Shown here piece by piece: positions 1-63,264 of a DNA stretch of 63,264 bases; the first letter of the stretch is position 1, and each line of letters starts with the position of its first letter. The position numbers were made by a program, and so were the translations under genes. Source of the DNA: Acidobacteriaceae bacterium. Its GTDB lineage: Bacteria > Acidobacteriota > Terriglobia > Terriglobales > Acidobacteriaceae. The stretch is taken from contig JASHOY010000219.1 of the NCBI GenBank assembly GCA_030038435.1, positions 1 through 63,264 on the forward strand, read 5' to 3'. Under the pieces are notes generated by a model, which saw only the letters and a program-made list of their open reading frames with translations, did no database searches and was not told the origin of the DNA.

Positions 1-613
1 TCACCGTTTCCACCGCCGACAGCAGCGCCACCTTGGGCTCAGAAATCCCCAGCGCATGTGCGAGATCAATGGCATTCTGGACAATGTGCACCTTGTCTTC
101 CAGCTCCGGCGTAATGTTGATCGCCGCATCCGTAATCAGCAGCGTTCGTGCGTAAGCCGGCGTATCCATAATGAACACGTGCGAAATGCGCCGCGCCGTA
201 CGCAGCCCTGTGTCCCGCTGCATCGCTGCCTTCATCATCTCATCGGTGTGCAGGCTGCCCTTCATCATCGCCTGCGCTGCACCTGACCTGCAGATCGATA
301 CCCCAAGTTCCGCCGCCTGCGTCTCCGTCTCCGCGTGCAAAATCGGATACGCACCGATGCCCAGGTAGGCTTTCGCGGCCAGCGCCTTCATTTCTTTTTC
401 CGGCCCGATCAGCGTCGGTTCAATCAGTCCTTCGGTGGCCGCTTCCACCGCACCGCGCAGCGCCACATCCGTCATCGGCCACACCACCGCCGTGGTGATT
501 GCAGGCAGTCCTTTGCAGCGCTCAATGAATTTATGAAACACGTGGTAATCCGCCGGATGCCCTACGAGTGGGTCAACTGCAACAGCTTCAGCCAATTGGG
601 CAAGATCGCTCAT
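1..613 (-). CDS. Phosphate acetyl/butyryltransferase (C-terminal part off window)
   Basis: Transfers an acyl group between CoA and phosphate, normally feeding acetate or butyrate kinase in the cytoplasm. The visible 204 residues include the family stretch MKGSLHTDEMM (about residues 115-125), then TGLRTARRISHVFIMD and LLITDAAINI, followed by IVQNAIDLAHALG and LSAVETV. These are hallmarks of the Pta/Ptb family, in the version also found in bifunctional enoyl-CoA hydratase/phosphate acetyltransferases. The MaoC hydratase domain of that fusion is absent, because the protein starts directly in the transferase domain. Start ATG at 613 has an AGGAGA Shine-Dalgarno 9 nt upstream (623-628). The reading frame runs off the left edge, so a kinase partner may lie outside the window. 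Acetyl versus butyryl specificity cannot be decided from this. Confidence 0.85.
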   Translation of the reverse strand, partial: MSDLAQLAEAVAVDPLVGHPADYHVFHKFIERCKGLPAITTAVVWPMTDVALRGAVEAATEGLIEPTLIGPEKEMKALAAKAYLGIGAYPILHAETETQAAELGVSICRSGAAQAMMKGSLHTDEMMKAAMQRDTGLRTARRISHVFIMDTPAYARTLLITDAAINITPELEDKVHIVQNAIDLAHALGISEPKVALLSAVETV

Positions 614-1154
614 CGACAAGTATCTCCTCTGCCCTCGCCGCACTCCGCCAGGGCTCACAAGTCAATTTTCCCGCTCCGCTCGCTCCGCGCATGTGCTTTT
701 GGTCACACTCCAGACAGCCGTCTATGGGTGGGCGACCCGCCCGGGTCCATAGCTCCGTCACTTCGCATTCGTTCAAAACGAAATAACGAATAAATTATAT
801 GTGGATAAGACGTAATTCCGTGTTATAAGCCACAGCACACACAATTTCAAAGATTCACACTTGATCTGCAAGCTTCTACCCCAGGCAAAACGAGCGCTCC
901 AGAACTCGACTATTTGCGGATTGCGGGGCAACTCTGTCCCTGATGAGTCTTAATGGGGCGACGGGGTGCCGCGTATAGATGCATGGTAGCCCTTCCGCAT
1001 GCGTGGTTTGGAATGCTGGTGTTTTCGACCGAGACCCGACGCGAATCGAGCGACGGCAAGGTGCGGGAGTGTTCAGAGCTTCTGTCTTTGGAGCCACTGT
1101 CGATCTGCGGGAGTTCTGCTGTTTACATGGCCTCTGTCCAAAAGGGAGGTTCCG
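614..1154. other. Long intergenic region between divergent genes
   Basis: About 540 bases with no convincing gene; the short open frames here lack coding character and sensible starts. It contains one strong hairpin (722-752, listed separately), a short palindrome TTCGTT/AACGAA at 768-782 and an AT-rich patch at 783-870, the likeliest place for promoters of the divergent genes. No known riboswitch was recognised. Confidence 0.6.
722..752. repeat. REP-like GC-rich hairpin
   Basis: An outer stem CTATGG/CCATAG (722-727 and 747-752) encloses GGGTGGGCGACCCGCCC. The core resembles the hairpins at 3959-3978, 4096-4108 and 4483-4497, so it is probably one more copy of the same interspersed palindromic family. 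Confidence 0.5.
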
Positions 1155-3323
1155 ATGCAAAACCGTTTTGTTAGGCTTGGTTCGCTGGCGGTTGCTCTAA
1201 CGCAGCCCACAATCGCATTCGTCTTTTTCCTGTCTGCCTCGGCAACTGTGCATGCGCAAGTTTGTATGAACATCAATCCCAGCGACCCCGCGGACGAAAC
1301 ATTCTCGCCGATGTATTGGGCGCCTGGGCAGAATTACACCGTCACCTTCACGGACCCGAATGGGGAGTTTTTTTCTGAGCCTTCCCATCAGACTTCCCTC
1401 TACGTTTTCGATCAGAGCGAATACGTACCGGGCGGGCCGGTCTACCAGGAGGATCCGTATGTTACGGTTTCCTCGCCGACCTACATTAGCCCAACAGAGA
1501 CTACGTTTAATGTTTCAGTCGCGGCCGGGGCGCCGGTTGAGGGCGATGGATTGAACTTCACCTGTTTCCAAAGTGGATTCTTCGCGGGCCCCGGATACAT
1601 TGAGATCACCCCGTGTGCCGTTCCTGTCACGCCCACGATCACCTCCATAGAGCCCGCCACCTGGACGGCCGGCGTGGCAACGGAGGTCACGATCACCGGA
1701 ACCGGTTTTATTACCGGGGACGGACCGAACTACTGTTTCCCGACCAGTCTGGCCATAGCTACTGGGTCGGGTTCTGTAAGTGTATTGAGCCAGGCGATCG
1801 TGAGCTCAACGCAAATCACCGCAACAGTTGAGCCGTATGTCACGGACCCCGCCGAGGCAGCCAGTGTTACGGCTTCCGATCCTCAATATACCAATCCAAC
1901 GACTTACCAGACAACGACAGCCACTGCCCAAATAGCCCCGACGACCTGTCCTATTCCACACGTATCGTCAGTGTCGCCAAACGTGTGGTTTGCCGGAAGC
2001 TCGTATAGGAATGTTACGTTTACCGGAACTAACTTCATCACTAAATCACAGGCTACCGCAACCTGCCCGGCCACAACGCTCTCGATCAATACGGGAGACG
2101 GCAGCGTCACAGTTTCCGGGGTCAGCGTGTCGAGCTCGACAAAGATTACCGCGACCGTGCGAGTGGCGTCAGACAGTAACACTGAAGCCGCGACGGCCGA
2201 TGCTTACGGCGATACCGGCCCGACCGCGGATGCGGATGTCCTCGGGGATCCAGTGATCACATGGGCCAGCGATCCGGATGGGACTAGCCCAACCATCAGC
2301 GGCCCGTACGCCACGGACCCGGACCCCAGCGCGGTCGTGGGTCAGCAGATCTATTTGACGACAGAGCCGGACGCGTCAATGCTGGCTGGCCTTCCGGTAC
2401 CCCTCACCTTTTCAGCGACCGCGCCAACCACCTGGACAGTGACGGGCGGAACGAACATCGGCGGATATACGCCAACCCCGACCTCCTTCGCAACCGGTAG
2501 CGTGACCGAGATGACGCTCGACACCAGTACCCTCACCTTCTACTCCGTTTATCCGGCGGCAAGCGTGAGCGTAGCTTACAGCTATTGTGTCTCGGGCGAG
2601 ACGACGTGTCCGGAGGGCACGGCAACGTTTGAGGTGACTTTCCCGGGCGACTCGGCGATGACGACCGATGCCTATAACGCTGTGCTGGTCGACATGATCG
2701 TGGGCCATCAGCCCTGCCTACCAACTGACCTCGACCCGTACTTGCAGTATGGCGTAATCACGGGCTATGATCCTGACGTCTGCCCCGACCAGGGCGGCGA
2801 AATAGGGGATCCGCCTGGTATCCAGTTCACGCCGCCGACGGCTTATTCCGGCGGGAGTTATTCCCTTGTCCAGGTCCTTCCGGCTGGAAATATAACAACT
2901 TATGCCAGCGGAACCAGCACCGGGGCCTATGTCACCGCGCCTGGCCTGGACGGTACGTACCCATACCCCTATGGCAGCGATGCGCCAGGCGTCGGTCTCG
3001 GTGCGAATTACTCGGAGGTCAGCAGAGACTTTGCGGCAACTATGTATCTGCTGTGGACCTCGGACGTCCCGTCCTCGATTCCGGTCCCAATCGGTTACCA
3101 AAAGTGGTGTTTCCAAACTACGACCGCGAACCCCGGCTATCCGACCGGCCAAAGTTGGACCACACCTGTTTCGCAATACGTTGGCACGGATGGCGGTTTC
3201 GTTCTATCGTCGACCCAGGCGACGAGCCAAACCACGCCGTATGGATATCCGACTTGGACCGTAGTGGCGTCGACGACGTGGTCGACGCCGGCTCCGACAA
3301 ATCCGGCAGGCAACTGTCCCTGA
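1155..3323 (+). CDS. Secreted protein with two IPT/TIG domains
   Basis: A 722-residue exported protein of unknown role. Residues 1 to about 34 form a signal peptide with a hydrophobic core and a VHA-Q cleavage region. Two IPT/TIG immunoglobulin-like repeats start near residues 157 and 268; both open with a PxIxSxxP-type strand and carry the TFTGTxF/TITGTGF signature. The rest is rich in Thr, Ser, Pro and Tyr, as in surface proteins. The C-terminus carries an SSIPVPIGY motif near residue 640 that recurs in the relic at 4505-4771. The start chosen is ATG 1155, because GGGAGG lies 6 nt upstream and the signal peptide begins exactly there; the frame stays open further upstream to 999 but encodes nothing export-like. 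The small secreted-protein gene at 3343 follows after 19 nt, so they are probably co-transcribed. Confidence 0.75.
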   Translation: MQNRFVRLGSLAVALTQPTIAFVFFLSASATVHAQVCMNINPSDPADETFSPMYWAPGQNYTVTFTDPNGEFFSEPSHQTSLYVFDQSEYVPGGPVYQEDPYVTVSSPTYISPTETTFNVSVAAGAPVEGDGLNFTCFQSGFFAGPGYIEITPCAVPVTPTITSIEPATWTAGVATEVTITGTGFITGDGPNYCFPTSLAIATGSGSVSVLSQAIVSSTQITATVEPYVTDPAEAASVTASDPQYTNPTTYQTTTATAQIAPTTCPIPHVSSVSPNVWFAGSSYRNVTFTGTNFITKSQATATCPATTLSINTGDGSVTVSGVSVSSSTKITATVRVASDSNTEAATADAYGDTGPTADADVLGDPVITWASDPDGTSPTISGPYATDPDPSAVVGQQIYLTTEPDASMLAGLPVPLTFSATAPTTWTVTGGTNIGGYTPTPTSFATGSVTEMTLDTSTLTFYSVYPAASVSVAYSYCVSGETTCPEGTATFEVTFPGDSAMTTDAYNAVLVDMIVGHQPCLPTDLDPYLQYGVITGYDPDVCPDQGGEIGDPPGIQFTPPTAYSGGSYSLVQVLPAGNITTYASGTSTGAYVTAPGLDGTYPYPYGSDAPGVGLGANYSEVSRDFAATMYLLWTSDVPSSIPVPIGYQKWCFQTTTANPGYPTGQSWTTPVSQYVGTDGGFVLSSTQATSQTTPYGYPTWTVVASTTWSTPAPTNPAGNCP

Positions 3324-3342
3324 AGAAGAAATGGAGGAGAGA

Positions 3343-3858
3343 ATGATGACAAATTTCGTGAGAAATCTTGCGTTCAAGCTTCTGGGGGCCGCTGTTCTTG
3401 CGGGCTTGCTGAATGCGCAGGCAGACCCACAGAATCAAAAGTTCAAACTCCAGATCCATGCGGTGAGGCCCGTGGTTTCGTCAGGTTCCGACGTCGATAT
3501 TGAAATCGACCTAACAAACACTTCAGACGGTCCCCTCACGTTCGAGTTCGGGCATCGCGGGAATGTAGCTACTGGTTACCGGTACGATGTGCGGAACGAC
3601 CAGGGCAAAATGGCCCCGAGGGTTGTACATCACGATCCGCTCGAGCCCAGCGAGCCGCCCGGAAGTTCAGGCGAGGGCCAAATCCAAGCTGGGCAGAGCA
3701 TTGGGGAGGCTTCCAGAATTAGCGATATCTTTCAGTTCAATCGTCCCGGGGCGTACACGATTCAGGTCTCGCGATCCGTGCCTTGGTCACCCACAATTTA
3801 CTCCAACAAGATTACGGTCACCATCTTGCCTAAATCGGATGGCGCTGAGCCGCAATGA
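3343..3858 (+). CDS. Small secreted Ig-fold protein, paralogue A
   Basis: About 171 residues, beginning with a signal peptide (hydrophobic stretch ending LLNAQ-A near residue 26). The mature part looks all-beta. It shares with the products at 4791 and 5324 the order VxxGSxVxxxIxLTN, a GYRYDVRN-like strand, a polar loop, SDIFQFNRPGxYTIQVSR and a final strand NKITVTI. The fold resembles an intracellular-proteinase-inhibitor or cohesin-like beta sandwich, but no enzyme motif is visible. ATG 3343 and ATG 3346 both sit behind GGAGGAGAG (3333-3341); ATG 3331 overlaps that Shine-Dalgarno and is unlikely. It lies directly downstream of the TIG protein, which suggests a two-component secreted system. 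Function unknown. Confidence 0.65.
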   Translation: MMTNFVRNLAFKLLGAAVLAGLLNAQADPQNQKFKLQIHAVRPVVSSGSDVDIEIDLTNTSDGPLTFEFGHRGNVATGYRYDVRNDQGKMAPRVVHHDPLEPSEPPGSSGEGQIQAGQSIGEASRISDIFQFNRPGAYTIQVSRSVPWSPTIYSNKITVTILPKSDGAEPQ

Positions 3859-3958
3859 CCGACTTTTCATTGAAATCGCTGCGGGAGGGGCCAGATCAGG
3901 CAATGAATGAGGTATCGCCTTCACTGCCTCTATTTCTGAAGCTGTTCGCGGCTTCATC

Positions 3959-3978
3959 GGGCGGGTGGGCGCCCGCCC
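3959..3978. repeat. REP-like palindrome
   Basis: Perfect 7-bp stem GGGCGGG/CCCGCCC (3959-3965 and 3972-3978) around a short loop. It marks the left edge of the block of hairpins that surrounds the RAYT relic. Confidence 0.55.
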
Positions 3979-3989
3979 TATCTGATCCA

Positions 3990-4092
3990 ATAGAAAAAGC
4001 ATCGATGTCATTAACTGATTACCGGGGCAATTGTTTTTCTGACCGATGAGCGTCAAAAAGAGACTCTAATGAGGACAATCCGCGCTATATCC
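3990..4092 (+). pseudogene. Scar: tail of paralogue-B copy and head of paralogue-C copy
   Basis: This stretch is about 90 % identical to 5242-5349. In the intact copy, that DNA holds the last codons of the 4791 gene (ending SIDVIN), the 50-nt spacer and the first codons of the 5324 gene. Here the same tail, spacer and restart (ATG 4071, reading MRTIRAIS) survive, but the frames before and after are lost. The right-hand homology stops at a REP-like palindrome. This is direct evidence that a second copy of the two-gene unit existed and was destroyed. Confidence 0.8.
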
Positions 4093-4095
4093 GGC

Positions 4096-4108
4096 GGGTG
4101 GCCCACCC
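4096..4108. repeat. REP-like palindrome
   Basis: GGGTGG-C-CCACCC, a perfect 6-bp inverted repeat. It sits exactly where homology to the 5324 gene stops, so it marks an insertion or recombination junction. Confidence 0.5.
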
Positions 4109-4140
4109 TAGTTTTTCAAAGCTTGTTTCACCACTATGCT

Positions 4141-4181
4141 GGGTGCCCCATCCTTGCGGCGTTTTTTGCCGCAAGGGTGGG
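4141..4181. repeat. REP-like hairpin, left mate
   Basis: GGGTGCCCCAT, then a CCTTGCGGC/GCCGCAAGG stem (4152-4160, 4168-4176) with a T-rich loop, then GGTGGGA. The same motif recurs in opposite orientation at 4411-4450. Paired, inverted hairpins of this kind are typical of REPIN-like elements mobilised by RAYT transposases. Confidence 0.6.
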
Positions 4182-4224
4182 ACTGGCCCCCACTTCCCCT
4201 GAATGAATCCGGCGCTCATCCTTC

Positions 4225-4365
4225 TCAATCATGTCTCACCGTATCGATCACGACTTCAGCCGAAACCCACGGCGACTCCCGTTTCCGCGCCGTCCATTCC
4301 GACTCGATCTCCCCGTCCCGCTGGAAGACTCCGCACCTTCGGTAACGAAGCAATCCTTTCGGCAT
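4225..4365 (-). pseudogene. REP-associated tyrosine transposase (RAYT) relic
   Basis: A 46-codon frame reading MPKGLLRYRRCG..., then GEIESEWTARKRES..., to a stop. The first segment looks like the start of acidobacterial RAYT (IS200-like Y1) proteins; the second looks like their extreme C-terminus. The catalytic middle, with the HxH pair and tyrosine, is missing, so this is an internal deletion derivative of a normal protein of roughly 150-200 residues. REP hairpins sit on both sides. The assignment rests on recalled family endings, not an alignment. Confidence 0.5.
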
Positions 4366-4410
4366 GGTGCCAAATTCTACACCGCGCCGGGCAATCGGGT
4401 TTGTGCGCAA

Positions 4411-4450
4411 TCCCACGCTTGCGGCAAAAGAGGCCGCAAGGGGCACCCAC
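4411..4450. repeat. REP-like hairpin, right mate
   Basis: Stem CTTGCGGC/GCCGCAAG (4418-4425, 4433-4440) followed by GGGCACCCAC, which is the reverse complement of the GGGTGCCCCAT side of 4141-4181. It lies on the other side of the RAYT relic. Confidence 0.55.
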
Positions 4451-4482
4451 GGTGATGATGGAACGGGCTGAGAAAAAGCATG

Positions 4483-4497
4483 GGCGGGCCACCCGCC
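4483..4497. repeat. REP-like palindrome
   Basis: GGCGGG-CCA-CCCGCC, immediately before homology to the TIG protein resumes at 4505; the right boundary of the inserted block. Confidence 0.5.
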
Positions 4498-4504
4498 AGC
4501 TGAT

Positions 4505-4771
4505 GCAGATTTCAGCGCAACGATGTATTTAATGTGGCAGCCAAACATGCCGTCCTCAACTCCAGTGCCGGCGGGCTACACGTCGTCTATACCGGTGCCC
4601 ATTGGCTATGTTCCATGGAATTGGTCCGGAGAGGCAGCGCAAGATTCTGGCGTGTGGTCGGTCTTACCAGACAGTGTGGTTAACTCGTCAAACCCGCCCC
4701 TCATTATGAGCGCGGCCTTTCCAACATGGAGCAGCGTAGTTACAATAACTGCGCCGCCGTCCTGCCATTAA
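4505..4771 (+). pseudogene. C-terminal relic of a second TIG-type secreted protein
   Basis: The frame reads ADFSATMYLMWQ..., then SSTPVPAGY and SSIPVPIGY, closely matching the C-terminus of the 1155-3323 product (RDFAATMYLLWT..., SSIPVPIGY) and ending in a comparable ITAPPSCH tail. The upstream TIG domains, signal peptide and start are missing; a REP block takes their place. ATG 4523 could in principle start an 82-residue product, but it would lack a signal peptide and begin in mid-domain. The gene at 4791 follows after 19 nt, exactly the spacing seen after the intact TIG gene. Confidence 0.75.
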
Positions 4772-4790
4772 AAAAACGAGAGAGGAACCT

Positions 4791-5273
4791 ATGAAACGCC
4801 GGAACGTTTTTCTTACCATCATGCAGACATTTTTGCTGGCGATATTCGCGCATGCCCAGGCCCGCCAGGTAACGATCACAATCAGCACTTCTCAAACAGA
4901 GGTAAAGGCAGGCGTTCCCGTCAATTTAGAAATTGTCTTGGCGAATCTAAGCCAACAAGACATCCATATTTTCAGAGCTCCCGGGCACGAGCACGCGGAA
5001 CTATTCTATTCCATATCAGTCTGTCGCGGTGACGGTAGTGCGGCGCCTATGACAACGTATGATGATGCTATAAACAATAGAGGAGCCCGGCCTATCAGTA
5101 AGATAATGACGACGATCAAACCAGGGGAAAAGCTGAAAGAATACGCCACCATCAGTGACATATTTGACATGACGGTGGCTGGGAAATATGAAATTGTAGT
5201 GAAGCGGCCAGATCCCTTAGATCCAAGAGTGCTTATCAGATCAAACAGAATAAGCATCGATGTCATTAACTGA
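4791..5273 (+). CDS. Small secreted Ig-fold protein, paralogue B
   Basis: 160 residues with a signal peptide ending near AHAQA (residues 19-23). The mature domain has the same strand order as the 3343 and 5324 products: VKAGVPVNLEIVLAN, a FYSISV strand, a KPGEKL turn, ISDIFDMTVAGKYEIVVKR and a last strand RISIDVIN. No catalytic motif is seen. AGAGAGGA lies just upstream of ATG 4791. It directly follows the TIG relic, as the 3343 gene follows the intact TIG gene, and is 50 nt before its paralogue at 5324. Function unknown; a partner or binding module for a cell-surface protein is an inference from context. Confidence 0.65.
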   Translation: MKRRNVFLTIMQTFLLAIFAHAQARQVTITISTSQTEVKAGVPVNLEIVLANLSQQDIHIFRAPGHEHAELFYSISVCRGDGSAAPMTTYDDAINNRGARPISKIMTTIKPGEKLKEYATISDIFDMTVAGKYEIVVKRPDPLDPRVLIRSNRISIDVIN

Positions 5274-5323
5274 TTACCGGGGCAATTGTTTTTCTGACCG
5301 ATGAGTGTCAAAAAGAGAATCTA

Positions 5324-5881
5324 ATGAAGACAATCCGCGCTATATCCGCCATGATGGCCTTCTGCGTCGCTTTAACTGGAGTCGCGGTTTCTCAACAAGG
5401 CGAAGAGACGACATTACCTTTCACAATTGAAATCACTGACAATTTGGAAGCGGGCCACTCCAATCAGTGGGATTTTGCGAACAGTGGAGAAACCACCGTA
5501 AAGGCCGGTTCTATGGTGGTGGTGAGAGTCCGAAAGACCAGTCGCTCCGATCACGAGATCGCAAGAGTGGCGGCAAATGGATCGCCATATGGCTACGAAT
5601 ACGAGGTACATAATAGCAACGGCCAGTTACTTGAGCGGAAGACGCTTAAAAATTCGCGCGGCTGGATTTTAGACGGCGGCCCAGGGATTGTGAGGGGATC
5701 GAAAGACATGGTCCTCCAACCTGGAGAAACCCAGACAGCCACAGCGATCATTAGCGATTGGTTTGATCTGTCGCAGCCGGGAACGTACAGCATCCAGCTC
5801 TTGCAACACGTCTCAAGTCTCCCTCAATCTCCCGTCGTTAAATCGAACACAATTGAAATCCGAGTCGTGTCTGCCGACTGA
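5324..5881 (+). CDS. Small secreted Ig-fold protein, paralogue C
   Basis: 185 residues; signal peptide residues 1 to about 23 (ending VAVSQ-Q). It is longer than its neighbours, with an extra N-terminal strand (FTIEITDN) and a glycine-rich loop. It keeps the family core: VKAGSMVVVRV, YGYEYEVHNSNG, LQPGETQTAT, ISDWFDLSQPGTYSIQL and the last strand NTIEIRVV. The start ATG 5324 follows AAAGAGAA, a weak Shine-Dalgarno. It is the third member of the array; its 5' end is duplicated in the scar at 3990-4092. No enzymatic function can be proposed. Confidence 0.65.
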   Translation: MKTIRAISAMMAFCVALTGVAVSQQGEETTLPFTIEITDNLEAGHSNQWDFANSGETTVKAGSMVVVRVRKTSRSDHEIARVAANGSPYGYEYEVHNSNGQLLERKTLKNSRGWILDGGPGIVRGSKDMVLQPGETQTATAIISDWFDLSQPGTYSIQLLQHVSSLPQSPVVKSNTIEIRVVSAD

Positions 5882-6112
5882 GGTGGAGGGTTCTACCATA
5901 TCTATTTCTCTCCTGGTTCACTCGGCGGGTTTGTGCCGAGTAATGGATCGCAGACGACCGACGGTTGCCCCAACGTTGTTCCAAATCCGCGCAAACCCGA
6001 TTATGCCACCAGACAAATCCCGGCGCTCAACGGAATCGCCGCGGCGAGTGCCGGCTTATTGGCGGGGCACATGCCCATTGGAAATTTTCCGCTTGACGCC
6101 TTCTGTTCCAAG

Positions 6113-6133
6113 TGTCACATTATCCGTGTGACA
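6113..6133. promoter_or_regulatory. Inverted repeat overlapping the GntR start (possible operator)
   Basis: TGTCAC (6113-6118) and GTGACA (6128-6133) form a perfect 6-bp inverted repeat with a 9-bp spacer. The right arm contains the GTG start codon of the GntR gene. GntR regulators of this type usually bind palindromes near their own promoter, so autoregulation is plausible but unproven. Confidence 0.35.
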
Positions 6134-6529
6134 GCACTCCGTTTCCAGCTCAAACCCGGCGAGCCCATTGCCGACCAGGTCGTATTTGCCGCAAAGAAGG
6201 CCTTTATCAGCGGCGAATTTCAGCCCGGCCAGACCTTTCCCTCGGTGCGCGCCCTTGCTGCCACGCTCAAAATTCATCCCAACACGGCGCACAAGGCCAT
6301 CCAGCACCTGATACAGGAGCGCTGGCTTGAAGTCCATCAGGGTGTCGGCACCGTCGTCGCCAAACGGCCCGAACCGCGGCGCGGCGACAAAAAGCGTCTC
6401 TTGCAGGAGCAGGTCGAACAGCTCGTGGTTGAGGCCATGCGCGTCGAGCTCGATCTTCAAGGTCTGCTCGACGCCATCGGGGACCAGTGGGCGAAGCTTG
6501 AAAAGCCGCGGGAGGTTGTAGCGCGATGA
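6128..6529 (+). CDS. GntR-family transcriptional regulator (YtrA-like)
   Basis: 133 residues: an N-terminal winged helix-turn-helix (ALRFQLKPGEPIADQV, then PSVRALAATLKIHPNTAHKAIQHL, about residues 33-60) and a short helical C-terminus (about residues 75-130). There is no large effector-binding domain, which is the YtrA subfamily pattern. The frame is open back to 5933, but the upstream residues are not family-like. GTG 6128 gives the expected N-terminus, although no Shine-Dalgarno precedes it. The stop overlaps the ATG of the ABC ATPase (ATGA), so regulator, ATPase and permease form one operon. YtrA regulators typically repress such adjacent ABC genes and respond to cell-envelope stress. Confidence 0.85.
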   Translation: MTALRFQLKPGEPIADQVVFAAKKAFISGEFQPGQTFPSVRALAATLKIHPNTAHKAIQHLIQERWLEVHQGVGTVVAKRPEPRRGDKKRLLQEQVEQLVVEAMRVELDLQGLLDAIGDQWAKLEKPREVVAR

Positions 6530-7416
6530 TCCGCACCGAGAATCTATGGAAGCGCTTCCGCCATCACGATGCCGTCCGCGGCATCAGTTTTTCCGTACCC
6601 GAGGGCAGCGCCTACGCCCTCATCGGCGCCAACGGCGCGGGCAAAACCACCACCCTCAAAATCCTCATGAACATCCTCGAGCCCAGCAGCGGCTCCGCCA
6701 CCGTTCTCGGCATCGACTCACGCCGCATCTCGCCGCGCGAGCTCAACCGCATCGGCTATGTATCAGAAAACCAGCAGATGCCCGAGCGCCTCACCGTCGA
6801 TGAGTATTTCAGCTATCTGCGCCCCTTTTACCAACGGTGGGACCGCCGGCTCGAAACTTCGCTCCGCGTCCAGTTGCGCCTTCCCGCCACGCGCCGCATC
6901 GGCGAGCTCTCCCATGGCATGCGCATGAAGATGGCTCTCGCCTGCGCGCTTCCCTTTCATCCCAGCGTGCTCATCCTCGACGAGCCTTTCAGTGGCCTCG
7001 ATCCGCTGGTGCGCGACGAATTCATGGAAGGCGTCCTCGGCCAGGCCGGCGAAACTACCATTCTCATCTCCACTCACGAACTTGGCGAAATCGAAGGCGT
7101 CGCCACCCACGTCGTCTTTCTCGAAGAAGGCGAGTTGCTTTTCGACGAGCCTATGGAGCAGCTCCGGGCAAGATTCCGCGTGGTTCGCATCGTATTCGAC
7201 CACCCGGCGCACGCACCGCAGGAACCCTCACCGGACTGGCTCCAACTCACCGCGGAAGGCAACACGCTGCAGTTCATTGATTCGCGTTTTTCCGAGCGCC
7301 GTTCCCGCGAAAACCTCAACGCGCGCTTTCCCGGCATCCGCAGCATCGACATCGAGCCAGTACCCTTGCGCACCATCTTCACCTCGCTGGCCCGCGCAGT
7401 CAGAAACGCAGCTTGA
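6526..7416 (+). CDS. ABC transporter ATP-binding protein
   Basis: 296 residues; hydrolyses ATP to drive the adjacent permease. Walker A GANGAGKT at residues 34-41, a Q-loop region with SENQQMPE near 85, a signature reading LSHGM rather than LSGGQ (near 128), Walker B VLILDEPFSGLD near 150 and the switch histidine in STHEL near 184. A C-terminal extension of about 80 residues follows the nucleotide-binding domain, as in export-type ATPases of the YtrB/CcmA class. It overlaps the GntR gene by 4 nt and is 13 nt before the permease. The altered signature (G to H) is tolerated in this subfamily. Substrate unknown. Confidence 0.9.
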   Translation: MIRTENLWKRFRHHDAVRGISFSVPEGSAYALIGANGAGKTTTLKILMNILEPSSGSATVLGIDSRRISPRELNRIGYVSENQQMPERLTVDEYFSYLRPFYQRWDRRLETSLRVQLRLPATRRIGELSHGMRMKMALACALPFHPSVLILDEPFSGLDPLVRDEFMEGVLGQAGETTILISTHELGEIEGVATHVVFLEEGELLFDEPMEQLRARFRVVRIVFDHPAHAPQEPSPDWLQLTAEGNTLQFIDSRFSERRSRENLNARFPGIRSIDIEPVPLRTIFTSLARAVRNAA

Positions 7417-7429
7417 ACAGGAGTCTCCC

Positions 7430-9022
7430 ATGATTTGGCACATTTTCAAAAAAGACTTCAGGCTGCTCTGGCCCTTCGCCCTCGCGATCGCCATCCTGCC
7501 TTTTGCCATCGTTGCCGTTCACCTCAAGATGGACCACTTCTTCGCAGAGAACGATACCCTCGAGGCTTTGCTCATGCTGTTGGAACTGATGCTCTACTTC
7601 GGTGCCGCCTCGCTTACCGCAGTGGCCGTCCATCATGACAGCCTGGCTGATGTGCGCCAGGACTGGCTCGCGCGTCCCATCCGCCGCCGCGATCTCCTCG
7701 CCGCCAAGCTGCTCTTCGTTTTGCTCGCCGCTCAATTGCCGCTGCTTCTCGCCAATCTGGCCTGCGGACTCATCGACCGCTTTGCTTTTTTCTCAACGCT
7801 CTCTGCCTCAATCACTGAAGACCTTTATTTTTTCCTCGGTTTTATGCTGCCCGTTTTTGCGTTTGTCTCGCTCACCAGGAACCTCACCGAAGCGCTGGGC
7901 GGCGCCTTCGCCCTGTTTATCGGAGTCATGGGCCTTGAAATGCTGCTCGCGGCCACGAACGGCGGCAGCGTCCTCGGCCCGACGGCGGGAACCGGCGTCG
8001 CATGGATTCCGCAGACAGAGCGCCTGCTCATCTATCTCCTGGCCGCGAGCGCGATTCTCGGCTCGCAGTATTTTCGCCGCGCTACGCGCGTATCGCGTTA
8101 CGTTCTCGCCGGCGCGATCGTGCTGTGTGCCCTCACGCAAGTTGCTCCGTGGCGCTATGCCTTCGGTTTCGAGAAAGCGCTCTCCGCCGCGCCGGCAGCA
8201 GACCCGTCAATTCATTTCGATCCCGCTCTCGGACGGTATCACTCGCCAGTTTCCGCTGAAACGCAATCGAGCGCCACGCAGCTTGATACGCAAAACTTGC
8301 GCGTCCCGCAAAAGGGCGCAGAGATTTATTTTCCGGTGGAAGTAAGTGGCGTTGACCGCGGATCGATTCTCAAAATCGACAGCGCCTCGGTGCATCTGCT
8401 CGGCGCCCACGGCAAGCATGAGTCGGTCATCAATATTGCCGGCGATCCGGGAGGCTTTGAGGTCCCCAACGATGGCGCGGCCGATTCCGCGCCGGTCACT
8501 CATTTCGAACCGGTGCAGATACGCAGCAGCATTTACAACCGGATTAAAAACACCCCGGTGACCCTGCAAATCGATTACTCGGAGACCGCGTTGCGGCTTG
8601 CCTCTACCGCTTCGCTTCCCGCAATCGGCGCAAACCAGCGCGTCCCTGGCGTCGGCTGGTGCCAATCCCAGTTCAACGACGACAAAACCGCCGTCGAGGT
8701 GCGCTGTCTGGCAGCCGGTCATCTGCCCCAATGCAGCACCATTTTGCTGGAAAATCCCGCAACCAGGGCGCAGAACCCGGCCATTCACGGGTGTCTCGAC
8801 GACTACTCGCCTTATTTCGGCCGTTACAAGCCGCCCGACCTGATCACGCGCGAAGGCGCGAACCTCTATTTCCGCGATACCGCCGGCTTGCTTCACTACC
8901 CCGTCGACGCTGCGCAGATTGCCCGCTCTCGTGTGCTGTTGAAAAGCTACGGCGTTGCCGCCCACTTCAGTCAGCAACTGACCATCCCCGCAATCCGTCT
9001 CGTCGACTGGTCCGCGCCCTGA
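7430..9022 (+). CDS. ABC transporter permease with large C-terminal domain
   Basis: 530 residues. The first 250 or so contain about six membrane helices (around residues 12-30, 43-65, 95-120, 130-150, 158-178, 200-240). A soluble, beta-rich region of about 280 residues follows, probably extracytoplasmic. ATG 7430 with AGGAG at 7419-7423 is the right start; the same frame is open from 6992 inside the ATPase gene, but that part is a shadow. It pairs with the upstream ATPase and GntR regulator. The large soluble domain is unusual for an ABC-2 permease and may sense or bind the substrate. The transported compound cannot be named. Confidence 0.75.
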   Translation: MIWHIFKKDFRLLWPFALAIAILPFAIVAVHLKMDHFFAENDTLEALLMLLELMLYFGAASLTAVAVHHDSLADVRQDWLARPIRRRDLLAAKLLFVLLAAQLPLLLANLACGLIDRFAFFSTLSASITEDLYFFLGFMLPVFAFVSLTRNLTEALGGAFALFIGVMGLEMLLAATNGGSVLGPTAGTGVAWIPQTERLLIYLLAASAILGSQYFRRATRVSRYVLAGAIVLCALTQVAPWRYAFGFEKALSAAPAADPSIHFDPALGRYHSPVSAETQSSATQLDTQNLRVPQKGAEIYFPVEVSGVDRGSILKIDSASVHLLGAHGKHESVINIAGDPGGFEVPNDGAADSAPVTHFEPVQIRSSIYNRIKNTPVTLQIDYSETALRLASTASLPAIGANQRVPGVGWCQSQFNDDKTAVEVRCLAAGHLPQCSTILLENPATRAQNPAIHGCLDDYSPYFGRYKPPDLITREGANLYFRDTAGLLHYPVDAAQIARSRVLLKSYGVAAHFSQQLTIPAIRLVDWSAP

Positions 9023-9077
9023 TTCGCCGCCGGTTACCGGCGCGTAAAATGGCTCTGACGGCTTGAGGAGCGTATTG

Positions 9078-10169
9078 ATGACGACGTATAAGATCGCTTT
9101 GATCCCGGGCGACGGTATCGGCAAAGAAGTCATCCCCGCCGGGCGCCAGGTTCTCGAATCCCTGAGCGCGGCGGACCCCGAGATCAGCTTCAGCTTCGAA
9201 TCTTTCCCCTGGGGCGGAGATTATTACCGCGCCCACGGTGCGATGATGCCTGCCGACGGGCTCGAAGCTCTGCGCGGCAAAGATGCCATCCTCTTCGGCT
9301 CCGCCGGCGACCCCGACATTCCCGACCACATCACCCTCTGGGGACTGCGTCTCAAAATCTGTCAGGGCCTCGACCAGTACGCCAATGTCCGCCCCACGCG
9401 CATCCTCCCCGGCATTGACGCGCCACTCAAGCGTTGCCGCCCCGAAGATCTCAACTGGGTCATCGTCCGCGAGAACAGTGAAGGCGAATACTCCGGCGCC
9501 GGCGGCCGCGTCCACCAGGGCCTGCCCATGGAAGCCGCCACGGATCTTTCCATGATGACCCGCGCCGGAGTCGAGCGCATCCAGCGCTACGCCTTTGGCC
9601 TCGCCCAGTCACGTCCGCGCAAACACCTAACCGTCGTCACCAAGAGCAACGCACAGCGCCACGCCATGGTCATGTGGGATGAAGTCGCGCGCGAAGTTGC
9701 TCAGGAATTCCCTGAGGTCACCTGGGATAAAGAAATGGTCGACGCCGCCACCGCGCGCATGGTCAACCACCCCGCCACGCTCGACACTATCGTTGCCACC
9801 AACCTCCACGCCGACATTCTCAGCGATCTTGCCGCCGCCCTTGCCGGCTCCCTCGGCATCGGACCCACTGCTAACATCAATCCCGAGCGCGCCACGCCGT
9901 CCATGTTCGAGCCCATCCACGGCTCCGCCTTTGACATCATGGGTAAGGGCATCGCCAACCCCATCGGCACCTTCTGGACGGCCGTGATGCTGCTCGAACA
10001 TCTCGGCGAAATCGAAGCCGCCAGGCGGGTGATGGCCGCCATCGAACGCGTCACCGCCAATCCCGCGCTGCACACGCGCGACCTCGGCGGCACCGCAACC
10101 ACGGCGCAGGTCACTGCCGCCGTATGCGCGCAAGTCGCTTCCACTCGCAGTTGTCTAACGCCTGCCTGA
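9078..10169 (+). CDS. Tartrate dehydrogenase/decarboxylase-type beta-decarboxylating dehydrogenase
   Basis: 363 residues of the isocitrate/isopropylmalate dehydrogenase superfamily. It opens with YKIALIPGDGIGKEVIP. Substrate arginines fall in the WGLRLKICQGLDQYANVRP segment; VRENSEGEYSGAGGR near 135, KSNAQRHAM, and the metal/NAD segment LHADILSDLAAALAGSLGIGPTANINP near 245 follow, then EPIHGSAFDIMGKGIANPIG. The combination of VRENSEGEYSG and GLDQYANVRP is typical of tartrate dehydrogenase/D-malate dehydrogenase (TtuC/DmlA), which oxidise tartrate or D-malate with NAD and Mn. GAGGAG precedes ATG 9078. It stands alone here, but a D-tartrate dehydratase and a dicarboxylate carrier lie at 44558-47045. 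L/meso-tartrate versus D-malate preference is not decidable from sequence alone. Confidence 0.85.
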   Translation: MTTYKIALIPGDGIGKEVIPAGRQVLESLSAADPEISFSFESFPWGGDYYRAHGAMMPADGLEALRGKDAILFGSAGDPDIPDHITLWGLRLKICQGLDQYANVRPTRILPGIDAPLKRCRPEDLNWVIVRENSEGEYSGAGGRVHQGLPMEAATDLSMMTRAGVERIQRYAFGLAQSRPRKHLTVVTKSNAQRHAMVMWDEVAREVAQEFPEVTWDKEMVDAATARMVNHPATLDTIVATNLHADILSDLAAALAGSLGIGPTANINPERATPSMFEPIHGSAFDIMGKGIANPIGTFWTAVMLLEHLGEIEAARRVMAAIERVTANPALHTRDLGGTATTAQVTAAVCAQVASTRSCLTPA

Positions 10170-10209
10170 TTCCTGCCCATCGGCGCTTAATGGACGCCTC
10201 GCCGGAGGC

Positions 10210-10240
10210 CTATGCGCGCAAACCGGCCTGCGCGCAATAG
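10210..10240 (+). terminator. Possible terminator hairpin after the dehydrogenase
   Basis: CTAT-GCGCGC, a 10-nt loop, then GCGCGC-A-ATAG, followed by ACTTGTTTCT. A strong, slightly bulged stem in the gap between two same-strand genes. Confidence 0.35.
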
Positions 10241-10308
10241 ACTTGTTTCTGGAATTTCTTTCCCCATAGAATTCCACCGTTCGCGCTAACCGCCCCGGAG
10301 GACTCCGC

Positions 10309-13671
<3,363 letters not shown>

Positions 13672-13688
13672 CACAAAGAGTCTGATTC

Positions 13689-13720
13689 TGGTCCGGCGCT
13701 CGTTCGCGAGCGCCGGACCA
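13689..13720 (+). terminator. UUCG-tetraloop hairpin
   Basis: A perfect 14-bp stem, TGGTCCGGCGCTCG with CGAGCGCCGGACCA, closed by a TTCG loop. It sits 18 nt after the rhamnosidase stop. C(UUCG)G is an exceptionally stable tetraloop. The T-tract is poor, so this may be a terminator or an mRNA 3'-end stabiliser. Confidence 0.65.
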
Positions 13721-13883
13721 AGGCATTTGAAGATGTGGTATCGGCGCTGGAAATTTACTGAATAATTAGCTTGCATTTTGCAAGCCAAATCGGCAAAAAT
13801 CGCTCTGCGGCATTCCCCTCAATCAGAGTGCGGAGCCCTTGCCGCAGCTAAAAAAGCCGGGCCCAAATGCGAGGAGGTCGAGA

Positions 13884-15061
<1,178 letters not shown>

Positions 15062-15065
<4 letters not shown>

Positions 15066-15358
15066 TTCGCGTCATCATTCCCTATCACCTGCGCAATCTC
15101 GCCGGCGTTTCCGGAGACGTCGAACTCGACGTCTCCGCGCCGGTAACCATTCGCAGCGCACTCGACGCGCTCGAACTCCGCTATCCGATGCTTCGCGGCG
15201 CCATCCGCGACTACGAAACGCAACAGCGCCGTCCCTTCCTGCGCTTTTTTGCCTGCCAGCAGGATTTCTCCCTCGAACCGCCGGAAACAGAATTGCCGGA
15301 GGCGGTTGCTGAGGGCAGGGAGCCGTTCTTAATCCTCGGCGCCATCGCCGGCGGCTAA
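15062..15358 (+). CDS. ThiS/MoaD-like ubiquitin-fold protein ending in Gly-Gly
   Basis: 98 residues. It begins [24 protein letters not shown], a beta-hairpin, followed by [21 protein letters not shown], the helix of a ubiquitin-like fold, and ends [12 protein letters not shown]-terminal diglycine is the site of adenylation and thiocarboxylation in ThiS, MoaD and related sulfur carriers. It starts in the last codon of the BNR-repeat gene (ATGA overlap). No E1-like activating enzyme or cofactor-synthesis gene is nearby, so the classical molybdopterin or thiamine role is unlikely by context. The frame is open upstream (14852), but that is a shadow of the BNR gene. Confidence 0.75.
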
Positions 15359-15464
15359 ACCGTCGTCCGCCGGCTCTGCGCTGACTTGCTGACTCGCTAC
15401 CTCGCTATCTCGCCAGCACCGCCAATTCCGTAATCCCCGCAGGTGTTAGCATCGAAGATGACAG

Positions 15465-17120
15465 ATGAAATCAAAAAAACTGAAGATTATCCCCCTCGGA
15501 GGATTGGGCGAGTTCGGCATGAACTGCCTTGCCCTTCGCTGGGAAGACGACATCATCGTCATCGATGCCGGTCTCATGTTCCCCGAGTCGGAACTGCTGG
15601 GCGTGGACATTGTTGTTCCCGACATCAGTTATCTCATTGAGAATAAGCAGCACGTACGCGCCATCATTCTCACCCATGGTCACGAGGACCACATCGGCGG
15701 CCTGCCCTGGATTCTCAATGAGCTCAAGGTTCCCGTCTACGCCACCGAGTTCACTCTCGCATTCGTCGAAGGCAAGCTCGAAGAGCACGAAATGCTCGAT
15801 GAAACCGAGCTCATCGAGATCACGCCCAAAGAAAAATTCACCATCGGCCCATTTACGGTCGAGCCCATCCGCGTCACCCATTCCCTCGTCGATTGCGTGG
15901 CCCTCGCCGTCGAAACCCCCGTCGGCGTAGTGATCCACACCGGCGACTTCAAAATCGATCTTTCCCCCCTCGATGACAAGCCCTTCGACCTTCACACCTT
16001 TGCCGAATACGGCAAACGCGGCGTCCTCGCCCTGCTTCAGGACTCAACGAACGTCGAGCGCCACGGCTACACGCCCAGCGAATCATCCGTCCGTCCGCGC
16101 CTCGACGAGCTGTTCTCGCAGACCCGCAAAAAGCTCTTCTTCAGTTGCTTCTCGTCTTCCATTTACCGCATACGCATCGCCGTTGATCTGGCGCGCGCCC
16201 ACAGCCGCAAAGTCGCCGTCATCGGCCGCTCCATGATGGAAAGTACTGAGATCGCGCAGGACCTCGGCTACATCGACGTCCCACCGGGCCTCATCATCAA
16301 TCCCGGCCAGTTGCGCGACTTCCCTCCCGAGCAGCTCATGATCCTCATCAGCGGTACGCAGGGCGAGCCCATGAGCGCCCTCAGCCGCGCCGCCCTCGAC
16401 AACCACAAGCACGCGCGCATCGAGCCCGGCGACACCGTCGTGCTCAGCTCCCGCATCATCCCCGGCAACGAGAAAAGCATCTTCCGCGTCATCGACCACC
16501 TCAATCGCCGCGAGGCCAACGTAGTCTACGACGACGGCTCCCACGGCCTCATCCACGTCAGCGGCCACGGCAGCCAGGAAGAAATGCGCCTGCTCATCAA
16601 TCTCATCCGGCCCAAATTCTTCATCCCCGTCCACGGCGACTACCGCTATCTCCGCCGCCACGCGCAAATCGCCATGGAAACCGGCGCCGTGGAGCACGCC
16701 ATAGTCATTGAAGACGGCGATGTCCTCGAGCTCGATCAGGACGATGCCCGCAAGCACGACAAAGTCACCGCCGGCCGCATCCTCATCGATTCCGGCTCAT
16801 CCATCGACGTAGTTGAAGACCTCGTCATCCGCGACCGGCGCATTCTCTCTGAAGACGGCATCGTCCTCGCCGTGCTTGCCATCAACAAGCGCACCGGCAA
16901 AGTCGAGCGCCCACCTGAAGTCATCATGCGCGGCTTTGGCGGCGTCGACGTCACCGACCAGGCGCGCGAAGTCATCCTCCGCACCCTCGAAGGCCTGAGC
17001 AGCGAGCAGAAAAGCGATTACGGCATGGTCAATGAAAAAGTACGCGTCGAGCTCAAGCGCCTCATCCAGAAAGTTACCGGCCGTCGCCCCATGATCATGC
17101 CTGTGATCCTCGAAATCTGA
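15465..17120 (+). CDS. rnj: Ribonuclease J
   Basis: 551 residues, the normal length for RNase J, an mRNA- and rRNA-processing 5'-3' exonuclease/endonuclease. The metallo-beta-lactamase motif THGHEDHIGG lies near residues 70-79; further ligands fall in VTHSLVD and HTGDFKID (around 145-165). The beta-CASP block includes LQDSTNVERHGYTPSE and FFSCFSSSIYRI, with ISGTQGEPMSALSR and the HVSGHGSQEEM motif (near 370). FIPVHGDYRYLRRHAQIA and a C-terminal domain ending with TGRRPMIMPVILEI complete it. ATG 15465 gives the standard N-terminus (KKLKIIPLGGLGEFGMN); no clear Shine-Dalgarno is visible, and ATG 15458 is out of frame. It is cytoplasmic and transcribed alone. Confidence 0.95.
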   Translation: MKSKKLKIIPLGGLGEFGMNCLALRWEDDIIVIDAGLMFPESELLGVDIVVPDISYLIENKQHVRAIILTHGHEDHIGGLPWILNELKVPVYATEFTLAFVEGKLEEHEMLDETELIEITPKEKFTIGPFTVEPIRVTHSLVDCVALAVETPVGVVIHTGDFKIDLSPLDDKPFDLHTFAEYGKRGVLALLQDSTNVERHGYTPSESSVRPRLDELFSQTRKKLFFSCFSSSIYRIRIAVDLARAHSRKVAVIGRSMMESTEIAQDLGYIDVPPGLIINPGQLRDFPPEQLMILISGTQGEPMSALSRAALDNHKHARIEPGDTVVLSSRIIPGNEKSIFRVIDHLNRREANVVYDDGSHGLIHVSGHGSQEEMRLLINLIRPKFFIPVHGDYRYLRRHAQIAMETGAVEHAIVIEDGDVLELDQDDARKHDKVTAGRILIDSGSSIDVVEDLVIRDRRILSEDGIVLAVLAINKRTGKVERPPEVIMRGFGGVDVTDQAREVILRTLEGLSSEQKSDYGMVNEKVRVELKRLIQKVTGRRPMIMPVILEI

Positions 17121-17252
17121 ACCGCGGGCCGGCCGTCATCCTCGCGCGCACGAGCGTCTGCCCGGCTGGCCCATCAGCGCATTCAAATCACCGCATCCCC
17201 ATGCGCGGGCGCGGTTCGCCTCCGGTGTATTCCTGAATTGCTATGCTCTGGG

Positions 17253-17774
17253 CTACGCGGCTGTCGGGCAGACAACCGCAGGCACATCGACGCGCGCAGG
17301 ACGATACCGCAGCGTGTCCGCAATTTCCGCCGCCTGCACAGGCATTTCGGGGGCCTCGGCGTGCTGCCTTCCCAGCGCACGCTTGGCGATGAATACCTCA
17401 CCCAGCAGCAGCCGGGCGTTGTCCTCCAGATCCACAAACCCCGTCTCGCTCTCCAGGCACAGTGCCTGCGCCTCTGGCGAAAGATACGGCGCAATAAAAA
17501 CCGGCGTGGCGTTGCCGCATAGCTCCGCCGCATTCTCCTGCAGTTCCCGCAACGCCTTGCGCACCAACCGGGGCTCGCTGCTGGAGACCACCTTGCAGGC
17601 CAGCGTGTGATTGCGGCCCAGAACGCTGACCCGCACCACCATATCCATCTCCCGGCCCGATTCCGGGATCATCTCCATTCCCTTCACTTCAACCGTGGAA
17701 ACCTGCTGCAGGGCAGCCTTCAGAGCTTGCTTGGCGCGGGTCCCCAATTCGTTGCGCATGCTGACTGCTTTCAT
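17253..17774 (-). CDS. Orphan nuclease-fold domain resembling AbiEi-like wHTH proteins, lacking the wHTH
   Basis: 173 residues. The segment TLACKVVSSSEPRLVRKALRELQ, then PVFIAPYLSPEAQALCLESETGFVDLEDNARLLLGEVFI (about 57-129), resembles the N-terminal restriction-endonuclease-like domain of type IV toxin-antitoxin AbiEi-family proteins. In those it is followed by a winged helix. Here only about 45 unrelated residues follow, and RNase J ends just 132 nt away, so a C-terminal DNA-binding domain has no room. AAGGAG lies 7-8 nt upstream of ATG 17774; the frame is open upstream to 18134 but without coding character. Either a stand-alone domain or a truncation product. No partner toxin gene is adjacent. 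Confidence 0.6.
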   Translation of the reverse strand: MKAVSMRNELGTRAKQALKAALQQVSTVEVKGMEMIPESGREMDMVVRVSVLGRNHTLACKVVSSSEPRLVRKALRELQENAAELCGNATPVFIAPYLSPEAQALCLESETGFVDLEDNARLLLGEVFIAKRALGRQHAEAPEMPVQAAEIADTLRYRPARVDVPAVVCPTAA

Positions 17775-17890
17775 CGATACATCTCCTTCCCATGTTGCCG
17801 GGTCCTGCAGGTTGATTTGCGCTACGAACCGACTAATTATGTCGACTGACTTTGCCGAATGCGCGTGGCGAAATTTCCGAGCGTTTTGCT

Positions 17891-18304
17891 TCAGCAAACC
17901 GCCGCCGGCTGCAGGTGCAAAGGATGCGGCTTGTGAACCGCGCCAGCGTGCTGCCGGTATGTTCCCGCGCCTTTGGAATCCCCGATCGCCATCAGGGAAA
18001 CCGCTGGCAGAATCAACGGCCGCAGCTTGTAAGCGTTCCTGCCAGACTGCACCAGTGACAGTGGCAGCGGCGTCATATATCTGCGTTCGCGGTAGAGCTT
18101 GAATTCCAGCCACTCGCACAGCCGCGAATCGCAAATCCGGGGCGGGTCCCGCCAGAATCCCGGGCCCAGATCGCAGCCAATGCGCAAATGCCCCAGCTCG
18201 AAATCAATTGCTGCCGCTTTCCTGGGGAAATTACGTCGAACGTTTCTTGCACCGATATAGATTCCGGTGACCTTGCGCCCCTTGCATTCTGTTCTGACCA
18301 CCAT
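17891..18304 (-). CDS. Small conserved hypothetical protein
   Basis: 137 residues. The part GIYIGARNVRRNFPRKAAAIDFELGHLRIGCDLGPGFWRDPPRICDSRLCEWLEFK (about 14-71) looks genuinely coding: it resembles small proteins with an HLxIxCDLxPxFWxGxPEIxDPRLxxWLxxK pattern seen in several phyla. It is followed by TPLPLSLVQSGRNAYKLRPL and a low-complexity tail. GGGAG lies 7-8 nt upstream of ATG 18304. It lies between TrxB and the orphan nuclease-like domain on the same strand. Its function is unknown. The alternative is that this is chance coding; the neighbouring frame at 18073-18390 has no such pattern. Confidence 0.5.
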   Translation of the reverse strand: MVVRTECKGRKVTGIYIGARNVRRNFPRKAAAIDFELGHLRIGCDLGPGFWRDPPRICDSRLCEWLEFKLYRERRYMTPLPLSLVQSGRNAYKLRPLILPAVSLMAIGDSKGAGTYRQHAGAVHKPHPLHLQPAAVC

Positions 18305-18492
18305 CGCGCGCTCCCATCGTGTCTGGCAGCGCTATGCGCGGCGTTTGGAACTCTGCGGGGGAGGCCACCCTTCGGCCGTTCAGTTTTCAAACTCCGGCTC
18401 TTCGCCGGAGGCTATCTCTAGTTGCTCAAATCTTCGTCCCGTTCGCTGGAAATTGTCAAGCGCGGCAATTTAAAATCGCGCCAGTCGGCGCC

Positions 18493-19443
18493 TCAGTGTC
18501 CGCGCGCTTCCAGAAACTTCTCCGCTTCCAGCGCCGCCATGCACCCCGATCCCGCCGCCGTAATTGCCTGCCGGTATCTCCGGTCCTGGACATCGCCGCA
18601 AGCAAACACGCCCGGCACCACAACCCCGTTGCGCGTAGTCAGCACGTTCCCCGCGGTCAGAATATATCCCTCTTCGTCCAGGTCAATCTGCCCCGCAAGC
18701 ATCTTTGCATTCGGCTCATGTCCGATGCCCAGGAACAGTCCGCTCACCCGCAGTTCGCTCAATCCTCCGCTGATCGCATCGCGCAGCCGCAGCCCCTTTA
18801 CTTCCTTTTCTTCCACGCCCAGCACCTCGTCTACGACGGCGTTGGTGCGCAGCTCGATCTGCGAATGCGCAATCGCCCGCTCCAGCATGATCTTCGAAGC
18901 GCGAAACTGGTCGCGCCGGTGCAGCAGCGTGACCTTGGTCGCGAACCGGGTCAGAAACAGCGCTTCTTCCATCGCCGAATCGCCGCCGCCCACCACCGCA
19001 ATTTCTTTGCCGCGAAAGAAGAACCCGTCGCAGGTTGCGCAGCTAGAAACGCCGTGCCCGATCAGCGCCTGTTCGCTGGGCAGGCCCAGCCACCGCGCGC
19101 TGGCGCCGGAGGCCACTATCAGGGTGTGCGCGCGAATCTCGCTGGTTCCTGTCTCCAGCCGGAACGGATACACGCCCAGGTCCACTTTGCTCAGGTGCGT
19201 CAGTTCGAATGTTGCCCCAAACCGTTCCGCCTGCTTCTTCATGTTGCCGATCAGCTCCGGCCCCTGAATCCCCTCCGGAAAACCCGGAAAATTCTCCACC
19301 AGGGTGGTGATGGAAAGCTGCCCGCCAGGCTCGTGGCCCTCCAGAACCAGTGGCTTCAACCCCGCCCGCGCGGTATAAATCGCCGCCGTCAGGCCCGCAC
19401 ACCCCGAACCAAGAATCACTGTATCCCGCAGGTCGCTCATCAT
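18493..19443 (-). CDS. trxB: Thioredoxin reductase
   Basis: 316 residues, usual length. It carries electrons from NADPH through FAD to thioredoxin in the cytoplasm. The FAD-binding GSGCAGLTAAIYTARAG lies near residues 12-28, the redox-active pair SCATCDG near 132-138, the NADPH-binding VVGGGDSAMEEALFL near 150, and the C-terminal FAD motif VPGVFACGDVQDRRYRQAITAAGSGCMAALEAEKFL near 273-310. The start is ATG 19443 or 19440, with AAGGAAA upstream. All key residues are present. Next upstream on the same strand is the mannosidase, with a 90-nt gap. Confidence 0.93.
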   Translation of the reverse strand: MMSDLRDTVILGSGCAGLTAAIYTARAGLKPLVLEGHEPGGQLSITTLVENFPGFPEGIQGPELIGNMKKQAERFGATFELTHLSKVDLGVYPFRLETGTSEIRAHTLIVASGASARWLGLPSEQALIGHGVSSCATCDGFFFRGKEIAVVGGGDSAMEEALFLTRFATKVTLLHRRDQFRASKIMLERAIAHSQIELRTNAVVDEVLGVEEKEVKGLRLRDAISGGLSELRVSGLFLGIGHEPNAKMLAGQIDLDEEGYILTAGNVLTTRNGVVVPGVFACGDVQDRRYRQAITAAGSGCMAALEAEKFLEARGH

Positions 19444-19532
19444 TGTTTTCCTTTATCGATTGTAGCCGCTAAAGTACCGCGCGCCTTGCGGCGATGGGCA
19501 ACCGTGGGCGCAATCATCGTCGCTTCATACCT

Positions 19533-22079
19533 TCAAGCTGACGCCCGCATTTCCGACGCCAAGTCGTAAATGCTGCGGAGTTCGAGCTTGCTGCGAAAAT
19601 CAAACGGCGTCATCGGCTCTGCAAGCTCAATCTTGATCTCCGCGGCTCGCTCGGGCCGCAAATCGACGAAATTGTCGGAGTAAGACGCATCGGTATTCTG
19701 CACATTGGCCCATACCCAGAGAGCCGGAACGTCGGTTTCGATCAATACGCTATATTGCGTCTCGCCGCCGCTGGCTGTCACCGAAAGATGGGGTTGCTTC
19801 AGCTTGAGTCCCTTCGGCCTTGCGAAGAAGAGAGTGTTACGGGCCACCGTCAATCCATCCACAGTCACCTCCGGCCACACCAGCAGATTTCCGGCGCCAT
19901 GGGATTGAACAAGATCGGAGAGATCGAGATTCTCTGCCAACCAGCTCGTCCGCGCCGGTATATTGATCTGTTTCGTCCCCTGCCGCAAGACTTCACCACG
20001 CGCGTCGGTGACGCACCAGGTCAATTCACCGGAAACATCATTCTGCTGATCGCTGGTAACGTGGATCTCCGCCTGCCCGCTTTGCGCATCCGGCAGACCG
20101 CTCACCAGCACCGGAGCAAAGAAGTGCCTCGACTGGTACAGCAGCGCTTTGGCCCGCCGGTAATAGTCCACCATCGCCCATGTGGAACACGGCCAGCAGT
20201 CGTTGTACTGCCAGATCACCGCCGCCATCGATCGCGGCATTTCGCGCCTCCAGTGTTCCACTCCATAACGAATCATCCATGCCTGGTTGATGTCGGTGAG
20301 CCACAGCGCGTCATCGAAGCTCTGGGGCGCTTTGCCAAAGTTCGCCTCTGTATAGCTCATGATGATCTCGATGCCGCGTCCGCTGCCATCCAGCTCGTGA
20401 TACTGCATCACCGGCGAGTTGATATCCGTGCGGTCACTCGCATCGGTATAGGCGCGCACCGTCATCGGCACCGGGGTCGACTGCATGCCGAACTCGGTCA
20501 CGAACCCTTCAATCTGCCGGTAGCTTTCCACCGGCTGGTTCCCGTGCCACACCCCCCAGGAGTGAATGTCGCCGCTGCCATGCGCGCCGCTGCCCACTTC
20601 ATAAAACGCGCCCGGCACGAGGCGATTCACGATCCCGCCGATGAAGTCCTTGAAAAGCTGCTCGTAGCCCGGAAAAAACTCAATCTCGTTGTTCCCGCTC
20701 CAGATCACGATCGCAGCGTGGTTGCGGCATCTGCGCGTCTGCTCTTCAATCTCCTCGCGCAGATTCGCCATCCACTCTTGGTCGCGAACCGGATAACTGG
20801 CATTGGCAAACTTGAACTCGAACTGCAGCATCAACCCCAATTCATCGCACAAATCGAACAGCTCGTCCTCTTCGTAATAACCTCCGCCCCAAAGCCGGAT
20901 AAAATTGAAATTGCATTCCACCGCCTTCGCCATATACCAGCGCAAAATCTCTGGTGTCACCCGGGTGGGCATGTTGTCGGCGGGAATCCAGTCGGCTCCC
21001 TTCGCGAATACCGGCACGCCGTTCACGCGCACGTGCATGGCCACCTCCCCGCTGGGCTTCATCACTTCCACTTTGCGCAGTCCAATCCGCCGCGTCGCCG
21101 TGTCCAGAACCTTCCCGTCCGCGCCCTTCAGTTGCACCGTCACGTCATAGAGAGGTTGGTTCCCCATGCCGTTTGGCCACCACAGTTGCGGCTTGGCAAT
21201 CGTCGCCTGCAGCACGGCCTCGCCTTCGCTTGCCGCCCCCCTCGCCGTTGCAGCCGCTTCGCCCGCCAGAGCAATCCCGGCTTCGAGATGAGCTCCGGAA
21301 ACTCGCCCACTCAGCGCCGCGCGGATCTCCAACTGCACCGATCCATCTGCCTGATGATTCTGCAGCACCCCCGCATCGGCAATGCGCGCGTCGTAGCCCA
21401 GAACCTCGATCTTCTTCCAGACGCCCTGGGTCAGCACCGGACGGCACCAGTCCCATCCCCACATGTAAGGCGCCTTGCGAACCCACGAGCGTTCGTTGGG
21501 CAGGTCGACCCCGTACTTCGCCTTGTAGGTTGATCTCTGCTTCTGCACATAATCCGTCAGTGGGTCAAAACGAATGCGCAGGTGGTTCGTCCCTTTGCGC
21601 AGGTGAGGCTTGATGTCAAAGCTCCAGCTCCGGAACATATTGTTCGTGCTGCCCACGCTGCGGCCATTCACCTCGATCGTGGCCAGAGTATCCAGCCCAT
21701 GGCAAACCAGCTCCACGTGCTCCTTTTTACGCAGGTCATCGGCAACTTCGAAATCGCGCTCAAACAGCCACGCTTTCTCCGCCACCCATTGCACTTTTCC
21801 GTTGTTTTCCCGGTAAAAAGGATCGGGAATTGTGCCCGCTGCAAGCAGGTTTGTATAAGTGCTTCCGGGAATCGATGCCGGAATCGTCCCCTGTTTGTCT
21901 TCCTGGCGCAAAGTCCACTTCTCACCGCCCAAATCCAGCCAAATCGGACCCGCCCCATCGGCATTCAAGGCAAGGCTCGATTTGTCCAGCATCGCCGCAA
22001 TCCCCAGCCCCGCCGTTCCCTGAATCATCCTTCGCCTCGTCATCCCAGCCATCGCGCTCGCAATCCCGTTCAGCGTCAA
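19533..22079 (-). CDS. Exported beta-mannosidase, GH2 family
   Basis: 848 residues. It has a twin-arginine signal (TRRRMIQGTAGLGIAAML, about residues 14-31), which predicts folded export to the periplasm. Sugar-binding jelly roll (WVAEKAWLFERDFEV, about 98-112), immunoglobulin-like domain, then a (beta/alpha)8 barrel with the acid/base glutamate in IWSGNNEIEFF (near 463) and the nucleophile glutamate in VTEFGMQS (near 528). This order and the RLWGGGYYEED motif are those of beta-mannosidases, which trim terminal mannose from mannans and N-glycan-like oligosaccharides. TTG 22079 has GGAAGGAG upstream; internal ATGs at residues 10 and 13 are alternatives that also keep the Tat motif. Confidence 0.88.
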   Translation of the reverse strand: MTLNGIASAMAGMTRRRMIQGTAGLGIAAMLDKSSLALNADGAGPIWLDLGGEKWTLRQEDKQGTIPASIPGSTYTNLLAAGTIPDPFYRENNGKVQWVAEKAWLFERDFEVADDLRKKEHVELVCHGLDTLATIEVNGRSVGSTNNMFRSWSFDIKPHLRKGTNHLRIRFDPLTDYVQKQRSTYKAKYGVDLPNERSWVRKAPYMWGWDWCRPVLTQGVWKKIEVLGYDARIADAGVLQNHQADGSVQLEIRAALSGRVSGAHLEAGIALAGEAAATARGAASEGEAVLQATIAKPQLWWPNGMGNQPLYDVTVQLKGADGKVLDTATRRIGLRKVEVMKPSGEVAMHVRVNGVPVFAKGADWIPADNMPTRVTPEILRWYMAKAVECNFNFIRLWGGGYYEEDELFDLCDELGLMLQFEFKFANASYPVRDQEWMANLREEIEEQTRRCRNHAAIVIWSGNNEIEFFPGYEQLFKDFIGGIVNRLVPGAFYEVGSGAHGSGDIHSWGVWHGNQPVESYRQIEGFVTEFGMQSTPVPMTVRAYTDASDRTDINSPVMQYHELDGSGRGIEIIMSYTEANFGKAPQSFDDALWLTDINQAWMIRYGVEHWRREMPRSMAAVIWQYNDCWPCSTWAMVDYYRRAKALLYQSRHFFAPVLVSGLPDAQSGQAEIHVTSDQQNDVSGELTWCVTDARGEVLRQGTKQINIPARTSWLAENLDLSDLVQSHGAGNLLVWPEVTVDGLTVARNTLFFARPKGLKLKQPHLSVTASGGETQYSVLIETDVPALWVWANVQNTDASYSDNFVDLRPERAAEIKIELAEPMTPFDFRSKLELRSIYDLASEMRASA

Positions 22080-22475
22080 AGTTCTGCTCCTTCCTTAACC
22101 ACGCCCATTGAAACACAATTCCCTTCCCCAACTGGGTGCGGTCTCCACCAAGTGCGGAATCTGCCACCGAAGCGCACCAAGCATAACCGCTCTTTTTGCC
22201 GGAAAATTCCGCAAAAAATCGGCAGTGGAATCCTGAGAGCGCGAAATCAATCGTTCGCAATGTAAGTAGCGGTGAGGGCGACCATCGATTTGCAGACTTT
22301 CCGCCAGGGAGCTCCGTGCCACTATGCCGCCGCTCTTCGTTCTGTGGCTATTCTGAGCCGCCCGACTCGTCTGCCGCCGATAGGATGAGGCGATGCTTCG
22401 CGGATCAATGGGATTCGTGAAATCGACATCTTCGCTCGCCAGACGCGCGGTGACCGCATCCCCGGACAATGCGCG
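22080..22475. other. Intergenic region between YceI and mannosidase genes
   Basis: About 396 bases. A 124-codon minus-strand frame nearly fills it (22095-22469) but has no family resemblance, no hydrophobic or domain pattern, and no good Shine-Dalgarno; I do not call it a gene. No repeat was recognised. Confidence 0.5.
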
Positions 22476-23039
22476 TTACCTGGAAATCGTGCCCACAAGA
22501 TTAAGATCGATCGCGACATCCTTATCCGCCTTCCAGAACAGGAAGCTCGGATTCTTTAATCCCCACTGAACATAAGGCACCACAAAATGAGCCCTGGCAG
22601 TGGCGTCGCTGCCAACGAGATGCATCTGCACAGGAACCGTAATTTCATGCGGTGTTCCCAAAAGGGTGAAGATTCCGGTCACCTCGATGCTCGAGTCGCC
22701 CGAAGGAGCAAGGATGCCGGCATATGTTTTCGGCGCAAAGGAAACAGTGGCGTACTGTTTAACCTTCAGGACGTCGTTGTCCATCTTCTTATCACGACTG
22801 TCGTTGCCCGTTTTGCCGCTGCCGGCGGCGACGACTATCGCACCCTGCATTTTTGCGCCGTCCTGGTTAAACTCAACCGATCCGGATTGGACATGAAAGG
22901 TGCCCTTGACGATCTCATGAGTTGTTTTGAGCGTCATCTTAACCTGACTGGCCTCGGGATTGAGGTCCAGGGCCAGATGCTGGGCGAACACAGCCGGAGC
23001 GAGCATGACGCTGATGGCGAAGACCGCGAATGGCTTCAT
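22476..23039 (-). CDS. YceI-family periplasmic lipid-binding protein
   Basis: 187 residues with a signal peptide (about 1-19, ending AVFAQ-H). The mature part follows the YceI lipocalin-like barrel: an opening SQVKMTLKTTHEIVKGTFHVQSGSVEF, a middle strand QYATVSFAPKTYAG, then EVTGIFTLLGTPHEITVPVQM and a closing DVAIDLNLVGTI. YceI proteins bind polyisoprenoid-type lipids in the periplasm. The oxidoreductase gene at 23071, also minus strand, lies 31 nt upstream, so they are probably co-transcribed; its geranylgeranyl-reductase-like character fits an isoprenoid link, which is inference. AGAGAGG lies upstream of ATG 23039. Confidence 0.85.
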   Translation of the reverse strand: MKPFAVFAISVMLAPAVFAQHLALDLNPEASQVKMTLKTTHEIVKGTFHVQSGSVEFNQDGAKMQGAIVVAAGSGKTGNDSRDKKMDNDVLKVKQYATVSFAPKTYAGILAPSGDSSIEVTGIFTLLGTPHEITVPVQMHLVGSDATARAHFVVPYVQWGLKNPSFLFWKADKDVAIDLNLVGTISR

Positions 23040-23070
23040 TGCACCTCTCTTCTAATGCGAACTGCAGAGT

Positions 23071-24264
23071 TCAGCCGGCCACGGCATGGGGAATAACCGC
23101 CGCGCGCTGCGCGGCGACGCGCGTCAGTTTTGCCGTCACCCGCATGACGCCGGGCCAGACCCTGAGGCAGAACGGCAATACAGCGCGTGCCGGTGAGTTG
23201 TTCAAGCCATCCGCGGCGAGCCTGGCCAGGCGCATCTGGGGCAGCAGTGCCGATCGCAGGCGAGCCTGATAGAGCGGTGCCGGCTCGCCTGCGAGGAAAG
23301 CGGCGGAAGCACACCGCGCAGTATGCAGGGCGATCGATATGCCGTCGCCGGTAAACGAAGGGATGACGGCGGCCTGGTCGCCAATGCAATAGAGCCCATC
23401 CTCCGTTGTGCGCCGGATGTGACCGTACGGGATGTGCGTGATCGCGATGGGCTTGTCGAGCAAAGGCTCAGCACCGGCAAGCCTCTTGGCGAGATGGGGA
23501 CAGTCCTGTTGCATCTTCGCCAGGAACTTGTCCCATCGATGCTCCACTCGCGCGAGATACCGCTGCTGCACCACCCAGCAGAGGTTTGCGATGCCGCCTT
23601 CCACCGGCTGGATGCCGCCATAACCCCCGGGATAGAGCATCAACTCAGAGGCGCCATAGAGTTCGGCCATCTGAGCCGGCGAAAGCCGGTAATACATCTT
23701 GAAGGCGACCCATCGCTGCGGGTCTTTGGGGCGCACGTAACCGCGAAGATCGTGCTTGCCTGTGGCGAGAAAGGCCGTGGGAGCTTCACAGACCGCGCCA
23801 TCGTCGAGCGTGGCTTGCCACATGCCGGTTGCCGTACGGCAGAGTGCCTGCACGCTGCGACCGCGCTCAACGCGGACCCCCGCGGCGACAGCCTCGGCGA
23901 TGAGCGCGGTATCCAGCGTTTTGCGGGTGAGCGAGGCTGCGGGAAACGGCAAAGCTGCCTCCGCGGCGCGCCTGGCGGCTGCGAGGCGAACATAGAGGAT
24001 GGGCACTGCGCCCAGCGTGGCCACGTCGATGCCCAGTACGCGCAGATCCTCGAGAGCCTCACCGCTCAGGAACTCTCCGCAGACCTTATGGCGCGGTATA
24101 GGCTCCCGTTCGATGAGAGTAACGCCGCGTCCTTTGCGGTTGATCGCGATTGCGGCGGCACATCCCGCCACTCCGCCTCCGATGACCAAAACTTCATCTT
24201 TCCAAAAAGTCTGATTGTAAGTGGGGGTTCTAAGTGCTGAAATCGCGCCGTTCCTTGAAGACAT
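23071..24264 (-). CDS. FAD-dependent oxidoreductase, geranylgeranyl-reductase/monooxygenase-like
   Basis: 397 residues. An N-terminal Rossmann FAD motif VLVIGGGVAGCAAAIAINRKGRGVTLIER (about 26-54), the PRHKVCGEFLSGEAL segment typical of the geranylgeranyl reductase branch (near 58-72), and the second FAD motif YCIGDQAAVIPSFTGDGISIALHTA (near 290-315). This group reduces or hydroxylates isoprenoid or polyketide-derived lipids and is often found beside lipid-modifying genes. It precedes the YceI gene by 31 nt and follows the DUF2306 gene by 153 nt, all on the minus strand. Substrate unknown. Confidence 0.8.
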   Translation of the reverse strand: MSSRNGAISALRTPTYNQTFWKDEVLVIGGGVAGCAAAIAINRKGRGVTLIEREPIPRHKVCGEFLSGEALEDLRVLGIDVATLGAVPILYVRLAAARRAAEAALPFPAASLTRKTLDTALIAEAVAAGVRVERGRSVQALCRTATGMWQATLDDGAVCEAPTAFLATGKHDLRGYVRPKDPQRWVAFKMYYRLSPAQMAELYGASELMLYPGGYGGIQPVEGGIANLCWVVQQRYLARVEHRWDKFLAKMQQDCPHLAKRLAGAEPLLDKPIAITHIPYGHIRRTTEDGLYCIGDQAAVIPSFTGDGISIALHTARCASAAFLAGEPAPLYQARLRSALLPQMRLARLAADGLNNSPARAVLPFCLRVWPGVMRVTAKLTRVAAQRAAVIPHAVAG

Positions 24265-24417
24265 TCTGTTACCAATGCCGCAATTGCGATTGATATTGTC
24301 TGTTATCTATCACATCGGCTAGAGGATTGGACGGCTTCCTGCAAGATTGGTGAGCCTGCCCCGCTCGGTCTCATCCGCCGCTGATGTTCAGAGATAGAAT
24401 GCCGCCGCTCACCACCG

Positions 24418-25056
24418 TCACGCGCGGCGAGTAGTGAGTTCGCGCCAATTGAGGCCGAGCTCGACGAGAAGTAGAGATGCCAGGGTGAAAGCGATGACGC
24501 CGACGGCGGCAAGGCTGTCGCCGAGATGGCCCCAGTACGCGGGCCAGAGATTGAGCACCCGGCTGGAGACAAATGTAAACGTGACGGCGTAGGAACGAGC
24601 CATCCACTGGCGGTGCTGAACGATCTGGCGGTTCCGCGCGGCGACGAAAGCGGCCGTGGTACAGACGATCCACGCGGCCGCCTGCATGGAAGTTCCCGGC
24701 AAACCAGGGCGGCCGGCGGCCAAAGCGATCCCCGTGCCGGCGCCGATAAAGACGGAAATGACATACATGAGGCCAAGCACGCGATGGAATTTCAGGTAGC
24801 GCTGGCGAAGCCGCGACGAAAACTGGATGGGACCGGAGAGCAAAGCGATGGTGCCGCAAATAGTATGGGGGATGAGAAGATGGCGGTCGGCGATAACCTG
24901 CAAACGATATGCGCGGTACATCGGGTAGCCGGCGATGAGAAATACTTCTGAAGTGACGAAAACGAAAAGCGTCGCGAGACCTAGGGAGATCCAAAGAATG
25001 GTCTTGAATCGGGACCGCCGCGACCGGTGTGCGAGCACAGTGGAAGATGCCATCAT
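24418..25056 (-). CDS. DUF2306-type integral membrane protein
   Basis: 212 residues with about six membrane helices and conserved histidines in DRHLLIPHTICGTIALLSGPIQF (near 55-80) and KFHRVLGLMYVISVFIGAGTGI (near 90-110); a third histidine group is QHRQWMARSYA (near 145-155). This layout matches the DUF2306 family of putative haem- or metal-binding membrane proteins. The frame is open to 25200, but ATG 25056/25053 behind GAGAGG is the credible start; the longer version has a non-membrane, unconserved extension. It is the first gene of the minus-strand group with the FAD oxidoreductase and YceI. Function unknown. Confidence 0.7.
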   Translation of the reverse strand: MMASSTVLAHRSRRSRFKTILWISLGLATLFVFVTSEVFLIAGYPMYRAYRLQVIADRHLLIPHTICGTIALLSGPIQFSSRLRQRYLKFHRVLGLMYVISVFIGAGTGIALAAGRPGLPGTSMQAAAWIVCTTAAFVAARNRQIVQHRQWMARSYAVTFTFVSSRVLNLWPAYWGHLGDSLAAVGVIAFTLASLLLVELGLNWRELTTRRA

Positions 25057-25372
25057 TTGCCTCTCAAGAGAGACGGAATTTGGCGCGCGACGTTGGCGTG
25101 GGGCTCGGAAAACTTCACTTAGATGACCTAGGGTCGCAGGCGACCAATCCCTTTCCCAGATCTCTCCGTGGCAAGGTGCTCCAGCCGGATCCCTTGCCAT
25201 GCGCGTTCCCCAAAGTTGGGAGATGGCCTCCTACTTGCGAAGCTGCGAAACCGCAAGACTGGCTGGCTATCCTCTTCTCGGCCCTTCTATAACCACCTGT
25301 CTCCGCATTGGAGGATTCTCATGAGCAATCTCTTTCATTGGCCATGCACATGCCACACTCCCGCTGTCCGGA

Positions 25373-28279
25373 GTGCTCTCTGTGTTTGCATCTTCACCTC
25401 TACGCTACGCCGCTCTTCTGCTTGCACTCGCGCCCGCAGCATCCATCGCCGGCGGTCCCAGGTACGTTGCCGGCATCAGCTACTTCAACTCGAGCGTCCT
25501 TGGCCAGCCCCTCCGCTGGGCGAACGGCCAGGTCAACTATTACGTCGATCAGGGGCCGCTCAACGCATCCGTTACCAACCAGCAGGCCACCGCCATGGTT
25601 GATGCCGCCGCCGCGCTCTGGAGCTCCGTGCCCACCGCCGGAGTGACGCTCACGGACAAGGGCCAGCTCAACGAAGACGTAAACGCCTCCAACATCGTCG
25701 CAGATTCCAATGCGCACATCGCTCAGCCCGCCGACGTCGCGCCGTCAGCTACCGGTTATCCGGTAGGCGTAGTCTACGACGCCGACGGTTCCGTGATCGA
25801 TACGCTCTTCGGCGCCGGCGCCAGCCAGCCCGACTCCTGTCAGATCAACGGGGTCTGGTTTTGGATCGACAACTTCACTACCGACGCTGCCTTCACTCAC
25901 GCCGTCATAGTGCTCAACGGCCGCTGCGCCACCACTCCGGCGCTCCTTCAAATGATGAGTTTCCAGCTCGAGCGCGCCTTCGGCCGCATTCTCGGCCTGG
26001 ATTTTTCCCAGGTCTATCCCGGCGCCCTCACCAATGGCAATGCGGCGGCCGCAGAGGCATGGCCTGTAATGCAGCCATTCAGCGGCGCCTGCGGCCCCAC
26101 CGGCGGCGCGTGTACTCCCAATCCTTCTCAGCTCAGCTACGACGACATTGCCGCGCTCAATCGCATTTATCCCATCAACGCCAGCAATCTCCCGTCTTTC
26201 CCGGGCAAGACGCTGACCGCCGCCAACACCATCTCGATTCAGGGAACCATCAACTTCCGTACTGGCTACGGAATGCAGGGTGTGAATGTGGTCGCCTGTC
26301 CTCTCGACTCCGGCGGCAATCCCCTGTATGAATACACCGTCACTTTTGTCTCCGGCGCATACTTCAACGGCAACCATGGCAATCCCGTAAGCGGCTATAC
26401 CGACTCGGCGGGAGATCGCTTCGATATGTGGGGTTCCGACGACCCTGCCCTTCAGGGTTATTTCGACCTCAGTGGAATTCCGCTCCCGCCAGGCGTCAGC
26501 GCGGCCGACTACCAGGTCAGCTTTGAAGCCGTTGACCCCCTCTACACCTTTGCCAATTCAGTCGGTCCTTACATTGACGGCCAGCCCGCGCCCAGCGGCA
26601 CTCTCAACGCGGTCACCTTGCGCGGCCTTACCGCAGGTGCCGTGCAAAACCTCAACCTCACCGTTTCTGATTCCGTCCCTGGCAGCTACCAGACCTCGAT
26701 CGGCTCGGAATCGTCGCCGCGGCTCATGCCCGCCAGCGGTTTTTGGCTGGGCCGTATCAGCCAGATCGGTCAGACAGACTGGTTCACGTTTCCAGTTCGT
26801 GCTGGACGCTCTTTCACTGTGGTTACACAGGCCCTGGACGAAGCCGGAGCCGCCAGCAATGCGAAGGCCATGCCCGTTATCGGTGCGTGGGACGCTTTCT
26901 ATTCCATGGGCTCAGCGCCGGTCGGCTATGCACCAGCACTCAACGGCGAGGCTACGGGGGAAACCTGGCTTCAGGTTGCTGCTGCGGCGGATGACCAGGT
27001 CCGAATTGCCATCACCGACCAGCGCGGCGACGGCCGGCCCGACTACGCGTACAGTGGTTGGATCCTCTATGCTGACACCGTCCAGCCTGCACGGCTGCCC
27101 GCTTCCGGAGGCCCCATCGTGATTCACGGCATGGGCTTCCGCTCTAACGATACGGTCCTGGTGGGTGGTCAGACCGCAACGATCACCAGCATATCTCCCA
27201 ACGAAATCACCGCGATTGCTCCGCCCGCCGCCGTCGGCGAAACCGGATCGGTCAATGTGGAAGTCGATGATCTGCCTGTCTTCTACGCCAGCGCAATCAT
27301 CTCTGGCGGCATCAGCTACGACTCGGGCTCCGGTGACGCGCTCACCCTTGTTACCGCGCCTGCAAATACCGTTCCCACGGCCACTCCGCTGCCATTTACT
27401 GTGACAGCCCTCGGTCCTGATCTCGCGCCCGCTGGCGGAGTCACCGTTTATTACACGCTCACCAGCGGCACCGCCCAGCTCGCCTGCGGCAAGACAAGCT
27501 GCTCTGTCACTGCCACAGGGGACGGACGCGCCACATTGAATCTCACCGCAGTCGATTCGACCCCTTCCGTCATCACCGCCTCGTTGACCAATGGTTCCAG
27601 CGTGCAGGCCCACTTCACGGGAGGAACGCCGCCCGTCCTCACCGCGCTCACGCCGCCGCTCTCGCTCGCCGCCGGCGCTCAATTTACCTGGACCGTGCAG
27701 GCGCTGGTGCTGCAGAACGGATCGCCTTTAAGCGGCCAATCTGTGATTTGGCAGACCAACGTCACCGGCATCGCTCCTCAGGACGGCGCTGGCGCCCTGA
27801 GCGCCGCGTCGGGCGTCGCCACCAACTCGCTCATGGTTGGGCCGCTTGCCGAAGGACAGTCCGTTTCCATTGAGGCATGTTTGAACGGCACCGGCCAGTG
27901 CGTATTGTTCTCCGCCTTCGGGGCACGCCCTGAATATGCTTTGCTCAACCCCGTCTCCGGAATCTCGCAGTCTCTCTCCGTTTCCGGTACGCCGCAGCAG
28001 ATCGCTCTCCGCCTTCTTGATATGGACGGCAATGCAATGGCTGGCGGAACCGTGACTCTCTACCAGGCGCTCTACGCCTGGGCTCCGCCTTGTCCGCCGC
28101 ATGGCGCCTGTCCCCCGTCTGAACTAATGGCTGCACAGGAATCCACGGCGATCTCCGCTGTCGACGGCACGGTGATTTTCACACCGGCGTCGCTCCCCGG
28201 CACGCCTTCAACGCTGAAGGCGCTGGCCGCCAGCGGCAACACCGCGGCGGTGGACATTGCGATCGAGCAGCATCCTTAA
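25373..28279 (+). CDS. Large secreted protein with degenerate matrixin-like region and TIG domain
   Basis: 968 residues. Signal peptide about 1-26 (LRYAALLLALAPAASIAGG). Residues 27-265 resemble a matrixin-like metalloprotease scaffold of surface proteins, with VNYYVD, a central helix FQLERAFGRILGLDFSQV (near 200-217) and DDIAALNRIYP (near 255). The expected HExxHxxGxxH zinc ligands are absent, so it is probably inactive. A carboxypeptidase-regulatory-like region (about 275-430), a TIG domain (about 570-640, PIVIHGMGF...VLVGGQTATITSISPNEI) and two or more bacterial Ig-like repeats (650-960) follow. The start is uncertain: GTG 25373 is the first usable codon in frame, but a strong GGAGG plus ATG lies out of frame at 25321. 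Probably cell-surface or adhesive. Confidence 0.7.
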   Translation: MLSVFASSPLRYAALLLALAPAASIAGGPRYVAGISYFNSSVLGQPLRWANGQVNYYVDQGPLNASVTNQQATAMVDAAAALWSSVPTAGVTLTDKGQLNEDVNASNIVADSNAHIAQPADVAPSATGYPVGVVYDADGSVIDTLFGAGASQPDSCQINGVWFWIDNFTTDAAFTHAVIVLNGRCATTPALLQMMSFQLERAFGRILGLDFSQVYPGALTNGNAAAAEAWPVMQPFSGACGPTGGACTPNPSQLSYDDIAALNRIYPINASNLPSFPGKTLTAANTISIQGTINFRTGYGMQGVNVVACPLDSGGNPLYEYTVTFVSGAYFNGNHGNPVSGYTDSAGDRFDMWGSDDPALQGYFDLSGIPLPPGVSAADYQVSFEAVDPLYTFANSVGPYIDGQPAPSGTLNAVTLRGLTAGAVQNLNLTVSDSVPGSYQTSIGSESSPRLMPASGFWLGRISQIGQTDWFTFPVRAGRSFTVVTQALDEAGAASNAKAMPVIGAWDAFYSMGSAPVGYAPALNGEATGETWLQVAAAADDQVRIAITDQRGDGRPDYAYSGWILYADTVQPARLPASGGPIVIHGMGFRSNDTVLVGGQTATITSISPNEITAIAPPAAVGETGSVNVEVDDLPVFYASAIISGGISYDSGSGDALTLVTAPANTVPTATPLPFTVTALGPDLAPAGGVTVYYTLTSGTAQLACGKTSCSVTATGDGRATLNLTAVDSTPSVITASLTNGSSVQAHFTGGTPPVLTALTPPLSLAAGAQFTWTVQALVLQNGSPLSGQSVIWQTNVTGIAPQDGAGALSAASGVATNSLMVGPLAEGQSVSIEACLNGTGQCVLFSAFGARPEYALLNPVSGISQSLSVSGTPQQIALRLLDMDGNAMAGGTVTLYQALYAWAPPCPPHGACPPSELMAAQESTAISAVDGTVIFTPASLPGTPSTLKALAASGNTAAVDIAIEQHP

Positions 28280-28593
28280 TTCAGCGATTTAGCCGATCTT
28301 TAGCGGATTGGGGAGCTTGACATTGTTTGGGGTGAACCCTGCAGGTGGGCGGGGTCGCGCCGGCTCTACGGTACGGCGGGTTGGTTTCCGGCGCAGCTTT
28401 CCCAGGATTTCATCCCGGGAACGTCGGATCTCTCCGGCGCAAGCCCGCCATACCCCGCCCTGCTTCAGTTGCGGAGCGCGGTCAAATTCCGCCCCTTTAC
28501 AGCCGATTCCGACCGCCTGAAGATCAGCATTTCCGCCCGCCTCCCGCTAAAATAGATACAGTACATTTCGCCTTTCTCAAGGGGTACAGAAAC
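28280..28593. other. Intergenic region before fmdB-like gene
   Basis: About 314 bases. It holds a long, imperfect GC-rich inverted repeat, with GGGCGGGGTCG near 28348 matching ATACCCCGCCCT near 28450, and no credible gene. The extended frame of the fmdB-like gene reaches back into it but encodes nothing recognisable. Confidence 0.45.
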
Positions 28594-28944
28594 TTGCCTT
28601 TGTACGAGTATCGCTGCACCAGTTGTGGCTATCGGTTTGAAAAGATCCAGCCTTTCAGCGCGGAGCCGGAAACAGTTTGCCCCAAGTGTCAGGGTTCGCT
28701 GGTTCGTCCGCTTACCGCTCCCGCATTCCAGTTCAAAGGCGCGGGCTGGTACGTGAACGACTACGCTGCAAAGAGTGCGCCCGCGGCCGAGTCCGCGCCC
28801 GAATCGAAATCCGGCGGAGATTCCAAAGCTGCACCGGCCGGCGAGAGCAAAGCGGCCGAGAGCAAATCCGCGGAGAGCAAGCCCGCTCCCGCTTCGGCTC
28901 CCAATTCCGACTCCGCAGCCACGAAAACCGGCTCAGCCAGTTGA
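28594..28944 (+). CDS. FmdB-family zinc ribbon protein with acidic/alanine-rich tail
   Basis: 116 residues. The first 50 form an FmdB-type zinc ribbon: PLYEYRCTSCGYRFEKIQPF, then CPKCQG, with cysteine pairs C-x2-C at about 9-12 and 35-38, ending AFQFKGAGWYVNDY. The remaining 60 residues are a low-complexity Ala/Ser/Glu/Lys tail, common in this family and presumably disordered. The start is TTG 28594, with AAGGGG about 10 nt upstream; it gives the standard N-terminus. The upstream extension in the same frame is spurious. Proteins of this family are small putative regulators with no settled function. MutS2 follows after about 150 nt. Confidence 0.85.
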   Translation: MPLYEYRCTSCGYRFEKIQPFSAEPETVCPKCQGSLVRPLTAPAFQFKGAGWYVNDYAAKSAPAAESAPESKSGGDSKAAPAGESKAAESKSAESKPAPASAPNSDSAATKTGSAS

Positions 28945-29097
28945 TTCGCCGCATCATCGAAGCGCCGGCGGTATTGTCGGCGGTACACGGCCATGTTGTA
29001 ACGTCGCGTGGACCCAGGTGCTTTTTCGATCGGTCCGCATGTCAATCGTCACCCCGCGCTCTGCAAATCCGGCGAAAGCATAAGATAGTTGCTGGAA

Positions 29098-31569
29098 ATG
29101 CCCCTGCTCGACCCCATTCCGTCTCCCGTCGCCAACGCCGACTTCGCCACGCTCGAATGGCAGCCGCTCCTTGATCTCGTCGCCGCCTTCGCCGCCTCGC
29201 CGGTCGGCCGCGATGCCATCCTCTCGCTGCGCCCTTCCACTGATCCAAACTGGATCGCGCGCCAGCATCAGCTCACCGCGGAGCTGCGCCTTCTCCTGGA
29301 AGAACAGGTTTCCATCGCCCTGGGCGGTCTCTTCGATTCCACGCAGCTCGCGGCCAAGTCGCAGATTGAAGGCGCCGCGCTCGAAGCCCCCGAACTCCAG
29401 TCCATCGCACGGCTCGCCAACGATATCGCCTCCTGGCAAGATCTGTTAAGCGAGCCGCCCACACGCCTCCAGGACAAGCTTCCCGGTCTCACCGAACTAT
29501 CCGCATCACTTACCGCGAATCTGCGCCCTCTCGCCGCATCCATCGAGGGCAAGATCCTTCCCGACGGCTCGCTCTCTGACGATGCATCGCCGGAACTGGC
29601 CCGCATCCGCCGCGAGCAGGAGCGCCAGCAGCGCCTCATCCAGGAGAGCCTCCGCGCCGCCTTGCGCAAGCTCACCAGCGAAGGCTCCGCCCAGGAAGAC
29701 CTCATCACCATCCGCGGCGAGCGCTTTGTCATCCCCGTGCGCAGCGAGCTCAAGCGCCGCGTCTCCGGTGTCATCCACGGCGCCAGCTCCTCGGGCCAAA
29801 CGGTCTATGTAGAGCCCCTCGAAACCATCGAACAGAACAACGAACTCGTGCGCCTCCTCGAAGAAGAGCAGGAAGAAATCCATCGTATCTTCGTCGCTCT
29901 CACGCACCAGGTCGGCGCGCACGCGCAGAGCCTCGTCGTCGGCGCGCGCGTGCTTGCTTCGGTTGACAGTCTGCTTGCGCGCGCACGCTTCGCCCGCTCC
30001 TATGCTTGCATTGAGCCTCGCCTGACGCCTGACAGACTCAACCTCCAATCCGCCCGGCACCCGCTGCTCGAAAAGCATCTGCGCGCAACCGGCGGCCATA
30101 TTGTCCCGCTCACCCTCGAACTCACCTCCGAAACCCGTCAGCTCGTTGTCAGCGGCCCCAATACCGGCGGCAAGACCGTCACCCTCAAAACCACTGCGCT
30201 GCTGGCCATGATGGCGCAGGCCGGCCTGCCCATCCCCGCTCAGTCCGCGGCCTTCCCCGTCTTCACCGCTTTCCTTGCCGACATCGGCGACGCCCAATCC
30301 ATCGAAGCCGAGCTCTCCACCTTCTCCGCGCACATCGTCAACCTCGACCGCCTGGCGCGCCTCGCCGATTCGCAATCGCTCGTCCTGCTCGACGAACTCG
30401 GCTCTTCTACCGATCCCGAAGAAGGCGCCGCACTCGCCGTCGCCGTCGCCGCCCACTTCGTCGCCGCACACGCGTGGACGCTCATCTCCACCCACCACAC
30501 ATCGCTCAAGATCTACGGCGCCAACACCCCAGGCGTCCTCAATGCCGCCGCCGGCGTCGATGATGTCACACTGGTTCCCAATTACCGTCTCCAACTCGGC
30601 GTCCCCGGCGCTTCGGCCGGCATTCAAACCGCGGAGCGGCTCGGGCTCAACTCCGAAATCATCGCTGCAGCGCGCCAGCGCCTTGGCTCGCAGCAGGCTG
30701 ACATCGCGCGCTTCCTCGACCGCATCCACAAAGAACTCGCCCAGCTCGAAGCCGATCGCAAAGCCGCCCGCGAGCAGCAATACGCCCTCAATCAGGAGCG
30801 CGCGCGCCTCGAGCGCGAAGGCGACACCGAGATGCGTAACCGCACTCGCGAGCTCGAACAGAAACTCGCTTCGTTGCTCAAGGACTTCGAATTCCAAATG
30901 CGCGAAAACGTCCGCGCCATTGAGGACCGCGCCGCCCAGCAGAAGCTCAGCAAAGAAGCAGAACGCCGCATCAACCGCCTGCGCCGCGAATTTCAGGAGA
31001 GCTTCAACCAGGCCGTCGTCGCTCACCGCACCGGCGCCGATGTCGGCGACGCCAACGCGCAGCCGCACATCGTCCGCCACGTCGCCGCCGGCGACCAGGT
31101 CCGCCTCAGATCCATGGGCAAAATCGCCATTGTTCAGCGCGAAATAGAGAAGGACACTTTTGAAGTGGCCCTCGGCCCCATCAAAATGCGCGTCAAGCGC
31201 GACGACATCGCCGAAGTGGTTCGCGCCGCCGCGCCGCAGTCCGCCGAGCGCTCCGATCCGTTAGCCGCTGCCCGCCGCCAGAAAGGCGTCCACGTCTCCG
31301 TCACTCCCGCCAACACCGACGACATGCGCATGGAGATCAACCTCATCGGCCGCACCGTCGATGAAGCCACTGAGGAGCTGGAAAAGTATCTCGACCGCGC
31401 CTTCCTCGCCGGCCTGCCGCGCGTGCGCGTGATTCACGGCCACGGCGCCGGCATCCTCCGCCGCGGCGTCCGCCAATTCCTCAAAAACCACCCCCACGTA
31501 GCCGGCATAGAAGAAGCCCCCCAAAACGAAGGCGGCATGGGCGCCACGCTTGTAGACTTGCGGCAGTAG
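29098..31569 (+). CDS. mutS2: MutS2 family endonuclease/ATPase
   Basis: About 823 residues, the usual length. An N-terminal helical core, then the MutS ATPase: Walker A GPNTGGKT near 353-360, SAAFPVFTAFLADIGDAQSIEAELSTFSAHI (around 380-410), Walker B LVLLDELGSSTDPEEGAAL near 427-443 and the STHHTSLK loop. A long coiled coil (about 540-650) and a C-terminal Smr endonuclease domain (EINLIGRTVDEATEELEKYLDRA ... RVIHGHGAGILRRGVRQFL, about 745-810) follow. MutS2 suppresses recombination or rescues collided ribosomes. ATG 29098 is chosen; TTG 29089 is a near alternative. All expected motifs are intact. Confidence 0.93.
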   Translation: MPLLDPIPSPVANADFATLEWQPLLDLVAAFAASPVGRDAILSLRPSTDPNWIARQHQLTAELRLLLEEQVSIALGGLFDSTQLAAKSQIEGAALEAPELQSIARLANDIASWQDLLSEPPTRLQDKLPGLTELSASLTANLRPLAASIEGKILPDGSLSDDASPELARIRREQERQQRLIQESLRAALRKLTSEGSAQEDLITIRGERFVIPVRSELKRRVSGVIHGASSSGQTVYVEPLETIEQNNELVRLLEEEQEEIHRIFVALTHQVGAHAQSLVVGARVLASVDSLLARARFARSYACIEPRLTPDRLNLQSARHPLLEKHLRATGGHIVPLTLELTSETRQLVVSGPNTGGKTVTLKTTALLAMMAQAGLPIPAQSAAFPVFTAFLADIGDAQSIEAELSTFSAHIVNLDRLARLADSQSLVLLDELGSSTDPEEGAALAVAVAAHFVAAHAWTLISTHHTSLKIYGANTPGVLNAAAGVDDVTLVPNYRLQLGVPGASAGIQTAERLGLNSEIIAAARQRLGSQQADIARFLDRIHKELAQLEADRKAAREQQYALNQERARLEREGDTEMRNRTRELEQKLASLLKDFEFQMRENVRAIEDRAAQQKLSKEAERRINRLRREFQESFNQAVVAHRTGADVGDANAQPHIVRHVAAGDQVRLRSMGKIAIVQREIEKDTFEVALGPIKMRVKRDDIAEVVRAAAPQSAERSDPLAAARRQKGVHVSVTPANTDDMRMEINLIGRTVDEATEELEKYLDRAFLAGLPRVRVIHGHGAGILRRGVRQFLKNHPHVAGIEEAPQNEGGMGATLVDLRQ

Positions 31570-31743
31570 TTGAGCAGTCGACAAATAGCTACAATTTCAA
31601 ATAACAGAAATCGGGCCTTCGAATTACTCGTGGATTCCCAACCGGAATATTCCTAAGTGTCGAAGGTAATTGGAAACATCGGACCGTAGAGATTCTGACT
31701 CGACCTCGGTTTGAGGATTCGGTGCATGGCTCGACAACAGATA

Positions 31744-31762
31744 GGTTCAGCGACCCTGAACC
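31744..31762. promoter_or_regulatory. Inverted repeat upstream of the toxin-antitoxin genes
   Basis: GGTTCAG (31744-31750) and CTGAACC (31756-31762), a perfect 7-bp inverted repeat with a 5-bp spacer, ending 24 nt before the BrnT start. Antitoxins of this class repress their own operon by binding palindromes at this place, so it is a good operator candidate. Confidence 0.4.
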
Positions 31763-31786
31763 GTTAACAAGACTGTTGGAGAAGCC

Positions 31787-32094
31787 ATGAACAATACGGA
31801 TTTCGATTGGGACGACGCGAACATCAGCCACATCGCCGAGCACAGAGTGACCCCAGAGGAAGCAGAAGAGGCTCTAACGAACGACCCGCTTGAGATTGAA
31901 TTTGAAATCACCGAAGACGGCGAGGAGAGGTGGTCATACTTGGGAGAGACAGCCGGTACTCGGCTTCTGTACCTCGTTATCACTCTTCGCGGTGAAAAGT
32001 TCGGGTAGTCACGGCATTCGATCCGCCCAAGGAAGAGAAGCTGTTTTATCTCGAAACAAAGGCAGGGTTAAAAGATGGCGATGAAGATTCCTAA
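31787..32094 (+). pseudogene. BrnT-like toxin, frameshifted
   Basis: Starts with MNNTDFDWDDANISHIAEHRVTPEEAEEAL, then LGETAGTRLLYLVITLRGEK, the RNase-fold toxin pattern of BrnT (type II toxin-antitoxin). As given, the frame stops at 32008 after 73 residues. If one base is restored near 31999 (GAAAAGTTCGG to GAAAAGGTTCGG), the frame continues VRVVTAFDPPKEEKLFYLE to a stop at 32094. It would then overlap the antitoxin start by 20 nt, the normal coupled arrangement. So the toxin is very probably inactivated by a one-base deletion that removes its last beta strand. GGAGA precedes ATG 31787. Confidence 0.75.
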
Positions 32095-32407
32095 ATTCGC
32101 GAACGAAGCTGAAGAGGCTAAGTGGTGGTATGAGAACCGAGGAAAGCTCTCGGAAGAATTCCACAAGGCGGCCAAGGAAGGGCGCCTTCGCCGGGGAGGA
32201 GTGCAAAGACTACTTGCCGAGCGCGGAATCGAATTCAAAGAGCCGAAGCTCACGCCCACCACCACCATCCGCCTCGATCCCGACGACATTGCCCTGGCAC
32301 GCAAGCATGCTGAGAAGCGCGGGCTCCGCTATCAGACCTACCTCAAAATGATCATCCACGAAGCCCTGCGCAGAGCCGAGGAAGAAAACAAATCGGCCGC
32401 AGCATAG
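32075..32407 (+). CDS. BrnA-like/CopG-type antitoxin
   Basis: 110 residues. It begins MAMKIPKFANEAEEAKWWYENRGKLSEEFHKAAKEGRLRRG, then PTTTIRLDPDDIALARKHAEKRGLRYQTYLKMIIHEALRR. The first block is the toxin-neutralising segment of the CopG antitoxin family (PF12441 type); the second is a ribbon-helix-helix-like DNA-binding domain. It lies where a BrnA partner of BrnT is expected and is intact, unlike the toxin. It would bind the toxin and repress the operon. Without the toxin its retention may reflect recent loss or a surviving regulatory role. Confidence 0.85.
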   Translation: MAMKIPKFANEAEEAKWWYENRGKLSEEFHKAAKEGRLRRGGVQRLLAERGIEFKEPKLTPTTTIRLDPDDIALARKHAEKRGLRYQTYLKMIIHEALRRAEEENKSAAA

Positions 32408-32476
32408 ACATTCTCCAGCAAACAGAACAGGCCCCGCACCCGCAGAGCCTGTTTTGCTAACTTGCTGACTCGCTAA

Positions 32477-32496
32477 CCCCTGATCCCTGACCCCTG
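32477..32496. repeat. TGATCCC-type heptamer cluster
   Basis: CCCCTGATCCCTGACCCCTG, preceded by CTTGCTGACTCGCTAA, a motif also found at 15384-15399. Lies between the antitoxin and ClpB stop codons. One of five such clusters in the window. Confidence 0.6.
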
Positions 32497-32498
32497 TC

Positions 32499-35120
32499 TC
32501 ACGCCATCGCCTCTCTCCCCATCGGCTCAAACACCAATTGGTTCGACTTGCGATCCACATCGATCTTCACGTGCGCCCCATGCAGCACTTCGCCGTCGAG
32601 GATCTTTATCGCCAGCGGGTCTTGCACCATGCGCTGCAACGCGCGCTTCAGCGGCCGTGCGCCATACGCCGCATCCGACCCCGTTGCCAGCACCAGTTGC
32701 CGCGCCGGCTCGGTCAGCTCCAGCGAAATTGCCCGGTCCTCAAGCAGCTTGCGTATATCGTTGAGCCGCATCTCCAGAATCTGACCCATCTGCGCTGCGC
32801 CCAGCGGCCCGTAGATCACAATATCGTCCACGCGATTCAAAAACTCCGGCCTGAAGTGCTCCCGCAGCGTGCGCATCACGCTCTCCCTCGCCATCTCGAA
32901 ATCATGGTCGGTCTTCAGTGATTCGCCGGCGAGAAATGCCGACCCCAGGTTCGAAGTCATGATCAGCACCGTGTTCTTGAAGTCCACCGTACGCCCCTTC
33001 GAATCCGTCAGCCGCCCGTCGTCCATCACCTGCAGCAGCACATTGAAGACGTCGGGATGCGCCTTCTCAATTTCGTCGAACAGGATCACGCAATAGGGCC
33101 GGCGCCGAACTGCCTCGGTCAACTGCCCCCCTTCGTCGTAGCCCACGTATCCGGGAGGCGCGCCGATCAGCCGCGCCACGGCGTGCTTCTCCATGTACTC
33201 GCTCATGTCGATGCGCACCATCGCCTGCTCGTCGTCGAAGAGAAATTCCGCCAGCGCCCGCGCCGTTTCCGTCTTGCCCACACCCGTCGGCCCCAGAAAG
33301 ATGAACGAACCGATTGGGCGCTTGGGATCGCTCAATCCCGCGCGCGAGCGCCGGATCGCATTTGCGACTACGCTCAGGGCCGCGTCCTGCCCAACCACGC
33401 GCTCCTTCAGCCGCTCTTCCATCTGCACCAGCTTCTTCACTTCGCCTTCGAGCATCCGCGCTACCGGAATCCCCGTCCATTTACTCACGATCTTGGCAAC
33501 GTCCTCCTCGTCCACTTCCTCCTTGAGCATGCGCTCGGTGCCCCCGCCATCCTGCGCCGCGTTCAGCCGCTTCAACTCGGCTTCCAGCCTCGGCAATTCA
33601 CCATACTGAATTTGCGCCGCGCGATCCAGCTGTCCCTTGCGCGTCTGCTCTTCGCCTTCAAACTTCAGCGCCTCAATCTGCTTCTTCAACTCGCTGATCC
33701 GCGCAATGGCGTCGCGCTCCTTCGTCCACCGCGCGCGCAACGCCGTAATCGTCTCGCGCAGCGCCGCAATCTCGCGGTCCACCTGCTCCAACCGCTCTCT
33801 GCTGTTGGAATCGGTCTCGCGCTTCAACGCCGCGCGTTCAATCTCCAGCGAAGTCGCCTCGCGCTCCATCTGATCGATCTCCGTGGGCACTGAACCGATC
33901 TGAATCGCCAGCGAAGCTGCGGCCTCATCCACAAGGTCAATCGCCTTGTCGGGCAGAAAGCGGTCGCTGATGTAGCGATGCGACAGCGTCGCCGCCGCCA
34001 CAATCGCCGCGTCCTTGATGCGCACGTTGTGGTGCGCCTCATAGCGCTCCTTCAGCCCGCGCAGAATCGCGATCGTGTCCTCGACGTTGGGCTCGCCCAC
34101 ATAGACAATCTGGAAGCGCCGCTCCAGCGCCGCGTCCTTCTCGATGTATTTGCGATACTCGTTCAGCGTGGTAGCGCCGATCGCGCGCAGCTCGCCGCGC
34201 GCCAGCGCAGGCTTCAACATGTTGCTGGCGTCAATGGCGCCTTCCGCCGCGCCCGCTCCAACAAGCGTGTGCAGTTCGTCGATGAACAGCACAATCTGCC
34301 CCTGCGACTCTTCAATTTCCTTCAGCACCGCCTTCAGCCGGTCCTCAAACTCGCCGCGGTATTTCGCCCCGGCGAGCATCGAGCCCAGATCGAGGGCAAT
34401 CACGCGCTTGTCGCGCAAACTTTCCGGCACGTCGCCGGAAACAATCCTCCGCGCCAGTCCCTCCACGATCGCTGTCTTGCCCACCCCCGGCTCGCCAATC
34501 AGCACCGGGTTGTTCTTGGTGCGCCGGCTTAGCACCTGCACCACGCGCCGGATCTCCTCATCGCGCCCGATCACCGGATCGAGCTTGCCGCGCCGCGCCA
34601 GTTCCGTCAGGTCCTTGGCGTATTTTTCCAGCGCCTGAAATTTTCCCTCGGGATTCTGGTCCGTCACCCGCTGCGATCCACGCACCGCCGTCAGCGCCTT
34701 CAGAACTGCGTCGCGCGTCGCACCCAGCCCGGCAAGCGCGTTATTGGCCGCGTCGCCTTTCAAATTTGCAATGCCCAGCAGCAGGTGTTCCGTCGACACA
34801 TATTCGTCCTTGAAATTCGATGCCTCTTTGAACGCCTGCTCCAGCGCCCGCGTCAATGCCTGGCTCGGCCCCGGCTGCGCCGAACCACCGGAAACCCGCG
34901 GCAGTTTCTCTTCTATCTGGTGCAGCTCCGTCTCCAGCCGCTCAATGGGTACGCCAATCTTTTCCAGAACCGCCGGCACCACGCCTTCGCGGTCCTCCAC
35001 CAGCGCCAGCAACACGTGTACCGGCTGCAGCTCCGGGTTGCCCAGTTCCGCGGCGCGCACCTGCGCCTGCTGCACCGCTTCCTGCGACTTGACCGTAAAT
35101 TTGTCCCAACGTATAGCCAT
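32499..35120 (-). CDS. clpB: ATP-dependent disaggregase ClpB
   Basis: 873 residues, the full ClpB length. It rescues aggregated proteins with DnaK in the cytoplasm. An N-terminal Clp repeat domain (1-145), first AAA+ module with Walker A GEPGVGKT near 206, Walker [14 protein letters not shown] near 280 and pore loop [12 protein letters not shown] long coiled-coil M-domain (about 410-530) identifies ClpB rather than ClpA or ClpC. Second module: GPTGVGKT near 608, [40 protein letters not shown] near 655-695. GGAG lies 5 nt before ATG 35120. The Hsp20 gene lies just upstream on the same strand, a natural stress partner. Confidence 0.97.
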
Positions 35121-35139
35121 AAATACTCCAGAGAACAGA

Positions 35140-35166
35140 GATCAGGGATCAGGGATCAGGGATCAG
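35140..35166. repeat. Tandem GATCAGG repeat
   Basis: 3.9 tandem copies of a 7-bp unit, ending in GATCAG, about 20 nt upstream of the ClpB start on its 5' side. Same heptamer family as at 32477, 35374, 61265 and 62627. Confidence 0.75.
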
Positions 35167-35373
35167 TTCTCCGCGATTACGCGATCAGCGTCCTTGATCT
35201 TAAGTTCCCTACGAGCCTCTTGACGAATTTCGTTACTAATACCAGCAAGGTCCTTCATTTTTCAGACGTAAAGAATGCGGCGTTTCCATTCACGATCTCC
35301 TTTTTTCTCGGCCCTCGCCGTCGTCGGGTCAATAATAGAGTGGCCAGCCTCCAGTTACGGAGGCTGACCACCC

Positions 35374-35410
35374 GGATCCCTGATCCCTGACCCCTGATCT
35401 CTGGCCCCTG
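35374..35410. repeat. TGATCCC/CTGACCC heptamer cluster
   Basis: A run of heptamers GATCCCT, GATCCCT, GACCCCT, GATCTCT, GGCCCCT immediately after the Hsp20 stop, on the opposite strand to the cluster at 35140. The two bound a 293-nt spacer that contains no gene. Confidence 0.7.
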
Positions 35411-35413
35411 TTT

Positions 35414-35866
35414 TTACGCTGCCAGCGATTTGCCCACATTCACCTTAATCTGCTTAGGCTGCGCTTCTGCCTTCTTCTTCAGCTCCACCTTCAACACTCC
35501 GGCATTGTAGGCCGCTTCCACATGCTCCGTATCCACCGTCGAGGGCAGTGTGAAGGCCCGGTAGAAGCTTCCATAGCGCCGCTCGATGCGATGGAAGTTC
35601 TCTTCCTTCTCTTCCTTTTCGAACTTGCGCTCGCCCTTAACCGTGAGCGTGTTGTTCTCCACGCGTACGTCCAGATCCTTCTCCTCGATGCCCGGCACTT
35701 CCAGCTTCAAGATGATCTTCTTCTCGTCCTCATAAACGTCCGCAGCCGGCGTGAACGAAGCGGTCGTCAACGGACCCTCCCCTTCGTTCATGTCCCGGAA
35801 AAGCGAATTCATGCGGTTCTGCAAAGCGACTACTTCACGGAACGGATCCCAACGTGTGATTGCCAT
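35414..35866 (-). CDS. Hsp20/alpha-crystallin small heat-shock protein
   Basis: 150 residues. It has a short N-terminus (ITRWDPFREVVALQNRMNSLF), an alpha-crystallin domain around 43-135 (PAADVYEDEKKIILKLEVPGIEEKDLDVRVENNTLTVKGER, then RIERRYGSFYRAFTLPSTVD), and the A-x-x-x-x-G-V-L motif AAYNAGVLKVELKKK. It is an ATP-independent holdase that hands substrates to ClpB/DnaK. GGAGGAAG lies 6-7 nt upstream of ATG 35866; the frame is open to 35920 but that extension is unlike the family. No clear CIRCE element was found upstream. Confidence 0.93.
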   Translation of the reverse strand: MAITRWDPFREVVALQNRMNSLFRDMNEGEGPLTTASFTPAADVYEDEKKIILKLEVPGIEEKDLDVRVENNTLTVKGERKFEKEEKEENFHRIERRYGSFYRAFTLPSTVDTEHVEAAYNAGVLKVELKKKAEAQPKQIKVNVGKSLAA

Positions 35867-36296
35867 GACTGTCTTCCTCCTGATTGGATTCCAGATTTTG
35901 ATGTTTAGGGCCGGGATCAACTGCCATCCCGGTCACGCTCAAACTATCTGATGAAACTATAGCACAACAGATGCATAAAATATGAGCTAAATACACTAAT
36001 ATTTTTGATTTTTCAGATTAAGTTACTGCAAATAAACATCTTATTTTCAATTTTTTTCGCTCTCTCCCAACCCCGCCTTGACGCTCCGGGGAAGACTTTG
36101 CGAAGCCGAACTCCGAAACAAATCCATCCCCCACCCGTCAGACGCCTCACCGCCAGGCGGGAAACTCGCTCACTTCCCGCCCGTCCGCTTTCGACGAGCG
36201 GTTCTTCTCGAGCCGATAACATCGCCCATTTCCTCATCGCCGCCTTATCTCCCAGCCCCTACCGTCGCCGACTTCGCCCGCTACAATGAACTGCGA

Positions 36297-37112
36297 ATGT
36301 CTCACCTCCTCAGCTTCTCCTCAACCGATAACCTGCGCCTTCTCTGGCTCGTCATTGCGGCATTTATCGCCGGGGCGATTAACGCCGTCGCCGGTGGCGG
36401 CTCATTCCTCTCCTTTCCCGCTCTCCTCAGCATGGGCATTCTCCCCGTGCAGGCCAACGCCACCAACACCGTCGCCATCTGGCCCGGCCAACTCACCTCC
36501 ATCGCCGCCTACCGCCACGACGTGCGCAAAAACCTCTCCTCGGCCGTGCTGCTGGGAATCGCCGGCCTGCTCGGTGGAACCACCGGCGCAGTAGTCCTGC
36601 TCAACACGCCCCAGCGCACATTCATGCATCTTGTGCCCTGGCTTCTCCTTGGCGCGGCTCTCATCTTCGCCATCAGCGGTCCAGTCTCCCGGGCCCTTGA
36701 GCGACTCAAGATCAAGCGCCGCGAAGAGGCGCGCGCCGGCCACATTCACGCCCCGCGCCGCATCCCGCTCTTCATCGTGACTGTTGCAGTTGGCTTTTAT
36801 ATCGGATACTTCGGCGCCGGCGCCGGCTTCCTGCTCATGACCGAGCTCGCGCTCTTCGGCTTCGAAGACATGCACGCCATCAATGCCCTCAAAGTTGTCG
36901 CCAACACTCTCGCCAACGGCGTCGCCTTCCTCATCTTCGTCGCCGATCGCCAGGTCGTCTGGCATTACGGCCTGCCCGCCATGGTCACCTGCGCCATCGG
37001 CGGATACGTCTCCGCCCATTTCGCGCGCCGTATCCCCCAGCGAATCCTCCGCACCGGCGTAGTCATACTCGGCCTTTCCATGGCCGTCTGGTTCTTCTGG
37101 CACCAGTCCTAG
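36297..37112 (+). CDS. TSUP-family (TauE/SafE) membrane permease
   Basis: 271 residues with about eight membrane segments. The first holds the typical FIAGAINAVAGGGSFLSFPALLSMGI (about 23-48), followed by NATNTVAIWPGQLTSI; the repeat occurs near 170-185 as GFYIGYFGAGAGFLLMTELAL. Members export sulfite, sulfoacetate or related anions, or import sulfur compounds. ATG 36297 gives the family N-terminus; the frame extends to 36078 without plausible content. It converges on the HoxU-like gene, so it is probably not in that operon. Specific substrate unknown. Confidence 0.85.
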   Translation: MSHLLSFSSTDNLRLLWLVIAAFIAGAINAVAGGGSFLSFPALLSMGILPVQANATNTVAIWPGQLTSIAAYRHDVRKNLSSAVLLGIAGLLGGTTGAVVLLNTPQRTFMHLVPWLLLGAALIFAISGPVSRALERLKIKRREEARAGHIHAPRRIPLFIVTVAVGFYIGYFGAGAGFLLMTELALFGFEDMHAINALKVVANTLANGVAFLIFVADRQVVWHYGLPAMVTCAIGGYVSAHFARRIPQRILRTGVVILGLSMAVWFFWHQS

Positions 37113-37122
37113 CAGGAGTCAG

Positions 37123-37144
37123 CGATCCCAGGGGCTGGGGATCG
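37123..37144. terminator. Possible bidirectional terminator
   Basis: CGATCCC (37123-37129) and GGGATCG (37138-37144), a perfect 7-bp stem with an 8-nt loop, filling the 36-nt gap between convergent genes (permease stop 37112, HoxU-like stop 37149). No T-run. Confidence 0.4.
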
Positions 37145-37148
37145 GCGG

Positions 37149-37862
37149 TCAGCGTGAGCCCGACCGCTGCGTCGCGAGATGGGTTACGGTTTCGCTCCTC
37201 TTCACCATCTCGTGCACCGCAAAGCCCTTCTCGGCCAGCGCGCCCGTCGGGCAGGCCTGGACGCATTTGCCGCAACCGGTGCAATTCCCCGCGTCGCCCC
37301 ATTCTTCGTTCATGTCGGTCACAATCCGCGAAGAGACTCCGCGCGACGCCACTTCCCATACATTCGCTCCTTCCAGCTCCGCGCATACCCGCACGCAGCG
37401 CGTGCAGAGAATGCAGCGATTGTGGTCGAGTACGAAGCGCGGATGGGTCATGTCGACCGGCAGGCGGGGATTGTTATAGGCATAGCGGGCATGGGTCACG
37501 CCCAGCGACTGCGCCAGCGACTGCAGCTCGCAATGGCCGTTGGATACGCACGACGAGCACACATGATTCCGTTCCACCAGAAGAAGCTCAGCCGCCATGC
37601 GCCGGTAAAGGGTCAGCCTGGCTGAATTGGTGCGGATCGACATGCCCTCTTGAACAGGCGTGGTGCATGCCGGCAGCAGACGCCCCGATCCACTCAGCTC
37701 AACGAGACAGACGCGACAGGCTCCAACGGCGCTGAGACCCTTCAGATAGCAAAGCGTGGGAATGTATTTGCCGTTGGCGCGAGATGCTTCGAGAATGGTC
37801 TCACCCTCGTGAGCACTCACCAGTTCACCGTCGATTCGTACGGAAATGGTCTTGTCGGGCAA
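37149..37862 (-). CDS. HoxU/NuoG-N-like iron-sulfur subunit
   Basis: 237 residues. Four cluster sites are visible in order: a [2Fe-2S] ferredoxin domain ([23 protein letters not shown], then PACTTPV, about 33-68), a His-Cys3 [4Fe-4S] site ([12 protein letters not shown], about 96-107), and two [4Fe-4S] sites ([11 protein letters not shown] near 146 and [14 protein letters not shown] near 190). This is the HoxU subunit of NAD-linked hydrogenases and the N-terminus of NuoG. TTG 37862 has AAAGGAG 7 nt upstream and gives the family N-terminus. ATG 37889, overlapping the upstream stop as TGATG, is the alternative (27 nt longer). No HoxY or HoxH gene follows; the next gene is the convergent permease. 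Confidence 0.85.
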
Positions 37863-37888
37863 TGGAGCGCTCCTTTCGCGGCCCCGCA

Positions 37889-40800
37889 TCAGCGGGATGA
37901 TCCGGTGCTTTTCAAGTCGCAGCGCAAGCAGCGGCGGCACTCCTCCAGCGCTGCCTCCGAACTCAGACCGCATATCACCTCGTCCTGGGAGCGAACCCGG
38001 AACGCCGCGGGCAGCGAGCTGGAGCCGTGCCGGGTGCTGAGGCTCGGTTCGCCGGGCGCCTTTTGATCGAATGCGAAGGTTGGGAACAGCCGCTCCCAGC
38101 GGGCTGAGGGCAATTCCCCCGCCGCCAGTTTGCCGCTCATCAGGCGCTCGTCAATCTTGCGCGCCGCCTGCTTGCCGCCGCTCATGGCGTTGGACATATT
38201 CGAGGCGCCGGTGATCACGTCTCCGCCGGCATAAAATCCGGGACGGCTGGTCTCGAAGGTGAAACGGTCCACAACGATGGTGCCCTCTTCTTTCAGCTCG
38301 AGCCCTGAGGCGCGGCAAAAATCCTGGTCGAAGCTTTCGCCCACCGCCAGAATCACGCTTTCGCAATCGAAACGCCGCACCTCGTCGGTGGGAATCGGGC
38401 GCCGGCGGCCGGACTTGTCGTACTCGCCAAGCCGCGTTTTGACGATCTCAATGGCCTTCACGTTGCCTTCCGCGTCGCCCAGGATGCGATGCGGCGCGGC
38501 CAGGAATACGAATTGCACTCCTTCATCCTCGGCCGCCTGAATCTCCTCGTCGATGGCGGGCATGTCATTGCGCTCGCGCCGGTAAAGGATGGTCACGGCC
38601 GCGCCCAGGCGCAACGCCGTGCGCGCGGAATCGATGGCCGCGTTGCCGCCCCCGATTACGGTGACGCGCGGTCCGATCGCGACTGGATCGTGCCCAGCCA
38701 CGGAGGCTAGAAACGGAAGCGCCGGATAGACACCCTTCAACTCCGTTCCCGGCAGATAAAGCCACGATTCCTTCCAGGTCCCGATGGAAATGAAGACCGC
38801 GTCGAAGGCGCTGGAAAGGTCGTTTAACGTCTGATCAAAGCCCACACGCGAGTTGAAGACCATCTTCACACCGGCGGCTTCGATCAGATCCAGCTCGCGG
38901 CGCAGAACTGCTTTGGGCAAGCGGTATTCGGGAATCGCGAAGCGGAGCATTCCCCCGGCTTCGGCGCGCTCCTCGAAGACCGTCACCTCGTGCCCCAGCA
39001 TGGCGAGATAAAATGCCGCAGTCAGCCCCGTCGGCCCCGATCCCGCCACCGCAACTTTATGCCCGGTGGGCGGCAGCTTTTGCCCCAGAACGCGCTCTCG
39101 CACGCGCTGAAAATGCTCTGACTGATATACCTCGTCGGCGACATAGCGATGCACCTCGCGCATATTTACCGCTTCGTCGAAGGACTGGCGGCGGCAACGG
39201 CTGTCGCAGGGATGCTGGCAAACCCGGCCCGTCGACGCGGGCAGCGGATTGTCGAGAACAATCGAAACAAATGCGTCCTCCAGCCTTCCCTCGCGGAGAA
39301 GCTCAAGAAAGCGCGGTATGTTCATGCGCAGCGGACAACTGTTTTCGCAGGGCGAAAGCGCCAGCTCCTGGCAGACGCCCGAAGTGCACCGCCGCGCCAG
39401 AATATGATCTTCGTACTCATTCCGGAAGTGGCGAATGGTGGTGAGCACGGGATTAGGCGCAGACTGCCCCAGCGCGCACAGCGAGCAGTCGCGGATCATC
39501 CGGCCCAGTTCGTCCAGCGCATCCAGGTCCTCCGGCGTTCCGCGGCCCTCGGTAACGGCGTTGAGAATGCGCAGCGCCTTGTCAAGGCCGACGCGACAGG
39601 GAACGCATTTGCCGCAGGACTCTGAATGCGTGAACTCGATGAAGTAGCGCGCCACATCCACCATGCAATTGTCTTCGTCGAGCACCACCATGCCGCCCGA
39701 ACCCATGATGGAGCCGATCTGCGCCAGGTTTTCATAGTCCACCGGCGTCTCAAACATCTCGGCGGGAATACAGCCTCCTGAAGGCCCGCCGGTCTGCACC
39801 GCTTTCACCCGCCGGCCGGCCACTGCGCCTTCCCCAATGTCGTAAATGAAGCTCTTCAACGGCGTGCCCAGCGGCATTTCCACCAGGCCGGTATTCTGCA
39901 CTTTGCCCACCAGCGAAAAAACTTTGGTGCCGGCGCTCTTGGCGCTGCCGGTCTCGGCAAACCACCCCGCTCCGCGCGTGATGATGGGGGCAACGTTGTA
40001 CCAGGTCTCGACATTGTTGATGTTCGTCGGCCGTCCCCACAGTCCCCGCTGCGCAGGATAGGGCGGCCGCGGGCGGGGCCGTCCCGCGAAGCCCTCCAAT
40101 GAGGCAATCAGAGCCGTCTCCTCGCCGCAGACGAAAGCTCCCGCCCCCTGCACCAGTTCGATATCGAAATCGAAGCCGCGGCCCAGGATATTTTTTCCCA
40201 GCAGCCCGTAAACGCGCGCTTCTTCAATCGCCCGCGTCAACCTCCGCACCGCCAGCGGATACTCCGCACGGACGTAGATGATCCCCTCCGCCGCGCCCAT
40301 GGCGAAGGCGCCGATGATCATGCCTTCGAGCAGCGAATGCGGATCGCCTTCGATCTCATTGCGATTCATGTACGCGCCCGGATCGCCCTCGTCGGCGTTG
40401 CAGATTACGTACTTCTTATCCGCGCGCGCCCTGGCCAGGAAGTCCCACTTATTGCCGGTGAGAAATCCCGCGCCGCCGCGGCCGCGCAGCCGCGATGCCT
40501 TGATCTGCTCGACGACGGAATCGGCACGGTTGTCGATGAGCACCTTGTAGAGCGCCTGGTAACCGCCTACGGCAATGTACTCCTCGATGTCGGAGGGATC
40601 GATCATGCCGCAATTGCGCAAAACGATCTTCTTCTGGCCCTTGAAAAACGGAATCTCGTTCCACTGCGGAATCTTCGGGTAGCCTTGCCCGTAATGCAGG
40701 TGCGAGGTGATGTAATCCCACTCTTCAATCTTGCAGTAGACAAGATCGGCGGGCATCGCCTGCGCGCAGATCCCTTCCAGAATGCGCGCCGCATCGTTCA

Positions 40801-41077
40801 CCTGCACCCGCCGCAATAAGACTAGCGGATTGCCGGGGAGGCGCACCCCTACGATCGGCTCCTGATGACACGCGCCGAAACAGCCCACCCCCGTTAGCAA
40901 AACCTCCAGACCTCGGGCCTGAACAGTCTCATTCAAGGCGTGAAACACTTCTTCTGCGCCATTGCCGCGTCCGCATGTGCCCATGCCCACGGTGATGCGG
41001 GGAACTGCCGGCATCAGCTTTGCCGAGCCGGCTTCGCGCACCGCGTTGAACGCGGCGATATCTTCAATGCGCGGCAT
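37889..41077 (-). CDS. NuoF/HoxF-like NADH dehydrogenase fused to a GltD-like NADPH-binding unit
   Basis: 1062 residues, about twice normal HoxF. Parts in order: a thioredoxin-like [2Fe-2S] domain (1-120; CGRGN near 35, then [12 protein letters not shown] near 64-74), the NuoF core with NADH/FMN motifs ([14 protein letters not shown] near 195, [14 protein letters not shown] near 225), SLBB domain, and a [4Fe-4S] site ([11 protein letters not shown] near 490, with CSLC near 535). From about residue 560 a GltD/dihydropyrimidine-dehydrogenase-like unit follows: cysteines in CENSCPL and [14 protein letters not shown] motif [26 protein letters not shown] (near 660), NADPH-binding [22 protein letters not shown] (near 795) and closing [26 protein letters not shown]. 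So it can contact both NADH and NADPH. It overlaps the NuoE-like gene by 14 nt. Confidence 0.88.
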
Positions 41078-41615
41078 CGCTGCCTCCCTTGAGCAGCCCT
41101 TTCACTTCGCGCTGCAATCCCCGCTCCGTCACGTGGCTCAAAATGCGGTGATTGACTTCAACCACCGGGGCCAGGGCGCACTGCCCGAAGCAGGCTACGG
41201 TACGGATCGTGAACCTGCGATCGCGCGTGGTCAGGGCCAGTTTGTCTGCCTTCAGAGTTTCGTCCAGTTCGTCTCCGCTCACCCCCAGGTCGAGGCAAAG
41301 CTTCTGCAGCAGGTCGCGCGATCCCCGCGTGTGGCAAGCCGTTCCGCGGCACACGCAAATCAGGTTGTCGCCCTGCGGAGTCAGGTTAAAGAGCGCATAA
41401 AAGCTCGCCGCGCTGAATATCCTGGCCGGCGGTATCGCGGTTTTTTCCGCAATGTATCGCAATGCCTCCATGGGCAGGAACTTGTGTGCATTGGCGGCTT
41501 GCACTGTTTCCAGAATTCCCAGCAGTGCGCCTGGATGACCCGCCGTACTCGCAACGGCCTGGTCAATCATCAGCTTGTCGCCTGCATCCAGGGCCTGAGA
41601 AGCGGCGCTATCCAT
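41064..41615 (-). CDS. NuoE/HoxE-like [2Fe-2S] subunit
   Basis: 183 residues; the 24-kDa subunit of NADH-linked diaphorases. A helical N-terminus (LLGILETVQAANAHKFLPMEALRYIAEKTAIPPARIFSAASFYALF, about 31-76), then thioredoxin-like fold with cluster ligands C89 and C94 (CRGTAC) and C142 and C146 (CFGQC). It is first in a three-gene operon: it overlaps the NuoF-fusion by 14 nt, which in turn abuts the HoxU-like gene. Together they form a soluble NADH-oxidising electron-transfer module. No Shine-Dalgarno stronger than a few G residues was found at ATG 41615. Confidence 0.9.
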   Translation of the reverse strand: MDSAASQALDAGDKLMIDQAVASTAGHPGALLGILETVQAANAHKFLPMEALRYIAEKTAIPPARIFSAASFYALFNLTPQGDNLICVCRGTACHTRGSRDLLQKLCLDLGVSGDELDETLKADKLALTTRDRRFTIRTVACFGQCALAPVVEVNHRILSHVTERGLQREVKGLLKGGSDAAH

Positions 41616-42121
41616 AACGCCTCCGCTTTTGCGCGCCGCATAGAGGCACGCGCGGTTGGTAAGTTCCGGTGGTTCCGCGAAAACGCATCTGCCGAACCGT
41701 TTCCACTCCGCAATGCAAGCGCAGGCGCAGCACTACGAAGAAAATCGCCGACCGCCGCGTTGCTTTTCTCTTCCGGCCAGTCAGATAGCGCACTCCGAAG
41801 CGCGCATCCCGCAGCATCCTGGCCGGATAACCCTTTCCGAACTTTGATCCTTGCGGCGAATCTAGAGATGTGCCTGGAATCACAGCCGCCTGTGACGGCA
41901 ACAGGGATGCCGCCAGCCCCGCGGCCACGAAGCTTCAGGATCAGGTTGTAGCCCGTTTCAACTCCGAGACGGAAATCGGTCCAGGGGGCGTATGATTCTG
42001 TTGTCCGCGTGAAAAAGTTTACATTCTCGCTATTGCTGGTTCGAATGGCAGCGCTTTGCTGAAGCGCGGGCCATTCGAGGAGTGTATCTCGCGCCCATGA
42101 CGCCTCGGGGTTGACTGTCCA
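41616..42121. other. Intergenic region between divergent genes
   Basis: About 506 bases separating the NuoE-like gene (minus) and the DUF4965 gene (plus). It should hold promoters for both. A 215-codon minus-strand frame (41570-42217) crosses it but overlaps both neighbours and has no family features. No repeat or RNA recognised. Confidence 0.5.
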
Positions 42122-44266
42122 ATGAAATTGGAATCCGAAATGAATGATCCTCGTTCCGCAGGCAAGGTTCTGCTTTGCTTCGCTCTGTTTTTGATCGCCG
42201 CCTTCACCTCCGCGCAAGCACCTTCGCAGAGCCTCCAGCTAGCATTCCGTCCGCCTGCCGTTCCGCTCGTGGCCCACGATCCCTATTTCAGCGTCTGGTC
42301 CATGTACGACCATCTGACCGATGGCCCTACCCGCCACTGGACGGGAGTTCCGCAACAGCTATGCGGCCTGGTCCGCATCGACGGCAAAAACTATCGTTTT
42401 CTTGGCGTGACGGACCGGGGTGAGGAGGCGGTTCCGGCGCTGCAACAGAAGAGCCTCGTCGTTACCCCGACGCACACCATCGCCGTGATGACCAATTCCG
42501 AGATTCAGCTTCGCGTCGAATTCATGAACCCCTTGTTGCCCGAGGACATGGAGTTGATGTCCCGGCCCGTCACCTATCTGCGCTGGGACGTGAAATCTCT
42601 CGATGGCCGCCAACACAACGTGACCCTGTACCTCGATGCATCCGGCAATCTCGCCGTCAACGACCCCGGCGAGCAAGTCACCTGGTCTCGCGACGCCATC
42701 AAGGGCCTGAACCTGCTGCGCATCGGCAGCCAGGCACAGCCTGTTCTCCAGCGCTTTGGAGACAATGTCCGCATTGATTGGGGCTGGTTCTATATCGCCG
42801 TTCCCCAGGATGAGCAGGCGCAGATCGCGGCCGGCAATCTGAGTTATAGAAATGATTTCCTTGAGACTGGCCAGCTTCCGGCATCCGACGATCTCGAGTT
42901 TCCGCGCACCCCGCAAAGTCATTATCCGCCGCCGCCCACGCTCGACGTCGCCCTGCCGCTGGGCAATGTCGGTCCCGCTTCGGTCTCCCGCCACATTCTC
43001 CTCGCTTACAACGACATCTATTCCGTGGAATATATGAATCGGAAACTGCGCCCTTACTGGCGCAAGCAGTTCCCGACTTTCGCGGCGATGCTGCAGGCGG
43101 CCGAGCGGCAGTATCCGGAGTTGGAAATCCGCACCCGCAAGTTTGACTCTGATCTCCAGGCCGATCTCACCCGCGCCGGTGGTCCCGAGTACGCCGACAT
43201 AGCCACCCTGGCTTTTCAGCAGGCCATTGCCGCGCAGAAACTTGTAGAAGACGCCGACGGCACTCCTTACTTCATGCCCAAAGAGGATTTCAGCAACGGA
43301 TCCATATCCACCGTCGATGTGATCTATCCTTCGTCGCCGATGTTTCTTCTGCTCAACCCAAAGCTCGTCCAGGCGCAGTTGGAGCCGGTGCTGCGCTATG
43401 CGGAAATGCCGCGATGGAAGTTTCCTTTCGCGCCGCATGATCTTGGTGTCTATCCGCTGGCAAACGGCCAGCAATATGGCGGCGGCGAAATAAGTGAAGT
43501 GAATCAGATGCCCGTCGAAGAATCGGGGAACATGCTCATCCTCGTCGCCGCCGTGGAGCACGCCGAAGGCAACGCCGATTTTGCCAAGCGCTATTGGCCT
43601 CTGCTCACGCAGTGGGCAGAGTATCTCAAGGCGAAAGGACTCGATCCCGCCAACCAGCTTTGCACCGACGACTTCGCCGGCCATCTTGCCCACAACGCCA
43701 ATCTTTCCATCAAGGCCATTGAGGCGCTCGGCGCTTACGCCCAGTTAGCCGCTGAACTTCACCAGACGCCGGTCGCGCACCAATACCGGACCCTGGCAGA
43801 GTCCATGGCTCAGCAGTGGGTGAAGATGGCCGACGACGGCGATCACTATCGTCTCGCCTTCGACAAGCCGGGCACTTGGAGCCAGAAATACAACCTCGTA
43901 TGGGATAACATCCTCGGCCTACATCTTTTTCCTGGCGATGTAAGTTCGCGTGAAATAGCCTTCTATTTAAAGCATATGAACCAGTACGGTCTGCCTCTCG
44001 ACAATCGCGCCACTTATACCAAACTTGACTGGGAGTTATGGACGGCCACTTTGACCGATCAACCCCAGGATTTCCGTACCATGGTCCATGGCGTCTTTGA
44101 ATTCCTGAATCACACCCCAGACCGCGTGCCCATGACCGACTGGTACGACACCATCACCGCAAAAAAGGTGGGCTTCCAGGCGCGTTCCGTCGTTGGCGGC
44201 GTTTACATCAAGATGCTCGCGGACCCCTCGCTTTGGAAAAAGTGGGCATCGCAAACTAATCCCTAG
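42122..44266 (+). CDS. Secreted glutaminase-A-like protein (DUF4965/DUF1793)
   Basis: 714 residues with a signal peptide (hydrophobic LLCFALFLIAAFTSAQA, about 17-33). The mature protein follows the GtaA-type order: an N-terminal beta region opening PPAVPLVAHDPYFSVWSMYDHLTDGPTRHWTG (about 44-75), a middle DUF4965-type part (LAFQQAIAAQKLVEDADGTPYFMPKEDFSNGSISTVDVIYPSSPMFLLLNP, about 363-415) and a six-hairpin-like helical C-terminus (EESGNMLILVAAVEHAEGN, DDFAGHLAHNANLSIKAIEALGAYA, about 465-545). Fungal and bacterial homologues hydrolyse glutamine or act on glycans; activity here is not assured. ATG 42122 or ATG 42140 could be the start; neither has a strong Shine-Dalgarno. Confidence 0.8.
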   Translation: MKLESEMNDPRSAGKVLLCFALFLIAAFTSAQAPSQSLQLAFRPPAVPLVAHDPYFSVWSMYDHLTDGPTRHWTGVPQQLCGLVRIDGKNYRFLGVTDRGEEAVPALQQKSLVVTPTHTIAVMTNSEIQLRVEFMNPLLPEDMELMSRPVTYLRWDVKSLDGRQHNVTLYLDASGNLAVNDPGEQVTWSRDAIKGLNLLRIGSQAQPVLQRFGDNVRIDWGWFYIAVPQDEQAQIAAGNLSYRNDFLETGQLPASDDLEFPRTPQSHYPPPPTLDVALPLGNVGPASVSRHILLAYNDIYSVEYMNRKLRPYWRKQFPTFAAMLQAAERQYPELEIRTRKFDSDLQADLTRAGGPEYADIATLAFQQAIAAQKLVEDADGTPYFMPKEDFSNGSISTVDVIYPSSPMFLLLNPKLVQAQLEPVLRYAEMPRWKFPFAPHDLGVYPLANGQQYGGGEISEVNQMPVEESGNMLILVAAVEHAEGNADFAKRYWPLLTQWAEYLKAKGLDPANQLCTDDFAGHLAHNANLSIKAIEALGAYAQLAAELHQTPVAHQYRTLAESMAQQWVKMADDGDHYRLAFDKPGTWSQKYNLVWDNILGLHLFPGDVSSREIAFYLKHMNQYGLPLDNRATYTKLDWELWTATLTDQPQDFRTMVHGVFEFLNHTPDRVPMTDWYDTITAKKVGFQARSVVGGVYIKMLADPSLWKKWASQTNP

Positions 44267-44557
44267 CTCTATGATCGCCTTGCCCTCCCACAGCGGGTGC
44301 CCGCGGGCACGATTCCGGGACCTGGGATTCGCAGTCCCTTTGTCCAAAATCATTCCAGGAATGACCTGCCGTTTCCGCAAATCGTACTACGCGGGTATTC
44401 GCATCCTGCATGGTCGATGCGGAGACAGAACCGCGCCCTGCGATGATATTCTTCCCTTGCCGCACCGCGCAGTGGCCTGACCTCTGCAGGCGCCACAGCG
44501 GAAAGAAGGCCCTACGGCGGCTCAGTCTTCATTCATACACCGCGAGAGGAACCCCGT

Positions 44558-45721
44558 TTGCGCATCGTTGAAATTCGTGAGAAAACAGCGCCGATTTCAT
44601 CTGCCATCGCCAATGCCTATATTGATTTTTCGCGCATGACCTGTTCCCTGGTCGCCGTGGTTACGGATGTCCGCCGCGACGGCCGCACCGTCGTCGGCTA
44701 CGGCTTCAATTCCAACGGCCGCTACGGGCAGGGCGGCCTCATCCGCGAGCGCTTCGCTCCCCGCCTGCGCGAGGCCGATCCCCAAGCGCTGCTCAATGAC
44801 GCCGGAGACAACCTCGATCCCGACCGCGTCTGGGCCGCGATGATGCGCAATGAGAAGCCTGGCGGCCACGGCGAGCGTTCCGTCGCCGTGGGCACCATCG
44901 ACATGGCGGTCTGGGATGCGGTAGCCAAAATCGCCGGCAAGCCGCTCTTTCGCCTCCTCGCCGAGCGCCACGGACTCGAGGCCGACCCTCGCGTTTTCGT
45001 CTACGCCGCCGGCGGATACTACTATCCGGGCAAGGACCTCAGCGCCCTGCGCGCGGAGATGCGCAGCTATCTCGACCGCGGATATAACGTCGTCAAGATG
45101 AAAATCGGCGGTGTGCCCATCGACGACGATCGCCGCCGCATCGAAGCCGTGCTCGGGGAGATCAGCGGCCAGGCTCGTCTCGCCGTCGACGCCAATGGCC
45201 GCTTCGATCTCGAAACCGCCATCGCCTACGCGAAGATGCTTCGCGACTACCCGCTGTTCTGGTATGAAGAAGCCGGCGATCCGCTCGATTACGCGCTTCA
45301 GGCTGCGCTCGCCGAGTTCTACCCGGGCCCCATGGCCACCGGCGAAAATCTATTCAGCCATCAGGACGCGCGCAACCTGCTTCGCTACGGCGGCATGCGT
45401 CCCGATCGCGACTGGCTGCAATTCGATTGCGCGCTCGCCTACGGCCTTTGCGAATATCAGCGCACGCTCAGGGAGTTGCATACCGCCGGCTGGTCGCCGC
45501 GTCGCTGCGTTCCTCACGGTGGCCACCAGATGTCGCTCAACATCGCCGCGGGCCTGGGCCTTGGCGGCAACGAAAGTTATCCCGATCTCTTCCAGCCCTA
45601 TGGCGGATTCCCCGACGGTGTGCGCGTCGAAGGAGGCCACATCGTCATGCCCGACCTGCCCGGTATCGGCTTCGAAGGTAAAAGCGATCTTATCCGCGTA
45701 ATGCGGGAATTAGCGGAGTAA
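44558..45721 (+). CDS. tarD: D-tartrate dehydratase (enolase superfamily)
   Basis: 387 residues. It dehydrates D-tartrate to oxaloacetate in the cytoplasm. Catalytic lysine pair in VVKMKIGG (K180, K182), metal ligands D211 (VDANGRFDLETA), E237 or E238 (WYEEAGDPLDYALQ) and E263 (TGENLFSHQDARNLLRYGGM), and the general-acid histidine in VPHGGHQMSLNIAAGLGLGGNESYPDLFQPYGGFPDGV (H320 region). The long matching stretches are those of rhizobial TarD rather than other mandelate-racemase-group enzymes. TTG 44558 follows GAGAGG. It is 7 nt upstream of a dicarboxylate carrier, so uptake and first catabolic step are co-expressed. Confidence 0.9.
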   Translation: MRIVEIREKTAPISSAIANAYIDFSRMTCSLVAVVTDVRRDGRTVVGYGFNSNGRYGQGGLIRERFAPRLREADPQALLNDAGDNLDPDRVWAAMMRNEKPGGHGERSVAVGTIDMAVWDAVAKIAGKPLFRLLAERHGLEADPRVFVYAAGGYYYPGKDLSALRAEMRSYLDRGYNVVKMKIGGVPIDDDRRRIEAVLGEISGQARLAVDANGRFDLETAIAYAKMLRDYPLFWYEEAGDPLDYALQAALAEFYPGPMATGENLFSHQDARNLLRYGGMRPDRDWLQFDCALAYGLCEYQRTLRELHTAGWSPRRCVPHGGHQMSLNIAAGLGLGGNESYPDLFQPYGGFPDGVRVEGGHIVMPDLPGIGFEGKSDLIRVMRELAE

Positions 45722-45728
45722 TGCGCGG

Positions 45729-47045
45729 ATGACGCTGCCCACCAGCAATCGCGAGCCTAAGCGCCGGCCATTGCTGGGGCCGCTGTGGCTGCAGGTGATT
45801 GTCGCCATCGGCCTCGGCGCTGCCGTGGGCAGCCTCTTTCCCCACACAGCCGACAAGCTCAAGCCGCTGGGCGACGGCTTCATCCGGCTCATCACCATGA
45901 CCCTCGGCCCCATCATCTTCTGCAGTGTGGTTCTGGGCATCGCCCGCATGGGCGACCTCAAAGAAGTGGGCCGGGTCGGCGTCAAGGCGCTGCTTTACTT
46001 CGAAGTCGTCTCATCGATTTCGCTGCTTCTGGGCCTCGTCGCCATTGACGTTCTTCACCCCGGCCGCGGCATGAACATCGACGCAACCACCCTCGACGGC
46101 CACGCCGTCGCCGCTTATGCCGCCACCGCGCAAAGCCACTCCAGTTTCGTCGCGTTTCTGCTCAACATGATCCCCGGCAGCATGGTTGGCGCCTTCACCG
46201 GCCACAACATGCTGCAGATTATTCTCATCGGTGTTCTGTTCGGGCTGGCGCTCTCGCAATTTCGCGCTCAAGCCGGGCCTCTTGTAGACCTGCTCGAACT
46301 CATCCTGCGCGCCATGTTCGCAATCGTGGGCTTCATCATGCTGCTGGCCCCCATCGGAGCGTTCGGCGCCATGGCTTACAGCGTGGGCCAATACGGCCTG
46401 GGCAGCCTCGTACAGATGGCCGAATTTACCGGAGAGGTCTGGCTGGTGGCGCTGCTCTTCGTCGTCGTCATCCTCGGGCTCATCGCCCGCTTCGCCAGCT
46501 TCAGCCTCTTCAAGCTGATCCGCTTTATCGCCGAAGAACTGCTGATCACCTTCGGCACGTCGTCTTCGGAAGCGGTGCTGGCTCCGCTCATGCTCAAGCT
46601 CGAGCAACTGGGCTGCGAAAGAGGCATCGTGGGCATGGTCATGCCCGCCGGTTACACCTTCAATGCCGACGGCACTTCCATCTATCTCAGCATGGGCGCC
46701 ATCTTTATTGCGCAGGCGACCAACACCCATCTCGGCCTGCGCCAGCAGATCGTCATTCTGCTGGTACTCATGCTGATGTCGAAAGGTTCCGCCGGCGTCG
46801 CCGGCGCCGGATTTGTCACCCTGGCGGCGACCCTTGCCACCATGCACACCGTTCCCGCCGCCGGCCTGGTCTTGCTGCTTGGCGTTGAACGTCTCGTCAA
46901 CGCCGCCCGCGCCATCGTCAATGTCATCGGCAATTGTGTGGCAACCATTGTGGTCGCGCGATGGGAAAAGGCCTTCGACGCGGAGCGCGCGGCAAATATG
47001 CTGAATCGCGCCGCATGGCTGAAGAGGACGGTAGCAAGTCATTAG
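45729..47045 (+). CDS. dctA: DctA-like dicarboxylate:cation symporter
   Basis: 438 residues of the DAACS (glutamate/C4-dicarboxylate) family, with about eight membrane helices and two re-entrant loops. Family marks include GDGFIRLITMTLGPIIFCSVVLGIA (about 48-72), the serine-rich re-entrant loop TFGTSSSEAVLAPLMLKLE near 276-295, PAGYTFNADGTSIYLSMGAIFIAQA near 306-330 and the C-terminal VERLVNAARAIVNVIGNCVATIVVARWE. It imports C4 dicarboxylates with protons or sodium. The start is 7 nt after the tarD stop, so tartrate is the expected substrate here by context. It converges on the alcohol dehydrogenase gene. Confidence 0.92.
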   Translation: MTLPTSNREPKRRPLLGPLWLQVIVAIGLGAAVGSLFPHTADKLKPLGDGFIRLITMTLGPIIFCSVVLGIARMGDLKEVGRVGVKALLYFEVVSSISLLLGLVAIDVLHPGRGMNIDATTLDGHAVAAYAATAQSHSSFVAFLLNMIPGSMVGAFTGHNMLQIILIGVLFGLALSQFRAQAGPLVDLLELILRAMFAIVGFIMLLAPIGAFGAMAYSVGQYGLGSLVQMAEFTGEVWLVALLFVVVILGLIARFASFSLFKLIRFIAEELLITFGTSSSEAVLAPLMLKLEQLGCERGIVGMVMPAGYTFNADGTSIYLSMGAIFIAQATNTHLGLRQQIVILLVLMLMSKGSAGVAGAGFVTLAATLATMHTVPAAGLVLLLGVERLVNAARAIVNVIGNCVATIVVARWEKAFDAERAANMLNRAAWLKRTVASH

Positions 47046-47071
47046 CCATAGCAGTCGGGTCCTGCCACGTT

Positions 47072-48064
47072 TTAGAGAAGGATGACCACGGAGCCACCTG
47101 CAGTCTCGTGTTTCACCGCGCTCAGCGCCCGGTTCGCGTCTTCCAGGGAAAAGGTGACCGTAGCGGGGTGAAAGTCGAGTTCCTTTACCAGGGCAAGAAA
47201 GTCGCGCGCGTCCTGTCGCGTCACATTCGCTACGCTGCGCATCTGCCGCTCGCCCCACAGCAACGTATCGTAGTCGAAGGCGGGAATCTGGTCGACGTGA
47301 ATGGCATTGATGGCTACAACCCCGCCCTTGCGCAAAGCTGATAAGGCGGCGATGACGACCTTTCCGCTGGGAGCGAAAGTGATGGCGCGGTCCAGCGCCG
47401 TCGGAGGCTTTGCATCCTCCGCGCCCACCCACGTCGCGCCCGCCGCTTCCGCCGCCGCGCGATGTTGTTCGCCACGCGTAACAACATAAACTGCACAATC
47501 CCACGCCTGCAGGATGCGAATCGCCAGCGAGGCCGAACTTCCAAACCCGTAAAGTCCTACGCGTTCCCCGCGTTCTACCCCCGCAACCCGCAGGCTGCGA
47601 AACCCGATGATCCCGGCGCAGAGCAGCGGCGCAATTTGCCTGGCTTCAAGGCTCTGGGGAAGGGGAAACGCAAAATCGGCGCGCACGCGGGCATATTCTG
47701 CATAGCCGCCGTCGATGGAGTAGCCCGTGAATACAGGGTGATCGCAGAGGTTCTCCATGGCGTGGCGGCAAAACCAGCAGTCGCCGTCTACGCCCCCGAG
47801 CCAGGAGACCCCGGCGCGCGCTCCCAGCGGCAACTCCGGCGTAGCTCCCTCCACAACTTCGCCCACAATCTGATGCCCAGGCACGAGGCGTGGCAGAACC
47901 GGTTTGAGGTCGCCCTCTACAATGTGCAGGTCAGTGCGGCAGACTCCGCACGCAATCACTCTCAGCAGCAATTCGCCCGCTCTTACCTGTGGCCGGGGAT
48001 GGTCTTCCAGCGTCAGCCAATCGCCCCCCCTGGCAAGCTTCGAATCAAAAACGGCGACTCGCAT
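47072..48064 (-). CDS. Zinc-dependent alcohol dehydrogenase (AdhA-like)
   Basis: 330 residues of the medium-chain dehydrogenase family. Catalytic zinc ligands in ACGVCRTDLH (near 38-47) and PGHQIVGEV (near 63-71); structural-zinc region with cysteines in GDCWFCRHAMENLC (near 93-106). Cofactor loop GLYGFGSSASLAIRILQAW near 168-186 replaces the usual GxGGxG with GFGSSA. NAD(P)-dependent alcohol/aldehyde oxidoreductase; substrate unknown. Same-strand neighbour is the AsmA-like gene 23 nt upstream, so they may be co-transcribed. A second such enzyme lies at 61365. Confidence 0.87.
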   Translation of the reverse strand: MRVAVFDSKLARGGDWLTLEDHPRPQVRAGELLLRVIACGVCRTDLHIVEGDLKPVLPRLVPGHQIVGEVVEGATPELPLGARAGVSWLGGVDGDCWFCRHAMENLCDHPVFTGYSIDGGYAEYARVRADFAFPLPQSLEARQIAPLLCAGIIGFRSLRVAGVERGERVGLYGFGSSASLAIRILQAWDCAVYVVTRGEQHRAAAEAAGATWVGAEDAKPPTALDRAITFAPSGKVVIAALSALRKGGVVAINAIHVDQIPAFDYDTLLWGERQMRSVANVTRQDARDFLALVKELDFHPATVTFSLEDANRALSAVKHETAGGSVVILL

Positions 48065-48087
48065 CGCCTCTCCTCCGTGTGCCGCTG

Positions 48088-49791
48088 CTAGCCTCCCGAA
48101 GAGCCTCCCGGACTCTGCGGCACCGTCTTCTTCAGTCTGCCAAAGTCAACCTTAAATTGAGGGTCTTTGCGTGTGCCCCCGATCTCGATGGGTACCACCG
48201 TTCCCGCGGCGCCATGCTTGAAGAAATGGTCCAGGGGAGTCAGAAGCAGCCCTTTCCACCCTCCCACCATTTGTGAAATGGTCGCATCCATCTTCGCCAC
48301 CCCGGCAAAGTTGATTGCTCCATCCGCCACCCCGTAGGTTCCCTTTAAATCAATTTCCGCTCCCGGTACCGTGTACTTGAGATTCGGCAGCGTTACCACT
48401 CCATTCGCCATTTGAAAATCGCTTTCCATCGTCGAGCGCACGTCGGCCGCGGTGTTGTCTTTGGCCTCTTTGGGTTCGCCTTGTCCGCGCATGCTCAGGT
48501 CGTCAATGCGGTTCTGCAGGTTGGAACTGGTGAATTGCACCTCGTCGAGCAGGAAATGTCCATTCAACTGCAGTCTGTCCGGCACCGGCGCCTTGCCTGG
48601 CGGCACCGCGAGCGAAGTGCGCATGGTCAGCGCGCCGGTCAGCAGCGGTTTGCCTTGCGTTGCCAGACGCAGAAAGTCTTCAATGCGTCCCCGGTCCACA
48701 TTGACCAGCAGCGCGATATCGTGTCCGCCCGGATGCGCGGGCTGCCCATTTTGCGCACCCTGCGCGGCCACATGCACAATCTTGCCCTGCGCGGTCAGAT
48801 GCGACCCTCCCAGCGTTGCATTCACCGGTCTCAGCCACGTATCTCCATTGGTCCCATCCACCAGGGCGTGGAATTGGGTGCGTAAGTGCAGCGCGTCTCC
48901 GCCCGTACTCAGGCGGAAATCCGGCGTGTCTGTCTCGCCGTCCACAGTCATGTCTCGCAGCGTGCCCTGGTAAGTCCCCGTCGAACTCAGAATGCCGGCG
49001 ATACCTCGAAATGTTGCCAGGTCCGCGTGTTCAAAGCGATAGCTTCCATTGATCGGGCTTTGGCCCGGATCGTCCACGAACCACGGCCCGAAATTTCCGT
49101 GCGCATAGATGGTTCCCTTCGGCCGGGGGTTGGTCAACTGCGCATCGAAGGCCATCGGTCGCTGGTCTGCGTTGACTCCGGTCAGCTTCAGGTGGGCGAT
49201 AACAAATACCAGGGGCGCTTTGCCCGGCTTGTTTGTCTCCAATGTCAGTCGCGCATCTTTGCATACAATCGCGCCCACCGTGAAACGCAACAACGCCGAG
49301 CCGCTGTGCGCCGAACCGCCAGATCCCGACGGATGGCTGATGGGGAATTTCGGCGGCACATCCACGTCCAGCCCTTGCAGCTCTACCGCTGAAATATGGA
49401 TCGGCGCGCCCGGCTGATAGTGAAGCGGCGCATGAAAGCGAAACTCGTTGAGCCGGATCATTGGCGCCCCCGAGTTTGCGCCGGGCATGTTTGCCGGCGG
49501 CCAGATGCGCAGCCCTTTGCCCTCTGCCCACAGACCATTCACCAGCGAGACATGAAAGCTGTCCAGCTCCACGTGCGCATGAAATCGCTGTTCCAGCTCC
49601 GTCACCAGGCGCGCACGCAGATAGGGCTCCGCACGGTGCAGCGCCATGGATACCATTACCGCTGCCGCAATCAGCAGGGCCAGCACTGCGCCTGCAGTCC
49701 AAAGCAGCCACCGGTGCCTGCGCCAAAACCGTCCTTGCGCGTCAGCCAAGGACCGCCCTCCGCTGTTTTCCATTTTCGCAGTATTTTGCAT
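48088..49791 (-). CDS. AsmA-like inner-membrane-anchored periplasmic protein
   Basis: 567 residues. One membrane helix near 27-50 (WLLWTAGAVLALLIAAAVMVSMAL) after a basic cytoplasmic start, then about 500 residues of beta-rich periplasmic sequence. The N-terminal portion, with YLRARLVTELEQRFHAHVELDSFHVSLVNGLWAEGKGLRIWPP (about 56-100), is the chorein-N/AsmA opening. AsmA family members are elongated lipid-transfer or outer-membrane-assembly proteins. It is divergent from the zinc-ribbon gene at 49864. No signal cleavage site is apparent. Confidence 0.75.
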   Translation of the reverse strand: MQNTAKMENSGGRSLADAQGRFWRRHRWLLWTAGAVLALLIAAAVMVSMALHRAEPYLRARLVTELEQRFHAHVELDSFHVSLVNGLWAEGKGLRIWPPANMPGANSGAPMIRLNEFRFHAPLHYQPGAPIHISAVELQGLDVDVPPKFPISHPSGSGGSAHSGSALLRFTVGAIVCKDARLTLETNKPGKAPLVFVIAHLKLTGVNADQRPMAFDAQLTNPRPKGTIYAHGNFGPWFVDDPGQSPINGSYRFEHADLATFRGIAGILSSTGTYQGTLRDMTVDGETDTPDFRLSTGGDALHLRTQFHALVDGTNGDTWLRPVNATLGGSHLTAQGKIVHVAAQGAQNGQPAHPGGHDIALLVNVDRGRIEDFLRLATQGKPLLTGALTMRTSLAVPPGKAPVPDRLQLNGHFLLDEVQFTSSNLQNRIDDLSMRGQGEPKEAKDNTAADVRSTMESDFQMANGVVTLPNLKYTVPGAEIDLKGTYGVADGAINFAGVAKMDATISQMVGGWKGLLLTPLDHFFKHGAAGTVVPIEIGGTRKDPQFKVDFGRLKKTVPQSPGGSSGG

Positions 49792-49863
49792 TCATGAACC
49801 TGGCCTCTCTCAAACCCGCCGGTTTTCTCATCCCCGCCCCATGACGTATGCTTTTTGAACGTG

Positions 49864-50649
49864 ATGGATGCACTAATCGAAAAACTCGTAAAACTGCAGG
49901 AGCTCGAATTGCAGCGAGCTCGCTGCAATCAGGAGATGCGTGCATTGCCTGCCGAGATTGCCCTGGCTGAGAATGCCCTGACGGCGGCGCAGAACCATTC
50001 GGCTGAGATTTCCGGGGCGCTGGCGCGAGAAGAGGCGCTGCGCACGCGCCTGGAGCGTGAAATTGATGGCCATCGCCAGAAGGTGGCGCGATTCCGTTCC
50101 CAGGTCGATTCCGTTAAGACTCCTGCCCAGGCACAGGCCATTGAGCACGAAATCCACTTCGAGGCCGCGGAAGCCGACCGCCTCGAAAACGAGGAACTGG
50201 CCAGTCTTGAGCGCAGCGAGGCCTATGAGCCCCAGTTCGCCGGTGCGCGCGCGCAGGTGGAGTCCCTCGCCGCCGATGCCGACACGGTTCGCGCCCGCCT
50301 GGCCGAACGCCAGAAGGATCTGGCCGCGGAGCTGGCCACGCTCGACGACGCCCGCGAGGCGGCCCGCGAAACCATCGAATCAGATTGGCTCGCTCGCTTC
50401 GATCGCCTGGTTTCCTCGCGCGGAACGGCGATTGTCCGCGTTGATAACCAGCAATGCCCCGGCTGCCGCATGGGATTGCGCCCGCAAATCTGGAATGAGC
50501 TGCGCGAAGGCCGGCTGCTCTCCTGCGATAGTTGCAGCCGCCTCATCTACTGGGATCCGGCCATGTCGCCCGTTCCCAAAGCGCCGCAGCCCGAGCTTAT
50601 CCCCGGGCAGGGCCGTGCGCCGCGCAAGCCTCGACAGGCCGGCGCATAA
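49864..50649 (+). CDS. C4 zinc-ribbon coiled-coil protein (CT398-like)
   Basis: 261 residues. About 165 residues of coiled coil (heptads rich in Ala, Glu, Arg, from QELELQRARCNQEM to REAARETI) carry a C-terminal zinc ribbon, CPGCRMGLRPQIWNELREGRLLSCDSCSRLIYW (cysteine pairs near 199-202 and 221-224). A proline-rich tail with basic residues follows. This is the CT398-type architecture, of unsettled function, possibly linked to DNA or secretion. ATG 49864 is chosen; TTG 49855 is three codons upstream and neither has a clear Shine-Dalgarno. Convergent with the PilZ gene. Confidence 0.8.
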   Translation: MDALIEKLVKLQELELQRARCNQEMRALPAEIALAENALTAAQNHSAEISGALAREEALRTRLEREIDGHRQKVARFRSQVDSVKTPAQAQAIEHEIHFEAAEADRLENEELASLERSEAYEPQFAGARAQVESLAADADTVRARLAERQKDLAAELATLDDAREAARETIESDWLARFDRLVSSRGTAIVRVDNQQCPGCRMGLRPQIWNELREGRLLSCDSCSRLIYWDPAMSPVPKAPQPELIPGQGRAPRKPRQAGA

Positions 50650-50682
50650 TCCGGTTCGCCCCTCTTCGACTCGGAAAAGACC

Positions 50683-51732
50683 TCAGACAGCGTTGCCGCC
50701 AGGGCAGGTATCGGGAACCTCCAACTGTCCACTGCAACGGGCAAAGAGCTTCAACCCTTCGCCAGTCGGGGTGACGTTCACCTGGGTAATCGGCTCGAAT
50801 GTCGCCGACTTCGGCGTCATCTCCAACAGGCCAAGATCATGCAGGCGGTTCAGGGCCCACTCAATCGGAGTGTGGTCCCGGACTTGTGTGATCTTCTTGA
50901 TCTCACTAACGCTGCTATAAAGGCTGTGCGCAAACACCAATCCCGATTTCCATCCCGCTTCCATCGCTTTGGAGCAGCCCAAGCTTAAAATGCGCATGGA
51001 AACGACGTCGAGCCTCGACAGCGTGACCACCAGCTTCACGCTGGCCTCGTCCTTTGTCCCCTCGAGCGACGACGTGGCCAGCAGTCCCGCCCAGCACCGC
51101 TCCACGTCCTCCTCGTAGGTGTCGCCCTTTGACCCATACTCCAGGATGCGCTGAATCAGCGTCGCATCGACATTCGTCTTTGGCGGCCGGCCCTGCAATA
51201 ACACCATGTCTTCCGCTTTAAGAACAATCTCGATGGCCCGTTCCGAGCTTTCGCGGTTAAGCCGATCGGTGATGATCTTCAGGAAATGGCTCTCGAATGC
51301 CGGCGAGATTCGAAGCAGAAACGCCAGCGCCCGGGCGACCCTGAAAACCCGCACCCCGTCGCTCTTCGGCGACAGTTCCGCCGATTTGACCACCAGTTCC
51401 GACCACCCGGCGGCGTCGATGCTCTCGTGCAGGAATTCCAAGCCCAGGCCGTGCTCGTCCACGCGAGCGACCCGGGCCCGCATCCGCACCTGCGCGTCAA
51501 ACTGGCTGTCGAGAGGTGTCTTTTTTTTGAGGACTACCAGCACCTCGGTGCCCGGCGAAATGCGGTCTTCGACCATCAGGTAAATGCCGGAAGGGCTCAT
51601 GTCATTCACTTTGGCTGGTTTCTGCCCTTCCCCGTCGCCGTAAAACGCTTCCAAACCCCCGATGAGTACGCGCCCACCCTTGCGGCGTTCCCGCAGTCCC
51701 ATTTTTGCGGCAAGGTTCCAGATAACCGACAT
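50683..51732 (-). CDS. PilZ-domain protein with Abi-alpha/DUF4393-like C-terminus
   Basis: 349 residues. Residues 14-100 carry a full c-di-GMP-binding PilZ signature: RxxxR as RRKGGR near 16-21 and NDMSPSG (D-x-S-x-x-G) near 43-49, followed by VRMRARVARVDEHGLGLEFL. Residues about 180-345 are different: EEDVERCWAGLLATSS near 206-221, then VTLSRLDVVSMRILSL, HTPIEWALNRLHDLGLLEM and NVTPTGEGLKLFARC. This looks like the abortive-infection alpha/DUF4393 group, in which a conserved WAxLLA segment precedes a helical sensor and wHTH-like end. No membrane helix. A PilZ plus Abi-like combination is unusual. AGGGGAA lies upstream of ATG 51732. Confidence 0.65.
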   Translation of the reverse strand: MSVIWNLAAKMGLRERRKGGRVLIGGLEAFYGDGEGQKPAKVNDMSPSGIYLMVEDRISPGTEVLVVLKKKTPLDSQFDAQVRMRARVARVDEHGLGLEFLHESIDAAGWSELVVKSAELSPKSDGVRVFRVARALAFLLRISPAFESHFLKIITDRLNRESSERAIEIVLKAEDMVLLQGRPPKTNVDATLIQRILEYGSKGDTYEEDVERCWAGLLATSSLEGTKDEASVKLVVTLSRLDVVSMRILSLGCSKAMEAGWKSGLVFAHSLYSSVSEIKKITQVRDHTPIEWALNRLHDLGLLEMTPKSATFEPITQVNVTPTGEGLKLFARCSGQLEVPDTCPGGNAV

Positions 51733-52240
51733 TTGTTCCCCTGCGATGTCCCCGCAGATTCCAGCAAGGCCGCTTCTTCGCGACCCGCCACTTCCAAAAG
51801 CGGGTGCGGCACATCTTCCGGGAGTGCTGCCTTCAAGAATCTAAATTGCTTGCACCCATCATAACGGATTCATCCAGGTCATTCGCGACGATTCCGCCTG
51901 GATTCATCGCCATCGGAAGCCCCGCGCATGCGATGGACGCAACTTCCCATCTGCTCTGCAGTGCGGCGCTCCCTCTTTGGCCGCCGTGAACCCCCAGCAG
52001 CCGCGTCTGTTTCTGCATTTCTGAATTCGGCGTGGTTACATGGAGCGCCAATCTCGATGCCACCAGTTACGGCGCAGCATCCCGTTAATTGCAATAGAAT
52101 GTTCCCTGGCAAGCGGACATTGCGAAGGCAGGTCAATGCCGCTGTGGTTCGATCGCTGCCCGGTGCTCCCACTCAAGTCCCAACATCACTTTCTGCTCCC
52201 CGCGGATTGAACGATCTGCCGCACTGACGGAGAATTTCCG
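51733..52240. other. Intergenic region, no gene seen
   Basis: About 508 bases between the PilZ gene (minus) and the amidohydrolase gene (plus). Short frames on both strands have no family likeness. It should contain both promoters; none stands out. Confidence 0.45.
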
Positions 52241-53167
52241 ATGCCCACCCGCCGTCGCTTCCTTGCTCAATCGGCCGCCTTACTCGCCGCCTCACTCGCC
52301 GCCTCACGCTTCTCCAGGAGCGCTATCGCCACACCGCCAGATTACGTGGCGCCTCTCATGATCGACTCTCATGTGCATGTCTACAAGCGCGACCCGCGCT
52401 TCCCATACGCTCCCGGCCAGCGGCATCCCCAGCAGGATGCGAGCGCGGAGATGCTTATCAAGCTCATGCACGCCAATGGTGTTGCCCGCACGGTTCTCAT
52501 CCAGGTCATCTATTACCTCTGGGACAACAGCTATGTGCTCAGCGTCCTCAAGCGCTATCCCAGGCTGTTTCATGGCGTCTGCCGCGTCAATCCTGAAGAT
52601 CCCGCCGCTCCTGACCACCTTTCCCATCTCACCGAGGAAGGTTTTCGCGGAGTGCGTCTCAGTCCTGCGGCTGGCGCTGCCGGTGACTGGATTCGCGGCC
52701 CTCGGATGCCGCCGTTGTGGCGACGCTGCAGCCAACTCAAGGTGCCCATGACCATCCTCACCGTGCCATCCCGGCTGCCCGACCTCGTACCCCTCATCCA
52801 GGCTAATCCTGACCTGACCGTGGTCATCGATCAAATGGCCAGTTGTCCCGTCGGCCGCCCCGATCTTCTGCAACTGCTCCTCGATCTGGCCCGCTTTCCC
52901 CGGGTCTACGTCAAAATCTCCAACCTGTGGGTGGTCAGCAGACAACCGTACCCGTATCCCGATGCGCAGCAGATGGCCCGCCGCATCGTGGACAGCTTCG
53001 GCGCCGATCGCATCATGTGGTCGACGAACTGGCCCGTATCCTTAAAGCAGCTTCCTTACGACCGAATCGTCGACCTCTACCGCGACCATCTCGACTTCGT
53101 GACGCCTGCCGAGTACCACCAAATCCTCAGCGGCACGGTACAGCGCGTCTGGCCCTTCGGGCTTTGA
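52241..53167 (+). CDS. Tat-exported amidohydrolase-2 family hydrolase
   Basis: 308 residues. Twin-arginine signal TRRRFLAQSAALLAASLAASRF (about 3-24). The metal-binding HxH is in MIDSHVHVYKRDPRFPY (near 41-57); further marks are LMHANGVARTVLIQV, HGVCRVNPEDPAAPDHLSHLTEEGFRGVRLSP (near 110-142), VIDQMASCPVG and the closing FGADRIMWSTNWPV (near 260-275). This is the fold of 2-pyrone-4,6-dicarboxylate lactonase and related lactone hydrolases. Those usually work in the cytoplasm; the Tat signal suggests a periplasmic role, perhaps on plant-derived lactones. Substrate unknown. Confidence 0.82.
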   Translation: MPTRRRFLAQSAALLAASLAASRFSRSAIATPPDYVAPLMIDSHVHVYKRDPRFPYAPGQRHPQQDASAEMLIKLMHANGVARTVLIQVIYYLWDNSYVLSVLKRYPRLFHGVCRVNPEDPAAPDHLSHLTEEGFRGVRLSPAAGAAGDWIRGPRMPPLWRRCSQLKVPMTILTVPSRLPDLVPLIQANPDLTVVIDQMASCPVGRPDLLQLLLDLARFPRVYVKISNLWVVSRQPYPYPDAQQMARRIVDSFGADRIMWSTNWPVSLKQLPYDRIVDLYRDHLDFVTPAEYHQILSGTVQRVWPFGL

Positions 53168-53192
53168 GCAGTGAGCGCAGCATTTTGCGGCC

Positions 53193-54347
53193 TTAGTCCG
53201 CCTGCGAACGCTGCTCCAGGAGTAGCGGATGCAAGGCTGCGGCCCTGCGCCAATGCGCACGGTGGCGGCAGATGACAGCTAGCCTCACAGCAAGGGAAAT
53301 GGCCGCGCCAATCATTGTGCAGAGCGCGCGTCTCTCCGCGATTTCCGGGCCGGGAAGCTCGTTCAGCGAAAGCAGAAAGACGATGTACCCGGTGATGCAC
53401 ACCGAAAAGAGCGCATAGTTTACATTCAGCAAGCCGTAGGAAAGCCAAGCGAACAACGCCGTAAAAGCCGCCAGAACCGCCGGCGTGGCCGGCAGGTGCG
53501 CCAGCCCCAGGCTGACCAGAACAGCCCCGCAAACCGTTCCCATCGCCCGCGCCACCGCGCGGCTCACGGTGTCTGTCACTGCTGGTTTCAGCACCAGTAG
53601 CGCGGTCATAGGTATCCAGTATCCGCTGGGATAATGCAGTCTGCGATAGACCTCGGTTGCGATTCCCAGCGTAGCCGCGAGCCGCAGCGAATAGGGAATC
53701 GCGGAGTTCACAAACTTGCGCTGCTGCACAGACTGCGCGGTTTCCATCACCGCGTTGCGCAGCGCGCGCTGCTCTTTGCGCAGGTAATGCTCCAGTTGAA
53801 AAAGATGCGTCCGAAGGTCGCCGAAGACTCGCAACAGCAGTGCCGAGAGCGACAGTTGCAGGGCTCCCCCGGCCAGCAACAGCAGTCCTTGCAGCCCTGC
53901 GGCTTTGAGCGGCGCCGGAAACGCTGAAGCCACGAGAAAGGTAATCACACACTGCTGGCCCACCCAGCTATATCCGCCAGGCCGCGCTGTCAGCATCCCG
54001 TATCCGAATCCCCACAGCGCCGCGGTAAGCACCAGCAGCACATTCTCGTGCCCCAACAGCACGCCCACAAACCCTGAAAACGCCATGCCCAGGGTCACAA
54101 AGATCATGGGCAGCAGGCGAGAGCGGTCGATGCACTGCTTGTGCCCGAAACCGGTGTTCATTGCCCCGCCGGCCGTAATCAGACCCACCGCGGGATGCCC
54201 GATGGCCACTCCCACGGCCAGACAGATTGCTATCGGCAGCGTAAAGACCAGGTCTGCGCGCAGGCTCTGGTTCTGCCACTGGAAGACAGCGCTATCGGCA
54301 AAAAACTTCCTGAACCGGCTCCGCGGAGAAGTGCGAGCAGTCGGCAT
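53193..54347 (-). CDS. FUSC-family putative aromatic acid exporter
   Basis: 384 residues with about ten membrane segments in two groups (about 32-170 and 245-370), separated by a soluble helical linker (ALLLRVFGDLRTHLFQLEHYLRKEQRALRNAVMETAQSVQQRK). The second group carries PSGYWIPMTALLVLKPAVTDTVSRAVARAMGTVCGAVL (about 238-275), the FUSC/YccS hallmark. Relatives export aromatic carboxylates or give resistance to small hydrophobics. It converges on the amidohydrolase with a 25-nt gap. No adaptor (HlyD-like) gene is adjacent. Confidence 0.82.
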   Translation of the reverse strand: MPTARTSPRSRFRKFFADSAVFQWQNQSLRADLVFTLPIAICLAVGVAIGHPAVGLITAGGAMNTGFGHKQCIDRSRLLPMIFVTLGMAFSGFVGVLLGHENVLLVLTAALWGFGYGMLTARPGGYSWVGQQCVITFLVASAFPAPLKAAGLQGLLLLAGGALQLSLSALLLRVFGDLRTHLFQLEHYLRKEQRALRNAVMETAQSVQQRKFVNSAIPYSLRLAATLGIATEVYRRLHYPSGYWIPMTALLVLKPAVTDTVSRAVARAMGTVCGAVLVSLGLAHLPATPAVLAAFTALFAWLSYGLLNVNYALFSVCITGYIVFLLSLNELPGPEIAERRALCTMIGAAISLAVRLAVICRHRAHWRRAAALHPLLLEQRSQAD

Positions 54348-54520
54348 ACTCCCCTAGAATGCCATCAGTTCCAAGCCTTTGTGCAAGCACGAACAGGCCA
54401 ACGCGACCTTTCCCCCCTGATACGCTCATAAAATGGGGCTGCAAGTATCAGCCCACCCTGGATTCTGTACCGTCAACCTCTTTTGAAGTTCGATCCCTGC
54501 ACCATTTCCAGGAGCATTGC

Positions 54521-55057
54521 TTGCAACGAATTTGCGTCGATATGGACGAAGTCATGGCGGACACCCTGGCAGAGCACCTGCGCCGCTACAACGAAGCTTT
54601 CGACGAAGCCGTCACCCTCCAGGATCTTGCCGGGAAGGGTATCTGGGAGGTTGCACCCTTCGACCGCCGGCAGCAACTTCGCGCCTTTCTTGATGCCGAA
54701 GATTTTTTCGAAGACCTGCCCGTCATGCCCGGCGCCCAGGAGGTCCTCAAAAGCCTTTCCACGCGATTTGAAATTTTTGTTGCCACCCAGGCTATGGTCG
54801 TTCCCAGCTCACTCGGCCCCAAATTTCGCTGGCTCCAGCGTCACTTTTCTTTCATTCCACCCACGCACTACGTTTTTTGCGGCGACAAATCCATCCTCCG
54901 CGCCGACTTCCTCATCGACGACCTGCCCCACAACCTGCTTCTCTTTCAAGGCCAGGGCCTGCTCTTCACCGCGCCCCACAATCTCGGCGCCACCGGCTTT
55001 GCCCGCGTCGAAAACTGGCAGCAGGTCGGCGAGTTCTTTGCCACAACCACGAAATGA
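54521..55057 (+). CDS. 5' nucleotidase (NT5C-type, HAD fold)
   Basis: 178 residues. HAD-fold phosphatase of the 5'(3')-deoxyribonucleotidase group: catalytic aspartates in ICVDMDEVMADTLAEHLRRYNEAF (DxD, residues 7 and 9 from the TTG start), cap GKGIWEV, second motif VATQAMVVPSSLGPKFRWLQRHF (near 94-117), third motif CGDKSILRADFLIDDLPHNLLLF (near 128-150). Dephosphorylates (deoxy)nucleoside monophosphates. TTG 54521 with AGGAG 6 nt upstream gives the family N-terminus; the frame extends to 54359 without family resemblance. The thymidylate-binding FADPGF-type residues were not checked. Confidence 0.88.
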   Translation: MQRICVDMDEVMADTLAEHLRRYNEAFDEAVTLQDLAGKGIWEVAPFDRRQQLRAFLDAEDFFEDLPVMPGAQEVLKSLSTRFEIFVATQAMVVPSSLGPKFRWLQRHFSFIPPTHYVFCGDKSILRADFLIDDLPHNLLLFQGQGLLFTAPHNLGATGFARVENWQQVGEFFATTTK

Positions 55058-55399
55058 GAGTATCCATGGTTTTCCCACGGGCGGTTTTCCCACAGGCGCG
55101 CCGCAACAACTTCAACCGTCGCGCGTCTTTTCCCATGCGGAGATGCGTTGAAATTCAACTGAATCGGCGCGCCCGTCAATGCTTGACCTGAAGCGAACGC
55201 GGCGCCTTTCCACATTTCGGTATTCCGTCGTACCCGCCGGCCGCCGCATCTAAAGCTTTATACCTGGAGCGAGGTGCATTCATCCTAAGCCCCACCATAA
55301 TCCGCTCAAAACGCCCTTGCTTCAGCCCGCTGGCAGGCGCCGGAAATTCTACCTCGCCCTGCCCGCCGCGGGGAAACCTCATCAGCATGGAGATTTCTC
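55058..55399. other. Intergenic region with a short tandem repeat
   Basis: About 342 bases without a gene. At 55068-55097 there are two adjacent copies (14 of 15 identical) of GGTTTTCCCACGGGC. The rest carries no recognised element; the phosphoesterase promoter should be here. Confidence 0.5.
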
Positions 55400-56359
55400 T
55401 TGCCCGCAGATATTGAATTGGAATCCGGCGCGGATTTGGCCGCTGATTCGCCAAATTACCGCCAACTTACGGGTAGCGCCCTCAACCCGTCCCCGCCGCG
55501 CTCCTTGAGCCGCCGCCGCCTCTTGCAACTGAGCGGTCTGGGCGTTCTGGGGCTCGCGGTCTATGCGGGCGAAATCGCCCGCCACTGGCTTGAGGTCACG
55601 CGCCGTGAGGTGCTGATTCCCGGCCTGCCGCCGGCTTTTGATGGCGTCAAGATCGCCCAGCTCAGCGACATCCACCTCGACGAATACACCGAGCCATTCT
55701 TCCTTCGTGATGCCATCCGCTACATCAACCGGCTCAATCCAGACCTGGTCTTCTTGACCGGCGATTACGTCACTCACCTCTTCGGCTCACGCCAGTTTGC
55801 CATCGGCGCGGCATGGCAGTGCGCCAACATTCTGCAGAGCCTGCATTGCCGCCGCATTTACGCCGTCCTCGGCAATCACGACATCTCCGTCAGCGCAAAA
55901 CAGGTCTCGGCGGCTCTGCGCGACAACGGCATCATTCTCCTGCGCAACAGCTATGTACCCCTGGAGCGCGGCAACTCCCGCATCTGGCTTTCCGGCCTCG
56001 ACGATCCCGTGGTCGGCAACCCCATTCCCGACCTCGCCATCCCCGCCGCCATTCGCAATATTCCCGGCGAGCCGGTCATCCTGCTCTGCCACGCACCCGA
56101 TTTCGCCCGCACACTGATTGCCCTCCCCGCCGGCCAGGCAGTCAGTCTCATGCTCAGCGGTCACACCCATGGCGGCCAGATCCGGATTCCTTTCCTCGGT
56201 GCGATCGTCCTGCCGCCGGGCGGCAAACTCTTCCCGCAAGGCGCCTATCGCCTTGACCACATGCAGCTTTACGTCAACCGGGGCCTGGGCACTGTCGATA
56301 TACCGTTTCGCTTCGATTGCCCCCCAGAAATCACCCTGCACACCTTGCGCTCCGCGTGA
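55400..56359 (+). CDS. Membrane-anchored metallophosphoesterase
   Basis: 319 residues. A basic N-terminus and hydrophobic helix near 41-57 (RRRLLQLSGLGVLGLAVYAG) suggest a signal anchor or Tat-like signal. The calcineurin-like motifs are complete: QLSDIHLDEY (near 89), FLTGDYV (near 118), LGNHD (near 155), CHAPDFA (near 233) and SGHTHGGQ (near 253-260). This resembles the YaeI/YkuE group, which includes UDP-2,3-diacylglucosamine hydrolase-like lipid phosphoesterases. TTG 55400 follows GGAG at 8 nt. Convergent with nothing; the next locus is the dead restriction-modification system. Confidence 0.85.
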   Translation: MPADIELESGADLAADSPNYRQLTGSALNPSPPRSLSRRRLLQLSGLGVLGLAVYAGEIARHWLEVTRREVLIPGLPPAFDGVKIAQLSDIHLDEYTEPFFLRDAIRYINRLNPDLVFLTGDYVTHLFGSRQFAIGAAWQCANILQSLHCRRIYAVLGNHDISVSAKQVSAALRDNGIILLRNSYVPLERGNSRIWLSGLDDPVVGNPIPDLAIPAAIRNIPGEPVILLCHAPDFARTLIALPAGQAVSLMLSGHTHGGQIRIPFLGAIVLPPGGKLFPQGAYRLDHMQLYVNRGLGTVDIPFRFDCPPEITLHTLRSA

Positions 56360-56547
56360 ACGGGTTGTAATGGGGCATTGCTGCGGATCGTTTCACGGCC
56401 CGCGAATCTCAGAGTGACGTTTCCCAATTTCGGTCAGCCGATTCCCCCTTTCTCATCCGCGACAAAGCTGACCGGGATGAAGCTTGACTTACGCTCATCA
56501 TGTGCGTTCCCATACGATCAGAGCAAAAAACCGAACATCCAGCAACC

Positions 56548-57578
56548 ATGGCCTTAGCCCTTAGAAAAATCGCGGATTACGATGATCCGGGCCTGCAAAG
56601 CTTCGCGACGGTCGACCTTTCGACCTTTATTCCGCCCGAAGTGCTGCCTGTCGACAACCCACAGACAGACAACCCCGAATCGCCAAAAACAAGAAGCTTA
56701 CCAACCTTATCGACGAAGCAGTACGAAAAATCCCGTCAACTCACAACTTGTTTCTTGGCGACTCCCGCAAAATGTCCGGCCTCTCGCCCAACTCCGTTCA
56801 CCTTGTGCTCACATCACCTCCGTAATGGACACTGAAGGAGTATCGCGACTTCAAAGGACAAATGGGGCACATCGAAAACTACGATGAGTTCCTCACTGAA
56901 TTGGACAAGGTCTGGCAACATTGCTTCCGCGCATTAGTTCCAGGAGGCCGACTCATCTGCGTCGTCGGCGACGTCTGTCTTTCGAGACGTAAAAATAACG
57001 GCAGACATACAGTCGTGCCGCTTCACGCGTCCATACAGGAGCGATGCCGAAAAATTGGATTCGACAATCTCGCCCCCATTATTTGGCACAAAATCGCAAA
57101 CGCCGTATACGAGGTTGAAAACGGATCCACTTTTCTCGGCAAGCCGTATGAACCGAATTCGGTGATCAAGAATGATATCGAATTTATTCTCATGCAGCGC
57201 AAGCCCGGAGGCTACCGCCCCCCCAATATTTCTGCGCGCATTCTGAGCGTGATTTCTGACGGAGATCACAAGGAGTGGTTTCAACAAATCTGGTCCGGGC
57301 TTACCGGCGCCTCGACTCGTAACCATCCTGCCCCATATCCGGTGGAGCTGGCAGAGAGATTGATCCGGATGTTTAGCTTTGCAGGCGATACCGTTCTCGA
57401 TCCATTTCTCGGAACGGGCTCGACCTCCGTAGCTGCCGCTGCATTTGCGCGAAACAGTATTGGTTATGAAGTTGATCCGCATTATTTCGAGCAGGCGCAT
57501 AAGCGAATCATGAACCAGACCTCTCTGCTGTTCAGCCAGGCGACCATCAATGTCCAGAAATTGAGAATTACAGAATGA
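56548..57578 (+). pseudogene. DNA methyltransferase of a XhoI/PaeR7I-like system, inactivated
   Basis: The frame 56862-57578 gives 238 residues of a beta-class DNA methyltransferase: VWQHCFRALVPGGRLICVVGDV, IIWHKI, EFILMQRKPGGYR, and the SAM-binding motif FSFAGDTVLDPFLGTGSTSVAAAAF at its end. The same frame extends upstream to read HNLFLGDSRKM and HLVLTSPP, then a stop (TAA 56823) exactly where the catalytic motif SPPYW needs tyrosine, then WTLKEY. Further upstream, the frame starting at ATG 56548 must jump one base near 56685-56690 (a short A-run) to join. So there are two lesions: a nonsense codon in the active site and a probable one-base deletion. The 238-residue remainder lacks the catalytic loop. 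Confidence 0.8.
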
Positions 57579-58320
57579 GCGTGAGTCCCGACTTAGAGGC
57601 TCGTCTCCAGGCTGCTATCAGGTATTTTTGGGCCACACGCGAGACACAAGCGCGGATGCAGGGTAGCCTCTCGGGCAGCAAAGATGCGGGTGCGCGTGCA
57701 GCTGTTACTGGCGGCGCCCAAATGAACGGTTTCATCGATCTGCTGCGGGAGCTATTATGCGAAAATGGGCTTCCTAAGGCCCAAGTGTTTGCGAGACATC
57801 GGTTGAGCTTCCTGGTTGGTACCGGCCGGAGAAAAAGTGGGATCTGTTAGTCGTTGCCGACGGCAAACTGATTGCAGGAATCGAATTCAAATCTCAGGTT
57901 GGGTCTTTCGGCAATAATTACAACAATCGCACTGAGGAGGCGATCGGTAGCGCAGCAGACATCTGGTCCGCATATCGCGAGGGTGCGTTCAAGCCATCTT
58001 CTCGTCCTTGGCTCGGATACTTGATGCTTCTTGAGGAGGCCTCGGGGTCACTGAGTCCGGTGCGAGCGCGCGAGCCTCACTTCAAGGTGTTCCCGGAATT
58101 CAAAGATGCTTCTTATGCAAAGCGATATGAAATTCTCCTTATGAAACTCGTGCGCGAGCGACTATACGACGCAGCCTGTTTCCTAATGTCAAATGCGCAG
58201 GATGGCCTAACTGGACTGTGCCGCGAGCCGAACTCCGAGCTGGGATTCCAAAATTTCGTAGGTTCCCTGATCGCCAAGGTCATCGCCTTCGCGAAAATCG
58301 ACCCTCCGGCTAGACCCTAG
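57575..58320 (+). pseudogene. PaeR7I/XhoI-family type II restriction endonuclease, frameshifted
   Basis: The frame from ATG 57575 (overlapping the methyltransferase stop) gives AAIRYFWATRE, VTGGAQMNGFIDLLRELL, then breaks near 57793 and stops at 57850. Restoring one base (GCGAG to GCGGAG) lets it continue VELPGWYRPEKKWDLLVVADGKLIAGIEFKSQVGSFGNNYNNRTEEAIGSAADIW, WLGYLMLLEEASGS and EPHFKVFPEFKDASYAKRYEILL to 58320. Catalytic PD-(D/E)xK residues lie in KKWDLLV and IEFKSQ. This is the PaeR7I/XhoI group, which cuts CTCGAG; the specificity is inferred from family. It is inactivated by a one-base deletion. Confidence 0.85.
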
Positions 58321-58338
58321 TTCCACTTCCCGCCTTCC

Positions 58339-59100
58339 TTACATCGATCCGCCAGGCTTCCCTTCGCTGACATCGCTTCGCAGCGGCGTTACCCCTGCAG
58401 GACGCGATGGCAAGGGCACCGGCCCTGCCGTCGCACGCATCGGCAATGGCTGTGATTGCGTGGGAAGCTGATGCATGGTGACAATAATGGCCTGCGCCGG
58501 TTTGCGCCCCGCGCACTGGTATGAGTGCGGCGCGCTGGCATCGAAATAGACCGCGTCGCCGGCCTCCAGCACGCTCTCACGGTCTCCATGGCGCAACGCC
58601 AGCTCACCGTCCAGCACATACAGAAATTCGAATCCCCCGTGCATGTGCGGCTTGGGTCCGGCGCCTTTTTCCAGAGGAATGAATTCGGCAAAATATGGAT
58701 CCATATGCCGGTCCGGCACCATGTAGCCCAGGCTTTCAAAGAAATATGTGGGCGGTTCCACACCCGTCTGCGGCATTCTCACCCTTTCCGAGCGCCGGTG
58801 CACGCGAAAAACTGCCGCCGGCTCCGACTCGAAGAAGTAAGCCATGTCCTTGGAAAACACCATCGCAATCCGCGCCAGGTTGCGCAACGTAGGCACCACG
58901 CGCCCTGTCTCCAGCTGCGACAGGTAACTGGCTGAGAGCCCGGTATGCTTGCCCAGCTCCACCAAACCCATCGATTTCTTCAGCCGCAGCCGCTTGATCC
59001 GTTCTCCAATGTGCTTCTCGGCAATAAACCGCTCCGCTGTTTCCGGATCAACCTGGGTCTTCTGCATCTCTTCGCTTCGTACCATTGCCGGCTCGCCCAT
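58339..59100 (-). CDS. XRE-family regulator with C-terminal cupin sensor
   Basis: 253 residues. A helix-turn-helix XRE domain near 27-85 (IGERIKRLRLKKSMGLVELGKHTGLSASYLSQLETGRVVPTLRNLARIAMVF), then a cupin-2 domain near 130-205 (PHMHGGFEFLYVLDGELALRHGDRESVLEAGDAVYFDASAPHSYQC). A low-complexity proline-rich tail ends it. Cupin-type XRE regulators usually sense small molecules such as amines, polyols or organic acids. ATG 59100 is chosen because GGAGG sits 5 nt upstream; longer starts at 59112 or GTG 59124 lack this. It is divergent from the AAA ATPase gene; the 228-nt gap has an AT-rich stretch and a tandem repeat. Confidence 0.85.
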   Translation of the reverse strand: MGEPAMVRSEEMQKTQVDPETAERFIAEKHIGERIKRLRLKKSMGLVELGKHTGLSASYLSQLETGRVVPTLRNLARIAMVFSKDMAYFFESEPAAVFRVHRRSERVRMPQTGVEPPTYFFESLGYMVPDRHMDPYFAEFIPLEKGAGPKPHMHGGFEFLYVLDGELALRHGDRESVLEAGDAVYFDASAPHSYQCAGRKPAQAIIVTMHQLPTQSQPLPMRATAGPVPLPSRPAGVTPLRSDVSEGKPGGSM

Positions 59101-59295
59101 TCGCGCCTCCATTTTGCCTATCACATAGGATGCGCTACACCCCCCCCTTTGTCCAAATCAACATTCCTTCTCATATCACCAAACGATGACCCTTGATTTG
59201 CATCTTTGCCGGAAGTCTAAGCCGATTCTCGACCCTATTTAGCATAAGACAATACGCCATGCAGCGTTATCCCATATGGCATAATATTCCTTGCA

Positions 59296-59325
59296 GATTA
59301 CGCCGTTTAGGATTACGCTGTTTAG
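59296..59325 (+). repeat. 15-bp tandem repeat abutting the ATPase start
   Basis: GATTACGCCGTTTAG and GATTACGCTGTTTAG, 14 of 15 identical and directly adjacent, ending 3 nt before ATG 59329. The surrounding 100 bases are AT-rich for this genome. No Shine-Dalgarno fits between repeat and start. Possibly an operator pair or a start-site element of a leaderless transcript. Confidence 0.6.
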
Positions 59326-59328
59326 CGT

Positions 59329-60474
59329 ATGTCCTCATCGCCGCAAAACCCCTTTGTCTTTGGCGAGATCATTGACGACACCGGCTTCGTCAACCGCACC
59401 GCGGAGCTCGACCAGCTTGTCCGCGACCTGGGCGACGGTCAAAAAATCTTTCTGCTCTCTCCACGACGCTTCGGCAAAAGCTCTCTTGTTGCCACGGCCA
59501 TGCTCCGCCTGAAAAAGCGGCACATTCGCACCGTTAATCTCACCGTAAGCAGTTACTCCAGCTACACGCAGTTTCTCGAGAAATTCGCCGAAAAAGTTCT
59601 GCGCGCCGCCGGCCCCTGGGAGCGGGTGAAGGACTGGATCACAAAGTTTGGCCGCGAGGCCAAACCCGAGATTAGTTACAACGTGAACACCGGCGAGGTG
59701 AATCTGTCTCTGGGCCGCGGTTCGGCATACGACCCCGGCCCCATTGCGCCCGAGGTCTTTGCGCTTCCTGGAGAACTGGCCAAAAACGCCGGCTTCCGCA
59801 TGGCCATTTGCCTCGACGAATTCCAGCAGATATCCGCCTTCAATGGCGGCTCGGTCGAAAATGTCCTCCGCAACCAGGTCCAGGAACAGCGGGAGGTTGG
59901 CTATGTCTTTGCCGGTTCTCAGCCATCGCTCATGCAGGAAATGCTCTCCTCCAGCCGACCCTTTCACAAAGCCGGTCCGCAAATCTTCCTGGACAAAATT
60001 GCGGCGGCAGACTGGAAAGAGTTCATTGGCCGTCAACTTCGCAATCGCGGAAGAGTTCTCGACGACGCGGGCATGGATGCCCTGCTGCAAGCCGCCGATC
60101 TCATCCCTTACGACGTGCAGCGTATTGCCCACGAGCTTTGGGACTATGCGGAGCTCAGGGACCAGCGCCAGCTCGACGCTTCCGATGTGAATTCGGTAAT
60201 CGCCACGCTGGTCGCGAATCAGTCCACCTACTACGAGATCCTCTGGGAGCAGCTCTCCGCCCGCCAGCGTGCGGCGCTGCAGGCAATGGCATACCGAGGG
60301 GATTCGGAAATCTACTCCCAGGCCATCCGTGAAGAATTCCGTCTCGGCCCGGCTTCCAGTGTCCAGAAAGCCATCCACTCCCTCGACTCCCGAGACGTCC
60401 TCGATCGCTACAAAGGCAGATACTTTTTTCTCGATCCGCTCTTTCCGTACTGGATCAGGAGCAGGACCGGCTAG
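59329..60474 (+). CDS. AAA ATPase of the archaeal-ATPase/STAND-like type
   Basis: 381 residues. Walker A is LLSPRRFGKSSL (near 41-52), Walker B MAICLDEFQQI (near 159-169) and a sensor-type FAGSQPSLMQEMLSSSRPFHKAG (near 195-217). Residues about 290-370 hold a winged-helix-like end (QRAALQAMAYRGDSEIYSQAIREEFRLGPASSVQKAIHSL), as in ATPases of the archaeal AAA/MNS group. No signal or membrane helix. The family acts in DNA mobilisation, signalling or defence, with little direct evidence. It is single, flanked by a divergent XRE-cupin regulator and a convergent PadR gene. Confidence 0.78.
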   Translation: MSSSPQNPFVFGEIIDDTGFVNRTAELDQLVRDLGDGQKIFLLSPRRFGKSSLVATAMLRLKKRHIRTVNLTVSSYSSYTQFLEKFAEKVLRAAGPWERVKDWITKFGREAKPEISYNVNTGEVNLSLGRGSAYDPGPIAPEVFALPGELAKNAGFRMAICLDEFQQISAFNGGSVENVLRNQVQEQREVGYVFAGSQPSLMQEMLSSSRPFHKAGPQIFLDKIAAADWKEFIGRQLRNRGRVLDDAGMDALLQAADLIPYDVQRIAHELWDYAELRDQRQLDASDVNSVIATLVANQSTYYEILWEQLSARQRAALQAMAYRGDSEIYSQAIREEFRLGPASSVQKAIHSLDSRDVLDRYKGRYFFLDPLFPYWIRSRTG

Positions 60475-60514
60475 CAACAGCTTGATCCACTCACGCCATC
60501 GAGCGACTGACCCG

Positions 60515-61102
60515 TCACACCTCGTCAATCGCCCGCGCCGCCGCGTCAATCGCCGCGGCGATCTTGCTCATCTGCTCCGCGGTCAGATTGCCGCGTTCCA
60601 TGCGCATGCGCAACGCGAACCTGAAGTTCATAATCGCTCGCATAATCTGCGGTGATCGCCCGCGGCCGAAGACCCGCCCCGCTTCCTGCATCCGTCCCAG
60701 GATCGCCTTCAGCGCCACCTGGTTCTCCTTCAAATGCGCCTTGCCTTCTTCCGTGGCAGCGTACATTTTTTTGCCTCCCTCGGTAGAAGTCACCGTCGCC
60801 AGTCCCTCTTCTTCAAGCAGCGTCAGCGTGGGGTAGATCACCCCCGGGCTGGGCGCATATCCGCCCGATAGCCGCTCTTCAATGGCCTTGATGATCTCGT
60901 ACCCGTAACTCGGCTTTTCGGCAATCAGGTTGAGGATCACCAGCCGAAGCTGCCCGTTATCGAAGAACCGTTCCCGGCCTCCGCCAAAACCACCAAAGCC
61001 TCCCAAGCGCTCTCCGCGCTCGCCCCACCATCCGTGACGATGACGGTGCCGGCACTCCTCCTCACCAAAATTCATCTGTGCTTCCTGAAAATGTCCAAAC
61101 AT
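60515..61102 (-). CDS. PadR-family transcriptional regulator
   Basis: 195 residues. A histidine/glycine-rich N-terminus (EEECRHRHRHGWWGERGERLGGFGGFGGG, about 13-41) precedes the PadR winged helix (LRLVILNLIAEKPSYGYEIIKAIEERLSGGYAPSPGVIYPTLTLLEEEGL, about 50-100). A helical C-terminus for dimerisation follows. The His-rich segment may bind metal. GGAGGAAACG lies just upstream of ATG 61102; the frame extends to 61216 but that part is the promoter. A near-perfect palindrome at 61127-61146 is the obvious operator, so it probably represses itself and perhaps the divergent alcohol dehydrogenase. Confidence 0.88.
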   Translation of the reverse strand: MFGHFQEAQMNFGEEECRHRHRHGWWGERGERLGGFGGFGGGRERFFDNGQLRLVILNLIAEKPSYGYEIIKAIEERLSGGYAPSPGVIYPTLTLLEEEGLATVTSTEGGKKMYAATEEGKAHLKENQVALKAILGRMQEAGRVFGRGRSPQIMRAIMNFRFALRMRMERGNLTAEQMSKIAAAIDAAARAIDEV

Positions 61103-61126
61103 CGATCGTTTCCTCCGATCTATAAA

Positions 61127-61146
61127 GATATATCTTAAGATACATC
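61127..61146. promoter_or_regulatory. PadR operator candidate
   Basis: GATATATCTTAAGATACATC, a 20-bp palindrome centred on CTTAAG with one mismatched pair, 24 nt upstream of the PadR start. The local AT content is far above the window average, suggesting promoter and operator overlap. Confidence 0.6.
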
Positions 61147-61264
61147 GTAAATAATCTTGCGTCAAGCCTTCTCCACTCCGCAGCGACAGAGAAACCGCGG
61201 ACCGGGCGTTGCGCATCGTTTATAGCGGCTTTCGAAAGGTCATTCCCCAGCTTGATCCTTCACT

Positions 61265-61286
61265 CCTGATCCCTGTCTTTGATCCC
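61265..61286. repeat. TGATCCC heptamer cluster
   Basis: CCTGATCCCTGTCTTTGATCCC, upstream of the alcohol dehydrogenase. Same family as 32477, 35140, 35374 and 62627. Confidence 0.5.
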
Positions 61287-61364
61287 TCTTACCAGAAATT
61301 TCAAAAAACCTTATGCATCTACCTGCACACCTCCCCATCTAAACCCGCAGGAGAGCCCTTCCCC

Positions 61365-62390
61365 ATGCCCCCAGTTACTGGCCGTGCCATGCAGGTCCCC
61401 GCCGCCGGCGGAGCGTTTCAACTCGTCCAAAAAGAATTCGCCGAGCCCGCCTCCGGCCAGGTCCGCATCCGCGTCCAGGCCTGCGGCGTCTGCCACAGTG
61501 ATTCCCTCACCAAGCTCGGCCAATGGCCCGGCATCCAGTTTCCCCGCACCCCCGGCCACGAAATCGCCGGCCTGGTCGACGCCGTTGCCCCCGACGTCCC
61601 GCTCTTCAAGCCCGGCCAGCGCGTCGGACTCGGCTGGCACGGCGGCCACTGCAATTACTGCATCCCCTGCCGTCGCGGCGATTTCATCCTCTGCCAAAAC
61701 CAGCCCATCTCCGGCATCCATTACGATGGCGGCTACGCCGACTACGTCCTCGCCCCCGCCAACGCCCTCGCCTTCATCCCCGACGGTCTCGCCGACGCCG
61801 ACGCCGCGCCCCTCCTCTGCGCCGGCATCACCACCTTCAACGCCCTCCGCAACAGCGGCGCCCGCACCGGTGACACCGTTGCCATCCTCGGCATCGGCGG
61901 CCTAGGCCATCTCGCCGTCCAGTACGCCGCCAAAGCCGGCTACCGCACCGTCGCCGTCGCCCGCGGCCAGGACAAAGCCCCCCTCGCCCAGCAGCTCGGC
62001 GCCCACATCTACATCGACTCCACCACCCAGGACCCCGCCAAAGAGCTCCAGAAAATCGGGGGCGCCAACATCATCCTCTCCACCGTCACCAGCGCCAAAG
62101 CCCTCGACTGGGTCATCGACGGCCTCGCTCCCGCCGGCAAGTTCATCCTCGTCGGAGCCCCCGACGCAGCCGTCACCATCAACCCCTTCCCGCTGCTCCT
62201 CGGCCGCCGCACCGTCGCCGGCTGGCCCTCCGGCACCGGCATGGACTCCGAGGACACCCTCAACTTCAGCGCCCTCGCCGGCGTCAAACCCATGATCGAA
62301 ACCTACCCTCTCGAACAGGCCGAAGAAGCCTACAACCGCATGATGAGCGGCAATGCGCGCTTCCGCGTGGTTCTGACCACCGGCAAATAA
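61365..62390 (+). CDS. Zinc-dependent alcohol dehydrogenase
   Basis: 341 residues, medium-chain dehydrogenase family. Zinc ligands in ACGVCHSDSL (near 41-50) and PGHEIAGLVD (near 63-72); structural zinc cysteines in GHCNYCIPCRRGDFILC (near 92-108). Nucleotide-binding motif AILGIGGLGHLAVQYAAKAGY near 168-188 followed by VAVARGQDK. It resembles NADP- or NAD-dependent aldehyde/cinnamyl-type dehydrogenases; substrate unknown. ATG 61365 has AGGAGAG upstream; the frame is open to 61209 but that part is noncoding. A strong hairpin follows the stop. The PadR regulator lies divergently upstream. Confidence 0.88.
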   Translation: MPPVTGRAMQVPAAGGAFQLVQKEFAEPASGQVRIRVQACGVCHSDSLTKLGQWPGIQFPRTPGHEIAGLVDAVAPDVPLFKPGQRVGLGWHGGHCNYCIPCRRGDFILCQNQPISGIHYDGGYADYVLAPANALAFIPDGLADADAAPLLCAGITTFNALRNSGARTGDTVAILGIGGLGHLAVQYAAKAGYRTVAVARGQDKAPLAQQLGAHIYIDSTTQDPAKELQKIGGANIILSTVTSAKALDWVIDGLAPAGKFILVGAPDAAVTINPFPLLLGRRTVAGWPSGTGMDSEDTLNFSALAGVKPMIETYPLEQAEEAYNRMMSGNARFRVVLTTGK

Positions 62391-62393
62391 CAA

Positions 62394-62427
62394 GGAAGTG
62401 CCGGCCCCCGCCCGGGCCAGCACTTCC
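62394..62427 (+). terminator. Strong terminator-like hairpin after the dehydrogenase
   Basis: GGAAGTGCCGGCCC (62394-62407), 6-nt loop, GGGCCAGCACTTCC (62414-62427). A 14-bp stem with one mismatch, starting 3 nt after the stop codon. Confidence 0.7.
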
Positions 62428-62455
62428 GTTCCATATCTCCTATTCCCCTCTCAGC

Positions 62456-62461
62456 TATAAT
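62456..62461 (+). promoter_or_regulatory. TATAAT -10 element for a leaderless leader ORF
   Basis: A perfect TATAAT hexamer whose end is 7 nt before the ATG of the 23-codon ORF at 62469. Transcription would start about at that ATG, giving a leaderless message. No convincing -35 box 17 nt upstream. Confidence 0.4.
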
Positions 62462-62468
62462 CGTTTAC

Positions 62469-62540
62469 ATGTACCACCCTGCCGGACATCTCTCCGCACC
62501 CGCTGTCCGCGCCGCGGTCGCGGCGGCTCCCGCCGCCTAG
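62469..62540 (+). CDS. Alanine-rich 23-residue leader peptide candidate
   Basis: ORF MYHPAGHLSAPAVRAAVAAAPAA ends at TAG 62538-62540: 10 of 23 residues are alanine, clustered in the second half. It lies 125 nt upstream of an AlaC-type alanine/glutamate aminotransferase. Leader peptides of amino-acid biosynthetic genes carry runs of the regulated residue and stall ribosomes when that aminoacyl-tRNA is short. No Shine-Dalgarno precedes it, but a -10 box 7 nt upstream would make it leaderless. A terminator/antiterminator structure was not proved in the 125-nt gap. Confidence 0.4.
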   Translation: MYHPAGHLSAPAVRAAVAAAPAA

Positions 62541-62626
62541 ACACCCGCCTCACCTCATCCCAAATTCAAATCAGTGAGCACCGGACACAACCACATCTGG
62601 TGGAAAACCGAAAGCTCGATCTGACC

Positions 62627-62650
62627 GATGATCCCGATCCCTGATCCCTG
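62627..62650. repeat. TGATCCC heptamer cluster
   Basis: GATGATCCCGATCCCTGATCCCTG, directly upstream of the aminotransferase ribosome-binding region. Fifth copy of this repeat family in the window. Confidence 0.6.
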
Positions 62651-62665
62651 TAAACTGGAGTCATC

Positions 62666-63264
62666 ATGGAAGAGTTCAGCCGTATTCAGCGCCTCCCGCC
62701 CTATGTCTTCAACATCACCGGCGAGATGAAAGTCGCCGCGCGCCGCCGCGGAGAAGACATCATCGACTTCGGCATGGGCAATCCCGACGGCGCTACCCCC
62801 AAACACATCGTCGACAAGCTCGTCGAGGCCGCTCTCAAGCCGCCCACGCACCGCTACTCCGTCTCCCGCGGCCTCCCGCGCCTGCGCAAATCCATCTGCA
62901 TGTGGTACAAGTCGCGCTACGACGTCGACCTCGATCCCGAGTCCGAAGCCATCGTCACCATCGGCTCCAAAGAAGGCATCGCCCACCTCTGCCTCGCCAT
63001 TCTCGACTCGCGCGACACCGTGCTGGTCCCCAATCCCAGCTACCCCATCCACATATATGGACCGGTGATCGCCGGCGCCCACATCGTCAGCGTCCCCGTC
63101 CACAATCAGGACCAGTTCCTGGCCGAACTCGAAGGCCTCATTCCGCGCATGACCCCGCGTCCCAAAGCGCTGATCGTCAACTTCCCCTCGAACCCCACCA
63201 CCGAGTGTGTGGAGCTGCCCTTCCTCGCCCGTCTCGTCGAGCTGGCCCGCGAATACGGCTTCCA
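62666..63264 (+). CDS. alaC: AlaC-like aminotransferase, class I/II (C-terminus off window)
   Basis: The first 199 codons of a PLP-dependent class I/II aminotransferase. It opens EEFSRIQRLPPYVFNITGEMKVAARRRGEDIIDFGMGNPDGATPKHIVDKL, then HRYSVSRGLPRLRKSICMWYKSRYDVDLDPE, GSKEGIAHLCLAILDSRDTVLVPNPSYPIH and ALIVNFPSNPTTECV. This matches AlaC (glutamate-pyruvate aminotransferase), which makes alanine from pyruvate. The PLP lysine lies beyond the right edge. TGGAG precedes ATG 62666. It is preceded by an alanine-rich leader ORF and a heptamer cluster. Confidence 0.85.
   Translation, partial: MEEFSRIQRLPPYVFNITGEMKVAARRRGEDIIDFGMGNPDGATPKHIVDKLVEAALKPPTHRYSVSRGLPRLRKSICMWYKSRYDVDLDPESEAIVTIGSKEGIAHLCLAILDSRDTVLVPNPSYPIHIYGPVIAGAHIVSVPVHNQDQFLAELEGLIPRMTPRPKALIVNFPSNPTTECVELPFLARLVELAREYGF

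What the first reader, a model, noticed from the sequence alone, without database searches (positions are those of the whole stretch)
1155..5881. Tandemly duplicated, partly erased locus of TIG and Ig-like secreted proteins
Seen in sequence: 3990-4092 is about 90 % identical to 5242-5349 and preserves a stop, a spacer and a start from two flanking genes. 4505-4771 is a C-terminal copy of the 1155-3323 protein, and the small protein genes at 3343 and 4791 both follow a TIG C-terminus by 19 nt. So the unit [TIG protein - small Ig protein(s)] was duplicated and one copy was cut down around a REP block. The three small proteins share a strand pattern that fits no enzyme family I know. The repeated pairing of one large TIG protein with small Ig-like partners suggests a secreted complex or an adhesion/inhibitor system not yet described.
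Basis: partly seen in the sequence, partly recalled or inferred. Interest (0 to 1): 0.6.

Follow-up and report, generated by a model that had tools for sequence, protein, structure and literature searches.

The report
Swappable secreted-protein pair with Ig partner
In soil Acidobacteriaceae, a large secreted protein with an exchangeable tail is almost always encoded directly before a small immunoglobulin-like secreted partner, and tail and partner move together as a cassette, much as toxin tails and their antidote genes do, but in protein families that have no name or known function.

Summary
The scar (3979-4093 vs 5234-5348) is 115 nt at 94% and occurs nowhere else in the genome. It preserves the end of gene B, the spacer and the start of gene C. 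The three small proteins are true paralogues, and 4505-4771 is an orphan C-terminal tail of a second T protein. The 'REP block' is a decayed RAYT/REPIN element.

The simple reading (one recent duplication of the whole unit) is wrong. T1-A and T2-B are old, divergent cassettes (about 30% identical). Only the B-C junction was copied recently.

The pairing is much stronger than proposed. 20 of 21 T C-terminal domains found in Acidobacteriaceae are followed on the same strand by a small Ig-like gene. T tail and partner co-diverge. In two Terriglobus species with 84-89% identical flanking DNA, the T C-terminus and partner are replaced as one block, and one version matches another genus. Several genomes carry orphan tail-partner modules, half of them broken near a MYLMW motif. 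This is the architecture of polymorphic toxin/immunity cassettes.

Function is not shown. The tail has no toxin signature. The partner resembles protease propeptide/inhibitor domains. Best guess: a partner that caps its cognate tail (antagonism or adhesion).

The parts
1155..3323 (+). T1: 722-aa secreted TIG/Ig protein (Sec-type signal, TIG domains, C-terminal 'T-ct' domain)
   Evidence: Pfam PF01833 E 3e-8, two stretches; signal peptide read from sequence; no other known family
2802..3317 (+). T-ct domain of T1 (PGLDGTYPYP...DxP...MYLLW...SIPVPIG..W...YPTW), the part that is linked to the small partner
   Evidence: profile match E 1e-61, alignment A6
3343..3858 (+). A: small secreted Ig-like partner of T1, 19 nt after the T1 stop
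3960..3978 (+). REP palindrome (GGCGGGTGGGCGCCCGCCC) abutting the left edge of the scar
3979..4018 (+). scar, part 1: dead 3' end of a copy of B (one in-frame stop, then the B stop codon)
   Evidence: aligned to 5234-5273 with four substitutions
4019..4068 (+). scar, part 2: B-C spacer, two substitutions
4069..4093 (+). scar, part 3: first codons of a copy of C (MRTIRAIS), cut by a REPIN
4093..4185 (+). REPIN 1 of a genome-wide family
4273..4410 (-). remnant of the 3' part of a RAYT (Y1 transposase) gene
   Evidence: 51% identity over 47 aa to the RAYT at G000:C276, E 5e-6 in a local tblastn; three RAYT genes flanked by the same REPINs in this genome
4408..4497 (-). REPIN 2, inverted relative to REPIN 1
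4505..4771 (+). T2-ct: orphan C-terminal tail of a second T protein; homology begins just before MYLMW
4791..5273 (+). B: small secreted Ig-like partner of T2-ct, 19 nt after its stop; AlphaFold2 pLDDT 88
5234..5348 (+). source (intact) copy of the scar: end of B, spacer, start of C
5324..5881 (+). C: third small secreted Ig-like paralogue

Best explanation
The locus holds two cassettes of a two-gene secreted module of Acidobacteriaceae: [T1-A] and the remains of a second, [T2 tail-B-C]. Shown by sequence: the C-terminal domain of T and the small Ig-like gene directly downstream form one heritable unit. That unit is exchanged as a block behind a conserved T N-terminus, occurs in tandem arrays with orphan, 5'-truncated T tails, and the partner gene sometimes outlives T. 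Inferred: both proteins are exported by Sec, and the small protein folds as an Ig-like sandwich resembling a protease propeptide/inhibitor and binds its cognate T tail, most likely capping or neutralising it in the periplasm or at the surface (immunity-like), so that swapping tail plus partner changes specificity without self-harm. In this window a RAYT/REPIN element and deletions removed most of the second T and of a copied B-C segment, leaving T1-A intact and B and C as open frames without a full-length T.
For: Linkage: 17 of 18 T-ct places in 300 family genomes, plus 3 of 3 further ones (G642 twice, G703), are followed on the same strand by a small gene, usually within -55 to +41 nt. Only 52 of the 300 genomes have any small gene, so chance adjacency is negligible. 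Co-inheritance: identities of T tail and small protein over 20 pairs correlate (Mantel r 0.34, p 1e-4); nearest neighbours agree in 8 of 20 against 1.06 expected (p 1e-4). In-situ swap: Terriglobus albidus (L111) and a second Terriglobus (L113) share 84% identical DNA up to about T codon 355 and 89% identical DNA again beyond the cassette, while the T C-terminus drops to about 40% and the small genes barely align. The T. albidus C-terminus (60-84%) and its partner (55%) instead match G642 of another genus, whose T N-terminus is only about 30% alike. Arrays and orphans: G035, G205, G642 and the window. Six of 12 truncated copies break within 14 residues at MYLMW (scan p 0.0017, post hoc). Remnants of a T tail sit before 'solo' small genes in G109 and, weakly, G048. 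Partner fold: nearest solved relative by profile (E 4e-9) and by fold (Z 11.4, 3.0 A over 114 residues) is the propeptide of the aspzincin AsaP1; the BsuPI-type inhibitor 3isy follows (Z 9.7). Cassettes are under purifying selection (G148/G642a: small dN 0.29, dS 0.99). The same architecture (orphan tails starting at a motif, each with its small gene; tail swaps) is described for CDI/Rhs toxins (PMC3150448), and partner genes that outlive displaced effectors for T6SS (PMC5361080).
Against: No toxin, protease, nuclease or secretion-machinery domain was found in T. T tails stay recognisably one family with aromatic and Pro/Gly conservation rather than unrelated toxin folds. The small domain also occurs alone, in triple-domain proteins, and fused to the C-terminus of S9 peptidases, so it may be a generic extracellular domain. 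Binding between T and the small protein was not tested. The T model was poor (pLDDT 53). The clear block exchange rests on one pair of species.
Confidence: 0.45

Rival explanations
1. Variable-tip adhesin or matrix protein with an accessory subunit: T is a surface or matrix TIG/Ig protein whose C-terminal domain docks the small Ig protein; tail and subunit are swapped to escape phage or to change binding specificity. No toxicity is involved.
For: TIG/Ig domains in T and in adjacent upstream genes, some of which also resemble tail fibres, in Terriglobus and G035. The partner's fold is also close to the biofilm protein RbmA (Z 9.9). No catalytic signature in the tail. Tails remain one family.
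Against: Persistence of the partner after loss of T is better explained by a protective role; a docking subunit would be useless alone. No anchor or pilus/secretin partner was seen.
Confidence: 0.3
2. Ordinary secreted protein family with a generic Ig-like neighbour: two genes kept together by co-transcription, with arrays made by neutral tandem duplication and decay, and no functional specificity between tail and partner.
For: The small domain is widespread in the phylum and in other contexts. REPIN/RAYT activity and deletions explain the decay. Rare, patchy distribution (3 of 80 species in the genus).
Against: Nearly obligate adjacency across at least 8 genera, co-divergence of tail and partner, block replacement between conserved flanks, and purifying selection.
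Confidence: 0.17
3. Protease/inhibitor pair: the small protein is a stand-alone propeptide-like inhibitor and T a target or carrier of a protease.
For: Nearest solved relatives are the AsaP1 propeptide and BsuPI; the domain is fused to DPP5-like S9 peptidases in genus g34.
Against: T has no peptidase domain; Ig-like folds match many unrelated proteins; only the fold, not inhibition residues, was compared.
Confidence: 0.08

Closest known systems
CdiA-CT/CdiI and Rhs-CT/RhsI orphan modules (polymorphic toxin systems; PMC3150448, PMC3482391)
   Same: Large exported protein with conserved N-terminus and exchangeable C-terminus; small partner gene directly downstream; downstream arrays of 5'-truncated tail + partner; breaks cluster at a motif (VENN there, MYLMW here); block exchange of tail + partner.
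   Different: No toxin domain, no T5SS/T6SS/T7SS or RHS features in T; tails are one recognisable family; the partner is itself Sec-exported and Ig-like; the boundary of the swap seen in Terriglobus lies far upstream of the motif (about codon 355).
T6SS effector displacement and immunity-gene arrays of Vibrio cholerae (PMC5361080)
   Same: Partner (immunity) genes are retained while the effector gene is lost or reduced to a 3' remnant; long arrays.
   Different: No T6SS genes linked here; partner is exported by Sec.
AsaP1 aspzincin propeptide (PDB 2x3a) and BsuPI-type inhibitor (PDB 3isy)
   Same: Same Ig-like fold as the small proteins; AsaP1 propeptide also matches by sequence profile (E 4e-9).
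   Different: AsaP1 propeptide is part of a protease precursor; the small proteins are separate genes next to non-protease T proteins. Inhibitory contacts not compared.
RAYT/REPIN elements
   Same: The block at 4093-4497 has inverted REPINs and a RAYT remnant like three intact RAYT loci in this genome.
   Different: Decayed; it only disrupted the locus and is not part of the pair.

Membership tests
[quoted passage not shown]
   Terriglobus pair: 74-92% to residue 350, then about 40%; flanking DNA 84-89%
Polymorphic toxin system | Small partner gene immediately downstream that co-varies with the C-terminus | tested here: met
   20 of 21 adjacent; Mantel p 1e-4, nearest-neighbour agreement p 1e-4
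Polymorphic toxin system | Stand-alone/orphan C-terminal cassettes with partner genes | tested here: met
   window, G035, G093, G205, G247, G642
Polymorphic toxin system | C-terminal domain is a toxin (known toxin fold or toxicity) | tested here: inconclusive
   no Pfam, NCBIfam, PHROGs or PADLOC toxin match for window T and no PDB profile match for the tail; toxicity not testable here
Polymorphic toxin system | Partner neutralises the C-terminal domain | not testable with these tools
   needs binding and co-expression assays
Polymorphic toxin system | Recognised N-terminal trafficking domain or repeats (TPS, PAAR, WXG/LXG, RHS, or at least a Sec signal) | tested here: inconclusive
   plain Sec-type signal peptide only, read by eye; no other leader found
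AsaP1-type aspzincin propeptide | Homologous Ig-like prodomain | tested here: met
   profile E 4e-9, Z 11.4
AsaP1-type aspzincin propeptide | Followed in the same chain by an M35 aspzincin catalytic domain | tested here: not met
   small proteins end after the Ig-like domain; no peptidase in T
BsuPI / chagasin (I42) inhibitors | Pfam match above the gathering score | tested here: not met
   A: Inhibitor_I42 17.7 bits vs 27.2 cut-off; G211 triple protein: BsuPI 21.5 vs 22.9
RAYT/REPIN element | Y1 transposase gene flanked by REPINs of the same family | tested here: met
   remnant in window; same REPINs flank RAYT genes at C88, C150, C276

The most novel reading that the evidence does not exclude
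A previously undescribed polymorphic antagonism or kin-recognition system of Acidobacteriaceae, in which a Sec-exported TIG/Ig protein carries an exchangeable C-terminal effector domain and the cognate immunity protein is itself an exported Ig-fold protein of protease-propeptide type, with orphan tail-partner cassettes as a reservoir.
Probability: 0.3. Interest if true: 0.72.

Novelty: new variant of a known kind. Interest (0 to 1): 0.52.

Why it matters
Acidobacteriaceae are abundant in soil, yet little is known of how they compete with or recognise each other (general knowledge). A cassette-swapping exported pair with no named domain gives a concrete, testable candidate, and would extend the polymorphic-cassette principle to exported Ig-fold partners. 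If the partner only docks to a variable surface tip, it is still a new exchangeable surface system.

Tried and rejected
One recent duplication of [TIG-small] as a unit: rejected, because T1/T2 tails and A/B are only about 30% identical while the scar is 94%. Scar as a generic repeat: rejected. dN/dS of A, B, C: synonymous sites saturated. T structure: pLDDT 53, not used for fold search. Viral contigs: no relative of B. Toxin, defence or phage family for T or the small proteins: none. Solved structures for the T tail: none. T-ct outside the family: none among 396 genomes drawn from the phylum. The first pairing script used a wrong frame for the G128 partner and the next had an indexing slip in its nearest-neighbour printout; both were corrected. 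Papers on this gene pair: none found; the primary paper on the AsaP1 propeptide was not found in the library.

Full report
Observation. The direct repeat is real: 3979-4093 and 5234-5348, 115 nt, 94%, E 2e-46. It covers the last 40 nt of B, the B-C spacer and the first 25 nt of C. In the left copy the B end has an in-frame stop. A search of the whole genome (6.4 Mb in 512 contigs) with this stretch finds only these two copies of the scar, but about 20 places for the neighbouring REP sequence. So the scar is a copy of this locus and not a scattered repeat. The left copy is bounded on both sides by REP sequence (3960-3978 and 4093 onward).

The REP block. 4093-4185 and 4408-4497 are inverted REPINs of a family that flanks three Y1-transposase (RAYT) genes elsewhere in this genome. 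Between them, on the minus strand at 4273-4410, 47 residues are 51% identical to the C-terminal part of one of these RAYT proteins (local E 5e-6). The block is therefore a decayed RAYT/REPIN element. Insertion and deletion around it are the simplest account of the missing pieces; this is inference.

The proteins. T (1155-3323) has a Sec-type signal, TIG domains and an unnamed C-terminal domain of about 160 residues, here called T-ct (invariant Q, D, P, Y, W positions). A, B and C are small exported paralogues. 4505-4771 is the T-ct tail of a second T, about 31% identical in the tail to T1. A and B are 27.5% identical. These are old paralogues; only the B-C junction was copied recently.

Pairing. 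A T-ct profile matched 18 places in 12 of 300 genomes of the family. A profile of the small family matched about 88 places in 52 of 300 genomes drawn in the same way. Comparing the coordinates, 17 of the 18 T-ct places are followed directly by a small gene on the same strand. The exception, in G073, is interrupted by a stop and has no small gene in the 680 nt left on the contig. Three more places (G642 twice, G703) are paired too, giving 20 of 21. Gaps are -55 to +41 nt except 179 nt before a truncated partner. T-ct was found only in this family among 396 genomes of the phylum, whereas weak small-family matches reach other families. One carrier is Terriglobus albidus DSM 26559, so the family is Acidobacteriaceae. 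Distribution is patchy: 3 of 80 species of the window's genus, 2 of 19 Terriglobus, 2 of 62 in genus g34.

Arrays and orphans. G035 has four pairs in tandem: T (866 aa), small, orphan tail, small, T (at least 399 aa), small, a T with an internal deletion, small. G205 and G642 have several pairs as well. Orphan tails in the window, G035 (two), G093, G205 and G247 all begin within 14 residues at the motif MYLMW; 6 of 12 truncated copies do so, scan p 0.0017. This test was made after the pattern was seen and the offsets were read by eye, so it is suggestive only. Some solo small genes keep a T-tail remnant upstream (G109, E 1.5e-5; G048, weak): the partner outlives T.

Exchange. The two Terriglobus loci share 84% identical DNA over 3.0 kb up to T codon about 355, and 89% identical DNA again downstream; between these, T drops to about 40% and the small proteins barely align. 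The Terriglobus albidus T C-terminus (60-84% in 50-residue windows) and its small protein (55%) match G642 of another genus, whose T N-terminus is about 30% alike. So tail and partner were replaced as one block. Across 20 pairs, tail and partner identities correlate (Mantel r 0.34, p 1e-4) and nearest neighbours agree in 8 of 20 (1.06 expected, p 1e-4). The T. albidus/G642 cassettes are under purifying selection (small: dN 0.29, dS 0.99).

Partner fold. AlphaFold2 with 33 relatives gives pLDDT 88 for B. The nearest solved relative by profile (E 4e-9) and by fold (Z 11.4, 3.0 A, 114 residues, 22% identity) is the propeptide part (residues 23-153) of the aspzincin protease AsaP1; next are RbmA (Z 9.9) and the BsuPI inhibitor 3isy (Z 9.7). 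Pfam inhibitor families stay below their cut-offs. The domain also occurs fused to DPP5-like S9 peptidases. That AsaP1's prodomain inhibits its protease is from general knowledge; the paper was not found in the library.

Mechanism. The architecture is that of polymorphic toxin/immunity systems: a conserved N-terminus with swapped C-termini, a cognate downstream partner, and orphan tail-partner modules starting at a motif (PMC3150448, PMC3482391), with partner genes retained after loss of the effector (PMC5361080). I therefore favour a partner that caps or neutralises its cognate tail. Toxicity and binding are not shown, the tail has no toxin signature, and an adhesin with a docking subunit explains most data too. 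Membership in polymorphic toxin systems is not claimed.

Verdict. A real, unusually well-linked exported gene pair with cassette exchange, in families without names; function open.

Noticed in passing
window 4093-4497: Decayed RAYT/REPIN element: inverted REPINs around a RAYT C-terminal remnant; intact RAYT genes flanked by the same REPINs lie at C88, C150 and C276 of this genome.
   Followed up: yes
L111 (Terriglobus albidus) 9663-12917, L023 8000-12000, L135 1239-2762: Upstream of T in Terriglobus, G035 and G642 lie further exported TIG proteins, and in the first two also proteins matching PHROG tail-fibre families; a helical protein is a separate gene overlapping T in Terriglobus and appears fused to the N-terminus of T in G035 and G642.
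   Followed up: partly
L113 (reverse-complement coordinates 7638-7895 and about 11808 onward): In the second Terriglobus, a 258-nt stretch just after the small gene is duplicated around a roughly 3.7-kb insertion (regulator, glycosyltransferase-like genes), a second example of a short copied flank beside this module.
   Followed up: no
L118 3058-6048, L126 5005-7242: The small Ig-like domain is fused to the C-terminus of DPP5-like S9 peptidases or their propeller-only relatives in several species of genus g34.
   Followed up: partly
G000:C327:22637-23116 (L035 7635-8138): A fourth small Ig-like paralogue in the window's genome, without a T protein.
   Followed up: no
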